Assembly (NCBI GenBank): GCA_012520575.1
Contig: JAAYOB010000010.1
Span: 1 to 54,463 of the forward strand
Origin: Candidatus Stramentimicrobium fermentans
GTDB taxonomy: Bacteria > Atribacterota > Phoenicimicrobiia > Phoenicimicrobiales > Stramentimicrobiaceae
DNA length: 54,463 nt
Direction of reading: 5' to 3'
The notes below the pieces were generated by a model. The model saw only the letters and a program-made list of their open reading frames with translations. It ran no database searches and had not been told where the DNA came from. Shown piece by piece: positions 1-54,463 of the stretch. Both the position numbers and the translations under genes were made by a program. Numbering within the stretch: the stretch's first letter is position 1; the number at the start of each line of letters is the position of its first letter.

Positions 1-96
1 GGAACCGCCTGTTCCCATCCCGAACACAGCAGCTAAGCCCTCCAGCGCCGATGGTACTGCAGGATTACCTGCGGGAGAGTAGGACACTGCCGGGAA
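1..96 (+). rRNA. rrf: 5S ribosomal RNA, 3' part (5' end cut by window)
   Basis: The first ~96 bases match the 3' four-fifths of bacterial 5S rRNA. Recognisable blocks are CCCGAACAC near 19-27, TAAGCCCTCCAGCGCCGATGG near 34-54, and GAGAGTAGGACACTGCC near 75-91. The 5' strand of helix I lies outside the window. The 3' end is estimated, because its pairing partner is missing. No strong intrinsic terminator follows, only a short T run at 97-102, so transcription may continue into the NAD synthetase gene. Confidence 0.93.
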
Positions 97-116
97 TTTT
101 TTATTATGGGGGGAAG

Positions 117-863
117 ATGGAGAGATACGATAAATCAAAAATAGAATTATTAGATGAAAAGATTGGAAAAATAATTTCTTGGATGAAAAGAAAAGTATTA
201 AAAGCTGGGAAAAGAGGTATTATTTTTGGTTTAAGTGGCGGGCTGGATTCTGCTGTAGTAGCAGCTCTTGGTCAACAAGCTTTTCCTGATAATGCTATGG
301 CTTTAATATTGCCCTGTGAAAGTATCGATCAGGATATTCAAGATGCCATGGAAATTGTTAACAGATATCATCTTAACTATCAACATATTGACCTTACCTC
401 AATATACCATCAACTCTTATCAATTATGGGTACCAGTCAGGATAATAAAATAGCTAAAGCTAATATCAAGCCGAGATTGAGAATGATAGTGCTTTATTAT
501 TTTGCCGCACTCTTGGAGTATTTAGTTGTAGGAACAAGCAATAAAAGCGAAATAGCTATAGGTTATTTTACCAAATATGGTGATGGGGGAGTTGATATTC
601 TTCCTCTAGGTAATATTTTAAAGAGTGATATTTATGAGATAGCAAGATTTTTAGATATTCCTCAAAAAATAATTTCAAAACCTCCTTCAGGTGGATTGTG
701 GGAAGAACAGACCGATGAGCAAGAAATGGGATTCAGTTACGAGCAATTAGATAATTTTCTAAAATATGGAAAATTGGAAGACAAGAAAATTAAAGAAGAC
801 ATTATAAGAATGAGTAAATCAAGTGCTCATAAACGAAATAGACCGCCTATCCTAAATATCTAA
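117..863 (+). CDS. nadE: NH3-dependent NAD+ synthetase
   Basis: This enzyme amidates nicotinic acid adenine dinucleotide to NAD+ using ATP and ammonia, the last step of NAD biosynthesis. The 248-residue product has the N-type ATP pyrophosphatase P-loop SGGLDS at residues 40-45. Further on it has the family motifs GTSNKSE and PLGNILKSD. There is no glutaminase (nitrilase) domain, so free NH3 is the predicted nitrogen donor. I chose ATG 117 because GGGGGGAAG lies just upstream. The reading frame stays open back to position 51, but that part lies within the 5S rRNA. The gene follows the 5S rRNA by about 20 nt, so it may be an appendix of the rRNA operon. Confidence 0.9.
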   Translation: MERYDKSKIELLDEKIGKIISWMKRKVLKAGKRGIIFGLSGGLDSAVVAALGQQAFPDNAMALILPCESIDQDIQDAMEIVNRYHLNYQHIDLTSIYHQLLSIMGTSQDNKIAKANIKPRLRMIVLYYFAALLEYLVVGTSNKSEIAIGYFTKYGDGGVDILPLGNILKSDIYEIARFLDIPQKIISKPPSGGLWEEQTDEQEMGFSYEQLDNFLKYGKLEDKKIKEDIIRMSKSSAHKRNRPPILNI

Positions 864-934
864 AAGTAGACTTAAAACATTTAAAAAAGTTAAAAAGTTC
901 AGAAATCTTTTAATAGGGTGTTTTTGTTCAGTAA

Positions 935-963
935 TTGAAACGACTTTTTTTATATGCTAAAAT
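935..963 (+). promoter_or_regulatory. Sigma70-type promoter before yebC-ruvC
   Basis: TTGAAA (935-940), a 17-nt spacer and TAAAAT (958-963) form a near-consensus promoter. It would start transcription about 20 nt before the YebC start codon, whose GAGGA ribosome site is at 980-984. Confidence 0.55.
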
Positions 964-990
964 AAGAAAAATTGCATATGAGGATATTTT

Positions 991-1746
991 ATGTCTGGAC
1001 ATTCAAAATGGAGTACAATTAAGAGGAAAAAAGGAAAGGCTGATGCTGAAAGGGGTAAAATATTCGGCAAGATTATCAGGGTTATATCTGTGGCTGCTCG
1101 CAATGGCGGCGACCCCGAAACAAACGCCGAATTGCGCAATGCCATACAACTTGCCAGAGAGAATAATATGCCCAGCGAAAATATAGAGCGGGCTATTAAA
1201 AAAGGTACTGGTGAATTAGAAGGAGTTACTTACGATGAGGTTATCTATGAAGGTTATGGTCCTGGTGGGGTAGCAGTATTGGTAAAGGTACTCACTGACA
1301 ATCGAAATAGAACCGTTTCAGAGATAAGAAGACTTTTTTCCAAATATGGTGGTAATCTTGGCTCCACTGGGTGTGTAGCCTGGATTTTTTCTCAAAAAGC
1401 TTATTTCTCTTTCGAGAGAGAAATAGTTAATCAAGATCAGATACTCGACTTAGCATTAGAAGTAGAAGTTGATGATATTGAGATAGACGAGAAGATTATT
1501 GAAGTAACTATGCCTCCATCTGAATTTGAAAATTTTAAAAAAATATTAGAAGAAAAAGAAGTAGAATATTCTTTAGCGGAAATAACTATGGTTCCCCAGA
1601 CCACTGTTGACTTGGAAGGTCATAAAGCAGAACAAATGCTGACCCTAATGGAGCAATTAGAAGAACAAGATGATGTGCAGAATGTATATGCCAATTTTAA
1701 CATTGAGGACCAGGTCATGGAACAACTTACAGCTGAACAGGGGTAG
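991..1746 (+). CDS. yebC: YebC/PmpR family protein (TACO1 family)
   Basis: The 251-residue protein begins with the signature MSGHSKW and continues with KRKKGKADAERGK, characteristic of the YebC/PmpR/TACO1 family. Family length is about 240-250 residues, so the gene is complete. Members act as DNA-binding regulators or, as shown more recently for some YebC proteins, assist translation of proline-rich stretches. The sequence does not say which applies here. It is followed after 3 nt by ruvC, and yebC-ruvC-ruvA-ruvB is a common bacterial order. The ATG at 991 has a GAGGA site 6 nt upstream. Confidence 0.95.
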   Translation: MSGHSKWSTIKRKKGKADAERGKIFGKIIRVISVAARNGGDPETNAELRNAIQLARENNMPSENIERAIKKGTGELEGVTYDEVIYEGYGPGGVAVLVKVLTDNRNRTVSEIRRLFSKYGGNLGSTGCVAWIFSQKAYFSFEREIVNQDQILDLALEVEVDDIEIDEKIIEVTMPPSEFENFKKILEEKEVEYSLAEITMVPQTTVDLEGHKAEQMLTLMEQLEEQDDVQNVYANFNIEDQVMEQLTAEQG

Positions 1747-1749
1747 ATT

Positions 1750-2226
1750 TTGATTATTTTAGGAATCGATCCCGGTCTAAACAACACCGGTTACGGATTG
1801 GTTGAAATTCAAAAGAATAAAATAAGAGCCATAGCTTATGGAGGTATTGTTAACAGTATAGACGATAATTTATCAGAAAAGGTGAAGAATATTCACTCTG
1901 AGATAAATACTCTAATTAAGAAATATGCTCCTCACGATTTAGTTCTTGAGGAGATATTTTTTAGTAAAAATACCAGAAGCGCACTCAATGTGGGAAAAGT
2001 TGTAGGAGCCCTGGCTCTAACTGCCTCCTTATTAGAAATAAATTTTTTTGTCTATACCCCTTTACAGGTAAAACAGGCGGTAGTTGGTTATGGTAGAGCT
2101 AGCAAAAATCAAGTGCAGGAGATGGTAAAAGTTCTCTTAAGCCTATCAAAAAAGCCAGAATATGAACATGCTGCAGATGCTTTAGCCGTAGCTATCTGCC
2201 ACATTCACCACAAATATTCTTATTAA
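1750..2226 (+). CDS. ruvC: Crossover junction endodeoxyribonuclease RuvC
   Basis: RuvC is the Holliday-junction resolvase that cuts branch-migrated junctions made by RuvAB. The 158-residue protein shows the RNase H-like acidic site: D7 in GIDPGLNNTG, E67/E68 in VLEEIFF, and H140/D143 in HAADALA. Histidine in place of the E. coli Asp138 is also known in other RuvC proteins such as that of Thermus. The start is TTG 1750, with AGGGGT at the end of yebC as ribosome site. It is translationally coupled to yebC, with 3 nt between the stop and the start. Confidence 0.95.
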   Translation: MIILGIDPGLNNTGYGLVEIQKNKIRAIAYGGIVNSIDDNLSEKVKNIHSEINTLIKKYAPHDLVLEEIFFSKNTRSALNVGKVVGALALTASLLEINFFVYTPLQVKQAVVGYGRASKNQVQEMVKVLLSLSKKPEYEHAADALAVAICHIHHKYSY

Positions 2227-2328
2227 ATAATAGTAATCTTTTAAATTTCTGTAAAAAGTGCATTTCAGTATTTCCAAAATATTGTCGACATTTAGTATTT
2301 ATTAATTCTTTCAGGAGATAAAATTGTT

Positions 2329-2916
2329 GTGATAGCCTCTTTAACAGGGAAAATAGAATCAAAAGGAACAAATTCTGTAGTAATTAATGTTAACGGGGTG
2401 GGGTTTATTGTCAACGTGCCTTCCGGTGATAAGTTCGATAGTAATAAATTCCCGCTGACTATCTATACTCATTTGTATGTACGGGAAGATAGGATAACTC
2501 TCTATGGTTTTTCTGAAGAGAGTGAATGTAAATTTTTTAAAATTCTACTTGACACTCGCGGTATTGGACCGAAGGTTGCCTTAAACATAATTTCTGAAAT
2601 GGGACCAGAGCGTTTTCAGCATGCTGTTTTAACAGAGAATTTATCTGATATGAGCACCATACCCGGTATTGGAATAAAATCTGCTAAAAAGATGGTGTTA
2701 GAGCTCAAAGAAAAATTTAAATTGTTAAAATCAGATTGGGAAATAGTAGCTGAAGAAGGCAAAAAGGACCTTGCTTGGGAAGGCATTGAAGCTTTGAAGG
2801 GGTTGGGTTATTCCGAAAAAGAAGCCAAGCAAAGAATCATGAATACTTTGGCTAAAACACCGGAACTCAGCTCGTTAAAATTAGAAGATTTAATAAAAGA
2901 GGCATTACAGAAATAG
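2329..2916 (+). CDS. ruvA: Holliday junction DNA helicase subunit RuvA
   Basis: RuvA forms tetramers that hold the four-way junction and load the RuvB motor. The 195-residue protein has the N-terminal OB fold (MIASLTGKIESKG, ending near residue 64). Two helix-hairpin-helix motifs follow (DTRGIGPKVALNI and STIPGIGIKSAKK). The C-terminal RuvB-interacting three-helix domain is at about 150-195 (EGIEALKGLGYSEKEA). The start is GTG 2329, with AGGAG at 2313-2317. A 102-nt gap separates it from ruvC. Confidence 0.95.
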   Translation: MIASLTGKIESKGTNSVVINVNGVGFIVNVPSGDKFDSNKFPLTIYTHLYVREDRITLYGFSEESECKFFKILLDTRGIGPKVALNIISEMGPERFQHAVLTENLSDMSTIPGIGIKSAKKMVLELKEKFKLLKSDWEIVAEEGKKDLAWEGIEALKGLGYSEKEAKQRIMNTLAKTPELSSLKLEDLIKEALQK

Positions 2917-2955
2917 GGTTCACACGAAATGTCTATTAGAATTAATTTTAGAAAT

Positions 2956-2986
2956 TTGCCGACTTTTTAATTTGCTATGGTAAAAT
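2956..2986 (+). promoter_or_regulatory. Possible promoter before ruvB
   Basis: TTGCCG (2956-2961) lies upstream of TATGGTAAAAT (2976-2986). TGC at 2973-2975 just before TATGGT gives an extended -10 character. Spacing is not ideal (14 or 19 nt), so this is a weak call. The region separates ruvA from ruvB by 144 nt with no other feature seen. Confidence 0.35.
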
Positions 2987-3060
2987 TTGATTATATTGTT
3001 GGGTAAAAACAATTTTCAATAATGGATATAAGATAATCTATTATAAGAGAGCACTAAGCT

Positions 3061-4095
3061 ATGGATAAAAAAGAAGATTTATTAGAAAAGGACTTAAAAA
3101 AGGAAGGCTTAGAATCTGAAGCCAACTTAAGACCTCAGAAAATGCAGTATTTTATTGGGCAACAAAATGTGAAGAATAATCTCTCAATTTATATCAAAGC
3201 TGCACTGCAAAGGGATGAGGCTATAGACCATATTTTATTATATGGACCCCCCGGTTTGGGAAAAACAACCTTAGCTAACATTATTGCCCATGAGATGGCA
3301 GTAAATATTAAGATGACCTCCGGCCCGGTAATTGAAAGGGCAGGAGATTTAGCGGCAATATTAACTAATCTGAAGGAAAAGGAAGTTCTTTTTATCGATG
3401 AAATACATCGTCTGAATCGGTCGGTGGAAGAGATACTCTACCCGGCTTTAGAAGATTTTGCACTTGATATCTTGATTGGAAAGGGCCCCAGTGCCCGTTC
3501 CATTCGGATTGATTTGCCAAAATTTACTCTGATTGGGGCCACTACCAGAACGGGACTCATCACTTCGCCGCTTAGAAGCCGTTTTGGAGTAATATCCCGA
3601 ATCGGATACTATAATGAAGATGAGCTCCATCAGATAATTACTCGCTCGGCTACTATCTTGGATATCAGAATAGAAGAAAGTGCAGCCCGGGAAATTGCCA
3701 GGCGCTCTAGAGGGACCCCAAGAATAGCAAATAGACTGTTGAAAAGAGTTCGCGATTATGCTCAGATTGAAGGATTGGGGGTCATAAGTGATAAAATAAC
3801 CCTGTTTGCTTTGAAAAATATGGGAATTGATGACCAGGGTTTATCTGATATTGATAAGAGATTGCTTTTAGTTATAATGAATAAATTTCAAGGCGGCCCG
3901 GTTGGATTAGATACACTTTCTGCCTCTTTAAATGAAGACAAAGAGACTATTTGTGATGTGCATGAGCCATATCTTTTACAGAAAGGCTTTCTCGCACGGA
4001 CTCCTCAGGGACGAAAAACAACAGAAATGGCTTACCATTATTTTTCTCAGTACCGGAATAAGATTGGAGAAGATGATAACTCGACACTATTTTAA
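3061..4095 (+). CDS. ruvB: Holliday junction branch migration ATPase RuvB
   Basis: RuvB is the hexameric AAA+ motor of branch migration. In the 344-residue protein the Walker A motif GPPGLGKT is at residues 62-69 and the Walker B FIDEIHR at 111-117. The sensor 1 region is GATTRTG (about 159-165) and the arginine finger is in LRSRFG (171-176). The C-terminal winged-helix domain includes [20 protein letters not shown]. Length is normal. The start ATG 3061 has the weak ribosome site AGAG upstream. It completes the RuvABC set within 3 kb. Confidence 0.96.
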
Positions 4096-4114
4096 AGGAG
4101 CATCTTAGGTAAAG

Positions 4115-4336
4115 ATGAATAATATGAATGTTATTGCTAAAATGCTTATCATAACAGGTGCATTGATTTTAATTAGCGGAATCATTTTTTTATTATTAGA
4201 AAAGTTTCCTTCTTTTTCTTTTCGCTTACCGGGAGATATTTTAATTAAGAGAAAAAATTTTGTTTTTTATTTTCCCTTAGGACTGTCAGTCTTGCTAAGC
4301 ATCCTGATAACCCTTATCTTGCGAATTTTTAGATAG
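4115..4336 (+). CDS. DUF2905 small membrane protein
   Basis: The 73-residue protein has two predicted membrane segments, about residues 8-27 and 50-70. Between them is the DUF2905 signature FSFRLPGDI followed by a basic loop. Members are small inner-membrane proteins of unknown function, often found beside ruvB or queA as here. It starts 20 nt after ruvB and is probably cotranscribed with it. Confidence 0.85.
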   Translation: MNNMNVIAKMLIITGALILISGIIFLLLEKFPSFSFRLPGDILIKRKNFVFYFPLGLSVLLSILITLILRIFR

Positions 4337-4394
4337 CCTCCTTCCCGATAGCTATCAAAGATATCAAACTAAACCAATCGAATGGAGTATCTCT

Positions 4395-5798
4395 ATGAAA
4401 ATATTAGGAATCCTTTCCCAAAAAAGTCGACAAAGAATAGCAAGTCACCGGTTAATATGTATTCTCCTGACAATACTCATTTTTTTATTTGTTACGCATG
4501 ATGCGGTACATGCAGTTCCTATTATAAAGGTGGGGATATTTCTCGATTGTAAAGAGATTAACATTAAAGGGGATAAAGGGTTAAAGGTTTTTGAAGTATC
4601 TACTGGGGAAAATTTGCTTTTACAGAAAAACAATAATACCGTTAAAATAGTCGCAGAAAAGCAGGGAATAAGAATTAACAGCCAATCCTTTAAAACTAAT
4701 CGAGGAATTAAGATTATGCCTGTAGCTGACGGTTTTCTTCAGGTGGAAGGGAAAAAGTATCGAGGCAATATAGAAATTATTTCTAACAAGTCTCTTTTAA
4801 AAGTTATAAATGTTATAGAGTTAGAAAAATATCTTTATGGGGTTTTAAAGTTAGAAATTTCACCCAATTGGCCGGTAGAAGCATTGAGAACTCAGGCAAT
4901 TGCCGCCAGGACTTTCGCCTTGGCTAATATGAATAAATATATAGAGCAGGGGTTTAATCTCTGTGCCACTACTAATAGTCAGGAATATGGCGGTATTTCT
5001 TGTGAACATCCAGCCACTAATAAGGCGGTAGATGATACCAGGGGAATAATTGCTACCTATAATGGCAAACCAATCAATGCAGTTTACCATTCTGATTGTG
5101 GTGGTTCCACTGAAAACAGTGAAGATGTGTGGGGCGGTTATGTTCCCTACTTGAGGAGCGTATATTCCGATTACGAAGAAACTGTCTCGCCTCCCAATCA
5201 CCAATGGGACTACTCACTTTCAGAACAGGAAATAATAGCAAAATTAGCTCAAAGTGGCCATCATTTTAATAAAATAAGAGAAATGATCATTGCTGAAAAG
5301 ACCGAAACCGGTCGTGTTAAATCTGTAGAAATATGGGGTGATAATAAGAAAGTTACCTTTAAGACTAACGATTTTAGATTATTAGTGGGTCCGAATTTAG
5401 TTAGAAGCTCTCTATTTACAATGGAAAGCATAGTTTGCAGTAGAGCAGAGCCGGTTGCTCAAAATAATGAACTTCAGGTCCCAAACCCAGAACAGGAAGA
5501 TTCCCAAAAGAAGGTAAGTGATATTCTTAAAGGGGATAGGGATTTTACCATTTCGGAGTTGCTTGAATTGTTGAATCGGCCAAAAAAGATGCCGGAGCCC
5601 AAAAAAAGTACTAAATCGAAAATAATTGAAAATAGTGTTGACGATACCGATTTAACGGTTATTTTCCATGGCAAGGGCTGTGGACATGGCGTGGGCCTCT
5701 CCCAATGGGGTGCTCATGGTATGGCTAAATTAGGGTTCAATTACGAGGAAATTCTGAAGTATTATTATAAGGGAATCATATTAACAAAACTTTATTGA
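4395..5798 (+). CDS. spoIID: SpoIID/LytB-domain protein, putative peptidoglycan lytic enzyme
   Basis: SpoIID-type proteins are lytic transglycosylases that cleave denuded glycan strands. This 467-residue protein has a membrane or secretion segment at about residues 20-42. The family core includes LEISPNWPVEALRTQAIAARTFA, with the conserved glutamate of the active site. The C-terminal motif GHGVGLSQWGAHGMA is intact. A charged, low-complexity insert of about 90 residues (roughly 355-440, rich in E, K and P) separates the core from the C-terminal motif. It sits between DUF2905 and queA. No other sporulation gene is nearby, so a general cell-wall role is more likely than sporulation. Confidence 0.85.
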   Translation: MKILGILSQKSRQRIASHRLICILLTILIFLFVTHDAVHAVPIIKVGIFLDCKEINIKGDKGLKVFEVSTGENLLLQKNNNTVKIVAEKQGIRINSQSFKTNRGIKIMPVADGFLQVEGKKYRGNIEIISNKSLLKVINVIELEKYLYGVLKLEISPNWPVEALRTQAIAARTFALANMNKYIEQGFNLCATTNSQEYGGISCEHPATNKAVDDTRGIIATYNGKPINAVYHSDCGGSTENSEDVWGGYVPYLRSVYSDYEETVSPPNHQWDYSLSEQEIIAKLAQSGHHFNKIREMIIAEKTETGRVKSVEIWGDNKKVTFKTNDFRLLVGPNLVRSSLFTMESIVCSRAEPVAQNNELQVPNPEQEDSQKKVSDILKGDRDFTISELLELLNRPKKMPEPKKSTKSKIIENSVDDTDLTVIFHGKGCGHGVGLSQWGAHGMAKLGFNYEEILKYYYKGIILTKLY

Positions 5799-5821
5799 GA
5801 ATGTTTTACCGGGAGTCACCA

Positions 5822-6844
5822 ATGGATGTATCTCTTTTTGATTATCATCTGCCACTCCAATATATTGCACAGGAACCCCTTAAAAAGAGAGACCAGAGTC
5901 GCTTAATGGTTCTGAATAAAAAAACGGGAGCAATTGAGCATAAAAAGTTTTTTGAGATTATCAATTATTTGAATCCCGGTGACCTTCTGGTTTTGAATGA
6001 TAGTAAAGTAATTCCCGTTCGCTTATTTGGACATAAAAAAAATACCGGAGGGAAAGTAGAGGTGTTGCTTACAAATTTCAAGGCAAACTCATTCTGGCAG
6101 GCTTTATTAAAACCGGGCCGCAGAACCCCTCCCGGAACTGAAATATTATTCTCCCCACAACTCAGCGCCATGGTTGTTAATAGGGATACAGAAGAGGGCA
6201 CTTTCTTGCTGGAGTTGAAAGCAGATGGAAACATTTCAGAAATTTTACAGAAAATTGGGAAAATGCCCACCCCGCCTTATATCAAAAAGAAACTGCAAAA
6301 CCCTTCGTTTTACCAGACTGTTTATGCTAGAAAAAATGGCTCTATCGCCGCTCCAACAGCAGGTATTCATTTCACAGATAAACTATTAGCCGAGATTAAG
6401 AGGAAGGGTGTTGAGCTAATTTTTTTAACTTTGCATATTGGTAGGGGAACCTTTGAATTGGTGAAGGTTGATAAGATTGAAAAACATAGAATGAAAAAAG
6501 AGCTATACACTGTCAGCAAAGAAAATGCCCTGGCTATCAATCGGGCTATTTTTGAAAAAAGAAGAATTGTAGGGGTAGGAACCTCAGTTGTCCGTGCTCT
6601 GGAATCTGCTTTTTCAGCAGATAGAGTGTCGGAAGGAACTTACTGGACTGACCTGTTTATTTATCCGGGATATCGGTTTAAGGTGATTAAAACTTTAATT
6701 ACTAATTTTCATCTGCCACGCTCCACTCCGCTCTTGTTGGCCTCAGCCTTTGCTGAAAAAGACTATCTTTTCCGAGCATACGAAGAAGCTATTAAGGAAA
6801 ATTACCGTTTCTATAGTTTCGGGGATGCCATGTTCATTTACTGA
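5822..6844 (+). CDS. queA: S-adenosylmethionine:tRNA ribosyltransferase-isomerase QueA
   Basis: QueA adds the cyclopentene ring precursor from SAM to preQ1 in tRNA, making epoxyqueuosine. The 340-residue protein carries the family blocks LLVLNDSKVIPVRL, PGRRTPPGTE, AAPTAGIHFT and TNFHLPRSTPLLL. Start ATG 5822 is preferred because GGGAG (5811-5815) is 6 nt upstream. An in-frame TTG at 5795 overlaps the end of the previous gene and has no ribosome site. It is followed by tgt, and the two act in one pathway. Confidence 0.94.
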   Translation: MDVSLFDYHLPLQYIAQEPLKKRDQSRLMVLNKKTGAIEHKKFFEIINYLNPGDLLVLNDSKVIPVRLFGHKKNTGGKVEVLLTNFKANSFWQALLKPGRRTPPGTEILFSPQLSAMVVNRDTEEGTFLLELKADGNISEILQKIGKMPTPPYIKKKLQNPSFYQTVYARKNGSIAAPTAGIHFTDKLLAEIKRKGVELIFLTLHIGRGTFELVKVDKIEKHRMKKELYTVSKENALAINRAIFEKRRIVGVGTSVVRALESAFSADRVSEGTYWTDLFIYPGYRFKVIKTLITNFHLPRSTPLLLASAFAEKDYLFRAYEEAIKENYRFYSFGDAMFIY

Positions 6845-6878
6845 TTGTTAGTACTTTTGCATACTATTTAGAAGATGA

Positions 6879-8018
<1,140 letters not shown>

Positions 8019-8069
8019 TAATTGGAAAACTATCATAATATTGTTAATAAAAATAAAGTATTAAAACAT

Positions 8070-8098
8070 TTGATAAATATAAATTATTTAGCTATAAT
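8070..8098 (+). promoter_or_regulatory. Strong sigma70-type promoter before yajC
   Basis: TTGATA (8070-8075), a 17-nt spacer and a perfect TATAAT (8093-8098) lie 39 nt before the YajC start codon. AAGAAAGG near 8114-8121 is the ribosome site. Confidence 0.7.
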
Positions 8099-8136
8099 TT
8101 AATGGAATTAAAAAAGAAAGGTTTGGATTAATTGAA

Positions 8137-8400
8137 ATGTCTCAAGGTGTGCAGCAATTTTTACCGTTAATCATTATTTTCGCCATTTTTTATTTTATCC
8201 TGATACGTCCGCAACAGCAAAGACAGAAAAAACATAAAGAGATGCTAGAAAGCTTAAAAGTGGGGGATAAGGTAATTACTATTGGCGGAATCTATGGCAT
8301 TATTAGGGAGATTAAGGGTGATATATTTACTTTAGAAGTCTGCAAAGATGTAAGGATAAATACCACCAGAAGTGCTATCGGCCAAAAAGGGGAAGTTTAG
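8137..8400 (+). CDS. yajC: Preprotein translocase subunit YajC
   Basis: YajC is a small inner-membrane partner of SecDF-YidC at the Sec translocon. The 87-residue protein has one N-terminal membrane helix (about residues 7-24) ending in the family motif FILIRPQQQRQKKHKEM. A soluble beta-rich tail contains LKVGDKVITIGGIYG. It has its own promoter and is followed by a terminator-like hairpin, so it may be transcribed apart from secD-secF. Confidence 0.94.
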   Translation: MSQGVQQFLPLIIIFAIFYFILIRPQQQRQKKHKEMLESLKVGDKVITIGGIYGIIREIKGDIFTLEVCKDVRINTTRSAIGQKGEV

Positions 8401-8432
8401 GATTTCAGATACAAAGATACAGGAAAAAATTT

Positions 8433-8467
8433 AAGGGCTGGTTTTTAACCCGCCCTTCTTCTTGTTT
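8433..8467 (+). terminator. Intrinsic terminator after yajC
   Basis: AAGGGC (8433-8438) pairs with GCCCTT (8452-8457). GGTT and AACC extend the stem inside one T/C mismatch, leaving a TTT loop. A T-rich tail (CTTCTTGTTT) follows to 8467. Confidence 0.65.
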
Positions 8468-8731
8468 AATTCTCTTTTAATTGCAGGGGGAATTCAGTTT
8501 CTCTTTTTATTGCTGAGCAATTAAGCCTTTAGAAAGAATGGTTGAAATAAATTAAGGATGCAATTGACTTATTTAATTTTTTAGCTACCCGTCAACATTC
8601 TTTTCTTTATTATCGATTGATATAAATTGAGATGGGCGCAGTTCAATTGAGTAAAATTGCTAGTATAGGATAAGTAAATATTTAGGGGAAATAGTTTTTC
8701 CTTTGCTACATTTGTTGAGGAGTTTTTAAAT
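8468..8731 (+). other. Intergenic region before secD
   Basis: These 264 nt hold no convincing ORF. Promoter-like pieces occur: TTCAAT (8642-8647), 16 nt, TATAGG (8664-8669). They could start the secD-secF transcript but are weak. AGGAG at about 8719-8723 is the ribosome site of secD. No known riboswitch was recognised. Confidence 0.4.
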
Positions 8732-9922
8732 ATGAAACAAATAAGAATGGTAAGATTAGCTTTTGTTGTTCTGGTTATTGGTATTGCCCTCTATTATGTC
8801 TTTCCTTTAAACAAAAATATTAACTTAGGACTTGATTTGCAGGGAGGCTCTCATATTGTCTTAGAATGCCTCGATTCACCGGATGCCCCGGTGGATAGCG
8901 ATGCCGTAAACCGAGTAATAGAGATTATTACCAATCGAATCGATCCGGAAGGAGTGAAGGAACCTGTTATTCAGCGTCAAGGAGAAAGAAGGATTCTGAT
9001 ACAGTTGCCTGGTGTGGATGACCCCCAAGAAGCGGAGGATATTATCGGCAAGACTGCCTTACTAGAATTTAAAGATGCGTTAGGGGAGACCTTATTAACC
9101 GGAGCGTATTTGAAGAATGCCAAGTCTTCTTTTGACCGGTTTGGCAGACCTAATGTTTTGTTGGAGTTTAATGACGAAGGCGCAAAGCTGTTTGAAAAAG
9201 CTACTACTCAAAACGTGGGGAAAGTTTTAGCTATTACTCTCGATGGGCAGGAAATATCGGCACCGGTAGTACAGGAACCTATTCCTAGCGGAGAAGCCTC
9301 TATTGTGGGCTCATTCGCCGTTGAGGAAGCGCAGAGGCTGTCTTTATTGTTGAGGAGCGGTGCCCTTCCGGTGGAAGTCAAAATTTTGGAAAATCGTTCA
9401 GTTGGTCCAACTCTGGGCAAGGACTCCATTGACCGTAGCTTAAAAGCTGGTATAGTCGGCTTATTACTGGTATTTATTTTTATGCTAATTTTTTACAAGG
9501 GATTTGGCCTTATTGCCGATACTGCCTTATTAATATGTATGCTTTTAATAATGGGAGGGATGGCTATTTTTAAAGCTACTTTAACCCTACCGGGTATTGG
9601 CGGTATAGTGCTGACTATAGGTATGGCGGTAGATGCTAATATCCTGATTTTTGAAAGGATAAAAGAAGAATTAAGAATGGATAAAACCCTCAGAGCCTCC
9701 ATTGAAGCAGGGTTCTCTAAAGCATTTATCACTATATTTGATTCCAATCTGACTACTTTAATTGCAGCTGTTGCCCTTCTTTATTTTGGCAGTGGTCCTA
9801 TTAGAGGGTTTGCTGTTACTTTGAGTATAGGAATTGTGGTAAGCATGTTTACTGCAATTGTAGTGACTAAATTATTTTTAGAATTATTAGGGCCAAAACT
9901 TAATAAGAATGCTTTAGTTTGA
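8732..9922 (+). CDS. secD: Protein translocase subunit SecD
   Basis: SecD with SecF uses the proton or sodium gradient to pull secreted proteins across the membrane. The 396-residue protein has an N-terminal membrane helix followed by the signature NLGLDLQGGSHIVLE. A periplasmic P1 domain is at about residues 45-225 (NRIDPEGVKEP, RILIQLPG). A C-terminal RND-type five-helix bundle follows (about 235-390) with GMAVDANILIFERIKEE. It is shorter than E. coli SecD, as usual outside Proteobacteria. secF follows after 21 nt. Confidence 0.95.
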   Translation: MKQIRMVRLAFVVLVIGIALYYVFPLNKNINLGLDLQGGSHIVLECLDSPDAPVDSDAVNRVIEIITNRIDPEGVKEPVIQRQGERRILIQLPGVDDPQEAEDIIGKTALLEFKDALGETLLTGAYLKNAKSSFDRFGRPNVLLEFNDEGAKLFEKATTQNVGKVLAITLDGQEISAPVVQEPIPSGEASIVGSFAVEEAQRLSLLLRSGALPVEVKILENRSVGPTLGKDSIDRSLKAGIVGLLLVFIFMLIFYKGFGLIADTALLICMLLIMGGMAIFKATLTLPGIGGIVLTIGMAVDANILIFERIKEELRMDKTLRASIEAGFSKAFITIFDSNLTTLIAAVALLYFGSGPIRGFAVTLSIGIVVSMFTAIVVTKLFLELLGPKLNKNALV

Positions 9923-9943
9923 TATCGTGCAGGGAGGGCTTTG

Positions 9944-10912
9944 ATGGATATATTTAAAGATGCTGACATTAAGTTCGTTTCCTTTAGGAAAAAAAGTTAT
10001 CTTCTTTCCGGGATAATAATTTTGATTGGGCTCATATCCTTCTTAATACAGGGGTTCAGCTATGGTATAGATTTTGCCGGTGGTGCTTTGTTGCAGCTGG
10101 AATTTAATCGGAAAGATGTAGCTATTGCTGAGATTAGGAATGTATTGGGAGAAATAGATTTAGCCGGTAGTACTATTCAATCGCTATCCGATGGTGAATT
10201 TGTAATAAGAACAGCCCAGACCGAATTGCAAGAAAGGCAAAAAATATTAGATGTTATTAAAGAAAGAATTGGCCCCTTTCGGGTATTAAGGTTAGAAATA
10301 GTTGGTCCTGTTATTGGAGAATCATTAAAAAGACTGACCGCCCTGGCTATTATTTTTGCTTTTATTGGTATGATTCTATATATAACAGTTAGATTTCAAT
10401 TTAAATATGCTATTACTGCAATTATTGCCCTGGCACATGATGTCTTAGTTACCTTAGCCGTACTCTCTTTATTACAGAAAGAGATAACAATTCCCATCGT
10501 AGCAGCACTTCTTACTATTGTAGGCTACTCCATAAATAATACCATTGTAATCTTTGATAGGCTTAGAGAGAATTTAAAGTTAAAGCCACAAGTCCCATTG
10601 CCAGAAATAATAAATCTTAGCATAAACCAATCTCTGACCAGGACTACCTATACTGCTGTCACCACCTTATTACCTGTACTGGCACTCTATTTCTTTGGCG
10701 GAACCTTATCCGATTTTGCTTTTGTTTTATTTATAGGAATTTCTGTAGGCACTTATTCCTCTAACTGTATTGCCGGACCCATGTTGTTAGAATTAAAGAA
10801 GAAGGGGAAAATATCTGCTAAATCTGTGTCGATAATTAATCAGGAAGAAAAAGTTAGGAAAAAAGAAATAAAAGTAACTAAAAAACAAAAAAAGAAGACC
10901 AAGTTAGAGTAA
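9944..10912 (+). CDS. secF: Protein translocase subunit SecF
   Basis: SecF is the partner of SecD. The 322-residue protein has the signature YGIDFAGGALLQLEF near residues 37-51. The RND membrane core follows, with DVLVTLAVLS and VGYSINNTIVIFDRLREN. A lysine-rich cytoplasmic tail of about 35 residues ends the protein. ATG 9944 is preferred over TTG 9941, because AGGGAGG (9931-9937) is then 6 nt upstream. Confidence 0.94.
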   Translation: MDIFKDADIKFVSFRKKSYLLSGIIILIGLISFLIQGFSYGIDFAGGALLQLEFNRKDVAIAEIRNVLGEIDLAGSTIQSLSDGEFVIRTAQTELQERQKILDVIKERIGPFRVLRLEIVGPVIGESLKRLTALAIIFAFIGMILYITVRFQFKYAITAIIALAHDVLVTLAVLSLLQKEITIPIVAALLTIVGYSINNTIVIFDRLRENLKLKPQVPLPEIINLSINQSLTRTTYTAVTTLLPVLALYFFGGTLSDFAFVLFIGISVGTYSSNCIAGPMLLELKKKGKISAKSVSIINQEEKVRKKEIKVTKKQKKKTKLE

Positions 10913-10963
10913 ATACACAAAGGTGAACCTATTTCCATTTTGAGAATCGGAGGTTTTTGCTCA

Positions 10964-11482
10964 ATGGATATAAGAAATATAATTCGGAATGTGCCGGATT
11001 TCCCGATAAAAGGGATACAGTTTAAAGATATTACTACCTTACTGAAAGACAAAGAGGCTTTTCGATATTGTGTTGACCAGATTACGCAGCACTGTAAAGG
11101 CTTAAATATCGACTATATTGCTGGGATTGAGGCACGTGGTTTTATTATAGGTGCTCCGGTTGCCTATAGTTTAGACGTAGGGTTTATTCCTATCCGCAAA
11201 GGAGGGCGGCTTCCCTATAAAGTAGAAAAGATTACCTACCAATTGGAATATGGGGAAAGTATCGTAGAAATCCACCAAGATGCCTTTCAAAAAGGTAACC
11301 GTATTATGGTAGTAGACGATTTGTTAGCTACCGGAGGAACCACTCTGGCCGTTTTTCAGCTTATTGAAAGATTGGGAGGGGTAGTGGTTGGGGCTGATTT
11401 TATTATAGAATTAGAAATGTTACAGGGAAGAGAAAAGCTTAAAAACTACCCGGTTTTTTCCCTAGTAAAATATAAGATATAA
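10964..11482 (+). CDS. apt: Adenine phosphoribosyltransferase
   Basis: Apt salvages adenine to AMP using PRPP. The 172-residue protein has the family start IRNVPDFPIKGIQFKDIT, the motif GIEARGFIIGAPVA and the PRPP-binding loop VVDDLLATGGT. The start at ATG 10964 follows GGAGG (10949-10953) by 10 nt and gives normal Apt length. An upstream in-frame TTG (10940) would add eight unusual residues. Apt next to relA is common. Confidence 0.94.
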   Translation: MDIRNIIRNVPDFPIKGIQFKDITTLLKDKEAFRYCVDQITQHCKGLNIDYIAGIEARGFIIGAPVAYSLDVGFIPIRKGGRLPYKVEKITYQLEYGESIVEIHQDAFQKGNRIMVVDDLLATGGTTLAVFQLIERLGGVVVGADFIIELEMLQGREKLKNYPVFSLVKYKI

Positions 11483-11634
11483 TTACCCGAAATCAATATA
11501 AAATAACTAAGACAATTGCTATTTTCCATTCTAATTTAATCACCATAAAAGCATTTCAAAAGAGCACATTAATTTAGCAATAACTATATATAGACAAAAG
11601 TATTATAATGAAGTTGTTCCTTTCCTGAATAGCC

Positions 11635-13815
11635 ATGTTAAGAGAAGAGGTATCCCAAATAGATATACCGGTTAAGATTGAAACAATAATAGATAAAATT
11701 AAAGACTACAATGCCGAAGCTGATTTTGATTTTTTGTGGAGGGCCTATATCTTCTCCCAGGAAGCCCACCAGAATCAAAAAAGATATTCCGGTGCACCTT
11801 ATCTATCCCATCCATTAGAGGTAGCCGATATACTGGTAGATCTGAACATGGATATTACTACCATTGCCGCAGGTTTGCTGCACGATGTGGTAGAAGATAC
11901 CCAGGTAAGTTTGGAAGAGATAAATAATATCTTTGGGGAAGAAGTTGCTATGTTGGTAAATGGAGTCACCAAGCTGAGTAAGATTTCTTTCCAGACTAAA
12001 GAGGAGGCACAGGCTGAAAATTTTCGAAAGATGTTTCTGGCTATTGCTGAAGATATCAGGGTTATTTTGATTAAATTAGCCGATAGATTGGATAATATGC
12101 GTACTTTAAAATATATGCCTGCGCCCAAACGTTTACTGAAAGCTCAGGAGACTTTAGATATATATGTTTCCATTGCTCATAGGCTAGGTCTATACCAGGT
12201 GAAGTGGGAGCTAGAAGATCTTTCTTTGCTCAATTTAAACCCTAGAAAATACAGAGAATTAGCTAAAAATGTGGCTAAAAGTAGGGAAGAAAGAGAGCAG
12301 TACATAGAATTTATAAAAAAGAAGATGGAAGAGGAGCTAAAGAAATTTGGCATCAAAGTCAGGATACAGGGAAGACCTAAAAATATCTACAGTATTTATA
12401 GGAAAATGAAAGAACAGGAAAAATACTTTTTTCAAATCCTGGATTTAATGGCAATTAGAATTATCTGTAACAATATTACCGATTGTTACGCTTCCCTGGG
12501 TCTTCTTCATTCTTTCTGGAAACCGATGCCGGGAAGGTTCAAAGATTATATTGCTATGCCTAAATCAAATATGTATCAGTCTCTGCACACTACTGTTATT
12601 ACCTCAGAAGGTGAACCACTTGAAGTTCAAATTAGGACAGAGGAAATGCACCGTACAGCTGAGTATGGAATTGCCGCTCATTGGAAATATAAAGAAAAAG
12701 GAGAATCAATAAAAGATAGTAAATTTGAGGAAAGGTTAAGCTGGTTGCGCCAGATACTGGATTGGCAGAAAGAACTGAAAGACCCACGTGAATTTATGGA
12801 GAATCTGAGAATTGACCTATTACAGTATGAGGTATATACTTTCACTCCCAAAGGTGATGTAAAAATCTTGCCACTAGGTTCAACCCCAGTGGATTTTGCC
12901 TATTCTATACATACCGAAATTGGCCATCACTGTGTGGGTGCCAAGGTTAACAATAGAATTGTGCCGCTTGATAGAAAATTGTCCAGCGGCGACATTGTAG
13001 AAATAATAACATCTAAAACATCTGAAGGACCAAGTCGAGATTGGCTGAAATTTGTACAGACCTCATCTGCAAAAAGTAGAATTAAGGGCTGGTTTAAAAA
13101 AGAGTTTAAGGCAGAGAATATAGAAAAAGGGAGAACTATGTTGCTCAAGGAACTGGAAAAATTCAGAACTCCTTGGAGTCCCGAATTAGAGAAAAAACTT
13201 GCCGATATTTGTCAGTCAATGGGCTATACCGACTCTGATTCTTTATTGGAAGCAGTTGGTTATAAAAAATTGAACCCTGTTCAATTGATTAATAAATTGT
13301 TACCCCAAAAGAAAAAAGAGGAAGAAATTCAGGTTAAAGAAGAAGCCGTTAAAGAAAAAAGGATTGAAAAGGGTGTAAAGATTGATGGAGTAGATAATTT
13401 GCTGATACAATTTGCTAAATGCTGCCACCCGGTTCCGGGTGATGGTATCATTGGTTATATTACCAGAGGAAGGGGAGTCACCATTCATAGGGTTGAATGC
13501 CCCAATCTAATTAATCTTGCTCAGGATGGTGAAAGGATTATTAAGGCGGAGTGGTATGATACTGAGGAGAGTTATTTTCCGGTAAATATAAAAATCATAG
13601 CCACAGATAGAAAAAATTTACTCTCTGATATATCGATGGTACTATCAAATCTTAAAGCAGAAATAAAATATATCAATGGTGTTACCGACAAAAACAATGT
13701 TGTTATTATGAATCTTACCATTGAAGTTAATTCACTGGACCATTTAAAAGAAATATTGGCCCGGCTAAAGAGTCTGGCTGGTGTGAAAGAAGTAATAAGG
13801 ACGGAAGGAGAATAG
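11635..13815 (+). CDS. relA: RelA/SpoT bifunctional (p)ppGpp synthetase/hydrolase
   Basis: It makes and degrades the stringent-response alarmone (p)ppGpp. In the 726-residue protein the N-terminal HD hydrolase domain has HDVVEDT at about residues 83-89, and HPLEVA and DRLDNMRTL are present. The hydrolase site therefore looks intact. The synthetase domain follows at about 240-350 with YQSLHTTVI. Then come the TGS domain (about 400-460, VYTFTPKGDV), a conserved CCHPVPGD segment (about 600) and a C-terminal ACT domain (about 655-726). No clear ribosome site precedes ATG 11635. TATAAT at 11604-11609 may be its -10 box. Confidence 0.95.
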   Translation: MLREEVSQIDIPVKIETIIDKIKDYNAEADFDFLWRAYIFSQEAHQNQKRYSGAPYLSHPLEVADILVDLNMDITTIAAGLLHDVVEDTQVSLEEINNIFGEEVAMLVNGVTKLSKISFQTKEEAQAENFRKMFLAIAEDIRVILIKLADRLDNMRTLKYMPAPKRLLKAQETLDIYVSIAHRLGLYQVKWELEDLSLLNLNPRKYRELAKNVAKSREEREQYIEFIKKKMEEELKKFGIKVRIQGRPKNIYSIYRKMKEQEKYFFQILDLMAIRIICNNITDCYASLGLLHSFWKPMPGRFKDYIAMPKSNMYQSLHTTVITSEGEPLEVQIRTEEMHRTAEYGIAAHWKYKEKGESIKDSKFEERLSWLRQILDWQKELKDPREFMENLRIDLLQYEVYTFTPKGDVKILPLGSTPVDFAYSIHTEIGHHCVGAKVNNRIVPLDRKLSSGDIVEIITSKTSEGPSRDWLKFVQTSSAKSRIKGWFKKEFKAENIEKGRTMLLKELEKFRTPWSPELEKKLADICQSMGYTDSDSLLEAVGYKKLNPVQLINKLLPQKKKEEEIQVKEEAVKEKRIEKGVKIDGVDNLLIQFAKCCHPVPGDGIIGYITRGRGVTIHRVECPNLINLAQDGERIIKAEWYDTEESYFPVNIKIIATDRKNLLSDISMVLSNLKAEIKYINGVTDKNNVVIMNLTIEVNSLDHLKEILARLKSLAGVKEVIRTEGE

Positions 13816-13827
13816 CGAAGTAGAACA

Positions 13828-14274
13828 ATGAAAGCGGTTATCCAGAGGGTCAGTAATGCCCGAGTCATAGTAGGGGAGCAACAAATTGCTCAGATAGATA
13901 AAGGTATGTTAGTTTTACTGGGTGTAAAAAAGGAGGATACACAACAAGAGACCGAACTGTTAGCAAAAAAAACGGCAAATTTGCGGATCTTTAATGATGA
14001 AGATGGGAAAATGAATTTGTCTCTGCTGGATACAGAAGGGGAGGCCTTGGTAGTATCACAATTTACCCTATATGGTAATTGTAAAAAGGGGAGGAGGCCG
14101 AGCTTTATAGAGGCGGCCTTGCCGGAAAAGGCAGATTTACTTTATCAATATTATGTAGACTGTTTAAGGAAAGAGGGTATTTCTGTCCAAACTGGGCAGT
14201 TTCAGGCCATGATGCAGGTTGAATTAATTAATGATGGTCCGGTTACTATAATTTTAGATAGTGATGATTTTTAG
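13828..14274 (+). CDS. dtd: D-aminoacyl-tRNA deacylase
   Basis: Dtd removes D-amino acids (and glycine mischarged on tRNA-Ala) from tRNAs. The 148-residue protein begins [13 protein letters not shown] and carries both signature loops: [10 protein letters not shown] (about residues 78-87) and the C-terminal NDGPVTI (about 136-142). It starts 12 nt after relA, the usual neighbour. Confidence 0.96.
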
Positions 14275-14304
14275 TTCGATGGTAGTAAAATAAGGAAGGT
14301 TTTT

Positions 14305-14943
14305 ATGAGTAGAGATCGGCAAAGCTTTTATTTAAAAAGGATAGTTATGGGGGATCTGGCTACCAATTGCTATCTTCTGGGATGCCTGAAGACTAATGAG
14401 GCTGCAGTTATTGACCCAGCCGAGGAGAGTGAAATTCTTTTAGATCTGATAGATGAGAAAGGATTTCAATTAAATTATATTATTAATACCCATGGCCATG
14501 GTGACCATATTGGTGGGAATAAACAATTAAAGGAAAAATATTCTGCCAAATTATTGATACATCAGCTAGATGAGGGTATGTTGATTAATCCTCAAAAGAA
14601 TTTTTCTTTTTATATGGAAAAGCCTATCCAGTCCCCAGCGCCTGATGATTATTTAAGAGATGGAATGTGCCTAAATTTAGGTCTGCACCGTCTCTATATT
14701 ATCCATACTCCAGGTCATTCTCCAGGCAGTGTTTCCATAAGATTAAATCATATTATCTTTACCGGAGATACTTTATTCAAAGAAGGTATAGGGCGAACAG
14801 ACCTTCCTGGGGGTTCGCAACCAGTATTAATGCATTCCATTAAAGAAAAATTGTTAGGCTTAGATAGTTCCAGCGAGATCTTGCCCGGTCATGGTCCCGC
14901 TTCTACTTTAAAACATGAATTAGAGTATAACCCGTGGCTGTAA
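14305..14943 (+). CDS. Metallo-beta-lactamase-fold hydrolase (glyoxalase II-like)
   Basis: The 212-residue protein has the dinuclear zinc motif THGHGDHIGG (about residues 63-72). Downstream ligands are HTPGHSPGS, FTGDTLF and LPGHGP. Family members hydrolyse thioesters such as hydroxyacyl-glutathione or related compounds, and the substrate here cannot be read from sequence. The Firmicutes-type relA-dtd-MBL order is conserved. It lies 30 nt after dtd and probably shares its transcript. Confidence 0.88.
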   Translation: MSRDRQSFYLKRIVMGDLATNCYLLGCLKTNEAAVIDPAEESEILLDLIDEKGFQLNYIINTHGHGDHIGGNKQLKEKYSAKLLIHQLDEGMLINPQKNFSFYMEKPIQSPAPDDYLRDGMCLNLGLHRLYIIHTPGHSPGSVSIRLNHIIFTGDTLFKEGIGRTDLPGGSQPVLMHSIKEKLLGLDSSSEILPGHGPASTLKHELEYNPWL

Positions 14944-14981
14944 TAAGTTAGGGTTAATATGGGATTGATAGAGGAGAAATT

Positions 14982-16241
14982 ATGTTGTCATATGAGATAA
15001 AGGATATTAATTTGGCTGAGTCAGGGTTGAAACGGATAAGATGGGCACAAAATCAAATGCCTGTCCTGGTTGATATTAAAAAACGTTTTGAAAAAGAACA
15101 ACCTTTGAAAGGCATTAACATCTCTGCCTGTCTGCATGTCACCACAGAGACTGCTGTATTAATGATTGCCTTAAAGGCAGGCGGCGCTCGTCCCGTCTTG
15201 TGCGCTTCTAATCCCCTAAGTACTCAGGATGATGTAGCAGCATCGCTGGTAAGGGACTGTCAAATTCCGGTTTTTGCTATTAAGGGAATTGATTCCAGTG
15301 GCTATTATCGCCATATCAACAGAGCATTAGACTGTGGACCACATCTTACTATGGATGACGGAGCAGATCTGGTTAGCATGGTTCATAGTTCGAGAAAAGA
15401 GCTTATTGCCAATATAACTGGCGGAACAGAAGAAACTACTACCGGCGTTATACGTTTAAGAAGTATGGAAAAAGAAGGGGTTTTACAGTATCCCATTATT
15501 GCTGTAAATGACGCTTTAACCAAACATCTTTTTGATAATAGATATGGAACAGGACAGAGCACCATTGATGGTTTATTCAGGAGTACCAATATTTTGCTTG
15601 CCGGTAAGGTAGTAGTAGTATGCGGATATGGATGGTGTGGCAGAGGTGTAGCGAACAGAGCGAGGGGGATGGGGGCTAGGGTAATCGTTACTGAGATTGA
15701 TTCACTGAAAGCTCTAGAAGCAATAATGGATGGCTTTCAAGTAACCACAATAGGCAAAGCTGCCCAAATCGGTGATATTTTTATTACTTTAACCGGAAAT
15801 AAAAATGTTATCGGCAAGAGTGAGTTTTCAGTAATGAAAAACGGCGCAGTCTTGGCTAATGCCGGACATTTTAATGCCGAGATCGATATCCCGGCACTGG
15901 AAGAAGTAACTATAAAAAAAGAATTAGCTAGAAATGGGGTTATATCCTACATTTTTAAGGATAAAAAACAGCTTTACTTATTAGCAGAGGGGAGATTGCT
16001 AAATTTATCTGCCGCTGAAGGGCATCCTGCCAGTGTTATGGACATGAGTTTTGCTAACCAGGCATTGTCGATAGAATACTTAATTAAAGAAACCGGGTCG
16101 CTATCTAAAAAGGTTTATTCCGTTCCGGAAGAGATAGACCAGCAAATAGCTTTGTTAAAATTAAATAGTATGGATATTACCATTGACCAACTAACCGAAG
16201 AGCAAAGAAAGTATTTGAGCAGTTGGCAAGAGGGTACCTGA
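14982..16241 (+). CDS. ahcY: Adenosylhomocysteinase
   Basis: It hydrolyses S-adenosylhomocysteine to adenosine and homocysteine, clearing the product of SAM-dependent methylation. The 419-residue protein shows TTETAVLMIALKAGGA, MDDGADLV and TGGTEETTTGV. The NAD-binding glycine motif CGYGWCGRGVA is at about residues 215-225, and the C-terminal HPASVMDMSFANQ is intact. It is of the shorter form typical of anaerobes and archaea. GAGGAG lies 7 nt before the ATG. Confidence 0.95.
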   Translation: MLSYEIKDINLAESGLKRIRWAQNQMPVLVDIKKRFEKEQPLKGINISACLHVTTETAVLMIALKAGGARPVLCASNPLSTQDDVAASLVRDCQIPVFAIKGIDSSGYYRHINRALDCGPHLTMDDGADLVSMVHSSRKELIANITGGTEETTTGVIRLRSMEKEGVLQYPIIAVNDALTKHLFDNRYGTGQSTIDGLFRSTNILLAGKVVVVCGYGWCGRGVANRARGMGARVIVTEIDSLKALEAIMDGFQVTTIGKAAQIGDIFITLTGNKNVIGKSEFSVMKNGAVLANAGHFNAEIDIPALEEVTIKKELARNGVISYIFKDKKQLYLLAEGRLLNLSAAEGHPASVMDMSFANQALSIEYLIKETGSLSKKVYSVPEEIDQQIALLKLNSMDITIDQLTEEQRKYLSSWQEGT

Positions 16242-16290
16242 TTCTCTTAATGAAATAATTTAATATGGAATATAATTAATTTATGAAAAG

Positions 16291-17046
16291 ATGGTTGATA
16301 ATAATTTTTGGGATTATCTGAAAGAAGGATTTCTTAATCTTATTTATCCTCTTAGTTGTCAGAATTGTGGCAGACCAATTAAAGAGTCCAAGGGGTACAG
16401 CCTTTGTGATGATTGCCTGAAACTAATAAAATTAATCTCTCCTCCTTATTGCTATCGATGTGGTAAACCATTTTCAGGGGAGGTAGACTTTGAAGAAAAA
16501 GCAATTTGCGCTGATTGCCTTACAAAAAAGCGCCCTTACTATTTTACCAGGTCTGTTGCTTATTATCAGGGAGTGTTGAGAGAAGGCGTTCATTTACTTA
16601 AATACCAAAAACAAGTAAAATTAGTACAGCCTTTAGGGAATTTACTGGTTAGCTATCTGGCTAAGAATGATTTTATTATGATAAGAGAAATTGATTTAGT
16701 TGTACCGGTACCTTTGTTTAAGAAAGACTGCTTAAAAAGAGGTTTTAACCAGAGTAGTTTATTGGCAAAATATGTTGCTGATTACTTTTCCCTCTACTTT
16801 TCAGAGGATTTATTAATAAAAGATAAAATGAATTTATCTCAAGTCGGCTTATCAAAGACAGAAAGGAAGAAAAATGTCAGAAAGGTCTATACTCTAAATA
16901 CCTCTTTTTCACTAGAAGGATTATCCAATATTCTTTTAATTGACGATATATTTACCACCGGTGCTACTATTGATGCCTGTTGCCGGGAATTAAAAAAAAC
17001 AGGAGTAGAGAAATTATATGTCTTGACTTTGGCGAGAGGAGTATAA
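16291..17046 (+). CDS. comF: ComF family phosphoribosyltransferase-like protein
   Basis: ComF/ComFC proteins contribute to DNA uptake in naturally competent bacteria, though many carriers are not known to be competent. The 251-residue protein has a zinc-ribbon N-terminus with paired cysteines (CQNCG, CDDC, CYRCG, CADC within residues 23-80). A PRTase domain follows, with VPVPLFKKDCLKRGFNQS and the PRPP loop LLIDDIFTTGAT. The ribosome site is weak. A TATAAT at 16271-16276 may be the promoter -10. Its 3' end runs directly into the structured RNA at 17061. Confidence 0.9.
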   Translation: MVDNNFWDYLKEGFLNLIYPLSCQNCGRPIKESKGYSLCDDCLKLIKLISPPYCYRCGKPFSGEVDFEEKAICADCLTKKRPYYFTRSVAYYQGVLREGVHLLKYQKQVKLVQPLGNLLVSYLAKNDFIMIREIDLVVPVPLFKKDCLKRGFNQSSLLAKYVADYFSLYFSEDLLIKDKMNLSQVGLSKTERKKNVRKVYTLNTSFSLEGLSNILLIDDIFTTGATIDACCRELKKTGVEKLYVLTLARGV

Positions 17047-17060
17047 ATACCATTGTAGAA

Positions 17061-17274
17061 ATTCCTCCTTAGGGCTGTGGTTGAAAGTCGATGCCAGCCG
17101 CAGGCAAAACGACCCACGTAAGGTAACGATTATTAGTTACTGAGCATGGTGCGGTTTTGGAGTAAGTCCTGCCTTATTATAGGAATATAATAGGAGAAGA
17201 GTATTAGTGAAAAGATAGCGAGGCTCTCTGCAGGCGAATGTGGGGTAAAAGACCAGGTCAGCCTAAGGAGGGAT
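17061..17274 (+). ncRNA. Structured noncoding RNA, probable raiA-motif RNA
   Basis: Between comF and the RaiA/HPF gene lies a 214-nt element closed by a strong long-range helix. CCTCCTTAGG (17064-17073) pairs perfectly with CCTAAGGAGG (17262-17271). The helix is extended outward by three pairs and inward by CTG/CAG past one bulged G. Inside are nested GTCG/CGAC and TGCC/GGCA helices (17087-17113), GTAAC/GTTAC (17123-17140), and CCTTATTATA/TATAATAGG (17172-17194) with one bulge. No ORF fills it. The raiA motif is a large RNA class known between comFC and raiA in Firmicutes and Actinobacteria. Size and context fit, but identity needs a covariance search. Confidence 0.78.
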
Positions 17275-17353
17275 ACTTTTAAGGATAAACGAACCCTTAG
17301 CAGTAATGGAAAAATTAATTTTATAAATTAATTAAAGAAAGCATTAACGGAGA

Positions 17354-17362
17354 TGCTATAAT
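17354..17362 (+). promoter_or_regulatory. Extended -10 promoter candidate before hpf
   Basis: TGC followed by a perfect TATAAT (17357-17362) forms an extended -10 element without a good -35. It would give hpf a 5' UTR of about 138 nt that excludes the structured RNA, so hpf and the RNA could be transcribed separately. An AT-only 9-bp hairpin (17313-17333) lies just upstream. Confidence 0.45.
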
Positions 17363-17506
17363 ATTATAAATGTGTAAATAATGGATGAGTATATTCTCAA
17401 TTCTTTTATTCAGAGAATAGGTTTGAAGAAAGTATGCCTTATCAGTTAAGTACTGTTTCTAAGCGAATAATATTGTTGAACCTAAATCAATTGAAGGAGG
17501 AGCAGA

Positions 17507-18055
17507 ATGAATTTAATTATAAAAGGTAAACAATTTGAGGTAACAGATTCTATAGAGAACTATATCAGAAAAAAAATGACGAAATTAGAGAAGTATTTTG
17601 ATCAGATTATGGAGGCAGTTGCCACAATTAGTGTTCAGAAGCATAGGCATATCTTCGAAGTTACTTTACAGGCTAAAAGGGCGATTATTAAAGCAGAAGA
17701 AGAGAGTGATGATATTTATAATTCTATTGATCGGGTTGTGGAAAGACTGGAAAGGCAAATAATTAAATATAAAGAAAAACTTTACTCTAAGCATGGTACT
17801 GAGTACAATAAAGGTAAAGTGGTAGAAATAAGTGAAAATGAAGACCTTGAAATAAGTTCTCCGCCTGAACAGGATAGAAAGATTGTGAAGACGAAAAGAT
17901 TCGTCTTAAAGCCTATGTCCCCGGAAGAGGCAAGCTTACAAATGGACCTCTTGGACCATAATTTTTTTGTTTTCAGCAATGAAGAGTCCGGGCAAATCAA
18001 TGTTATCTACAAGAGGAAGGATGGCAATTTTGGTTTAATAGAACCTGAAATATAA
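17507..18055 (+). CDS. hpf: Ribosome hibernation promoting factor, long form (RaiA/YfiA family)
   Basis: Long HPF binds the 30S subunit and dimerises 70S ribosomes into inactive 100S particles in starved cells. The 182-residue protein has the N-terminal S30AE domain (about residues 1-100; VTDSIENYIRKKMTKLEKYF). A linker and a C-terminal dimerisation domain follow (about 125-182; KRFVLKPMSPEEASLQMDLLDHNFFVF). The ribosome site GGAGGAG is 6-7 nt before the ATG. It is the raiA homologue that gives the upstream RNA its context. Confidence 0.95.
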   Translation: MNLIIKGKQFEVTDSIENYIRKKMTKLEKYFDQIMEAVATISVQKHRHIFEVTLQAKRAIIKAEEESDDIYNSIDRVVERLERQIIKYKEKLYSKHGTEYNKGKVVEISENEDLEISSPPEQDRKIVKTKRFVLKPMSPEEASLQMDLLDHNFFVFSNEESGQINVIYKRKDGNFGLIEPEI

Positions 18056-18070
18056 AAGAGGGAGCTATAG

Positions 18071-18739
18071 ATGAACAATGTCTCCATAAATAATTTTCGT
18101 AATTTTATCACCTTACCCCAGTCTACTACTAAAATAAAAGAAATTGAAAATTCTATTAATTCTTTAAATGGGGTATTATTTTCCAAGATTGTTTTGGCTG
18201 AGGATAAAGAGATTAAAGAAATTCATATTATTACTAAAGATTTATATAGCCCCAAAAAGATTACCCGTGATATAGAATCTCTCCTAATGGCTAAATATAA
18301 CATTCCTGTAGATTACCGTAAGATTAGTATTGCCCAGGTAGCTGAGGAAAAAAATTATTCTCCTCGCTTAAAGATTTCCGATCTCTCGGTTACTTCTGAA
18401 GGGGAAACCTTGCAGGTAATAGTAAAACTGGAAAATAATAATAAAATTTTCGAGGGAAAGATAAGCTGCATCAACTGGGACAAGAATAGGGAATATATTA
18501 TCACCAGAGCGACATTAGAGGCAATCACTTCTTTTTTAAAAGGACGGGTATTCTTTCAGGTGGAAGAGATTAAAAAAGTATATTTAGAGGATAGGGAAGT
18601 GTTTCTAATTTCAATTAATCTGATTAATGAGCAAGGCAAGGAAAATCTAATAGGTGTTGCCCCGATTGATGATGACCAGCACAGATCCCTGGTTAAAGCT
18701 ATCCTGAAGGCGGTAAACCGAAGAATAGCCTTTAATTAA
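18071..18739 (+). CDS. Conserved protein of unknown function, two alpha/beta domains
   Basis: I do not recognise a named family for this 222-residue protein. It is soluble, with no signal or membrane segment. The N-terminal part (about 20-85) has KEIHIITKDLYSPKKITRDIES and DYRKISIAQV. The C-terminal part (about 100-222) shows a strand-helix repeat: LEAITSFLKG followed by strands, then AILKAVNRRI at the end. It starts 15 nt after hpf with GAGGGAGC upstream, so it is probably cotranscribed with the hibernation factor. Confidence 0.75.
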   Translation: MNNVSINNFRNFITLPQSTTKIKEIENSINSLNGVLFSKIVLAEDKEIKEIHIITKDLYSPKKITRDIESLLMAKYNIPVDYRKISIAQVAEEKNYSPRLKISDLSVTSEGETLQVIVKLENNNKIFEGKISCINWDKNREYIITRATLEAITSFLKGRVFFQVEEIKKVYLEDREVFLISINLINEQGKENLIGVAPIDDDQHRSLVKAILKAVNRRIAFN

Positions 18740-18744
18740 AAAAA

Positions 18745-18772
18745 TGATTAGAAATTGATGTAACGATATAAT
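18745..18772 (+). promoter_or_regulatory. Candidate promoter of the 18783-19025 leader element
   Basis: A perfect TATAAT (18767-18772) is preceded 16 nt upstream by TGATTA (18745-18750). The predicted start near 18779 falls just before the 5' arm of the 12-bp inverted repeat at 18783. Confidence 0.45.
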
Positions 18773-18911
18773 ATAGATATAGATAGGTCGGTGATCCTTA
18801 GATAAAACCATTTAAAGGTGAAAATAAGTAGCAGATAGTTTTCTGAATGAGCGAAGCGTAGCGGTTTTTGCTTGTTCTTATTAGAACAAAGAAAAACCGT
18901 GGAGGTGCGAC

Positions 18912-18998
18912 ATGAAAATTAATAAAGCCAAATTAATCAGCTTTTTAATCAGTGTCATGGCCTTGCTACTGGCCGGTGGCGCCAAGTTTAGATGGTAA
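18912..18998 (+). CDS. Predicted 28-residue hydrophobic peptide (leader or small membrane protein)
   Basis: ATG 18912 is preceded by GGAGGTG (18901-18907) at good spacing and the frame closes with TAA at 18996-18998. The peptide begins MKINKAK, then has a hydrophobic stretch (LISFLISVMALLLAGG) and ends AKFRW. This looks like a single membrane helix with a basic N-terminus. I cannot assign a family. The stop codon lies 10 nt before the 3' terminator arm, so a terminating ribosome would touch that arm. Either a small membrane protein or a regulatory leader peptide is possible. Confidence 0.6.
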   Translation: MKINKAKLISFLISVMALLLAGGAKFRW

Positions 18999-19025
18999 AA
19001 ACTAGGGCTCACCGACCTATTTTTT
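18971..19025 (+). terminator. Terminator-like stem with two possible 5' partners
   Basis: The 3' arm TCACCGACC (19009-19017) plus its T-rich tail (TATTTTTT to 19025) can pair with the distant arm at 18786-18794. It can also pair locally with GGCCGGTGG (18971-18979) inside the short ORF, with one C-A mismatch and one G-U pair. Translation of the short ORF would melt the local version. Confidence 0.5.
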
Positions 19026-19046
19026 AACAATAGGAGAAAATATTAG

Positions 19047-20282
19047 TTGAACCGCAAGCTAAAATTATTTATATTATTGATTTCCATATCCGCTACCGTG
19101 CTTTTTATTTTTTTACTCCCTAACATTACTGCAATTTCTGAAATATGGCTACCCTTCCTGTTTTTTACGATTATTGCAATTATTGCTGAACATAAACCCG
19201 TTGTATTGCCAGCGGGTGGAAATATTACAGTAGCCTTTCCCATTAGCTTTGTAGTAATATTGGTCTACGGACCTGCCATAGCTATGGTTTTAGAATTCTT
19301 TAGTATAATCTGGACCATTTTTAGAAAAAAAGGATCATGGTTTAAAGCCCTATTCAATGCAGCTCAATATTCATTGTCTTCAGGGTTAGCAGGGGTAGTA
19401 TATATATTTACAGGTGGTGTGGTGGGAAAACAAAATTTTGTTCATTATATAATTCCGGCCGCATTATGTGCCTTAACTTATTGTGTAGTTAATACATTAT
19501 TAGTTACTACTGTGATTTCCTTGGATTCGGGAATGAGTCTGGGAAAGGTGTTTAGGATTAATATTAGAGAGGTACTTCCCAGTTACTTGGCGGAGGCGCC
19601 CATGGGCTTTATTATGGCTATTATTTATGTACATATTGGCATTTTTGGTATCCTTCTCTTCTTCTTTCCACTTCTGTTAGCCCGTCAATCTTTTGAGCTA
19701 TATACCAGAATGCGAAAAATTTATTTAGAAACTATTCGCACTCTGGCTGCTACCATCGATGCCAAAGACCCATACACTCTGGGCCATTCCGAGAGGGTAT
19801 CACATTTAGCAGTTGACTTAGCTAAAAAATTAGATTTCGCTGAAACAGACATTGAATACTTAGAATATGCAGCAATTTTACATGATATCGGGAAAATAGG
19901 TATTGCGGACAGTATATTAGGGAAAAAAGATAGACTGACGGATGAAGAATATAAAAAAATAAAAGAACATCCCGTTATCGGAGCAAATATCATTGATTCC
20001 ATTGAGTTTTTGAAAAAATGCTCTAAGGCGGTATTGCATCATCATGAGCGTTATGATGGTAATGGCTATCCCCAGGGATTAAAGGGAGAGGATATTCCTA
20101 AAACGGCAAGATTATTAGCTGTAATCGATGCCTATGATGCGATGAATTCCGATCGTCCCTATCGTAAAAAGCTTTCTCCGGAGGATATTGTACAGGAATT
20201 AAGAGATGAATCGGGCAAACAATTTGACCCGGTTATAGTAAAGGCATTCCTTTCCTTATTACAGGAAAGGAGGATAGGCTGA
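19047..20282 (+). CDS. Membrane HD-GYP domain protein, probable c-di-GMP phosphodiesterase
   Basis: HD-GYP proteins hydrolyse cyclic di-GMP or related cyclic dinucleotides. The N-terminal ~220 residues of this 411-residue protein form about six to eight membrane helices, a sensor region of the MASE type. The HD-GYP domain follows (about 228-405), with HDIGKIG at 279-285, HHHERYDGNGYP at 331-342, and DAYDAM further on. All the metal-binding residues expected of the family appear present. The start is TTG 19047, with AGGAGAA 8 nt upstream. It is preceded by the terminator-bearing leader and overlaps the next gene by 1 nt. Confidence 0.9.
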   Translation: MNRKLKLFILLISISATVLFIFLLPNITAISEIWLPFLFFTIIAIIAEHKPVVLPAGGNITVAFPISFVVILVYGPAIAMVLEFFSIIWTIFRKKGSWFKALFNAAQYSLSSGLAGVVYIFTGGVVGKQNFVHYIIPAALCALTYCVVNTLLVTTVISLDSGMSLGKVFRINIREVLPSYLAEAPMGFIMAIIYVHIGIFGILLFFFPLLLARQSFELYTRMRKIYLETIRTLAATIDAKDPYTLGHSERVSHLAVDLAKKLDFAETDIEYLEYAAILHDIGKIGIADSILGKKDRLTDEEYKKIKEHPVIGANIIDSIEFLKKCSKAVLHHHERYDGNGYPQGLKGEDIPKTARLLAVIDAYDAMNSDRPYRKKLSPEDIVQELRDESGKQFDPVIVKAFLSLLQERRIG

Positions 20283-20860
20283 TGTTATATATTATCATTA
20301 TTGTTGCCAGTATAATAATTAGTTTAATTTGCGGGGGGGAACTGGAAAGACTGACCAATATTTCTATTGAGGGGGTACCCCTATTTGCCGTTGCTCTTTT
20401 ATTAAGGTTAGGGGTATGGGCAGCAGAATTACTAAGTTTTTCGGGGATTGTGAGGTTTAGTCCTCATTTAATAATTATCTCCTATCTTATTCTAATTTTT
20501 GCATCGTTACGTAATATAAAACTGCCGGGCTTTAAATACATTGGTCTAGGGTTATTATTGAATGCCTTCGTTATTATGTTGAATGGGGGAAGAATGCCGG
20601 TATTGATAACCCAAGGCTTAGTGGAAAAATTTAATTCCGCTACTCTATCTCCGGCTGGAAACAGTGCAGTTCACTGCTTAAGGGGCAACATGACTCTGTT
20701 TGCCTTTTTAGGAGATGTTATTCCCATGCCCTGTTTTTTTCCGACTAATGAGTTATTAAGTGTAGGCGATATTATGCTCTTTATCGGTTTATTTGTTCTC
20801 ATTCAACAAATAATGATGAAGGAAATGGCATTGCAGAAAGATTCGGCGAGTTCAGAATAA
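20282..20860 (+). CDS. DUF5317 family membrane protein
   Basis: The 192-residue protein has about five hydrophobic segments and the DUF5317 landmarks NGGRMPV (about residue 100), FLGDVIPMP, and SVGDIMLFIG. Its function is unknown. Its ATG overlaps the stop codon of the HD-GYP gene by one base. This suggests translational coupling and possibly a shared membrane signalling role. Confidence 0.8.
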   Translation: MLYIIIIVASIIISLICGGELERLTNISIEGVPLFAVALLLRLGVWAAELLSFSGIVRFSPHLIIISYLILIFASLRNIKLPGFKYIGLGLLLNAFVIMLNGGRMPVLITQGLVEKFNSATLSPAGNSAVHCLRGNMTLFAFLGDVIPMPCFFPTNELLSVGDIMLFIGLFVLIQQIMMKEMALQKDSASSE

Positions 20861-20883
20861 ACAAGAAGGGAAAACTATAAATC

Positions 20884-23421
20884 ATGCTTAGCATTGCCCG
20901 TAGATTATTTGGTGACGCTGACACGAAAGAATTGAATAGATTAAAACCATTAGTAAATAAGATTAATAATTTAGATGGTGTAATAAAAGGGTTAAAGGAC
21001 ATTGATTTAAAAGAAAAAACAGCATACTTTAAAAAACTTATTTCTGAGGGCGTTTCTATAGATTCTATACTTCCCGAGGCTTTCGCAGTAGTTAGAGAGG
21101 CTGCTCAAAGAACTATTAAGATGCGCCATTTCGATGTCCAGTTAATTGGCGGTATGGTACTGCACCAGGGGAAGATCGCCGAGATGGCAACCGGTGAAGG
21201 GAAGACCCTGGTGGCTACCTTGCCTGCTTATTTGAATGCCCTAACCGGAAAGAGTGTTCATATAGTTACGGTAAACGATTATCTGGCTAAAAGAGACCGT
21301 TTTTGGATGGGCCCGGTCTATGAATTTTTAGGATTGAAGGTAGGTCTCATCCAGCATGATATGGATCCTGAGCAGAGAAAAGAGGCCTATCAATCAGATG
21401 TAGTCTACGGGACTAATAATGAATTTGGATTTGATTACCTAAGAGACAATATGAGTATTACTCCTGAAGAAATAGTACAGCATGAACACGCATTTGCCAT
21501 TATAGATGAGGTAGACAGCATCTTAATAGACGAGGCAAGAACTCCGCTGATAATCTCAGGGCCAACGGATGAATCTACCAGTAAGTATTTTCAAATAGAT
21601 AAACTAATCTATCAGTTAAAAGAGGAGCAGGACTACAAGATTAATGAAAAGGAAAAGACTGCCTACCTTACAGAAGAGGGCGTAGTTCGTATGGAAAAAC
21701 TGTTGGGGGTGGATAATCTTTATGATCAGAATAATGTACACTTACAGCACCATATTAACCAGGCCCTTAAAGCTCACCGATTATTCAGAAGAGATGTTGA
21801 CTATGTAGTAAAAAATGGAGAGGTCATTATTGTAGATGAATTTACAGGACGACTTATGTTTGGCAGGCGATATAGTGACGGCTTGCATCAAGCCATTGAA
21901 GCAAAAGAAAATGTGGTTATAGCTCGTGAAAGCCAAACCTTAGCCACTATTACCTTTCAAAACTTCTTCCGGTTATATTGTAAATTAGCCGGTATGACCG
22001 GTACGGCAAAGACAGAGGAAGATGAATTTATTGAAATTTACAACTTGCCGGTAGTGGTAATACCACCCAACAGAACCTTAATCAGGCATAGTTTCCCGGA
22101 TGTTATTTATAAAACGGAAAAGGAAAAATTTAAAGCAGCTATAGAAGAGATTAGAGAATTGCATAAACAGGGCAGACCGGTGCTGGTAGGTACGGTATCG
22201 ATTGAAAAATCGGAAAGATTAAGCAGATTATTGGAAAAAGAACACATCGAGCATAATATCTTGAATGCTAAAAATCATGAAAAAGAAGCTGAAATAGTTG
22301 CTGAAGCTGGCCAGAGAGGGAAGGTGACTATCTCCACTAACATGGCTGGCAGGGGTACCGATATTGTTTTAGGGGAAGGCATAGCGGAAATGGGTGGCTT
22401 ACATGTTATTGGTACTGAGCGGCACGAGAGCAGAAGAATAGATAATCAATTAAGAGGCAGGGCCGGCAGACAGGGAGATCCCGGTTCTTCCCGGTTTTTT
22501 TTAGCCTTGGAAGATGATCTTTTGCGCCTGTTTGGCTCGGACCGCATAGTTAGTGTCATGGAAAAATTAGGAGTAGAAGAAGATACCCCCATCGAACATC
22601 CTTTTATCACCCGCTCTATAGAAGGTGCTCAGAAAAGAGTTGAAGGCAGAAACTTTGAAATTAGAAAACAATTATTACAATTTGATAATGAAATGGAATT
22701 TCAGAGGAAGATTATCTATGAACAGAGAAAGACAGTTCTCGTGAGTGATAATGTTAAGGATATCATTTCTGACATGATTGATGACACTATAGATAACATG
22801 TTGCAAAGGTATGCCAGTAAGGATGTCTATCCGGAAGAATGGAACTTAGAGGCTTTAAAGGGAAATTTTTATGAGATATTTGGTCTTACCATGGACCTTC
22901 CCAAAGATGTTACTACTCTTACCATTCCTTATCTACAGGGAAATCTTCTGGAAAAAGTAAAAATGGGCTATCAGGAAAAAGAGAATGAACTCAGCTCTTT
23001 ACTGTTGAGACAGATTGAAAAAATGATTTTGCTTAGAATTGTAGACAGAGAGTGGAAAGACCATTTAAAAAGATTGGATGATCTAAAACAGGGAATCGGT
23101 TTAAGGGCTTATGGACAAAAGGATCCCTTAACGGAATACCATTTTGAAGCCCATAATATGTTTCAGAATATGATAGACAATATTAAAGAAGATTGTATTA
23201 AATTTATTTTTAGAGTAAAAATTGAACAAAAGCCTCAACCTCCAATAACCGAGCAAAAATCAACAAGTGATGCATCAGTACTATTAGCAGGGCCTAAGGT
23301 TAAGGTTGAGCAGAAAAAGCAAATGACAAAAGATTCATCTACTAAGAAGAAGATGGGCAGAAATGACCCCTGTCTTTGCGGGAGCGGGTTGAAATATAAA
23401 TATTGTTGTGGCAAAAAATAA
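20884..23421 (+). CDS. secA: Preprotein translocase ATPase SecA
   Basis: SecA is the motor that drives secretory proteins through SecYEG. The 845-residue protein has Walker [10 protein letters not shown] at about residue 100. The DEAD-like [16 protein letters not shown] is at about 207-221, and [12 protein letters not shown] and [18 protein letters not shown] lie in the second helicase domain. The C-terminal zinc SEC-C motif ([13 protein letters not shown]) lies within the last 15 residues. The protein is complete. secA followed by prfB is a common order. Confidence 0.97.
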
Positions 23422-23442
23422 CTCAGATAGCATGACTATAAA

Positions 23443-23470
23443 TAGACAAGGTTTTAGAGGGAAATAATAT
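23443..23470 (+). promoter_or_regulatory. Weak promoter candidate before prfB
   Basis: TAGACA (23443-23448), 16 nt, TAATAT (23465-23470). The AGGAG ribosome site follows at 23481-23485. Confidence 0.35.
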
Positions 23471-23488
23471 AAGATAAAATAGGAGCGA

Positions 23489-24623
23489 ATGGTTAGAGAA
23501 ATGATGGGAATTGATGTCAGCGTAATTAGATTAGAAATGAATCTGTTAAATGATAAGATAAAAAAACTGGGAGAACATCTTTGAAGTAGAGCATAAAAAT
23601 GAACTGATTAAAGAGATTTGCCAAAAAATGCAATTCCCCACCTTCTGGCAAGAACAGGAAAGAGCCAATGCTTTAAGTAAAGAGCTTAAAGACCTACAGA
23701 ATGTGGTACAAGATTATCAAAAAATAACAGAAGAGATGGAAGAATTAAATATTCTCTTTGAGCTGAATTGCCAGGAAAATAAGACCGAGATCTGGCAAGA
23801 GGTAGCCTTTAAGATTAAAAGATTAGAAGAGGAAGTTAATAGTCAGGAACGGAGCATCCTTTTTTCTGGAAGATATGATAAATACAATGCCATTGTCTCT
23901 ATTCATCCTGGCGCAGGTGGCACCGAATCCCAGGACTGGGCAGAGATGCTGCTCAGAATGTATTTGAGATGGGCAGAAAAACATAATTTAAAGACTAAAA
24001 TAGTTGATTTTATGCACGGAGATGAAGCAGGTATTAAGAGTGTTACCTTTACAGTCACCGGCAAGAATGCCTTTGGTTTCTTGAAATCGGAAAAAGGAAT
24101 CCACCGCTTAGTCCGCATATCCCCATTCGATGCCAATAAAAGAAGGCATACTTCCTTCGCTTCAGTTGAAGTGATACCGGAAATTGATGATGAAATTGAA
24201 ATAGAGATTAATGATTCAGATTTAAAGATTGATACCTATCGCGCTACCGGAGCCGGTGGGCAGCATGTCAATACTACCGACTCTGCTGTTCGAATAACTC
24301 ATTTACCTACCGGAAGTGTAGTGCAATGCCAGAATGAGCGGTCTCAGCACAGCAATCGTCTAACTGCTATGAAAATTTTGCGAGCCAGGCTGTTCGAATA
24401 TTATCAGAAAAAACAAGAAGAAGATCTGGAAAAAATAAGCGGGGATAAAAAAGATATTGCCTGGGGCAGTCAGATCCGTTCCTATGTATTTCAGCCCTAC
24501 CAGATGGTTAAAGACCACCGTACTAAATTTGAAAGCAGTAATATACAGCAGGTCATGGATGGAGAGATACAAGATTTTATAGATACCTATCTACAAACTT
24601 ATCAGAAGTATGAAAATAATTGA
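23489..24623 (+). CDS. prfB: Peptide chain release factor 2, with programmed +1 frameshift
   Basis: RF2 terminates translation at UGA and UAA. The first frame runs from ATG 23489 through 31 codons to CTT followed by TGA at 23582-23584. A +1 shift on CTT-T resumes at GAA 23583 and continues to 24623. The shifted product has the RF2 recognition tripeptide in RISPFDANK and the catalytic GGQ in TGAGGQHVNTTDSAV. Total length of about 377 residues is normal. A Shine-Dalgarno-like GGGAG lies shortly before the slip site. The base after the stop is A rather than the common C. An in-frame TGA here normally means autoregulation by RF2 level, not a broken gene. ATG 23501 is an alternative start. Confidence 0.93.
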
Positions 24624-24650
24624 TTTCAGAAACGGAGGAGTTTATATTTT

Positions 24651-25274
24651 ATGCTGAAAGATCGAAAAATTAAAAACTTTTTAGATTTACTGGCCTCAAA
24701 AGCAGCCACTCCTGGTGGAGGAAGTGTAGCGGCTTTAACCGGAGCTATGGGAGCGGGTTTGCTCTCAATGGTGGGCAATTTAACCACAGGTAAAGAAAAG
24801 TATAAAGATGTAGAAGACCGGATAAAAGAATTATTAAGTAGAAGTGAAAACTTAAGAATAGAATTTGAAGGGTTAATGGAAAGCGATGTGGCAGTTTTTA
24901 ATGAACTTATGGCTATAATGAAATTGCCCCGGGCTACTGAAGAGGAGAAAGAAAAAAGAGACCAGAAGATGCAGATTGCCTTAGTTGAGGCGGCAAAGGT
25001 GCCTTTAGCTGTAGCACAAAAAAGCAAAGAATTGATAGATTGTTGTAAAGAAATTGCGGGTATTGGGAGCAAAAATGCCATTAGCGATGTTGGGGTAGGT
25101 GTTTTATTGGCAGAAGCCGCTTTCCATAGTGCCATAATCAATGTAAAAATAAATTTAAATTTAATTAAAGATGAAAAAATAAAAGAAGAACTAAACGAAG
25201 AAATAAATAATCTAACTGAATCAGTAAAAGGTGAAAAGGACCAGGTCTTAGAAGTGGTACTACGAAGATTGTAA
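24651..25274 (+). CDS. Cyclodeaminase/cyclohydrolase family protein (FchA-like)
   Basis: The 207-residue, mostly helical protein belongs to the formiminotransferase-cyclodeaminase family, with the signature ATPGGGSVAALTGAMGAGLLSMV near residues 18-40. Relatives convert 5-formimino-THF or 5,10-methenyl-THF, feeding one-carbon metabolism. Which reaction applies here is not decidable from sequence. GGAGGAG (24634-24640) is its ribosome site. It lies 27 nt after prfB. Confidence 0.85.
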   Translation: MLKDRKIKNFLDLLASKAATPGGGSVAALTGAMGAGLLSMVGNLTTGKEKYKDVEDRIKELLSRSENLRIEFEGLMESDVAVFNELMAIMKLPRATEEEKEKRDQKMQIALVEAAKVPLAVAQKSKELIDCCKEIAGIGSKNAISDVGVGVLLAEAAFHSAIINVKINLNLIKDEKIKEELNEEINNLTESVKGEKDQVLEVVLRRL

Positions 25275-25356
25275 ATCTTATTTCTTTGATTTTGGCCAAT
25301 TATAAAACTTAAGCAAGTCTCTCTTGTTTCAACTGACAGAATTTTTTCATTCTTTA

Positions 25357-25384
25357 TTGACAAAAGGAAAAGATATGGTATTCT
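25357..25384 (+). promoter_or_regulatory. Promoter of the gntR-kor operon
   Basis: A perfect TTGACA (25357-25362), 16-nt spacer and TATTCT (25379-25384) lie 52 nt before the GntR start codon. It is the best promoter for the downstream catabolic block. Confidence 0.65.
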
Positions 25385-25400
25385 GTAAATGGTTAATCCA

Positions 25401-25414
25401 TTAGTCAATTAGTC
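25401..25414 (+). promoter_or_regulatory. Possible operator: direct repeat TTAGTC
   Basis: TTAGTC occurs at 25401-25406 and again at 25409-25414, within CATTAGTCAATTAGTCCAA just downstream of the predicted transcription start. Its position between promoter and gntR would suit an autoregulatory site. No typical GntR palindrome was seen, so this is speculative. Confidence 0.3.
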
Positions 25415-25436
25415 CAATAGCCAAGGTTCAAAAACT

Positions 25437-26438
25437 GTGAAAATTGAAATCAACAAAAGTAGCAGAATACCGCTATATCTTCAGATTAAAGAGCAATTGA
25501 AAGGGCTTATACAAAACGGTCAACTATTTAAAGGCATGCAATTGCCCACAGAAAGAGAGCTATCTCATCAACTGAAAGTAAGTCGTAATACTGTGAGCAT
25601 GGCTTATAAAGAGCTGTCTTTAGAAAAAATAATCTCCTCCACTTCAGGTAAGGGAACTTTTATTACAGCAGAAGCTGGACCGGAAAACCATTTACTCTCT
25701 AATACACAGAAGTCAACAGTAATCAGAAAAATAGATTTAGCCATTGAGAAAGCGTTAGAATCAAATATTCCAGTTGAAGATTTTATCCGCCTCATCAGCC
25801 ATCGCTATAAAGAGAAGAGAGCTCTGTCGAACAATATTCATATAGCTTTCATTGAATGTAACCAGGAGCAATTGTTTTATTTTTCCCATAAATTAGAGCT
25901 GGGTACCGGTATTAATATAATACCTATCTTGATTGATGAGATGTATCTAAATAAGGTTAATTTTCAAAACCAAATAAAATCAGTTGATTTAATAGTTACT
26001 ACCTTCTTTCACCTCCAGGAAGTAGAAGATTATTTGAAGAATGAAAACAAAAAGATTGTAGCCATAGCACTCGATCCTGAGATGGAGACCATGGTAAGGA
26101 TTGCCCATATCGCTACCCCTGATATAAATATTGGTTTAGTATGTTTAACTGACAAATTTGCCGAAAGAGTCATAAAATCCATTAACAATAGTGGTATAAA
26201 ATATAAAAATATTGCTTTCACCACCACTAAGGAATTAAATGAACTAAAAAGGTTAATTCGAAAAAATGATATCTTAATAGTTTCGCCCGGTAGAAAAAAA
26301 GAGGTTCAAAAATTGATTTCTAAGAATATTCCATTGATAGAGTTTATTTATGTTCCAGATAAGGGCTCTATTGATACTTTGAATAAAACAATAATCGATA
26401 TTAAAAAGAAAGAGGTGACACCAGAGCGTAATGAATAA
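25437..26438 (+). CDS. GntR family transcriptional regulator
   Basis: The N-terminal winged helix (about residues 8-75) has the GntR hallmarks SRIPLYLQIKEQLKGLI, LPTERELSHQLKVSRNTVSMAYKEL and GKGTFIT. The C-terminal ~220 residues form an alpha/beta domain resembling the effector domain of some two-domain GntR proteins, but I cannot name the ligand. The start is GTG 25437, with a weak AAGG upstream. Its end overlaps the ferredoxin subunit gene by 8 nt. It is therefore the first gene of the 2-oxoacid oxidoreductase operon and its probable regulator. Confidence 0.85.
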   Translation: MKIEINKSSRIPLYLQIKEQLKGLIQNGQLFKGMQLPTERELSHQLKVSRNTVSMAYKELSLEKIISSTSGKGTFITAEAGPENHLLSNTQKSTVIRKIDLAIEKALESNIPVEDFIRLISHRYKEKRALSNNIHIAFIECNQEQLFYFSHKLELGTGINIIPILIDEMYLNKVNFQNQIKSVDLIVTTFFHLQEVEDYLKNENKKIVAIALDPEMETMVRIAHIATPDINIGLVCLTDKFAERVIKSINNSGIKYKNIAFTTTKELNELKRLIRKNDILIVSPGRKKEVQKLISKNIPLIEFIYVPDKGSIDTLNKTIIDIKKKEVTPERNE

Positions 26439-26703
26439 AAATATAAATCAAGAAATTTATGAAAATGAAAAGACCATCATTACTATAAATGAAGATTGGT
26501 GCAAGGCTTGTGGTATATGCATTCAATTTTGCCCAGCCAAAGTCTTGGTGAGCAGCGAAAGAGGTCATCCGGTGGTAAAAAATATTGAGGATTGCATCCA
26601 TTGTAGGTTATGCGAGTTAAGATGTCCGGACTTTGTCATTAATGTTGTGAAAAAAGAGGAAAATCTTAGTCCTAGTCTAAATCAAAAAGGTCTGGAGGAT
26701 TAG
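26431..26703 (+). CDS. korD: 2-oxoacid:ferredoxin oxidoreductase, delta (4Fe-4S ferredoxin) subunit
   Basis: The 90-residue protein has two 4Fe-4S motifs, CKACGICIQFCP (about residues 23-34) and CIHCRLCELRCP (about 54-65), as in the delta subunit of 2-oxoglutarate or branched-chain 2-oxoacid oxidoreductases. It would pass electrons from the TPP enzyme to soluble ferredoxin. It overlaps gntR by 8 nt and precedes the alpha subunit by 2 nt. Confidence 0.88.
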   Translation: MNKNINQEIYENEKTIITINEDWCKACGICIQFCPAKVLVSSERGHPVVKNIEDCIHCRLCELRCPDFVINVVKKEENLSPSLNQKGLED

Positions 26704-26705
26704 CT

Positions 26706-27851
26706 ATGTCAGAGAAAAAAAGATTGGAAAAAATATTACAGGGAAATGAAGCATGTGTAGAAGGGGCAATTTTGGCAGGAGTTCGCTTCTTTGCCGGTTA
26801 TCCCATTACCCCTGCTTCAGAAATAGCGGAAGGCATGGCGCAAAGACTTCCGGCGTTGGGAGGAGTGTTTATGCAGATGGAGGACGAGATTGCCAGCATG
26901 GCAGCAACTATAGGAGCTTCTTTGGCTGGAGCAAAGGCCATGACTGCCAGTTCCGGTCCGGGGATATGCCTAAAGCAGGAGAATATAGGTTTTGCGGCAA
27001 TTTGCGAAGTTCCTTGTGTGATAGTTAATTCCCAGCGAGGAGGCCCCAGTACCGGCTTACCGACTAAACCGGCACAAGCTGATGTTATGCAAGCCCGCTG
27101 GGGAACACATGGAGACCACCCTATGATAGTGTTATCACCCTCTGATGTAACTGAGGTTTTAAATATTACTATAAAAGCCATTAATTTTAGTGAAAAATAC
27201 CGCACCCCGGTGATGTTAATGTTAGATGAAGTAATTTCTCATATGCGCGAAAAAGTAATTATTCCCCCTAAAGAAGAGATTGAGATAATCGATAGGAAAA
27301 AACCGACTGTGGTTAAAGAAGACTTCCTGCCATATAAAGCTGATGATGACCTCGTTCCACCTATGGCCAATTTTGGGAGCGGTTACCGTTATCATGTAAC
27401 TGGCTTAGTGCACAATGAAAAAGGTTATCCTACTTCAAATAATAAGGAAATTGATTATTTAATTAGAAGGCTTACCAATAAAGTTGAATTAAACAAGAAG
27501 GATATTATCTTAGAGGAAAAGTATTTACTGGATGATGCCAGAGTAGCAATAGTTGCCTATGGTTCTGTAGCAAGGGCAGCTGAAAGAACAGTTAAATTAG
27601 CGAGGGAAAAAGGAATAAAAGTAGGTTTGTTAAAACTAATTACTCTTTGGCCTTTTAGTGATGATACAATCAGCCAATTAGCAAGCCAGGTAGACTTAAT
27701 AGTGGTTCCGGAAATGAATTTAGGGCAGATGGTTCGTGAAGTGCAAAGAGCAGCAGAAGGTAAATGCCGTGTTATCTCATACAGCAGAGTTGATGGGGAG
27801 CTAATTAATCCACTGGAAATTCTGGCTAAGATCGAGGAGGAGGGCAAATAA
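26706..27851 (+). CDS. korA: 2-oxoacid:ferredoxin oxidoreductase, alpha subunit
   Basis: The alpha subunit binds substrate and CoA. The 381-residue protein has FAGYPITPASEIAEGMAQ near residue 30, then TASSGPGICLKQE. The family motif QRGGPSTGLPTKPAQADVMQ is typical of 2-oxoglutarate-type (KorA/OorA) and related VorB proteins. A C-terminal transketolase-like domain is at about 280-378. I favour 2-oxoglutarate as substrate because GDH and methylmalonyl-CoA mutase genes are nearby. A branched-chain 2-oxoacid is the alternative. Confidence 0.9.
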   Translation: MSEKKRLEKILQGNEACVEGAILAGVRFFAGYPITPASEIAEGMAQRLPALGGVFMQMEDEIASMAATIGASLAGAKAMTASSGPGICLKQENIGFAAICEVPCVIVNSQRGGPSTGLPTKPAQADVMQARWGTHGDHPMIVLSPSDVTEVLNITIKAINFSEKYRTPVMLMLDEVISHMREKVIIPPKEEIEIIDRKKPTVVKEDFLPYKADDDLVPPMANFGSGYRYHVTGLVHNEKGYPTSNNKEIDYLIRRLTNKVELNKKDIILEEKYLLDDARVAIVAYGSVARAAERTVKLAREKGIKVGLLKLITLWPFSDDTISQLASQVDLIVVPEMNLGQMVREVQRAAEGKCRVISYSRVDGELINPLEILAKIEEEGK

Positions 27852-28678
27852 TGAATAATGAAATAGTGCAATATTTACGAAAAGAGATGTTTCCTAATAT
27901 CTGGTGTCCTGGCTGCGGTATAGGCATTGTCTTAGGTGCAATGCTGAGAGCTATTCATAGTATAGGTTGGGAAAAAGACGAAATAGTAATGGTTTCTGGA
28001 ATTGGTTGTTCCAGCCGAATCACAGGCTATGTAGATTTTAATACTATGAATACTACTCATGGCAGAGCCTTACCATATGCTACTGGTATTAAAATGGCTA
28101 ATCCCAGTTTAAAAGTAATTACCGTGATGGGGGATGGAGATTGTGCTGCCATTGGGGGCAACCATTTTATTCATGCCGCTCGTCGTAACATAGACATTAC
28201 TGCCATAATTATTAATAATATGATTTATGGTATGACCGGTGGACAGTATTCTCCCTTAACTCCTACAGGTAAAATCGGTACCACAGCCCCTTATGGTAAT
28301 ATTGACCAGTGTTTTGACCTAACCTCATTGGCTGTGAGCGCCGGGGCTTCTTATGTGGCGCGTAGCAGTGTTTTTGATGTTATCCAGGCTACTCGATTTA
28401 TTAAGAAGGCCTTTCTTAAAAAAGGCTTTTCGGTAGTAGAAATCATTTCAGATTGTCCTATTTCTTTTGGTAGAATTAATAGGATGAGGACTCCGGCGGA
28501 GATGTTAGAATGGATAAAGAGTATAACAGTTCCTAAAAATAAATGGGAAAAATTGACACCGGAAGAAAAAGAAGGAAAGTTACCTACCGGAGAATTTTTA
28601 GATATAAATATACCTGAATATTCAAAAAACTATCAGGAAGTCTGTATTAGGGCGCAACAAGGAGGGAAAGACAAATGA
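27851..28678 (+). CDS. korB: 2-oxoacid:ferredoxin oxidoreductase, beta (TPP-binding) subunit
   Basis: The 275-residue protein has WCPGCGIGI near residue 19, which supplies cluster cysteines. Next come SGIGCSSRITGYVDFNTMNTTHG and the TPP motif GDGDCAAIGGNHFIHAARRN continuing to IINNMIYGMTGGQ. It overlaps korA by one base and korC by four, so the subunits are translationally coupled. Confidence 0.92.
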   Translation: MNNEIVQYLRKEMFPNIWCPGCGIGIVLGAMLRAIHSIGWEKDEIVMVSGIGCSSRITGYVDFNTMNTTHGRALPYATGIKMANPSLKVITVMGDGDCAAIGGNHFIHAARRNIDITAIIINNMIYGMTGGQYSPLTPTGKIGTTAPYGNIDQCFDLTSLAVSAGASYVARSSVFDVIQATRFIKKAFLKKGFSVVEIISDCPISFGRINRMRTPAEMLEWIKSITVPKNKWEKLTPEEKEGKLPTGEFLDINIPEYSKNYQEVCIRAQQGGKDK

Positions 28679-29223
28679 GAAAAGAGATCTGTTTAAGTGG
28701 TTCAGGTGGTCAGGGATTAATCCTGGCCGGGATTATTTTAGCTGAAGCTGCCGGTATCCATGATGGATTCGAAGTTGTTCAAACCCAGTCTTACGGCCCA
28801 GAAGCCAGAGGTGGTGCCAGTAGGTCAGAAGTTGTTATAAGTGATGAGAAGATTGATTATCCGAAGATTATCAAATCAGATATATTGTTAGCTTTAACCC
28901 AAAAAGCATGTTATAAATATATAGAAAATTTAAAGGAAGACGGGATATTACTGGTCGATTCTACTGATGTTACCAAGATACCCCCCTTCAAAGGAAGGGT
29001 GTATCAGCATCCCATTACCGAAGATGCCATTAAAGTGCTCGGGAACCAATTAGTAGCTAATATAATATCCTTAGGGATTCTTGTTCAAATAAGCGAAATT
29101 GTTTCCAAAGAAGCCCTTAAACAGGCTCTGCAGACCAGGATACCGGAAAGAATTAGGGATTTGAACAAAAAAGCATTAGAATATGGTTTTCAAATAGGGG
29201 AAAATTTAATAAATATTACGTAA
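28675..29223 (+). CDS. korC: 2-oxoacid:ferredoxin oxidoreductase, gamma subunit
   Basis: The 182-residue protein belongs to the pyruvate/ketoisovalerate oxidoreductase catalytic gamma domain. It begins with LSGSGGQGLILAGIILAEAA and has the conserved QSYGPEARGGASRSEVVIS. Its ATG overlaps the korB stop (ATGA). With korD, korA and korB it completes a four-subunit enzyme in D-A-B-C order. Confidence 0.92.
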   Translation: MRKEICLSGSGGQGLILAGIILAEAAGIHDGFEVVQTQSYGPEARGGASRSEVVISDEKIDYPKIIKSDILLALTQKACYKYIENLKEDGILLVDSTDVTKIPPFKGRVYQHPITEDAIKVLGNQLVANIISLGILVQISEIVSKEALKQALQTRIPERIRDLNKKALEYGFQIGENLINIT

Positions 29224-29246
29224 GCATCTGGAAAGGAATAAGTTAA

Positions 29247-30455
29247 ATGAAGATTTTAGTGGTAAACAGCGGAAGTTCATCGATTAAATATTGTCTGTTC
29301 GATATGACCGATCAGTCATTGTTAGCGAAGGGCCTGGTAGAAAGGATAGGAATCAAAGGTTCATGTATCAATCATTTTCCTACTGGTAAAGATGCTACAA
29401 AAAGGGTGATGGCGATTCCTGATCATCGCAAAGGAATTGAATTGGTGATAGATGCTTTATTAAACAGCAAAAGCGGTGTTATTGATGATATTAGCAAGAT
29501 AACAGCCGTAGGTCATCGAGTGGTACATGGTGGTGAAAAATATTCCGGTTCAGTGTTATTAAATGATGATGTAATAAATACCCTGAATGAATTTATTGAA
29601 TTGGCTCCACTGCATAACCCGCCCAATATTCTTGGTATAAAAGTATGTCAGGAATTGTTGCCGGATACCCCCCAGGTTGGAGTATTCGATACCGCTTTTC
29701 ATCAATCTATTCCTAAAGAAGCCTTTCTTTATGGATTACCCTATTCCTATTATGAACAATACCGGATAAGAAGATACGGTTTTCATGGCACATCTCACCA
29801 ATATGTGGCACAGAGAGCAGCTGAAATATTGGGAAAAGATATAAAGGAACTCAAGATAATCACCTGCCATATAGGCAATGGTTCCAGCATTACTGCTGTA
29901 AAAGAAGGCAAATCGGTTGATACCAGTCTTGGTTTCGGGACGATTTCAGGCATAATCATGGGTACTCGTTGTGGTGATGTAGACCCGGCAATTATTCCTT
30001 ATCTAATGGAAAAGGAGAATCTTAGTTTTAAAGAAATAAATGATATTCTATATAGGAAGAGTGGGTTTATAGGACTGTCTGAAGGTATATCCAGCGACAT
30101 GCGTGATCTGGAAGAGCAAGTACAGGCAGGAAATATTAAGGCAAAAAGAACTTTGGATGTTTTATTTTACGGTTTAAAAAAATATATCGGTGCCTATACT
30201 GCCGCCATGAATGGGCTGGATGTTCTGGTATTTACAGCAGGTATTGGGGAAAATGACCCTCGGTTGAGGAAAGAAGTATGTCAGAGTTTAGACTTTTTTG
30301 GAATAAATATTGATGATTCCAAAAACGATGGATTGAGAGGTAAAGAGGCAATTATAAGCACAGAAAATTCCAGAGTTACTGTTTTAGTAATACCAACTTA
30401 TGAAGAATTAATGATTGCCCGAGATACAGTTGAAATATGTAATAATCTCAAGTGA
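29247..30455 (+). CDS. ackA: Acetate kinase (possibly propionate kinase)
   Basis: It makes ATP from an acyl phosphate and ADP. The 402-residue protein has the ASKHA start VNSGSSSIKY and GHRVVHGGE. FDTAFHQ, RRYGFHGTSH, HIGNGSS and FTAGIGEN follow, all landmarks of acetate kinase. The segment MGTRCGDVDP has Cys where Ser or Thr is usual. Given the propionyl-CoA module downstream, propionyl phosphate may also be a substrate. No phosphotransacylase gene is present in the window. Confidence 0.9.
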   Translation: MKILVVNSGSSSIKYCLFDMTDQSLLAKGLVERIGIKGSCINHFPTGKDATKRVMAIPDHRKGIELVIDALLNSKSGVIDDISKITAVGHRVVHGGEKYSGSVLLNDDVINTLNEFIELAPLHNPPNILGIKVCQELLPDTPQVGVFDTAFHQSIPKEAFLYGLPYSYYEQYRIRRYGFHGTSHQYVAQRAAEILGKDIKELKIITCHIGNGSSITAVKEGKSVDTSLGFGTISGIIMGTRCGDVDPAIIPYLMEKENLSFKEINDILYRKSGFIGLSEGISSDMRDLEEQVQAGNIKAKRTLDVLFYGLKKYIGAYTAAMNGLDVLVFTAGIGENDPRLRKEVCQSLDFFGINIDDSKNDGLRGKEAIISTENSRVTVLVIPTYEELMIARDTVEICNNLK

Positions 30456-30490
30456 TTTATATATCCTAAGAAATAGGAGGGTTAATCAGG

Positions 30491-31339
30491 GTGTATCTTA
30501 TTAAAAAGAAAACAAAATTGTATCAAAACATGTTCAGTATGTGGGTAGAAGTTCCGGAGATAGCCCAGACGGTGCAGCCCGGTCAGTTTGTTATCTTGAT
30601 GACCGCCAAAAAAGGAGAGAGAATACCGCTAACCGTTGCTGATTATGACCGAGAGGAAGGGTTAGTGCAGATTGTTTTTCAAGCGGTGGGAAAGACAACA
30701 GAGGAATTATCCTGTATTCAAGAGGGAGAATACCTATACTCCTTCATCGGTCCTCTGGGACATAAGACAGAAATAGGCTTATTTGGAACAGTAGTGTTAG
30801 TAGGCGGAGGGACAGGTATAGCCTGCATACATCCCATAGCGCGAGGGTTAAAGGAAGCGGGGAACAGAGTTATTGCTATAATTGGTGCTCGTAACAAAGA
30901 GTTAATTATAATGGAAGAGGAATTAAAAAAAGTATCTGATGAACTTATAGTTACCACCGATGATGGCAGTTATGGCAGGAAGGGTTTTGTTACTCAGGCC
31001 TTAAAAGAAAAGCTGGACCGGGATCCGTCTATCAAAAAAATATGGGCCATTGGTCCTCCCATTATGATGAAAGTAACCACCAACCTCGTTAAATCTTATC
31101 CTGTTGATATTATTGTCAGCCTGAATACTATTATGGTTGATGGAACAGGAATGTGCGGCTCCTGCCGGGTAACCATTGGCAATGAAACAAAATTTGTTTG
31201 TACTGACGGCCCTGAGTTCGATGGTAGATTAGTGGATTGGGATGAATTTATGCACCGAAACAACCGCTATCAAAAGGAAGAAAAAGAATCCTGGCAGCAT
31301 TTTAAAGATGAAAGTAAATGTGGGTGTAAGGAGGGCTGA
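30491..31339 (+). CDS. nfnA: NfnA/SudB-type ferredoxin-NADP+ reductase subunit
   Basis: The 282-residue protein is the small subunit of NADH-dependent reduced ferredoxin:NADP+ oxidoreductase. It has an FAD domain (PGQFVILM, ERIPLTVADYD), an NAD-binding domain (VLVGGGTGIACIHPIARGL) and a C-terminal 2Fe-2S motif DGTGMCGSCRVTIG with a later Cys (FVCTDGPEFDG). Start is GTG 30491, with AGGAGGG upstream. It precedes nfnB by one base. Confidence 0.88.
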   Translation: MYLIKKKTKLYQNMFSMWVEVPEIAQTVQPGQFVILMTAKKGERIPLTVADYDREEGLVQIVFQAVGKTTEELSCIQEGEYLYSFIGPLGHKTEIGLFGTVVLVGGGTGIACIHPIARGLKEAGNRVIAIIGARNKELIIMEEELKKVSDELIVTTDDGSYGRKGFVTQALKEKLDRDPSIKKIWAIGPPIMMKVTTNLVKSYPVDIIVSLNTIMVDGTGMCGSCRVTIGNETKFVCTDGPEFDGRLVDWDEFMHRNNRYQKEEKESWQHFKDESKCGCKEG

Positions 31340-31340
31340 T

Positions 31341-32774
31341 ATGGCTAAGATGATTGACATGAAAGAAAGAACAAAGAGAGAACAGGTGCCCATGAGAGAG
31401 CAGTTGCCTTCAGCGCGAATCCATAATTTTGAAGAAGTACCTCTGGGCTATACTAAAGAAGAAGCAATTTATGAAGCACAACGTTGTTTGCAATGCAAAA
31501 ACCCTACCTGCATGATAGGATGTCCGGCAGAAATAAACATACCTGCCTTTATTCGTCTTGTAGTCGAAGAGGATTTCGAAAAGGCCTATCTAACAATCTT
31601 AAAGACAGATGCCTTACCAGCGGTAACCGGCAGAGTGTGCCCTCAAGAAGAGCAGTGCCAAAAAGAATGTGTATTAAACAAGAAGGGAAAACCTATTGCC
31701 ATAGGCAGATTGGAACGTTTTGTGGCAGACTGGGCCAGGGAAAATAAGATAAAAGGGATAGAAAAATCAGATAGCCAAAAAGAGCAAAAAGTAGCTGTTG
31801 TCGGTTCCGGACCGGCAGGTTTGACCTGTGCCGCGGATCTGGCTAAATTAGGATATCAAGTGACCCTTTTTGAAGCATTGCATAAACCTGGAGGGGTACT
31901 TGTTTATGGGATTCCCGAGTTTAGACTTCCTAAATCCATTGTGGAATATGAGGTTGCCGGAATAGAAAAATTAGGTGTCAAAGTTGTTTGTAATCAAGTT
32001 ATCGGTGCCACCAAAAGCGTAGAATCTTTAAAAAAGGAGTTTGATGCCATATTTTTAGCCAATGGTGCCGGGGCGCCCCGTTTTATGAATATTCCAGGCG
32101 AAAATAGGAATGATGTCTATTCAGCTAATGAATTTTTAACCCGTTCCAATTTAATGAAAGCCTACTTGTTTCCGGAATATGATACTCCCATAAAAATAAG
32201 AAAAAAGGCTGCGACTATTGGTGCCGGTAATGTTGCAATGGACGCTGCTCGGACCGCACTGCGGCTTGGGGCTGAGCAATCTTATATAGTTTATAGGCGT
32301 TCCAGGGCAGAGGTTCCTGCTCGGGCAGAAGAGGTACACCATGCTGAGGAAGAGGGGATAGTATTCCATTTTCTAACCTTACCGGTTAAAATTTTGGGAG
32401 ACGAAGAGGGAAGGGTAACCGGAATGGAATGCCTGAGAATGGAGTTAGGGGAACCCGATGAATCTGGTAGAAGAAGGCCGGTTCCAATTCCGAATTCTAA
32501 CTTTGTTTTGGAAGTAGATATGGTAATCGATGCTATTGGTACTATGGCTAATCCTATCGTAGCTAGAAGTGCCACCGGTGTTGAGGTTAATCAGTGGGGT
32601 TATTTTAAAGTAGACAAAATGACTAGAATGACTACCTGTGAAGGTATTTTTGCGGGAGGTGATATAGTCAGAGGTTCTGCTACAGTAATATCTGCTGTTG
32701 GGGATGGCAAATTTGCGGCTCGAGCTATAGATGAATATCTGCTATCAGGTAAGAGCTTGAGAAAAAATAGTTAA
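31341..32774 (+). CDS. nfnB: NfnB/SudA-type subunit, homologous to glutamate synthase small chain
   Basis: The 477-residue protein has N-terminal 4Fe-4S cysteines (CLQCKNPTCMIGCPAEINIP and VCPQEEQCQKEC). Two nucleotide-binding folds follow, FAD at VVGSGPAGLTCA and NADPH at GAGNVAMDAARTALRLG. The C-terminal GGDIVRG is present. ATG 31341 follows AAGGAGGG by 5 nt. An upstream in-frame ATG (31242) lies within nfnA and is rejected. Pairing with nfnA points to an Nfn complex, which couples NADH and reduced ferredoxin to NADP+ by electron bifurcation. Automatic annotation often calls such proteins GltD. Confidence 0.88.
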   Translation: MAKMIDMKERTKREQVPMREQLPSARIHNFEEVPLGYTKEEAIYEAQRCLQCKNPTCMIGCPAEINIPAFIRLVVEEDFEKAYLTILKTDALPAVTGRVCPQEEQCQKECVLNKKGKPIAIGRLERFVADWARENKIKGIEKSDSQKEQKVAVVGSGPAGLTCAADLAKLGYQVTLFEALHKPGGVLVYGIPEFRLPKSIVEYEVAGIEKLGVKVVCNQVIGATKSVESLKKEFDAIFLANGAGAPRFMNIPGENRNDVYSANEFLTRSNLMKAYLFPEYDTPIKIRKKAATIGAGNVAMDAARTALRLGAEQSYIVYRRSRAEVPARAEEVHHAEEEGIVFHFLTLPVKILGDEEGRVTGMECLRMELGEPDESGRRRPVPIPNSNFVLEVDMVIDAIGTMANPIVARSATGVEVNQWGYFKVDKMTRMTTCEGIFAGGDIVRGSATVISAVGDGKFAARAIDEYLLSGKSLRKNS

Positions 32775-32796
32775 AATATCATTTAGGAGGAGTGAA

Positions 32797-34107
32797 ATGG
32801 CTCAAGATAAAGAAATGAATCATTTTGAGATCGTTCAGGCACAGTTTGACGAAAATGCCAAAAAGTGTAACTTAGACAGTTCTATGCAGGAATTTTTAAG
32901 AGAGGCAGAGAGAGAAATCCAGGTTCGTATTCCCGTAGAAATGGATGACGGTTCTACCAAAACTTTTACCGGATTTCGGGTACAACATTCTACAGCACGA
33001 GGCCCTGCTAAGGGTGGTTTGAGATTTGCGGCAAATGAAACTATAGATATGGTTAGAGCCTTAGCCATCATGATGACCTGGAAGTGTGCAGTGGTAAATA
33101 TTCCCTTAGGCGGAGGAAAGGGTGGAGTAGCCGTTGATCCTAGAGAACTTTCTGAGAGAGAGACTGAAAGACTCTGCCGTGGCTGGGTGAGGCAGGTATA
33201 TGATATAGTAGGGCCCGAGATGGATGTTCCTGCACCGGACGTTGCAACCAATCCCCAAGATATGTTATGGATAATGGATGAATACGACACTATTGCCAGG
33301 AGCCGTAAACCCGGGTTTGTTACCGGTAAGGCTGTCGGGGTTGGCGGGTCCTTAGGTAGGGTGGAAGCAACCGGATATGGCGTTATTTTTTGCGTGAGAG
33401 AAGCCTTTAAAAGATTGAACATTGATTTTAAAGGAGCAACTGCCTCTATCCAGGGTGCTGGCAATAATGCCCAATATTGCTGTGCCAAATTTACGGAATA
33501 TGGTGGGAAAGTCATAGCCATGTCCTGTTGGGATGCCAATGCTAAAAAAGCATTCACCTATAGCTGTGAAGATGGTATTAAACCTGAAGATCTCTTTGCT
33601 GAGGGGACATTAGACAAATTCGGTACTATAAATCCGGAAAAAGCCAAAGCTTTTGGCTGGAAACAAGAAGATGCGGATGCTTGGATTAGAAAACCGGTTA
33701 CGGTATTAATACCGGCGGCATTAGGTTCTGCAGTACATAAAGATAATGTTAATGGAATAGATTTTAATACTGTTAAGGTATATGCTGAAGCAGCTAATTC
33801 GCCTACCACTCCGGATGCGGATAAAGTGATTAAAGAAAAAGGAGTTTTCGTAATTCCGGATTTCTTGTGCAATGCCGGTGGTGTAACTGTCTCTTATTTT
33901 GAACAGGTTCAGAATAATATGAATTATTACTGGCCTAAAGGAGAAGTGTTTGAAAAATTAGACCATATTATGACCTCTGCCTTCAATGATGTTATTGACT
34001 TAGCAGAAAAAGAAAAACTTTATACCAGAGATGCGGCTTATGTTATTGCAATTCAAAGGGTGGCCCACTCGGTTGCCGGCAGGGGCTGGGTAAAAACAAA
34101 GAAATAA
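32797..34107 (+). CDS. gdhA: Glutamate dehydrogenase
   Basis: It interconverts glutamate and 2-oxoglutarate plus ammonia. The 436-residue protein has the catalytic region RGPAKGGLRFA (about 68-78), then NIPLGGGKGGVAVDP. A dinucleotide-binding fold includes ATGYGVIFCVREA and SIQGAGNNAQYC. AEAANSPTTPDAD and the C-terminal CNAGGVTVSYFEQVQN are conserved. The second glycine motif reads GAGNNAQ rather than the usual GxGNVG/A, so cofactor preference is uncertain. It lies 22 nt after nfnB, with GGAGGAG as ribosome site. Confidence 0.94.
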   Translation: MAQDKEMNHFEIVQAQFDENAKKCNLDSSMQEFLREAEREIQVRIPVEMDDGSTKTFTGFRVQHSTARGPAKGGLRFAANETIDMVRALAIMMTWKCAVVNIPLGGGKGGVAVDPRELSERETERLCRGWVRQVYDIVGPEMDVPAPDVATNPQDMLWIMDEYDTIARSRKPGFVTGKAVGVGGSLGRVEATGYGVIFCVREAFKRLNIDFKGATASIQGAGNNAQYCCAKFTEYGGKVIAMSCWDANAKKAFTYSCEDGIKPEDLFAEGTLDKFGTINPEKAKAFGWKQEDADAWIRKPVTVLIPAALGSAVHKDNVNGIDFNTVKVYAEAANSPTTPDADKVIKEKGVFVIPDFLCNAGGVTVSYFEQVQNNMNYYWPKGEVFEKLDHIMTSAFNDVIDLAEKEKLYTRDAAYVIAIQRVAHSVAGRGWVKTKK

Positions 34108-34119
34108 CAGTAGACTAGT

Positions 34120-34157
34120 TAAGCCAGGGGGAAATATTCCCCTGGCTTAGACTTTAT
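34120..34157 (+). terminator. Intrinsic terminator after gdhA
   Basis: TAAGCCAGGGG (34120-34130) pairs perfectly with CCCCTGGCTTA (34139-34149) around an 8-nt loop. The T tract after it (GACTTTATTT) is interrupted. This probably ends the gntR-kor-ackA-nfn-gdhA transcript. Confidence 0.75.
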
Positions 34158-34177
34158 TTGAGGTCTCTTAAAGAATT

Positions 34178-35053
34178 ATGAAAGTATTTGCACTGGTAGG
34201 AGGAAGCGGTACTGGCAAGAGCCATAAGGCTCTCTTAATTGCTCACCGTGAGAATATTGAGTACATTATTGATGATGGTCTTCTTATCAATAAGAATAGA
34301 ATTTTAGCCGGACTTTCTGCCAAAAAAGAATTAAATAAAATACAGGCCATCAGAAGAGCTATTTTTTTCGATAAAGAGCATGCTCAGGCAGTCAAAGATG
34401 CGCTAAAACAAGAAAAGCCTAAAAGTATAATGATTTTAGGTACTTCTCTGGGTATGGTTGAAAAAATAATAGAATCTCTGGAATTACCACCGATTAGTAG
34501 AACTTTTAATATAGAAGATGTTTCCAGTGATAAAGAAATCCAATTAGCCCGAACAAGCCGAACAAAGAATGGAACACATATTATTCCCTTACCGGGAATT
34601 GAGATACAGAGGAAGTTTCCTATCAATTTAGTGGAATCATTAGAAATATTTTATAGAAAAAGATATAGCAATAGAAAAATAGGTGAAAGAACGGTAGTTA
34701 GGCCGCCGTTTAGCTATTTCGGAAAATTGTATATTTCAGAAAATGCCATTTTAGATATTATATTTTTTAATATTAAAGATTTTAAAGACGTTGTTAGGAT
34801 TGGAAAAACAAAGATCAATATAAATGAAGAAGGTATTTTAATACAGATTAACCTAATCTTGAAATATGGTAAAAACATACCTGATACCGTAAGAGATATT
34901 CAGAAAACTCTGAAGAAAGAATTGGACTATATCACCGGCATAAATATTAAAAAAATAGATATATTTGTGGAAGATTTTGTTATGGAAAAGGATAAGGCAA
35001 TACATAAATATGTAGTAATTAATGAAAAATTAATCGCAAGCAGCAAGTTTTAA
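34178..35053 (+). CDS. P-loop ATPase fused to an Asp23/Gls24-like domain
   Basis: The 291-residue protein starts with a P-loop, LVGGSGTGKSHKA (residues 6-18). The N-terminal ~150 residues look like an adenylate-kinase-like fold. After a linker, residues ~180-280 resemble the Asp23/Gls24 (DUF322) domain, including ISENAILDII, GKTKININEEGILIQI and VNITGINIKKIDIFV-like spacing. Asp23-type proteins are membrane-associated cell-envelope stress factors in Firmicutes. The function of the fusion is not known to me. It stands alone between the gdhA terminator and the mutase operon. Confidence 0.7.
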   Translation: MKVFALVGGSGTGKSHKALLIAHRENIEYIIDDGLLINKNRILAGLSAKKELNKIQAIRRAIFFDKEHAQAVKDALKQEKPKSIMILGTSLGMVEKIIESLELPPISRTFNIEDVSSDKEIQLARTSRTKNGTHIIPLPGIEIQRKFPINLVESLEIFYRKRYSNRKIGERTVVRPPFSYFGKLYISENAILDIIFFNIKDFKDVVRIGKTKININEEGILIQINLILKYGKNIPDTVRDIQKTLKKELDYITGINIKKIDIFVEDFVMEKDKAIHKYVVINEKLIASSKF

Positions 35054-35100
35054 TTTTAAAAATAATAAATTAACAAGCCTGAAGGAGGAGGTGCGGCAAG

Positions 35101-36780
35101 TTGGCTGAGCAAGACAGAAGAAGGAGAATGGAAGAAACCAAAAAACAATGGGAGGAAGGTTCATTAAAAAAAGTTTTAAACAGGTTTCCGGAGAGAAATA
35201 AAGTATTTGTTACCGGTTCCAATACCGAAGTAAACAGATTATATGACCCTTTTGATTTAATAGATTTTGATTATATAGATGAGCTGAATTTTCCGGGAGA
35301 ATACCCTTATACCAGAGGGGTTCAGCCCACCATGTATCGAGGTAGATTATGGACTATGAGGCAATACGCCGGATTCGGAGATGCTGAAGAATCTAATAAA
35401 AGATATCAGTATCTGCTGAAAAATGGTCAGACCGGTTTGAGTATAGCTTTTGATCTGCCTACCCAGATCGGCTATGATTCTGACCATTCCATGTCCCATG
35501 GGGAAGTGGGGAAAGTTGGTGTTGCCATTGACAGCTTAGAGGATATGGAGACTTTGTTCAACAATATTCCTTTAGACAAAGTCAGCACTTCCATGACTAT
35601 CAATGCTCCGGCAGCGGTCTTGCTGGCAATGTATATTGCTATTGCCGAGAAACAAGGAATTTCAAGCTCAGAGCTAAATGGTACCATTCAAAATGATATT
35701 TTAAAAGAATATATTGCCCGGGGAACCTATATATTTCCGCCTGTACCTTCCATGAGACTTATTACTGACATTTTTGACTATTGTTCTAAAGAACTGCCCA
35801 AATGGAATACAATCAGTATTAGTGGTTACCACATTAGAGAGGCAGGTGCAACTGCCATTCAGGAGATTGCTTTTACCTTAGCCAATGGAATTGCTTATGT
35901 CGATGCAGCAGCTAAAAAGGGTTTAGATATAGATACTTTTGCACCAAGGTTATCTTTTTTCTTCAATGCCCACAATGACCTCTTTGAAGAAGTAGCTAAA
36001 TTTAGGGCTGCTCGAAGAATATGGGCAAAAATTATGAAAGAGCGTTTTGATGCAAAAGATCCCAAATCGATGATGTTAAGATTTCATACCCAGACAGCTG
36101 GCTGTACGCTCACAGCCCAACAGCCGGATAACAACGTGGTAAGAGTTGCCATACAGGCACTGGCAGCGGTTTTGGGGGGTACCCAATCTTTGCATACCAA
36201 TTCTCGGGATGAAGCACTTTCTCTTCCCTCACAGAAATCGGTAAGGATTGCCCTAAGAACACAGCAGATAATTGCCTATGAGAGTGGAGTGGCAGAAACA
36301 ATCGATCCCATGGCCGGTTCTTATTATCTGGAAAGTATGACTAAAAAAATTGAGCAAGGTGCAATGGATTATATTAACAAGATTGATCAGTTAGGTGGTT
36401 CTCCTAAGGCTATTGAAAAAGGATTTATACAGAGGGAGATACAGAATAGCGCCTATCAATATCAGAAAGATATTGAAGAAAAGAAGAGAATAGTTGTAGG
36501 AGTTAACCAATTTCAGTCCGAAGAGGAACCGATGAAAGACCTGTTGAAAGTTAACCCCGAGATTGAAAAGAGGCAGACCGAAAAGTTAAATAAGATGAAG
36601 AAGAAAAGAAATGAAGCAAAAGTTCAGAAAGAATTAAAATTGTTAAGAAAAACTGCTTTATCTAAACAGAATATAATGCCTTCTATTCTAAACTGTGTTA
36701 AATGTTATGCTACTTTAGGGGAAATCTGCGACGAACTCAGGTCAGTTTTCGGTGAATATAGAGAATCATTAAAGATATAG
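35101..36780 (+). CDS. Methylmalonyl-CoA mutase, large (catalytic) subunit
   Basis: It interconverts succinyl-CoA and (R)-methylmalonyl-CoA with adenosylcobalamin. The 559-residue protein carries [24 protein letters not shown] (about residues 64-87) and [13 protein letters not shown]. The block [23 protein letters not shown] is also conserved. It ends without a B12-binding domain, which is the separate gene downstream. This split form is common in anaerobes. The start is TTG 35101, after a strong AAGGAGGAGGTG. No cobalamin riboswitch is seen in the 47-nt leader. Confidence 0.93.
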
Positions 36781-36800
36781 AAAGGCAAGGAAGGTATAGT

Positions 36801-37205
36801 ATGAAGAATTCCATAATTAGAGTATTAGTTGCCAAACCGGGTTTGGATGGCCACGACCGGGGTGCAAAGGTAGTTGCGCGGGCATTGAGAGATGCTGGAA
36901 TGGAAGTTATTTACACGGGATTAAGACAGACACCGGAACAGATAGTAGAAACAGCGATTCAAGAGGACGTAAATGTGATTGGACTAAGTATACTTTCCGG
37001 TGCGCATATGCACCTCTTTCCTAAATTAATGAAGTTGCTAAAAGAAAGAGAAGCCATCGATATTATAGTAATGGCGGGAGGAATTATTCCGGGGGAAGAT
37101 ATTGTTGAATTAAAGAAAATCGGTATCAAAGAAATATTTACCCCGGGAACAGATACTAACAGGATAATAGAGTTTATCAAAGAAAATGTTAAAGTTGTCC
37201 GATAG
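36801..37205 (+). CDS. Methylmalonyl-CoA mutase, cobalamin-binding (small) subunit
   Basis: The 134-residue B12-binding domain has the base-off motif [22 protein letters not shown] (DxHxxG at about residues 16-21), in which His ligates cobalt. SILSGAHMH and [10 protein letters not shown] are also present. It follows the large subunit by 20 nt and precedes meaB. Confidence 0.94.
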
Positions 37206-37224
37206 GACACAGGAGAGATAATTT

Positions 37225-38175
37225 ATGAAGCTGAGCGATAGAATAAGACAGGGTGATACCAGGGCTGCAGCAAAACTCATTACTATGGTAGAAAACGACT
37301 TCCAGCAGGCTCAAAAATACTTAAAAGAATTGCAAGAATATTGTGGTCAGGCGACAGTTATAGGGATAACCGGTCCACCGGGCTCAGGTAAAAGTACAAT
37401 TACTGATCGGTTGGCTAAACACATCAGAAAAATAGGGAAGAAGATTGCCATAATTGCCATTGATCCCAGTAGTCCCTTCACCGGTGGTGCAATTTTAGGG
37501 GACCGCATCAGAATGCAAGACCTTTCAACAGATAAAGATGTTTTTATTCGCAGTATTGGAACCAGGGGGCAATTGGGAGGTTTATCGCGCTCTACCCAAG
37601 CTGTTGTTAAAATCATGGACGCTATGGGAAAGGAGATTATTTTTATTGAAACAGTCGGGGTAGGGCAATCAGAAATTGAAGTGATAAAAGTTTCCGATAT
37701 AATTTTATTGCTATTGATGCCGGGAATGGGAGACGATATCCAGATAATTAAGGCCGGGATTATGGAAATCGGTGATATATTCGTAGTGAACAAGTCTGAT
37801 AGGGAAGGAACTGATCGGTTAATTGTCGAAATTGAGATGATGCTAAGCTTAAACGATGTTAGAAAAAGAAACCCGGCAATTATTAAAACAATAGGTACTG
37901 AAAATATAGGAATAGAGGAGTTATGGCAAGAGGTTGAGAGATTGAATGTTTATTTACAGGATAAGGGAGAGATGCAGCTGCGCAGGAAAAACCGTATCAG
38001 AAAAGAGATTCATGACCTCTTTTTGGAAAACTGGCAGGAGCTGTTTTTTCAATTTATTGGAGAAGATAATATAGAAAATGAAGTGCAAAAAATACTAAAG
38101 CAAGACATTGATCCTTATTCCGCAGTTCAGAAACTAACTGAAGTTTTTAAGAAGCAAATAATAAAGGGGGGGTAA
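37225..38175 (+). CDS. meaB: MeaB/ArgK family GTPase, methylmalonyl-CoA mutase chaperone
   Basis: MeaB loads and protects the cobalamin cofactor of methylmalonyl-CoA mutase. The 316-residue G3E GTPase has Walker A GITGPPGSGKST (about residues 46-57). IDPSSPFTGGAILGDRIRM, ETVGVGQSE and the guanine-specificity motif NKSD follow. Its place directly after the two mutase subunits supports the role. Confidence 0.93.
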   Translation: MKLSDRIRQGDTRAAAKLITMVENDFQQAQKYLKELQEYCGQATVIGITGPPGSGKSTITDRLAKHIRKIGKKIAIIAIDPSSPFTGGAILGDRIRMQDLSTDKDVFIRSIGTRGQLGGLSRSTQAVVKIMDAMGKEIIFIETVGVGQSEIEVIKVSDIILLLLMPGMGDDIQIIKAGIMEIGDIFVVNKSDREGTDRLIVEIEMMLSLNDVRKRNPAIIKTIGTENIGIEELWQEVERLNVYLQDKGEMQLRRKNRIRKEIHDLFLENWQELFFQFIGEDNIENEVQKILKQDIDPYSAVQKLTEVFKKQIIKGG

Positions 38176-38181
38176 TTAATT

Positions 38182-38586
38182 TTGTTTAAAAAGATAGAGC
38201 ACATCGGGGTGGCTGTAAAAAATATAAAAGACTCGCTTCATATCTTTCAGGATATTATGGGTATGGAATGTTCAGGTATAGAGGAAGTAGAAGAGCAGAA
38301 GGTGAAGACAGCATGTTTACCGATTGGTGAAAGTAAGATCGAATTATTAGAATCAACTTCTCCAGAGGGTACCATTGCTAAATATATTGAAAAAAGAGGA
38401 GAGGGTATACACCATATTGCCCTTGAGGTTGATGATTTGAATGCTGTGTTGACAGATTTAAAGAAAAAAGGGGTTGAATTAATAGACCGGGAACCTCGTT
38501 ATGGTGTAGGTGGTACCAAAATTGCTTTTTTACATCCTAAAAGCACCAATGGAGTATTAATAGAGTTGTGCGAGCATAAGGCTTAG
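38182..38586 (+). CDS. mce: Methylmalonyl-CoA epimerase
   Basis: It interconverts (R)- and (S)-methylmalonyl-CoA, linking the mutase to the decarboxylase. The 134-residue vicinal-oxygen-chelate protein has KKIEHIGVAVKNI at the start, GEGIHHIALEVDDL in the middle and GVLIELCEH at the end. These supply the metal-binding His and Glu. Start is TTG 38182, preceded by GGGGGG. Confidence 0.93.
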   Translation: MFKKIEHIGVAVKNIKDSLHIFQDIMGMECSGIEEVEEQKVKTACLPIGESKIELLESTSPEGTIAKYIEKRGEGIHHIALEVDDLNAVLTDLKKKGVELIDREPRYGVGGTKIAFLHPKSTNGVLIELCEHKA

Positions 38587-38698
38587 CAGTTACTATCATA
38601 ATAGCTTGCACATTGAAAAGAACATTTTTGATTTCCGATTAGTTTTAGTTTTAATAATTAGGTATATATAAAATAAGAAAAGAGAGGTGGAGTTTTTA

Positions 38699-40255
38699 AT
38701 GGAACTGAGTATTAATGATTTAATGAAAACCCTACAGGAAAAAAAAGACAAAATTCTGGCTGGCGGTGGGGAAAAAAGAATTAAAGCGCAGCATGATAGA
38801 GGGAAACTTACCGCCAGAGAGAGAATTTCTTTACTCTTAGATGAAGGCAGCTTCAATGAGCTTGACCTTTTTGTAGAACACCGTTGCACCACTTTTGACA
38901 TGGCGGGTAAAGAAGTACCCGGAGAAGGAGTAGTAACCGGTTATGGGACTATTGATGGACGCTTAGTTTATGTCTTCTCACAGGATTTCACGGTAATCGG
39001 CGGTTCATTGGGAGAAATGCATTCTAAGAAAATTTGCAAAATTATAGACATGGCTATGAAAATGGGCGCCCCTATTATAGGCATAAATGACTCCGGAGGT
39101 GCCCGCATTCAAGAAGGAGTAGATTCTTTAAGCGGTTATGGGCAGATTTTTTATCGTAATACCATAGCTTCCGGTGTAGTGCCTCAGATATCTGTTGTAG
39201 TTGGCCCTGCTGCCGGAGGGGCTGTTTATTCACCTGCCATAATGGATTTTGTGTTTATGGTAAAAAAAATCGGAATTATGCATATTACCGGACCCAATGT
39301 AATTAAAGCTGTAACTGGTGAAGATGTCACCCCGGAAAAATTAGGTGGAGCCATGACCCATAACCAAAAAAGTGGAGTAGCACATTTTGCTATTGATAAT
39401 GAGGAAGAAGTATATAAATCTGTTCGAAAAATGCTTGGCTACATCCCGTCTAATAATATGGAGATAGCTCCTGCTGTTGAAACCGGTGACCTTCCCGATA
39501 GAATGGAAGAAAATTTACTTACCATAGTCCCTACTGACCCCAATAAACCCTATGATATGAAAGATATAATAAGATATATTGTGGATGATGCAGATTTCTT
39601 TGAATCGCATGAGCACTTTGCCCAAAATATTGTAACGGGATTTGCTCGTTTAAATGGACAGAGTATCGGGATTATTGCCAACCAACCGAAAATCTTAGCA
39701 GGATGCCTCGATATCGATGCCTCAGATAAAGGAGCGCGCTTTATCCGTTTCTGCGATGCATTTAATATACCTATCTTAACCCTGGTTGATGTTCCCGGGT
39801 TTTTACCTGGAACTGCCCAGGAATATGGTGGTATTATCAGACATGGTGCTAAGATGCTCTATGCTTATTCAGAGGCAACGGTACCTAAGATAACATTGGT
39901 AGTTCGAAAATCTTACGGTGGTGCCTATCTGGCTATGTGCAGTAGAGATTTAGGTGCAGACCAGGTAATAGCCTGGCCCACAGCAGAGATAGCGGTAATG
40001 GGTTCTCAGGGGGCTGCTAATATTATTTTCAAAAGAGAGATTGAAACAGCAGACAATCCGGAGGAATACCGTCAGAAAAAAATTGATGAATATCAGGAAA
40101 AGTTCTCTAATCCTTATGTCGCTGCCAGCCGAGGCTATGTTGATATGGTAATTGACCCTCGTGAAACGAGACCTAGATTGATTAATGCTTTTGAAATGCT
40201 TTCTACTAAGAGAGAGAGCTTGCCGGGTAAGAAGCATGGTAATATACCTCTCTAA
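38699..40255 (+). CDS. mmdA: Methylmalonyl-CoA decarboxylase alpha subunit (carboxyltransferase)
   Basis: The 518-residue carboxyltransferase moves CO2 from (S)-methylmalonyl-CoA to biotin. It contains [32 protein letters not shown] and [35 protein letters not shown] and [17 protein letters not shown] complete the family blocks. PCC beta subunits look alike. The following membrane subunits and the absence of any biotin carboxylase gene favour the decarboxylase. ATG 38699 follows GAGAGGTGG by 8 nt, while an in-frame GTG at 38687 is less likely. Confidence 0.93.
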
Positions 40256-40327
40256 TACTGGTAATATTGCTAATTTAATATAACAATATTTAATTGAATT
40301 TATTTTAATGATAGAAAGGGGAAGTTC

Positions 40328-40717
40328 ATGTATGTTGGAATAAGAGGAGCGATTATGCTAACTATCATTGCCATGTCCTGCGTTTTCTTAGTTTTAGGCT
40401 TATTGGCTTTAATGATGGTAGCATTGAGGAAAATAGTTGGTCTTACATCTTCAAAAAAAAAAGAAATTAAGGATGATGCAGGAACAACTTTAGTACCGGA
40501 TAGTACTAGCGGAGAAAAAGAAGATAGAGATATAATTGCTGTTATTTCTGCTGCAATATCGAGCTATTTTGAATCTGAGAGTGTGATGCAACCAATAAGA
40601 ATTCTTAATATCCGTAGAATTACACCTTTGTCTCTAACCCCATGGGCGATGGCAGGAAAACAAAATCAAATGTTAGAAAGAAATTTAATTAGAACTAGAA
40701 AAAAAGGAGGATTTTAA
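40328..40717 (+). CDS. OadG-type small membrane subunit of the Na+-pumping decarboxylase
   Basis: The 129-residue protein has one N-terminal membrane helix (about residues 9-32: MLTIIAMSCVFLVLGLLALM). A charged linker follows, then a C-terminal segment with ISAAISSYF and a basic tail (RRITPLSLTPWAMAGKQ). This layout is that of OadG/MmdD subunits, which anchor and assemble the complex. ATG 40355 with AGAGGAG upstream is an equally good start and would remove nine residues. Confidence 0.8.
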   Translation: MYVGIRGAIMLTIIAMSCVFLVLGLLALMMVALRKIVGLTSSKKKEIKDDAGTTLVPDSTSGEKEDRDIIAVISAAISSYFESESVMQPIRILNIRRITPLSLTPWAMAGKQNQMLERNLIRTRKKGGF

Positions 40718-40721
40718 TATA

Positions 40722-41126
40722 ATGAGAGAATTTAAGATTAGAGTAGACGGAAAAGAATATTTGGTAGAGGTTGAGGAGGTAGGTGCCGGAACCTCTCCGG
40801 CTTCCATACCAGTTGCTAAGGTTGAACCAAAAAAAGTTCAAGCCGAGTCTCCTAAGGCAGAAGCTAAGCCAGCCAAAGTGGAGGAAAAACCGGCTGCTAC
40901 TGCCGGCAATGAGGGAGAGGAAATTAAGGCACCCTTACCTGGTAAAATTCTTAAAATCAATTTTGCCGAAGGTGATACCGTTGCCGAAGGTGACACCGTT
41001 ATAATACTCGAAGCAATGAAAATGGAGAATGAAATACTGGCGCATTCCAGCGGTAAAATAAGAAAGATATTTGTTTCTCTAAATGATATGGTAGAAACGG
41101 ATGATCCTCTTTTTATTATAGGGTAG
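40722..41126 (+). CDS. mmdC: Biotin carboxyl carrier subunit of methylmalonyl-CoA decarboxylase
   Basis: The 134-residue protein has an N-terminal stretch, an Ala/Pro/Lys-rich flexible linker (about residues 25-65) and a biotinyl domain. The biotin-accepting lysine is in EAMKMENE (about residue 100). It shuttles CO2 from the alpha subunit to the membrane beta subunit. AGGAGG lies 11 nt before ATG. Confidence 0.94.
   Translation: MREFKIRVDGKEYLVEVEEVGAGTSPASIPVAKVEPKKVQAESPKAEAKPAKVEEKPAATAGNEGEEIKAPLPGKILKINFAEGDTVAEGDTVIILEAMKMENEILAHSSGKIRKIFVSLNDMVETDDPLFIIG
40965..41000 (+). repeat. 18-bp tandem near-repeat within the biotin carrier gene
   Basis: GCCGAAGGTGATACCGTT (40965-40982) is followed at once by a copy with one change (T to C, 40983-41000), encoding AEGDTV twice. 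The two copies match the normal biotinyl-domain pattern GDxVxxGD, so the protein is not disturbed. Confidence 0.8.
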
Positions 41127-41158
41127 GTGCTTAAAGATTAAAGAAAGGAGCATATCAT

Positions 41159-42280
41159 ATGGATGATTTTATTCGTTCACTCGTAGAATTAGTAAGAATA
41201 TCGGGCTTTGCCGGTCTGAATCTTCCCAATTTAATAATGTTATTGGTAAGCTTGACCCTGCTCTATTTAGCCATAGTGAAAAACTATGAACCATTGCTAC
41301 TGTTACCCATTGCCTTTGGCTCCATTTTAGTCAATCTTCCTCTGAGTGGTTTGATGGAGGAGGGTGGTTTTCTAAATATACTTTCTTTTGGCATACATAA
41401 TGAACTTTTCCCCATCCTAATCTTTATGGGAATAGGAGCAATGACTGATTTTGGACCTTTATTAGCCAATCCGGTCACCTTTTTGTTAGGTGCCGCTGCT
41501 CAACTCGGTGTTTTTATGGCTATGATAGGTGCTGTTTTATTGGGTTTTGATATCAGAGAGGCTGCTTCTATCGGTATTGTGGGAGGTGCTGACGGTCCGA
41601 CTACTATTTATCTGGCATCGAAGTTAGCGCCAAATATTATCGGGGCAGTGGCAGTAGCGGCTTATTCCTACATGTCATTGGTTCCCCTGATACAGCCGCC
41701 AATAATGAAGTTATTTACTACAAAGGAACAGAGAAAAATTGTTATGAAACAATTGCATCCGGTTTCTAAGACCGAAAAAATACTGTTCCCCATTCTATGC
41801 ACTATTGTGGTCGGTTTATTATTACCGGCGACTATTCCTATTGTTGGTATTATGATGTTGGGCAACCTTTTCCGGGAAAGCTTGGTAGTAAATAGACTTT
41901 CCGAAACCACACAAAACGAACTCATTAACATTGTTACTATTTTCCTGGGTATCTGTGTAGGTGCTACTATGGAAGCAAAAAATTTTCTGACTCTCGGCAC
42001 CATAAAAATAGTCATTCTAGGATTAATTGCTTTTGGTTTTAGTACCTTTGGTGGATTGATGTTCGGACAGTTATTATGTAAGCTGTCAGGTGGAAAGGTG
42101 AACCCCTTAATAGGGTCTGCCGGAGTATCTGCGGTACCGATGGCCGCAAGGGTAGCACAGAGAGTGGGGCAGGAAGCTAATCCTAAAAACTTCCTTTTAA
42201 TGCACGCTATGGGCCCTAACGTTGCCGGAGTAATTGGTACAGCAGTAGCCGCGGGGGTCATGCTAACCCTATTAGGATAA
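41159..42280 (+). CDS. mmdB: Na+-transporting decarboxylase beta subunit
   Basis: The beta subunit decarboxylates carboxybiotin and exports Na+. The 373-residue protein has about nine membrane segments. It carries the essential motif [20 protein letters not shown] (about residues 140-159), whose aspartate is required in OadB proteins. The other signature, [15 protein letters not shown], precedes a Gly/Ala-rich C-terminus. It closes the decarboxylase gene set in the order alpha, small membrane subunit, biotin carrier, beta. Confidence 0.94.
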
Positions 42281-42314
42281 ACATTTTTAAAAGATTCAGA
42301 ATTAAAAATAATTG

Positions 42315-42381
42315 TATACTTATGGAAAGTGTTGATATTGGAACACTTTTTTGTGTAATATCAACACTTTCCATAAGTATA
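42315..42381 (+). repeat. Perfect 25-bp palindrome with an internal terminator-like fold
   Basis: The arm 42315-42339 (starting TATACTTATGG) is the exact reverse complement of 42357-42381 (ending CCATAAGTATA), around a 17-nt loop. Within it, AAAGTGTT (42326-42333) can instead pair with AACACTTT (42342-42349), followed by more T's to 42352. This gives a local intrinsic terminator for the decarboxylase operon. Both ends read TATACTT/AAGTATA, so a MITE-like insertion at a TA dinucleotide is another possible origin. Confidence 0.75.
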
Positions 42382-42573
42382 AAGAGCAGACAATTATTTT
42401 CTGATGCTCACCGCTAAGATATAAGTCCCTCTTAAAGGGCTAAATAGTTACCTATTTTACGGATGAGTTCTTCATCATCCTTCATTAGGATTTTTATCAG
42501 ACTATTATCTATAACACTCGTACTTTCTTATTATGCTAATATCCTATTCTGGTATATTTTAGCCACACAATTT
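42382..42573 (+). other. Intergenic region, no gene seen
   Basis: Between the palindrome and the DUF5693 promoter I see no ORF with a ribosome site and no known RNA. Only a small CCCT/AGGG hairpin near 42427-42438 was noted. Confidence 0.5.
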
Positions 42574-42602
42574 TTTACAACGTATTTGGTCTATGTTACA
42601 AT
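42574..42602 (+). promoter_or_regulatory. Sigma70-type promoter of the envelope gene block
   Basis: TTTACA (42574-42579), 17-nt spacer, TACAAT (42597-42602). It lies 41 nt before the DUF5693 start codon. Confidence 0.65.
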
Positions 42603-42643
42603 ATGATTCATATTGATTAAAAATATGATTGAGGTAAAAATAT

Positions 42644-44656
42644 ATGGGGAAAACCTGCCATAAAATCCTTATTTCTTTGCTAATAATAGCAGTTGCCTTA
42701 GCCGTTATAATTGGATTTCAGAGGTATACACTGGAAAGGAATTACAAAACAGTTGAAACAGTTATGAGTTTAAATAAGGTGAGAGAATTGGCTTTAAAAG
42801 AGGGATTAGATGAGTATATATTATTAGAAAAATTAAAAACACATGGTCTTACCAGTATTGGCATACAGGAAGATAGTATTGAAACCTTAATGTTGGAGGG
42901 GAAAGTTGCTTTTGGAGGTTCCGCTGAAATTGCAAAGTTAAACTGGTTCAATGAAAGTTTCCTCATTCCCGAAAATGGAGATTTGTATGGTAAGAATCTT
43001 TTAATATGCCAGGATCATTCTCTTTGGCAGAGAATAAAAGAGTACCTGCAAAACTATTTGGGTATTAACCGGGTGCAGGAATTAATACTTAAAAATTATC
43101 ATTACAGTCTGCTCATTACGGGTGACCCGGAAGAATTATTGAAATTGGGGGTGGGATTTTCAGAAGCTGATATAATCAAAATTAAAAATCTTGGTTTTCA
43201 TGTTATTTTACGTCCCAAAAATTCACCTAAAGTAAAAACAGAAGTTCTCGCACAGAAACTATCAGCCCTGGAAGCAGTTGAGAACGTGTCGTTGATAATA
43301 TTTGATGAAGAGGAAGTATTGGGTAACCCGGTGAACAAGCAACTTCTAACCACAGCAAACTTTTTGAAAGAGCATAACTATCCATTTGGAATAATAGAAT
43401 TTACCTCTCAAAAAGGTATTGATGTTATTGCCGATTCAGTTAGTTCTCTGGCAGTAAGAGTTCACAGTATTACCAAAGAGGAGATGGAAACAATAAGTCA
43501 GAAAAAGGCTTTAGACCGTTGGCTCAGGGCTGCTCAGGAGAGAAATATCAGGCTTTTTTACATTAACCCTTTTTTAAATATCAGAGAAGGAAGCATAGTA
43601 GAAGCAAATCTGGGCTACCTTGAGAAAATTAAAGAAGAGTTGGCTCAAAACGGCTTTCATCTGGGTCAAGCCAGCCTATTACCCGAATTTCAGATTTCCT
43701 TAATATTTATCTACCTCATAGGCATAGGAGTTATAGCAGCAGGAATAATCCTATTAAAAGAATTTTTCAAATTTCAGGATAGGTTTATGTTTGTTCTGTT
43801 CTTTTTGGGTCTATTTTTTCTATTTTTTTTGAATTTAATAGCCGGTAAGATATGGTTAATTAAAATACTTGCTCTAAGCGTTGCTCTTCTATTTCCGTCC
43901 TTGGCGGTTATAAAAAATAAAAAGTATTTGCTTTCCCCTTCTTCTGAACAGGATTATATAGATTGCACTTTTACCGATGAGGCCAATTCCTATCTTGGGC
44001 TGATTAAAAAAATATTTTTGGGGATCTCCGGAATAATGGGCTTTTCAGTGGTTGGCGGATTGCTGGTGGGAGCATTGTTGACTAATTATCAATTTATGTT
44101 GGCTATAAGACTGTTTAGCGGGATAAAGATTGCTTATATTGTTCCTTTGTTGGTGATAGCATTGTATTTGTGGTGGAAAGAGAATAAAGAAAATATGGCA
44201 CTCATAGAAGAATTAAGAAAGCCCATATTATTTGAACATGCTCTAATGGTATTCATTCTATTTGCTTTTTTAGCAGTCTATATTTTACGCTCAGGAAATT
44301 TTTCTTTTTTACCGGTACCTGCCATAGAAGAGAAAATGAGACTGTTTTTAGAAAAAACTTTAGTAGCAAGACCTCGCAATAAAGAATTTTTGATCGGCTA
44401 TCCCTTGCTTACCTTAGCGATAACCCTTAATCATCTGAGAATAGCTTATCTAAAAAAAATAATCATAATCATGGGCTCAGTTGCCCCGGTTACAGTATTA
44501 AATACTTTTTGCCATGTCCATACCCCACTTTGTTTTTCCCTATTACGAACCATGCATGGATATTGGTTAGGCTTGTTGCTGGGGATGGCATTGGCAACTA
44601 TTTTTTATTTTTCGCTAAAGATATTCGGATTAAGGTTTAATGAACAAAAAAGTTGA
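42644..44656 (+). CDS. DUF5693 family membrane protein
   Basis: The 670-residue protein has an N-terminal membrane anchor (about residues 8-26). An extracytoplasmic domain of about 320 residues follows (NKVRELALKEGLDEYILLEKLK, then IPENGDLYGKN-like region). The C-terminal half has about eight to nine membrane helices. This is the DUF5693 layout, usually found directly upstream of csaB in Firmicutes and relatives. The function is unknown, but the pairing suggests cell-surface polysaccharide work. The gene overlaps csaB by 17 nt. Confidence 0.85.
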   Translation: MGKTCHKILISLLIIAVALAVIIGFQRYTLERNYKTVETVMSLNKVRELALKEGLDEYILLEKLKTHGLTSIGIQEDSIETLMLEGKVAFGGSAEIAKLNWFNESFLIPENGDLYGKNLLICQDHSLWQRIKEYLQNYLGINRVQELILKNYHYSLLITGDPEELLKLGVGFSEADIIKIKNLGFHVILRPKNSPKVKTEVLAQKLSALEAVENVSLIIFDEEEVLGNPVNKQLLTTANFLKEHNYPFGIIEFTSQKGIDVIADSVSSLAVRVHSITKEEMETISQKKALDRWLRAAQERNIRLFYINPFLNIREGSIVEANLGYLEKIKEELAQNGFHLGQASLLPEFQISLIFIYLIGIGVIAAGIILLKEFFKFQDRFMFVLFFLGLFFLFFLNLIAGKIWLIKILALSVALLFPSLAVIKNKKYLLSPSSEQDYIDCTFTDEANSYLGLIKKIFLGISGIMGFSVVGGLLVGALLTNYQFMLAIRLFSGIKIAYIVPLLVIALYLWWKENKENMALIEELRKPILFEHALMVFILFAFLAVYILRSGNFSFLPVPAIEEKMRLFLEKTLVARPRNKEFLIGYPLLTLAITLNHLRIAYLKKIIIIMGSVAPVTVLNTFCHVHTPLCFSLLRTMHGYWLGLLLGMALATIFYFSLKIFGLRFNEQKS

Positions 44657-45791
44657 GCAGAAAAAGTCTATTATAATTTCGGGTTACTATGGGTTCGATA
44701 ATTGCGGAGACGAAGCTATTCTAATGGCAATGATTCAGAAATTATCGAAATTTATACCGCCAAAAAGAATAATAGTACTTTCCCAAACTCCTCAAAAAAC
44801 AGAAATAGAATATAAAGTTAATGCAATTTATCGTCTGAATATTTATTCCATAATAGCTCAATTGAAAAATACTGGTGTTTTTATCAGTGGCGGGGGAGGC
44901 TTATTGCAAGATGTTAGCGGAAGAGGACTCAGCATTATTTATTATCTGAGTTTAATCGTCCTAGCCCTGTTATTTAAAGTCCCGGTGGTTGTCTATGGAC
45001 AGGGAATAGGTCCGGTTAAAAAACCAATTAATCGCAAGCTGATTAAAATAGTGTTAGCGAAAGTAAAATTAATCATAGTAAGGGATGAACAATCTGGAAT
45101 ATTATTGCAAGAATTGGGAATAAAAAAGGATTCAGTTCAGGTATATTCTGATCCCTCTTTTCTATTGCTGAAAGAGGAATTGCCTGACCATATTTCGGAA
45201 AAGTATAAATTAAACCAAGAGGTAAAGGCATTTACTTCTAATCCGATTGCCGCTTTAGTGTTAAGAAATTGCGGAGAAATTAAGCAGGATTATAAGCAGA
45301 AGATTACCCAATTGATAAAGATAATGGATTATCTCACAGAAAAACAACAAACTAATATTTTTTTAGTACCATTCCAATTCAATAATGATTTATCTTTGTA
45401 TGATGATTTAAGAAGAATGATTAGCAATTCAGAAGTGAATTATCTTTATGAGGGGCTCAATCCGGCCCAAATGTTATCGTTGTTTTCAAATTTTTCCTTG
45501 ATTATTGGAATGAGATTCCACGCCGTTATTTTCGCAACTATTTGCAATATCCCTTTTATCGCTATAGACTATGACCCCAAAGTAAGAAATTATGTTAATG
45601 GGTTGGGATTGCCGGAATTATTGCTAAGCATAAATCAATTATCTGTTAAAAATGTCGCTGATAAATTAAGATATATTAAAGATAGTCAGGAAAACATTAA
45701 AACTCTTCTTAAGTCGGCAGCAAAAGAGTATCAGCATAGTGCCGGTGCGGGAGTTGATAAACTGATATCTTTTGTAAAGGACCATTATTAA
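44640..45791 (+). CDS. csaB: Polysaccharide pyruvyl transferase CsaB
   Basis: CsaB adds pyruvate ketals to secondary wall polysaccharide, the ligand for SLH-domain surface proteins. The 383-residue protein has SGYYGFDNCGDEAILMA near residue 11. SGGGGLLQDVSGR, VYGQGIGPVK and the C-terminal IGMRFHAVIFA follow. The start at ATG 44640 lies inside the end of DUF5693. It implies that surface-layer proteins may be anchored through pyruvylated glycans, although no SLH protein is encoded in this window. Confidence 0.9.
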   Translation: MNKKVEQKKSIIISGYYGFDNCGDEAILMAMIQKLSKFIPPKRIIVLSQTPQKTEIEYKVNAIYRLNIYSIIAQLKNTGVFISGGGGLLQDVSGRGLSIIYYLSLIVLALLFKVPVVVYGQGIGPVKKPINRKLIKIVLAKVKLIIVRDEQSGILLQELGIKKDSVQVYSDPSFLLLKEELPDHISEKYKLNQEVKAFTSNPIAALVLRNCGEIKQDYKQKITQLIKIMDYLTEKQQTNIFLVPFQFNNDLSLYDDLRRMISNSEVNYLYEGLNPAQMLSLFSNFSLIIGMRFHAVIFATICNIPFIAIDYDPKVRNYVNGLGLPELLLSINQLSVKNVADKLRYIKDSQENIKTLLKSAAKEYQHSAGAGVDKLISFVKDHY

Positions 45792-45814
45792 AACCCGGAA
45801 GGAATTAAACAGCC

Positions 45815-46498
45815 TTGATTCGTATGTTTCATGTTTTTAAGACTTTTCCTAATAAAGTTAGCGCCCTATGGGATATCAGTATCCATATAAAAAAAGGGGA
45901 ATTCGTTTTTTTAATAGGACCCACCGGTGCCGGTAAAACTACTTTCTTAAAATTGATTTACAGAGGTATACTTCCCAGTAAAGGACAGGTAATAGTAGAT
46001 GGTGTTAATCTATCCAGATTAAAGCAATCTTACGTTCCTTTTTTAAGAAGAGAAATCGGGGTGGTATTCCAAGATTTTAAACTATTGTATGATCGCAACG
46101 TATTTGAGAATGTAGCCTTTAGTTTAAGAGTAACTGGTGTTAAAAATGCTATTATAAAGAAGGAAGTAAACGAAATTTTAAACATTATAGGTCTTTCTCA
46201 TAAAAAAAATACCAATCCCCATCTGCTTTCCGGCGGAGAGCAGCAAAAACTATGTATAGCAAGGGCTGTAGTAAGCCGTCCTTTAATTTTGTTAACGGAT
46301 GAGCCCACCGGCAATTTAGATCCGGATACCTCTTGGGAAATAATGAAGCTGCTATTTAAAATTAATATCTGGGGTACCACCGTTATCATGGCCTCACATG
46401 ATAAACTGATGGTTGATAGAGCACAAAAAAGGGTTATTCGATTAGAACAGGGAAGGCTCGTTTCTGATACCATGAAAGGAGTCTATTCAAAAGAATGA
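45815..46498 (+). CDS. ftsE: Cell division ATP-binding protein FtsE
   Basis: FtsE is the ATPase of the FtsEX complex, which activates septal cell-wall hydrolases. The 227-residue ABC protein has Walker A IGPTGAGKTTF (about residues 34-44) and VVFQDFKLL with the Q-loop. The signature LLSGGEQQKLCIARA and Walker B ILLTDEPTGNLDP follow. Start is TTG 45815, with GGAAGG upstream. It overlaps ftsX by four bases. Confidence 0.94.
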   Translation: MIRMFHVFKTFPNKVSALWDISIHIKKGEFVFLIGPTGAGKTTFLKLIYRGILPSKGQVIVDGVNLSRLKQSYVPFLRREIGVVFQDFKLLYDRNVFENVAFSLRVTGVKNAIIKKEVNEILNIIGLSHKKNTNPHLLSGGEQQKLCIARAVVSRPLILLTDEPTGNLDPDTSWEIMKLLFKINIWGTTVIMASHDKLMVDRAQKRVIRLEQGRLVSDTMKGVYSKE

Positions 46499-47382
46499 TT
46501 AGAAACCTCTTTTTTTATATTAGAGAAGCTTTTTTCAGTACCAAAAAAAACGGTATTATCAGTCTGGCTACCATAGTCTGTCTCACGGCTACCTTGATCA
46601 TTGTGGGAATTTTTCTTATTATCTCTTTAAATATCAATATTTTTATAGCTAATCTGGAATCCCAATTGATTGCAGTAGCTTATTTAACAGATGACCTCTC
46701 TCAGGATGAGATTGAAAAGTTAGTTCAAAATACCGGTGGTTTGGAAGGGGTAAAAGGGGTCGATTATGTCTCCAAAGAAGAAGCCCTGCAAAGATTGAAA
46801 GAAGACTTAACTGAACACAAAGAGATTTTAGCTGGTATCCAGGAAAATCCACTCCCTTCTTCATTAGAGATTACTGTTTATGATAGTAATTATCTTGAGG
46901 AAGCTTCATACCAGATTAGTCAATTCAAGGGAATTGAAGAGGTCAATTACGGAGGTCAGCTGACTAAAAATTTATTGATAGTCTTTGAATTTATTCGAAA
47001 AGCCGGCTTAGGAATAATATTAGTACTGCTTTTTGTTTCTATCCTTATCATGTTTGCAGTAATAAAGATAAGTGTACATTCCCGACAGGAAGAAATAGAA
47101 ATAATGGCTCTGGTAGGTGCTACCAATTGGTTTATTAGATGGCCCTTTATTATCGAAGGTTTCTTTAAAGGACTCATCTCCTCCCTTTTAGCCTTTGCTG
47201 TACTGGGTAAGGCTTATCAATATTTTTCGGGTCAAGCTAAGGAAATCATTCCCTTTATTTCTATTAATCTTGAGGTAGATTTTGCACTAAGAATTGGTAT
47301 AATATTGCTGTTTCTTGGTATTTTTATCGGTGTTTTTGGCAGCATGCTTTCCTTAAGGAGGATAAGTTATGAGAAATTATAA
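46495..47382 (+). CDS. ftsX: Cell division protein FtsX
   Basis: The 295-residue protein has an N-terminal cytoplasmic stretch and a first membrane helix (about 20-45). An extracytoplasmic domain follows (about 50-160; VKGVDYVSKEEALQRLKEDL, NPLPSSLEITV). Three more helices with the FtsX-type motif EEIEIMALVGATNWFIRWPFIIEG complete it. FtsX passes the FtsE ATPase signal to a coiled-coil hydrolase regulator, here probably the next gene. The ATGA overlap with ftsE shows coupling. Confidence 0.93.
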   Translation: MIRNLFFYIREAFFSTKKNGIISLATIVCLTATLIIVGIFLIISLNINIFIANLESQLIAVAYLTDDLSQDEIEKLVQNTGGLEGVKGVDYVSKEEALQRLKEDLTEHKEILAGIQENPLPSSLEITVYDSNYLEEASYQISQFKGIEEVNYGGQLTKNLLIVFEFIRKAGLGIILVLLFVSILIMFAVIKISVHSRQEEIEIMALVGATNWFIRWPFIIEGFFKGLISSLLAFAVLGKAYQYFSGQAKEIIPFISINLEVDFALRIGIILLFLGIFIGVFGSMLSLRRISYEKL

Positions 47383-47399
47383 AGGTTGAGGAAAGGGTT

Positions 47400-48611
47400 T
47401 TGGGAAAAGAATTTTATAAGATAGTTTTCCTGCTTTTGCTAATTGTGTTTACCTTTTCTATATTGGCTGAGAAAAGTATTGCTGCAGACCAGAATGATAA
47501 TATTCAACAGCAACAAGAGCAGCTCAATAAGATAGAGCAGCGGAAAAAAGAAATACAGAAAGAAGTTGAAAGACTCAAACAGGAACAGGTAGATTATCAA
47601 AAATCTTTACAAAAAATTCAGCAATTGCTTGCCTCTGCTGAGAATGAAATGCAAACAACAAGAAAAACTTACGAAAATACTTTAAAAGAGATAGCAAAAC
47701 TGGAAGAACAGTTAGAGGTTGAGCAGAATATACTCGATTTACAATTAATAATTTTTAAAAGCAGAATGAAAAAATTTTACAAATATAATAATGTTTCTTA
47801 TCTGGCGGTCTTAGTTAACAGCAAAGATTTTTCTCAATTTTTGAATCGTTGCCGCTTTCTGGAGCAAATATTAGAAAATGATGCAGATATCATAAAACAG
47901 ATTAGCGAACAAGTTGAATTGGTAAAAAAGCAAAGAGATAGCCTTTATAATAAAAAGGAGATTACTAAGATGCTGGAGCAGGAAATAGCTAAAGAAAAAG
48001 AGAATATTGCCCTATCGGTAGAAGCTAAGAATAAATATCTGGTTAAGATTGAAGAAGAGAGAAAAAAACAACTCACTGTCTTAGCCGAATTGGAGAAATC
48101 TTCTGCACAAATAAAGGAAATTATTGAAATTGCTTATCGAGAAAGAGAAAAAGCGCAGCAGGCTCAACAAACACAGCAGCAGCAAAGGTCTGGAGCAGCG
48201 AATAAAGAGCCCACCTTGCAGGCTAAAAAAGGTATTTTTCAGCTGCCTTTAAAGGGCAGTATCAGTTCTGATTATGGCCAGCAAAAGCAGCCAGGAGTCA
48301 ATACTTATGTTTTTAATTCCGGTATCGATATAAATGCCCCCTTAGGTGAACCTGTTAGGGCAGTTAGTTTTGGAACGGTTATCTATATAGGAAATGTTAA
48401 GGGATATGGTGATATAATAATTTTAGACCATGGTGGTAATGTAGTTACCCTCTATGCTCATCTATCTAAAATATTGGTTAAACTAAATGGCCAGGTGGCA
48501 AAAGGTGAAATTATTGGGCAGGTTGGTATCAGTGGGGGTGTTCCTTCACCTAGATTGCATTTTGAAGTTAGAGTTGAAGGGAAACCGGTCAATCCCTTTG
48601 ATTGGCTTTAG
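47400..48611 (+). CDS. EnvC-like coiled-coil protein with M23/LytM domain
   Basis: The 403-residue exported protein has a signal segment (about residues 7-28). Long coiled coils follow (about 30-255, rich in Q, E and K), then a Q-rich linker and a C-terminal LytM domain (about 275-403). The domain has YAHL and LHFEVR, but the usual first zinc ligand in the HxGxD motif reads NSGIDINA. The position is Asn instead of His, so catalysis may be lost, as in E. coli EnvC, which activates amidases. Context with ftsEX and ctpA supports an EnvC-like role. Start is TTG 47400, after GAGGAAAGG. Confidence 0.87.
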   Translation: MGKEFYKIVFLLLLIVFTFSILAEKSIAADQNDNIQQQQEQLNKIEQRKKEIQKEVERLKQEQVDYQKSLQKIQQLLASAENEMQTTRKTYENTLKEIAKLEEQLEVEQNILDLQLIIFKSRMKKFYKYNNVSYLAVLVNSKDFSQFLNRCRFLEQILENDADIIKQISEQVELVKKQRDSLYNKKEITKMLEQEIAKEKENIALSVEAKNKYLVKIEEERKKQLTVLAELEKSSAQIKEIIEIAYREREKAQQAQQTQQQQRSGAANKEPTLQAKKGIFQLPLKGSISSDYGQQKQPGVNTYVFNSGIDINAPLGEPVRAVSFGTVIYIGNVKGYGDIIILDHGGNVVTLYAHLSKILVKLNGQVAKGEIIGQVGISGGVPSPRLHFEVRVEGKPVNPFDWL

Positions 48612-48669
48612 AAATATTTATATTACTGAATTGTATTTGTTTTTCTAAAATTATAGGATGGGTGGGGTG

Positions 48670-49869
48670 ATGGTAGATATTATGAAAAAAAGTTTAAAAA
48701 TTCGTTTATTATTGATTTTCTTTATCGTAATTGTTTTTGCTTTAGCTTATCTTGTTTCTGATACAGTAAACGGAAGTTCATATAAAGTAATATTGAATGA
48801 TCTGGATCCCTTAAAAGAAGTTTTCAATTTTATCAGAAATGATTATATTGATAAAGAGGTAGACCCGACCAGATTAGTACAGGGTGCTATTAAAGGAATG
48901 TTACAAGAATTAAACGACCCCTATTCCAGATACCTCAACCCCATAACTTTTCAAAGAGAACAGGAAAATATATTAATGGGTCATTTCGGCGGATTAGGAA
49001 TTCATGTAACTATGGTAGAGGAGCAGCTAACCGTGATATCTCCCATTGAAGATACCCCTGCTTATCAGGCCGGCATAAAAGCGAATGATAAGATCATGGC
49101 AATTGATGGAGAATCTACCAAAGGAATTTCTCTTGATGAAGCAGTTAATCTGATGCGTGGTGAGGAGGGGACTGCTGTAACACTGACAATTAAAAGGGAA
49201 AATATAGAGGATAACTTTGAGGTCGTTATTATCAGAGCTACTATTTCGGTAGAAGCAGTCAAAGAAAAGCTATTAGAAGATAATCAGATTGGCTATATTA
49301 GAATATCTACTTTTAATGCCAATACCGGGCCGGAACTAAAACGAGTTCTAAATGATTTTTCTAAAATACCCTTAGAAGGTATTATAATAGATTTGAGAAA
49401 TAATCCGGGCGGTCTTTTAGAATCTGCTATAGACGTTGCCAGCCAATTTATTAAAGTTGGCGATATAGTAAGAATTAAAGGCAGAAGCAGTTTCACCAAA
49501 GCATATTATTCTTACGGTAATACCTACCCCGATTGGCCTTTGGTAGTATTAGTAAACAAGGGTAGTGCCAGTGCTTCAGAAATAGTTGCCGGTGCAATAC
49601 AGGATAACTCCGAAGGTGTAGTATTGGGGGAGACTTCTTTTGGTAAGGGGTTGGTTCAACAGATTTATCCTTTATCCGATAATTCAGCAGTAACTATTTC
49701 TACTTCAGAGTACTATACCCCAAAGGGCAGAGTTATCAATAATATCGGTATTGAACCGGATATCTCGGTTACGGAGGAAGTGGATTCAGAAGAGGATGTA
49801 CAATTGGAAGCAGCTCTCAATTTCTTATTAAAAGAAAAAGTCATTATTCCTAGCAGAGATACAGGATGA
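48670..49869 (+). CDS. ctpA: C-terminal processing peptidase, S41 family
   Basis: This periplasmic serine protease has an N-terminal membrane anchor (about residues 8-26). A PDZ domain follows at about 90-170 (GHFGGLGIHVTM, APYQAGIKANDKI-like). The S41 catalytic core has IIIDLRNNPGGLL, the Ser nucleophile in KGSASASEIVAGA, and the Lys in ETSFGKGLVQ. ATG 48670 is preferred because GGTGGGG is just upstream. In-frame ATGs at 48658 and 48682 are alternatives. The order EnvC-CtpA-YibQ is typical of diderm bacteria. Confidence 0.92.
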   Translation: MVDIMKKSLKIRLLLIFFIVIVFALAYLVSDTVNGSSYKVILNDLDPLKEVFNFIRNDYIDKEVDPTRLVQGAIKGMLQELNDPYSRYLNPITFQREQENILMGHFGGLGIHVTMVEEQLTVISPIEDTPAYQAGIKANDKIMAIDGESTKGISLDEAVNLMRGEEGTAVTLTIKRENIEDNFEVVIIRATISVEAVKEKLLEDNQIGYIRISTFNANTGPELKRVLNDFSKIPLEGIIIDLRNNPGGLLESAIDVASQFIKVGDIVRIKGRSSFTKAYYSYGNTYPDWPLVVLVNKGSASASEIVAGAIQDNSEGVVLGETSFGKGLVQQIYPLSDNSAVTISTSEYYTPKGRVINNIGIEPDISVTEEVDSEEDVQLEAALNFLLKEKVIIPSRDTG

Positions 49870-50804
49870 AAAAAGATATCTGGAATTACATTTACTCTTT
49901 TTTACTTTCAATAATCTTAATATTGCTAATAGCCATATTTTTTAATCTGACTAAAGATGAGTATAATATAAAAAATAATATGGTTAATAAGAAAACTTTA
50001 ACTAACTCGGGATTATTAGAATTCGAGCAGCCTATCAGCAAAAGTGAAAAACGTTCTATTCTTTTGCATGATTTAATCGATCAGGGCGAGGAAGAATTCC
50101 AACTATTTGATAGGTTTATGAAAGATAGAAAAAAAGAGGAGCCGAAAGCTAAAGTCGCCATTATTATAGATGATATAGGATATCAGATGGAGGTAGTTGA
50201 ACAGATTAACAAATTAACTTTCCCGGTAGCAATCTCTATCTTGCCCTTTATGCCCTATTCCCAGCTAGCAGCTGAAAAGGGGAAGGAAAAAGGATTGACG
50301 GTTCTATTGCATTTGCCTATGGAGCCGCATGACGCCAATATTAATCCAGGCAAAGGTGCTATCTTTACTACTATGAATGAGCAGGAGATAAGAGCAAAAA
50401 TCTCAGCTAATTTGAAAGATATACCCAATATTGATGGGGTGAACAACCATATGGGCTCTAAGGCTACTGAGGATGTATATACCATGAGAATTGTCCTAAA
50501 AGAATTGAAGGAAAGAGATTTGTTTTTTGTGGACAGCAGGACCAGCCCTAATTCTATTGGCTATGAATTGAGCAAAGAAATGGATATTAATGCTGCCCAA
50601 CGCGATATCTTTTTGGATAATGAACAGAATGTAGAGTATATTAGAAATCAGGTAATGGCATTAAAAGGATTAGCTTTGAAAAATGGCTATGCAATTGCTA
50701 TTGGGCATCCTTATTGTAATACCATAACTGTGCTTAATGAAATAGAGTCGATGTTAGAGCCGGATGGTATAGAAATTGTGAGATTAGAAGAATTATTGGA
50801 ATAG
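49866..50804 (+). CDS. Divergent polysaccharide deacetylase family protein (YibQ-like)
   Basis: The 312-residue protein has an N-terminal membrane anchor (about residues 10-27) and a NodB-like deacetylase domain (about 95-310). Family motifs are VAIIIDDIGY, LLHLPMEPHD, GVNNHMGSKATED, FVDSRTSPNS and AIGHPYCNT. YibQ-like proteins occur mainly in diderms next to envC and ctpA. Their substrate is not established. It overlaps ctpA by four bases (ATGA). Confidence 0.9.
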   Translation: MKKDIWNYIYSFLLSIILILLIAIFFNLTKDEYNIKNNMVNKKTLTNSGLLEFEQPISKSEKRSILLHDLIDQGEEEFQLFDRFMKDRKKEEPKAKVAIIIDDIGYQMEVVEQINKLTFPVAISILPFMPYSQLAAEKGKEKGLTVLLHLPMEPHDANINPGKGAIFTTMNEQEIRAKISANLKDIPNIDGVNNHMGSKATEDVYTMRIVLKELKERDLFFVDSRTSPNSIGYELSKEMDINAAQRDIFLDNEQNVEYIRNQVMALKGLALKNGYAIAIGHPYCNTITVLNEIESMLEPDGIEIVRLEELLE

Positions 50805-50847
50805 AATAGAATAATATATATTAATTAATATTATTTAGGGTGGAAGA

Positions 50848-52314
50848 ATGGAGACAAAGAAAAAAAGTATCAGGGTACGATTTGCTCCTAGCCCAACTGG
50901 ATATCTGCACATTGGCGGAGCAAGAACAGCTTTATTTAACTGGTTATATACCAGACATTATAATGGAACCTTTGTTCTTAGGATTGAAGATACCGACCTA
51001 GTCAGGTCTACCGATGAGGCTGTAACTGCTATTCTGGATGGAATGAAATGGCTGGGCTTGGATTGGGATGAAGGGCCGGAAAAAGGCGGAGAATATGGAC
51101 CTTATTTTCAAACACAGAGGCTAAACTTATATAAACCGTTTGTTGACCGTTTATTGACCAGTGGAGAAGCATATTATTGCTATTGTACTCCGGAAGAGCT
51201 AAAAACAAGGCGCAAAAAGGAAATGGCTAGGGGGAAGGCCTATATTTATGACCGGAAATGCCTCAATCTAAGTGAAGCAGAAAAAGAAAAAATAAAGAGA
51301 GAGGGGAGAAAACCATCTATTAGGCTAAAAATGCCTGATAGAAAGATTATAGTGCAAGATTTAATTAAAGGAAAAATGGAATTTGATAGCAAACTGTTTA
51401 GTGATTTTGTCTTAGTCAAGTCGGATGGAATACCAACCTATAATTTCGCTGTAACGATTGATGATATTCTAATGAAAATATCTTTAGTAATGCGGGGAGA
51501 TGACCATATTTCTAATACCCCAAAACAGATAGTTATTTACCAGGCTTTAGAGGCCCCCATTCCTGACTTCGCCCATATTCCTATGATTATGGGTTCTGAT
51601 AATACTAGACTAAGCAAGAGGCATGGGGCTACTTCTGTGATGGAATTTCAAAAAATGGGCTTTTTGCCCGAAGCTGTTGTTAATTATATTGCTCATTTGG
51701 GATGGTCCTCAGGTACTGATAGGGAGGTATTTTCTACTGCAGAATTGATAGAAGGTTTTACTTTGGATAAAGTTTCCAGCCACGCTTCTATTTTTGACAT
51801 GGAAAAGTTAAACTGGTTTAATGGTGAGTATTTAAAAGAGATGCCAAATGAGATGTATGTAAAAAATTTGACTCCTTTTTTAGAAGAGGCTGGTTTTATT
51901 GACTATTTATCTGACATTGAAATGAAGAGCTGGCTAGAAAAGATAGTTTCGCTAATGAAGACTAGAGTAAAAAATTTTAGACAGTTTTTGGAATATGGAG
52001 ATTATTTTTTCAAGGAAGATTTTGTTACTGACGAGAATGCCGAACAAATATTGAAACAGAATGGTGTTAAAAATATTTTAAAAAACTTGGTAAAAGGGCT
52101 GCAGGAGTTAGATAGCTGGGATGAAGGAAGCATTGAGACTAAAGTAAGAGAAATTGCAACTCAGCTGAATATTAAAGGGAGGCAAATAATCCATCCCACG
52201 CGGGCTGCACTTTCAGGTAAAACAGTAGGACCAAGCCTATTTGCCTTAATGGAGGTATTGGGTAAAGATAAAAACATTAAAAGATTAGAAAAAACAATAG
52301 CTAATCTGGATTAG
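50848..52314 (+). CDS. gltX: Glutamyl-tRNA synthetase
   Basis: It charges tRNA-Glu with glutamate and, in bacteria lacking GlnRS, also tRNA-Gln for later amidation by GatCAB. The 488-residue class I synthetase has the HIGH-type motif in YLHIGGARTALFNW (residues 19-32). LRIEDTD and the KMSKS-type motif RLSKRHGATS follow at about residue 254. The C-terminal anticodon-binding helical domain is present. It is followed by tRNA-Gln and tRNA-Glu genes. Whether it is discriminating cannot be judged from motifs alone. Confidence 0.95.
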   Translation: METKKKSIRVRFAPSPTGYLHIGGARTALFNWLYTRHYNGTFVLRIEDTDLVRSTDEAVTAILDGMKWLGLDWDEGPEKGGEYGPYFQTQRLNLYKPFVDRLLTSGEAYYCYCTPEELKTRRKKEMARGKAYIYDRKCLNLSEAEKEKIKREGRKPSIRLKMPDRKIIVQDLIKGKMEFDSKLFSDFVLVKSDGIPTYNFAVTIDDILMKISLVMRGDDHISNTPKQIVIYQALEAPIPDFAHIPMIMGSDNTRLSKRHGATSVMEFQKMGFLPEAVVNYIAHLGWSSGTDREVFSTAELIEGFTLDKVSSHASIFDMEKLNWFNGEYLKEMPNEMYVKNLTPFLEEAGFIDYLSDIEMKSWLEKIVSLMKTRVKNFRQFLEYGDYFFKEDFVTDENAEQILKQNGVKNILKNLVKGLQELDSWDEGSIETKVREIATQLNIKGRQIIHPTRAALSGKTVGPSLFALMEVLGKDKNIKRLEKTIANLD

Positions 52315-52359
52315 TATATATGTTTAAGCTGTTTCAAGGGGAGAATTCGCCTTAGTGAC

Positions 52360-52387
52360 TTGACCTAAGAAATATATGTTGTAAAAT
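52360..52387 (+). promoter_or_regulatory. Promoter of the tRNA pair
   Basis: TTGACC (52360-52365), 16-nt spacer, TAAAAT (52382-52387), giving a start near 52394, about 16 nt before tRNA-Gln. Confidence 0.6.
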
Positions 52388-52409
52388 ATTAGGTGCTGTC
52401 TAAAAATAT

Positions 52410-52483
52410 TGAGGGATCGTCTAGTGGTAGGACACCAGACTCTGGATCTGGGAGCGGTGGTTCGACCCCACCTCCCTCAGCCA
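52410..52483 (+). tRNA. tRNA-Gln (anticodon CTG), CCA encoded
   Basis: The acceptor stem TGAGGGA pairs with TCCCTCA, followed by G73 and an encoded CCA. The D arm is GTCTAGTGGTAGGAC. The anticodon stem CCAGA/TCTGG holds the loop CTCTGGA with anticodon CTG. The T stem GGTGG/CCACC has the loop TTCGACC. The first pair is U1-A72, as expected for tRNA-Gln that is amidated by GatCAB. Confidence 0.92.
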
Positions 52484-52492
52484 ATAAGGAGT

Positions 52493-52567
52493 GGCGCAAT
52501 CGAATAGTGGTTAATTCAGCTGGCTCTCAATCAGCAAACGGGGGTTCAATTCCCCCTTGCGCCACCA
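52493..52567 (+). tRNA. tRNA-Glu (anticodon CTC), CCA encoded
   Basis: The acceptor stem GGCGCAA pairs with TTGCGCC, followed by A73 and CCA. The anticodon stem GCTGG/TCAGC holds the loop CTCTCAA with anticodon CTC. The T stem GGGGG/CCCCC has loop TTCAATT. The D stem is weak (GAA/TTC). Its first pair is G1-C72, unlike the neighbouring tRNA-Gln, as expected for tRNA-Glu. Confidence 0.9.
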
Positions 52568-52579
52568 GCTAAAATAAGG

Positions 52580-52602
52580 AGCAGGTCTTGCCTGCTTTTT
52601 TT
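52580..52602 (+). terminator. Intrinsic terminator after the tRNAs
   Basis: AGCAGG (52580-52585) pairs with CCTGCT (52591-52596) around a 5-nt loop and is followed by an unbroken T run to 52602. Confidence 0.85.
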
Positions 52603-52618
52603 AGTATTAGAAGGTCTG

Positions 52619-53656
52619 ATGAAAAAATTTATCGAGAATAGAAGAACTAAAGTAATTAAGATTGATCCTGATAATATTGATTGGAAACATCTGCAGGAAG
52701 CAGGGCAAGCTATCCGGGAGGGGGAATTAGTTGCCTTTCCCACTGAAACCGTATACGGATTGGGTGCCGATGCTTTGAATAAGGAGGCAGTTTTAAAAAT
52801 ATTTATGGCCAAAAAGAGGCCATTTTTAGACCCCCTGATTGTGCATGTTGGAAATATGGCAGAGGCAAACTGTTTAGTGGATGTTTTTCCGGCAGATGCT
52901 AAGAAGTTGGGCGAATTGTTTTGGCCCGGACCGCTAACTATGGTTTTGAAAAAAAGTAAAATAATTCCGGACATAGTTACTTCTAAGCTGGATACCGTAG
53001 CTATAAGAATTCCTAATCATAAAGTTGCTCTGGCATTAATTCAGGAAGCGCAACGGCCCATCGCTGCCCCCAGTGCCAATATCTTCAGCTACACCAGCCC
53101 TACTCGGGCTCAGCATGTTTTATCTGATTTAAAGGATAGGGTAGACATTGTACTTGACAGTGGTGAAACAAAGATAGGTGTAGAATCTACCGTCCTAGAT
53201 GTTACTGTCAAACCCTTTAAAATACTGAGATTAGGCGGTGCTACCTGGGAGAGTTTAAGAGAAGTAATTCCAGACATTATAATAGGTTCAGACCACGCAA
53301 TAATAAAAAAGTCACCAGGAATGTTAAAAAAACATTACTCCCCTAAAGCTAAATTGATATTGGTGGAAGACAAAGGTGAAGAAATGGTCAAAAGGATTCA
53401 AATGCTGGCACAATTATATAAAAGTGAAGGCAAACAAGTTGGCATACTCTCCTGCCAGGGAAACTCTGAAAAATATTCTGGTTTTTTAGTTAAAATTTTA
53501 GGGGAAGCAGAAGATCTGGAATCCTGTGCCCGCCATTTATATAGCCATTTAAGGGCTTTGGATAATGAAAAATGCGATATTATAATTTCGGAAAACTTTA
53601 GTGATAGAGGATTAGGCAGGGCAATAATGGATCGTTTACGGAAAGCATCCGGCTAA
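52619..53656 (+). CDS. L-threonylcarbamoyladenylate synthase, Sua5 type
   Basis: It makes threonylcarbamoyl-AMP from threonine, bicarbonate and ATP, the first step of t6A37 in ANN-decoding tRNAs. The 345-residue protein has the YrdC domain (about residues 20-215) with VAFPTETVYGLGADAL, AKKRPFLDPLIVHV, FWPGPLTMVL, PIAAPSANIFSYTSPT and STVLDV. A C-terminal Sua5 domain follows (about 240-345). AGAAGG precedes ATG 52619, which sits 17 nt after the tRNA terminator. Confidence 0.93.
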   Translation: MKKFIENRRTKVIKIDPDNIDWKHLQEAGQAIREGELVAFPTETVYGLGADALNKEAVLKIFMAKKRPFLDPLIVHVGNMAEANCLVDVFPADAKKLGELFWPGPLTMVLKKSKIIPDIVTSKLDTVAIRIPNHKVALALIQEAQRPIAAPSANIFSYTSPTRAQHVLSDLKDRVDIVLDSGETKIGVESTVLDVTVKPFKILRLGGATWESLREVIPDIIIGSDHAIIKKSPGMLKKHYSPKAKLILVEDKGEEMVKRIQMLAQLYKSEGKQVGILSCQGNSEKYSGFLVKILGEAEDLESCARHLYSHLRALDNEKCDIIISENFSDRGLGRAIMDRLRKASG

Positions 53657-53816
53657 CCATTCCCGATGTTAGTGAATTTTAACTAAAGCTGCCGATTATA
53701 AATATAGCATTACGTTAGTTCAGAAAGCCCACACTATACACATAATGCCACAAGAGTTGAAGAATAAACAGAAGTCCTTGTATCGGTCTAAGCATATTCG
53801 CTGTATATTAGGTTAA

Positions 53817-53845
53817 TGGCAAAATAGCTCAGAATATGTTATAAT
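53817..53845 (+). promoter_or_regulatory. Extended -10 promoter of smpB
   Basis: A perfect TATAAT (53840-53845) preceded by TGT gives an extended -10, with a weak TGGCAA (53817-53822) 17 nt upstream. It lies 24 nt before smpB. The rest of the 213-nt gap from 53657 holds no gene that I can see. Confidence 0.6.
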
Positions 53846-53869
53846 TATATCAGCCAAAAAGGAATTAAG

Positions 53870-54349
53870 ATGGCTCAAAAAGATAGAGAAGATTACCAGA
53901 TTATTACTGTAAATCGTAAAGCAAGGCACGATTATCATATTTTAGAAACATACGAAGCCGGACTTGTTTTAAGAGGGACCGAGGTTAAATCAATTCGTAA
54001 TAGCCAGGTCAGCATCAAGGAAAGCTATGCTCAATTTAAAGGGGAGGAATTGTTTATTGTTGATATGCATATTGCTCCCTATAAATTTGGCAATAGATTT
54101 AACTTAGAACCGAAAAGGGATAGAAAACTCCTTTTAAATAAGAGAGAATTGGGTAGAATAAAAGGAAATATAGATACAAAAGGAGTAACCGTTATTCCCT
54201 TAAGACTTTACTTTAAAAATGGCTATGCCAAATTAGAAATTGCATTGGCTAAGGGGAAAAAACTTTACGACAAAAGGAGAGACCTGACTGAGAAAGCAAT
54301 AAAGAGAGAATCAGAAAGAGAATTAAAAAATAAAACCTGGGGGCGATAG
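53870..54349 (+). CDS. smpB: SsrA-binding protein SmpB
   Basis: SmpB carries tmRNA to stalled ribosomes for trans-translation. The 159-residue protein has NRKARHDYHILETYEAGLVLRGTEVKSI (about residues 15-42), VDMHIAPY and RDRKLLLNKREL. The lysine/arginine-rich C-terminal tail KKLYDKRRDLTEKAIKRE is present, which enters the mRNA channel. The last codons (GGG CGA TAG) lie inside the 5' end of the tmRNA gene. This is a close physical link between the two partners. Confidence 0.96.
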   Translation: MAQKDREDYQIITVNRKARHDYHILETYEAGLVLRGTEVKSIRNSQVSIKESYAQFKGEELFIVDMHIAPYKFGNRFNLEPKRDRKLLLNKRELGRIKGNIDTKGVTVIPLRLYFKNGYAKLEIALAKGKKLYDKRRDLTEKAIKRESERELKNKTWGR

Positions 54350-54463
54350 GTATCGACAGGGAAGACAGAGGTAAGGAAGGCGGGTCGAGGTTCCTGGTCC
54401 TCGTTAAACACAGGGAAAAACAATAACTGCCAACAATAACGAATTGGCTCTAGCAGCTTAATA
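54339..54463 (+). ncRNA. ssrA: Transfer-messenger RNA, 5' part (cut by window end)
   Basis: GGGGGCGATAGG at 54339-54350, followed by TATCGACAGGG, is the conserved tmRNA 5' end (acceptor stem and D-arm-like region). The tag-coding region follows at 54429. The 3' half with the T arm and acceptor partner lies beyond the window. The 5' end overlaps the smpB stop codon by 11 nt. Confidence 0.92.
54429..54461 (+). other. tmRNA proteolysis-tag reading frame
   Basis: The resume codon GCC opens a frame that reads ANNNELALAA and ends with TAA at 54459-54461. The C-terminal LALAA is the usual degradation signal for ClpXP-type proteases. An alanine charged on tmRNA would precede it. Confidence 0.88.

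Follow-up and report, generated by a model that had tools for sequence, protein, structure and literature searches.

A conserved micropeptide gene enclosed in a covarying RNA element beside a MASE9-HD-GYP enzyme: a candidate peptide-signalling system in Atribacterota and other phyla

The window, that is the whole stretch of 54,463 nucleotides that was analysed, comes from a 1.58 Mb genome of the phylum Atribacterota and contains, in this order, a raiA RNA, hpf, the gene of a 222-aa protein, the region studied here, the genes of a MASE9-HD-GYP protein and of a DUF5317 protein, and secA. The raiA RNA (Rfam RF03072, positions 17065–17270) lies upstream of hpf, 1.5 kb ahead of the element under study; the 222-aa protein (18071–18739), which is kept upstream of the element across Atribacterota, has no Pfam or NCBIfam family over the cut-off. 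The 5S rRNA and the tmRNA are found at the contig ends (window positions 1–95 and 54339–54463), where the assembly probably broke. The features of the studied region and of the two genes that follow it are collected in Table 1. We read the micropeptide gene as the first of a three-gene unit, followed by MASE9-HD-GYP and DUF5317, a reading which is part of the whole explanation proposed below and to which, jointly with the rest of it, we assign an even chance.

Table 1. Position of the RNA elements and genes at the micropeptide locus, in window coordinates.
Feature	Position	Strand	Evidence
5' arm of the long-range closing helix	18783..18794, with bulges to about 18803	+	exact complement of 19009-19020; covariation (alignments A6, A7); own versus swapped arms
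Purine-rich conserved motif GAGCGAAGCGTAGCGG, ahead of and into the hairpin	18849..18864	+	leader comparison
Hairpin, arms CGGTTTTT/AAAAACCG, just 5' of the ribosome site of the peptide ORF	18862..18899	+	invariant among near relatives
Ribosome-binding site GGAGGT of the peptide ORF	18901..18906	+	invariant in near leaders
Micropeptide gene, 28 codons, MKINKAKLISFLISVMALLLAGGAKFRW	18912..18998 (ATG 18912, TAA 18998)	+	38/50 phylum genomes, other phyla, pN/pS 0.11
Codons of the tip KFR (variable) and of the conserved Trp; predicted mature peptide KFRW, by putative cleavage after Ala	18984..18995	+	pN ratio, tip diversity
3' arm of the closing helix	19009..19020	+	same evidence as for the 5' arm
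MASE9-HD-GYP cyclic-dinucleotide phosphodiesterase (predicted), 411 aa, TTG start	19047..20282	+	Pfam MASE9 and HD_5 over cut-off; invariant catalytic residues; AF2 model
DUF5317 membrane protein, 192 aa	20282..20860	+	Pfam PF17248 E 5e-32; invariant motifs; co-occurrence with the peptide

The 28-codon ORF is a real, conserved coding gene under purifying selection. Orthologous loci bear the same tiny ORF, and a profile search with the peptide was positive in 38 of the 50 Atribacterota genomes, at E below 1e-9 and with one copy in each. The in-frame pN/pS was 0.11 among near relatives, 0.20 in distant families and 0.48 in a third group; the two other frames gave values of 1.0 or more in the near and distant families (1.0 and 3.0 in the near group), and in none of the three groups did another frame show a comparable signal. 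Among the 50 genomes, 36 have both the peptide and DUF5317 and 8 have neither, while in all 6 discordant ones a contig ends inside the cassette; leaving these six aside, the co-occurrence has a Fisher p of 6e-9, uncorrected for shared ancestry. In the 8 genomes with neither gene, the enzyme gave matches at the level of the HD domain only. The peptides returned only sub-threshold matches when searched against Pfam, NCBIfam and PHROGs.

In Atribacterota, the message of the peptide is embedded in a structured RNA. The two arms of the closing helix in the window, ATAGGTCGGTGA and TCACCGACCTAT, are perfect reverse complements over 12 bp, for which the chance expectation in 243 nt is about 0.002 by a simple estimate, and six T follow directly after the 3' arm. 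By folding, the whole 301 nt reached −92.4 kcal/mol, versus −63.0 ± 5.4 for the shuffles (z −5.4). In 34 Atribacterota leaders (19 near and 15 distant) a helix, mostly of 13–21 bp, joins the regions before and after the ORF, and the pairing score of each leader's own arms had a mean of 15.2, against 7.9–8.6 (maximum 12.5) when the arms were swapped between the two family groups. In the distant families, two-sided changes were observed in 12 of 15 closing-helix pairs, and the hairpin ahead of the ribosome site is replaced by one with compensatory changes in 4 of 7 pairs; their covariation was reached by none of 500 shuffles, and dropped from 0.522 to at most 0.225 when the partner was slid along. 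Among the near leaders, covariation was seen at 7 of the 19 pairs of the closing helix. The purine-rich motif is near-invariant in the 19 near leaders, and AGCG[AG]AGC occurs in the 15 distant ones. The full AGCG motif gave one match per genome in the genus; it was considered as a site of a trans-acting regulon and rejected, being found in its full form only at the studied locus in each of these genomes. As seen at the locus L025, the 5' arm in distant families can reach into the end of the upstream ORF, so that the element there is intercistronic and not simply a 5' leader.

No Rfam family matched the leader region, either at the gathering threshold or up to E 5, in agreement with an earlier note made from the letters of this DNA, which had recognised no known riboswitch. 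The other elements on which that note was built, namely the 12-bp inverted repeat, the hairpin and the 28-codon ORF with GGAGG upstream, were all confirmed at the positions of Table 1, and its view of a short ORF and a structured RNA ahead of a phosphodiesterase gene is genuine. It had named, as evidence that would count against it, a helix that does not covary or an ORF that is lost in relatives: the helix covaries and the ORF is conserved. The Atribacterota leader is a new structured cis RNA, with compensatory changes and no Rfam family.

The micropeptide family spans at least five phyla: Atribacterota and four or more others. A contig profile search with the peptide alignment of the distant subfamily returned 6 loci, of which the titled ones were all Atribacteria, so that this search alone would have suggested a phylum-restricted gene. 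Other phyla were searched by using DUF5317 as an anchor in 386 genomes, and then in three further phyla, and this exposed similar ORFs upstream of the adjacent HD-GYP gene: MKKLIAKALTLIGSLIALGLAAGASAHWR in Thermus-type genomes (assigned by gene context and by the Thermus control in the DUF5317 search), MKAKVLKALFVLASLLLAGGAHFRW in the phylum of G223 and MKWGARVLAFILSVMVIALTVLADLKWH in the phylum of G062. Two further families with the peptide ORF, G150/G288 and G267, fall outside these three phyla. The four genomes with a solitary DUF5317 gene (L128, L130, L132 and L133) had no such ORF. In a 7.3-Mb genome (L119, reverse strand), a hydrophobic 34-codon ORF without Trp, MKKFEGIKYSRIVINAIIVASVVVALTSGYKLGG, lies between the DUF5317 and HD-GYP genes and is possibly a divergent relative of the micropeptide.

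The gene is repeated at some loci. In G408 (L184:1205–1808), six identical ORFs form a perfect 104-nt tandem array ahead of the HD-GYP gene, and two copies each were found in L120, L123, L179, L181 and L192. The precursor pattern was a hydrophobic ORF of 20–42 codons, with a ribosome site, ending in A-xxx-W-x(0-2). In 941 kb of fetched sequence it gave 90 distinct hits, 86 of them just before an HD-GYP gene, and the remaining four are visibly of the same family, with no unrelated hit; as the fetched loci were centred on these genes, the figure measures specificity within the neighbourhood and not genome-wide rarity. A closing helix was also sought outside Atribacterota and rejected, because own and swapped arms score alike. 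Instead, an ordinary terminator is present between the peptide and the enzyme gene in 16 of 17 Deinococcota-type loci, and thus the peptide can be produced in excess. Only in Atribacterota is the peptide message wrapped in the RNA helix, whose putative role is discussed below.

The precursors, of 25–36 residues, have a common layout: a basic residue, about 17 hydrophobic residues, an Ala, three variable residues, a Trp and 0–2 residues more. The basic residue lies 17 positions before the Ala in all of the 69 distinct precursors, and small residues stand at regular places (Ala −8, Ala −4, Gly −2 and Ala −1); in this set Ala −1 and Trp +4 were fixed by the search pattern, and every family member from independent scans, for which a Trp close to the end was the sole requirement, shows this layout too. 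Variability is highest in the three residues between Ala and Trp: the 69 precursors carry 57 different tips. The ratio of pN in the tip to pN in the hydrophobic part was 9.4 for the near relatives and 2.7, 2.3 and 2.0 in three other groups; in a fifth, Caldisericota-like group it was 0.7, the tip being not faster. It is established that a signal peptidase I site consists of an Ala with a small residue two positions before it. Most precursors have such a residue two before the Ala, and this residue pattern fits a site at which cleavage may occur; the unvarying distance between basic residue and Ala, together with the regular small residues, would also fit a fixed, uncut membrane helix. As a whole, the hydrophobic peptide resembles a bacterial signalling-peptide precursor.

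As for the partner proteins, the catalytic set of the HD-GYP domain (HD, H, HH, GYP, D and the metal-site residues) is invariant in 17 orthologues, and the domain matches solved HD-GYP enzymes; judging from these residues the catalytic motif is intact, as in an active phosphodiesterase, the predicted substrate being a cyclic dinucleotide. The AF2 model of the MASE9-HD-GYP protein has a mean pLDDT of 85. After HD enzymes, its MASE9 half matched in fold the ECF S-components RibU, FolT, BioY, ThiT and CbiM, with target TM-scores of about 0.5–0.64 (about 0.54–0.64 for the first four) and weak E-values (0.09–1.7). S-components bind small ligands from outside, and the size of these ligands is comparable with that of a tetrapeptide. 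The residues E48, N149 and Y180, invariant in the MASE9 half, are candidate ligand contacts. DUF5317, a membrane protein of several helices, carries N-GG-MP, D and S-GD motifs that are invariant, and its fold search gave no match in the PDB. In one of the solitary-DUF5317 loci (L133:4176–5571) a DUF5317-type gene stands directly before a DisA/CdaA diadenylate cyclase-like gene, without HD-GYP, an arrangement which is a second link between DUF5317 and cyclic dinucleotides. A tandem pair of DUF5317 genes is present in several genomes of one family (G420, G421, G428, G432 and G434).

What the computation shows is a translated peptide sequence that is under purifying selection and invariably adjoins the gene of this enzyme; in Atribacterota, a covarying long-range helix closes its message. 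We propose that this micropeptide gene, set in a conserved RNA structure, gives rise to a secreted short peptide that is sensed by MASE9 and tunes the breakdown of cyclic dinucleotides, an explanation for which the case appears to us evenly balanced. The precursor would insert in the membrane so that its basic end stays inside, and cleavage at or near the conserved Ala would leave a short Trp-bearing peptide of about 4–6 residues (KFRW in the window). Once released, this may serve as a signal of the autocrine or quorum type: the S-component-like MASE9 domain would bind it from the outside and so set the phosphodiesterase activity of the HD-GYP domain towards cyclic dinucleotides. A partner role in processing, transport or reception could fall to DUF5317. 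Most likely, the closing helix and the hairpin ahead of the ribosome site uncouple the stability or translation of the peptide message from the downstream receptor genes. The RNA element would be an operon-internal module, setting the expression or stability of that message apart from the enzyme genes, and in the other phyla the ordinary terminator may provide the separation of the peptide from the receptor genes. In its broadest form, the proposal is of a widespread and so far undescribed peptide-signalling system, made of an xxxW peptide (about 4–6 residues) from a 25–36-residue precursor, of an S-component-like domain fused to a phosphodiesterase and of DUF5317 as a third partner, present in at least five phyla including the deep-biosphere Atribacterota and the Thermus group, and provided with its own structured mRNA in Atribacterota; this we put forward tentatively, with a likelihood a little below even.

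The main rival explanation is that the peptide is never cleaved: as a membrane subunit of one helix, it would pack on MASE9 or DUF5317, with a regulating or stabilising effect on the phosphodiesterase. Such a subunit would suit the constant length of the helix, the conserved small residues and the fixed Trp at the outer membrane face, as well as the strict co-occurrence with both membrane proteins. On the other hand, up to six identical tandem copies and the fast evolution of the tip are more typical of secreted signals, and the terminator between peptide and enzyme genes in the Deinococcota-type loci gives unequal amounts of the two products. We judge an uncut subunit unlikely, while giving it appreciable weight.

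The earlier note had proposed a switch in which translation of the peptide, or a ligand, decides between termination and read-through into the enzyme gene, the closing helix being an intrinsic terminator in competition with a pairing inside the ORF. The T run behind the second arm is indeed present in the window, and a run of at least five T occurs in 4 more near relatives, but only 5 of the 19 near leaders have one and it is missing from all 15 distant leaders. Similarly, the 3' arm can pair with 18971–18979 (GGCCGGTGG/TCACCGACC, one mismatch), but covariation is absent from this pairing (score 6.2 for own arms, 6.4 for swapped ones), and no local terminator was predicted. With a T run that lacks conservation and a switch pairing that lacks covariation, attenuation is unlikely as a general mechanism. 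Moreover, the ORF is a conserved gene which keeps the same neighbours in phyla devoid of the RNA helix, and thus it is more than a leader peptide; an attenuator seems to us quite improbable. The strongly conserved hairpin, the AGCG[AG]AGCG motif and the covarying helices would be expected of an orphan riboswitch or a protein-binding RNA, mainly exerting ligand control on the HD-GYP gene and with an incidental ORF. However, the ORF is under strong selection at the protein level and is present without the RNA structure in other phyla, and the structure surrounds the start of the peptide and not that of HD-GYP, which makes this reading improbable. The small size and hydrophobicity of the peptide, and its message paired end to end, also recall type I toxin mRNAs such as hok or AapA, in which a small hydrophobic toxin is encoded by an mRNA closed from 5' to 3'; by contrast, the gene is found here at a single conserved locus in the phylum, with fixed neighbours and catalytic partner genes always present, and a toxin is highly improbable.

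If the secreted-peptide explanation is true, networks of the c-di-GMP type would gain peptide signals as inputs, two uncharacterised families, MASE9 and DUF5317, would acquire a function, and peptide communication would exist outside Firmicutes, in mostly uncultured phyla, where it could be tested in the tractable Thermus. Read more cautiously, the locus still reveals a conserved micropeptide family that had no annotation, together with a new RNA element that covaries. The literature covered, mostly outside subscription papers, had no mention of DUF5317 and nothing treating the MASE9 domain.

Several known systems share single traits with this locus. The raiA, c-di-GMP and other Rfam leaders are likewise structured RNAs upstream of a gene, whereas the leader described here matches no Rfam family. 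The predicted fold of MASE9 may resemble that of the ECF S-components RibU, FolT, BioY and ThiT, with no significant E-value, and MASE9 is fused to HD-GYP. Quorum signals sensed directly by c-di-GMP enzymes have been reviewed for a fatty acid and AI-2 (PMC8846402, 2022): in BDSF-RpfR and in the AI-2-dCACHE diguanylate cyclase an extracellular signal alters a c-di-GMP enzyme, as proposed here, but the passage of that review on these systems names neither a peptide signal nor an S-component-like sensor. Secreted, duplicated, tip-variable propeptides beside their own receptors are found in the RRNPPA systems (PMC9765709). As in SHP/ComS (Rgg/ComR) and Phr/PapR-type RRNPPA systems, a tiny hydrophobic precursor with a variable C-terminal tip, in repeated copies, lies beside its presumed receptor (PMC9765709), and the small ORF next to the receptor gene is under selection at the protein level, one of the marks by which RRNPPA/SHP-like systems are recognised. 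Unlike in those systems, which were described from Firmicutes and have a cytoplasmic TPR regulator, the receptor here would be a membrane MASE9-HD-GYP enzyme, and the peptide has no sequence-family match. Since its neighbour is MASE9-HD-GYP and not a TPR receptor, the locus may at most work like an RRNPPA system, without being a member of that family.
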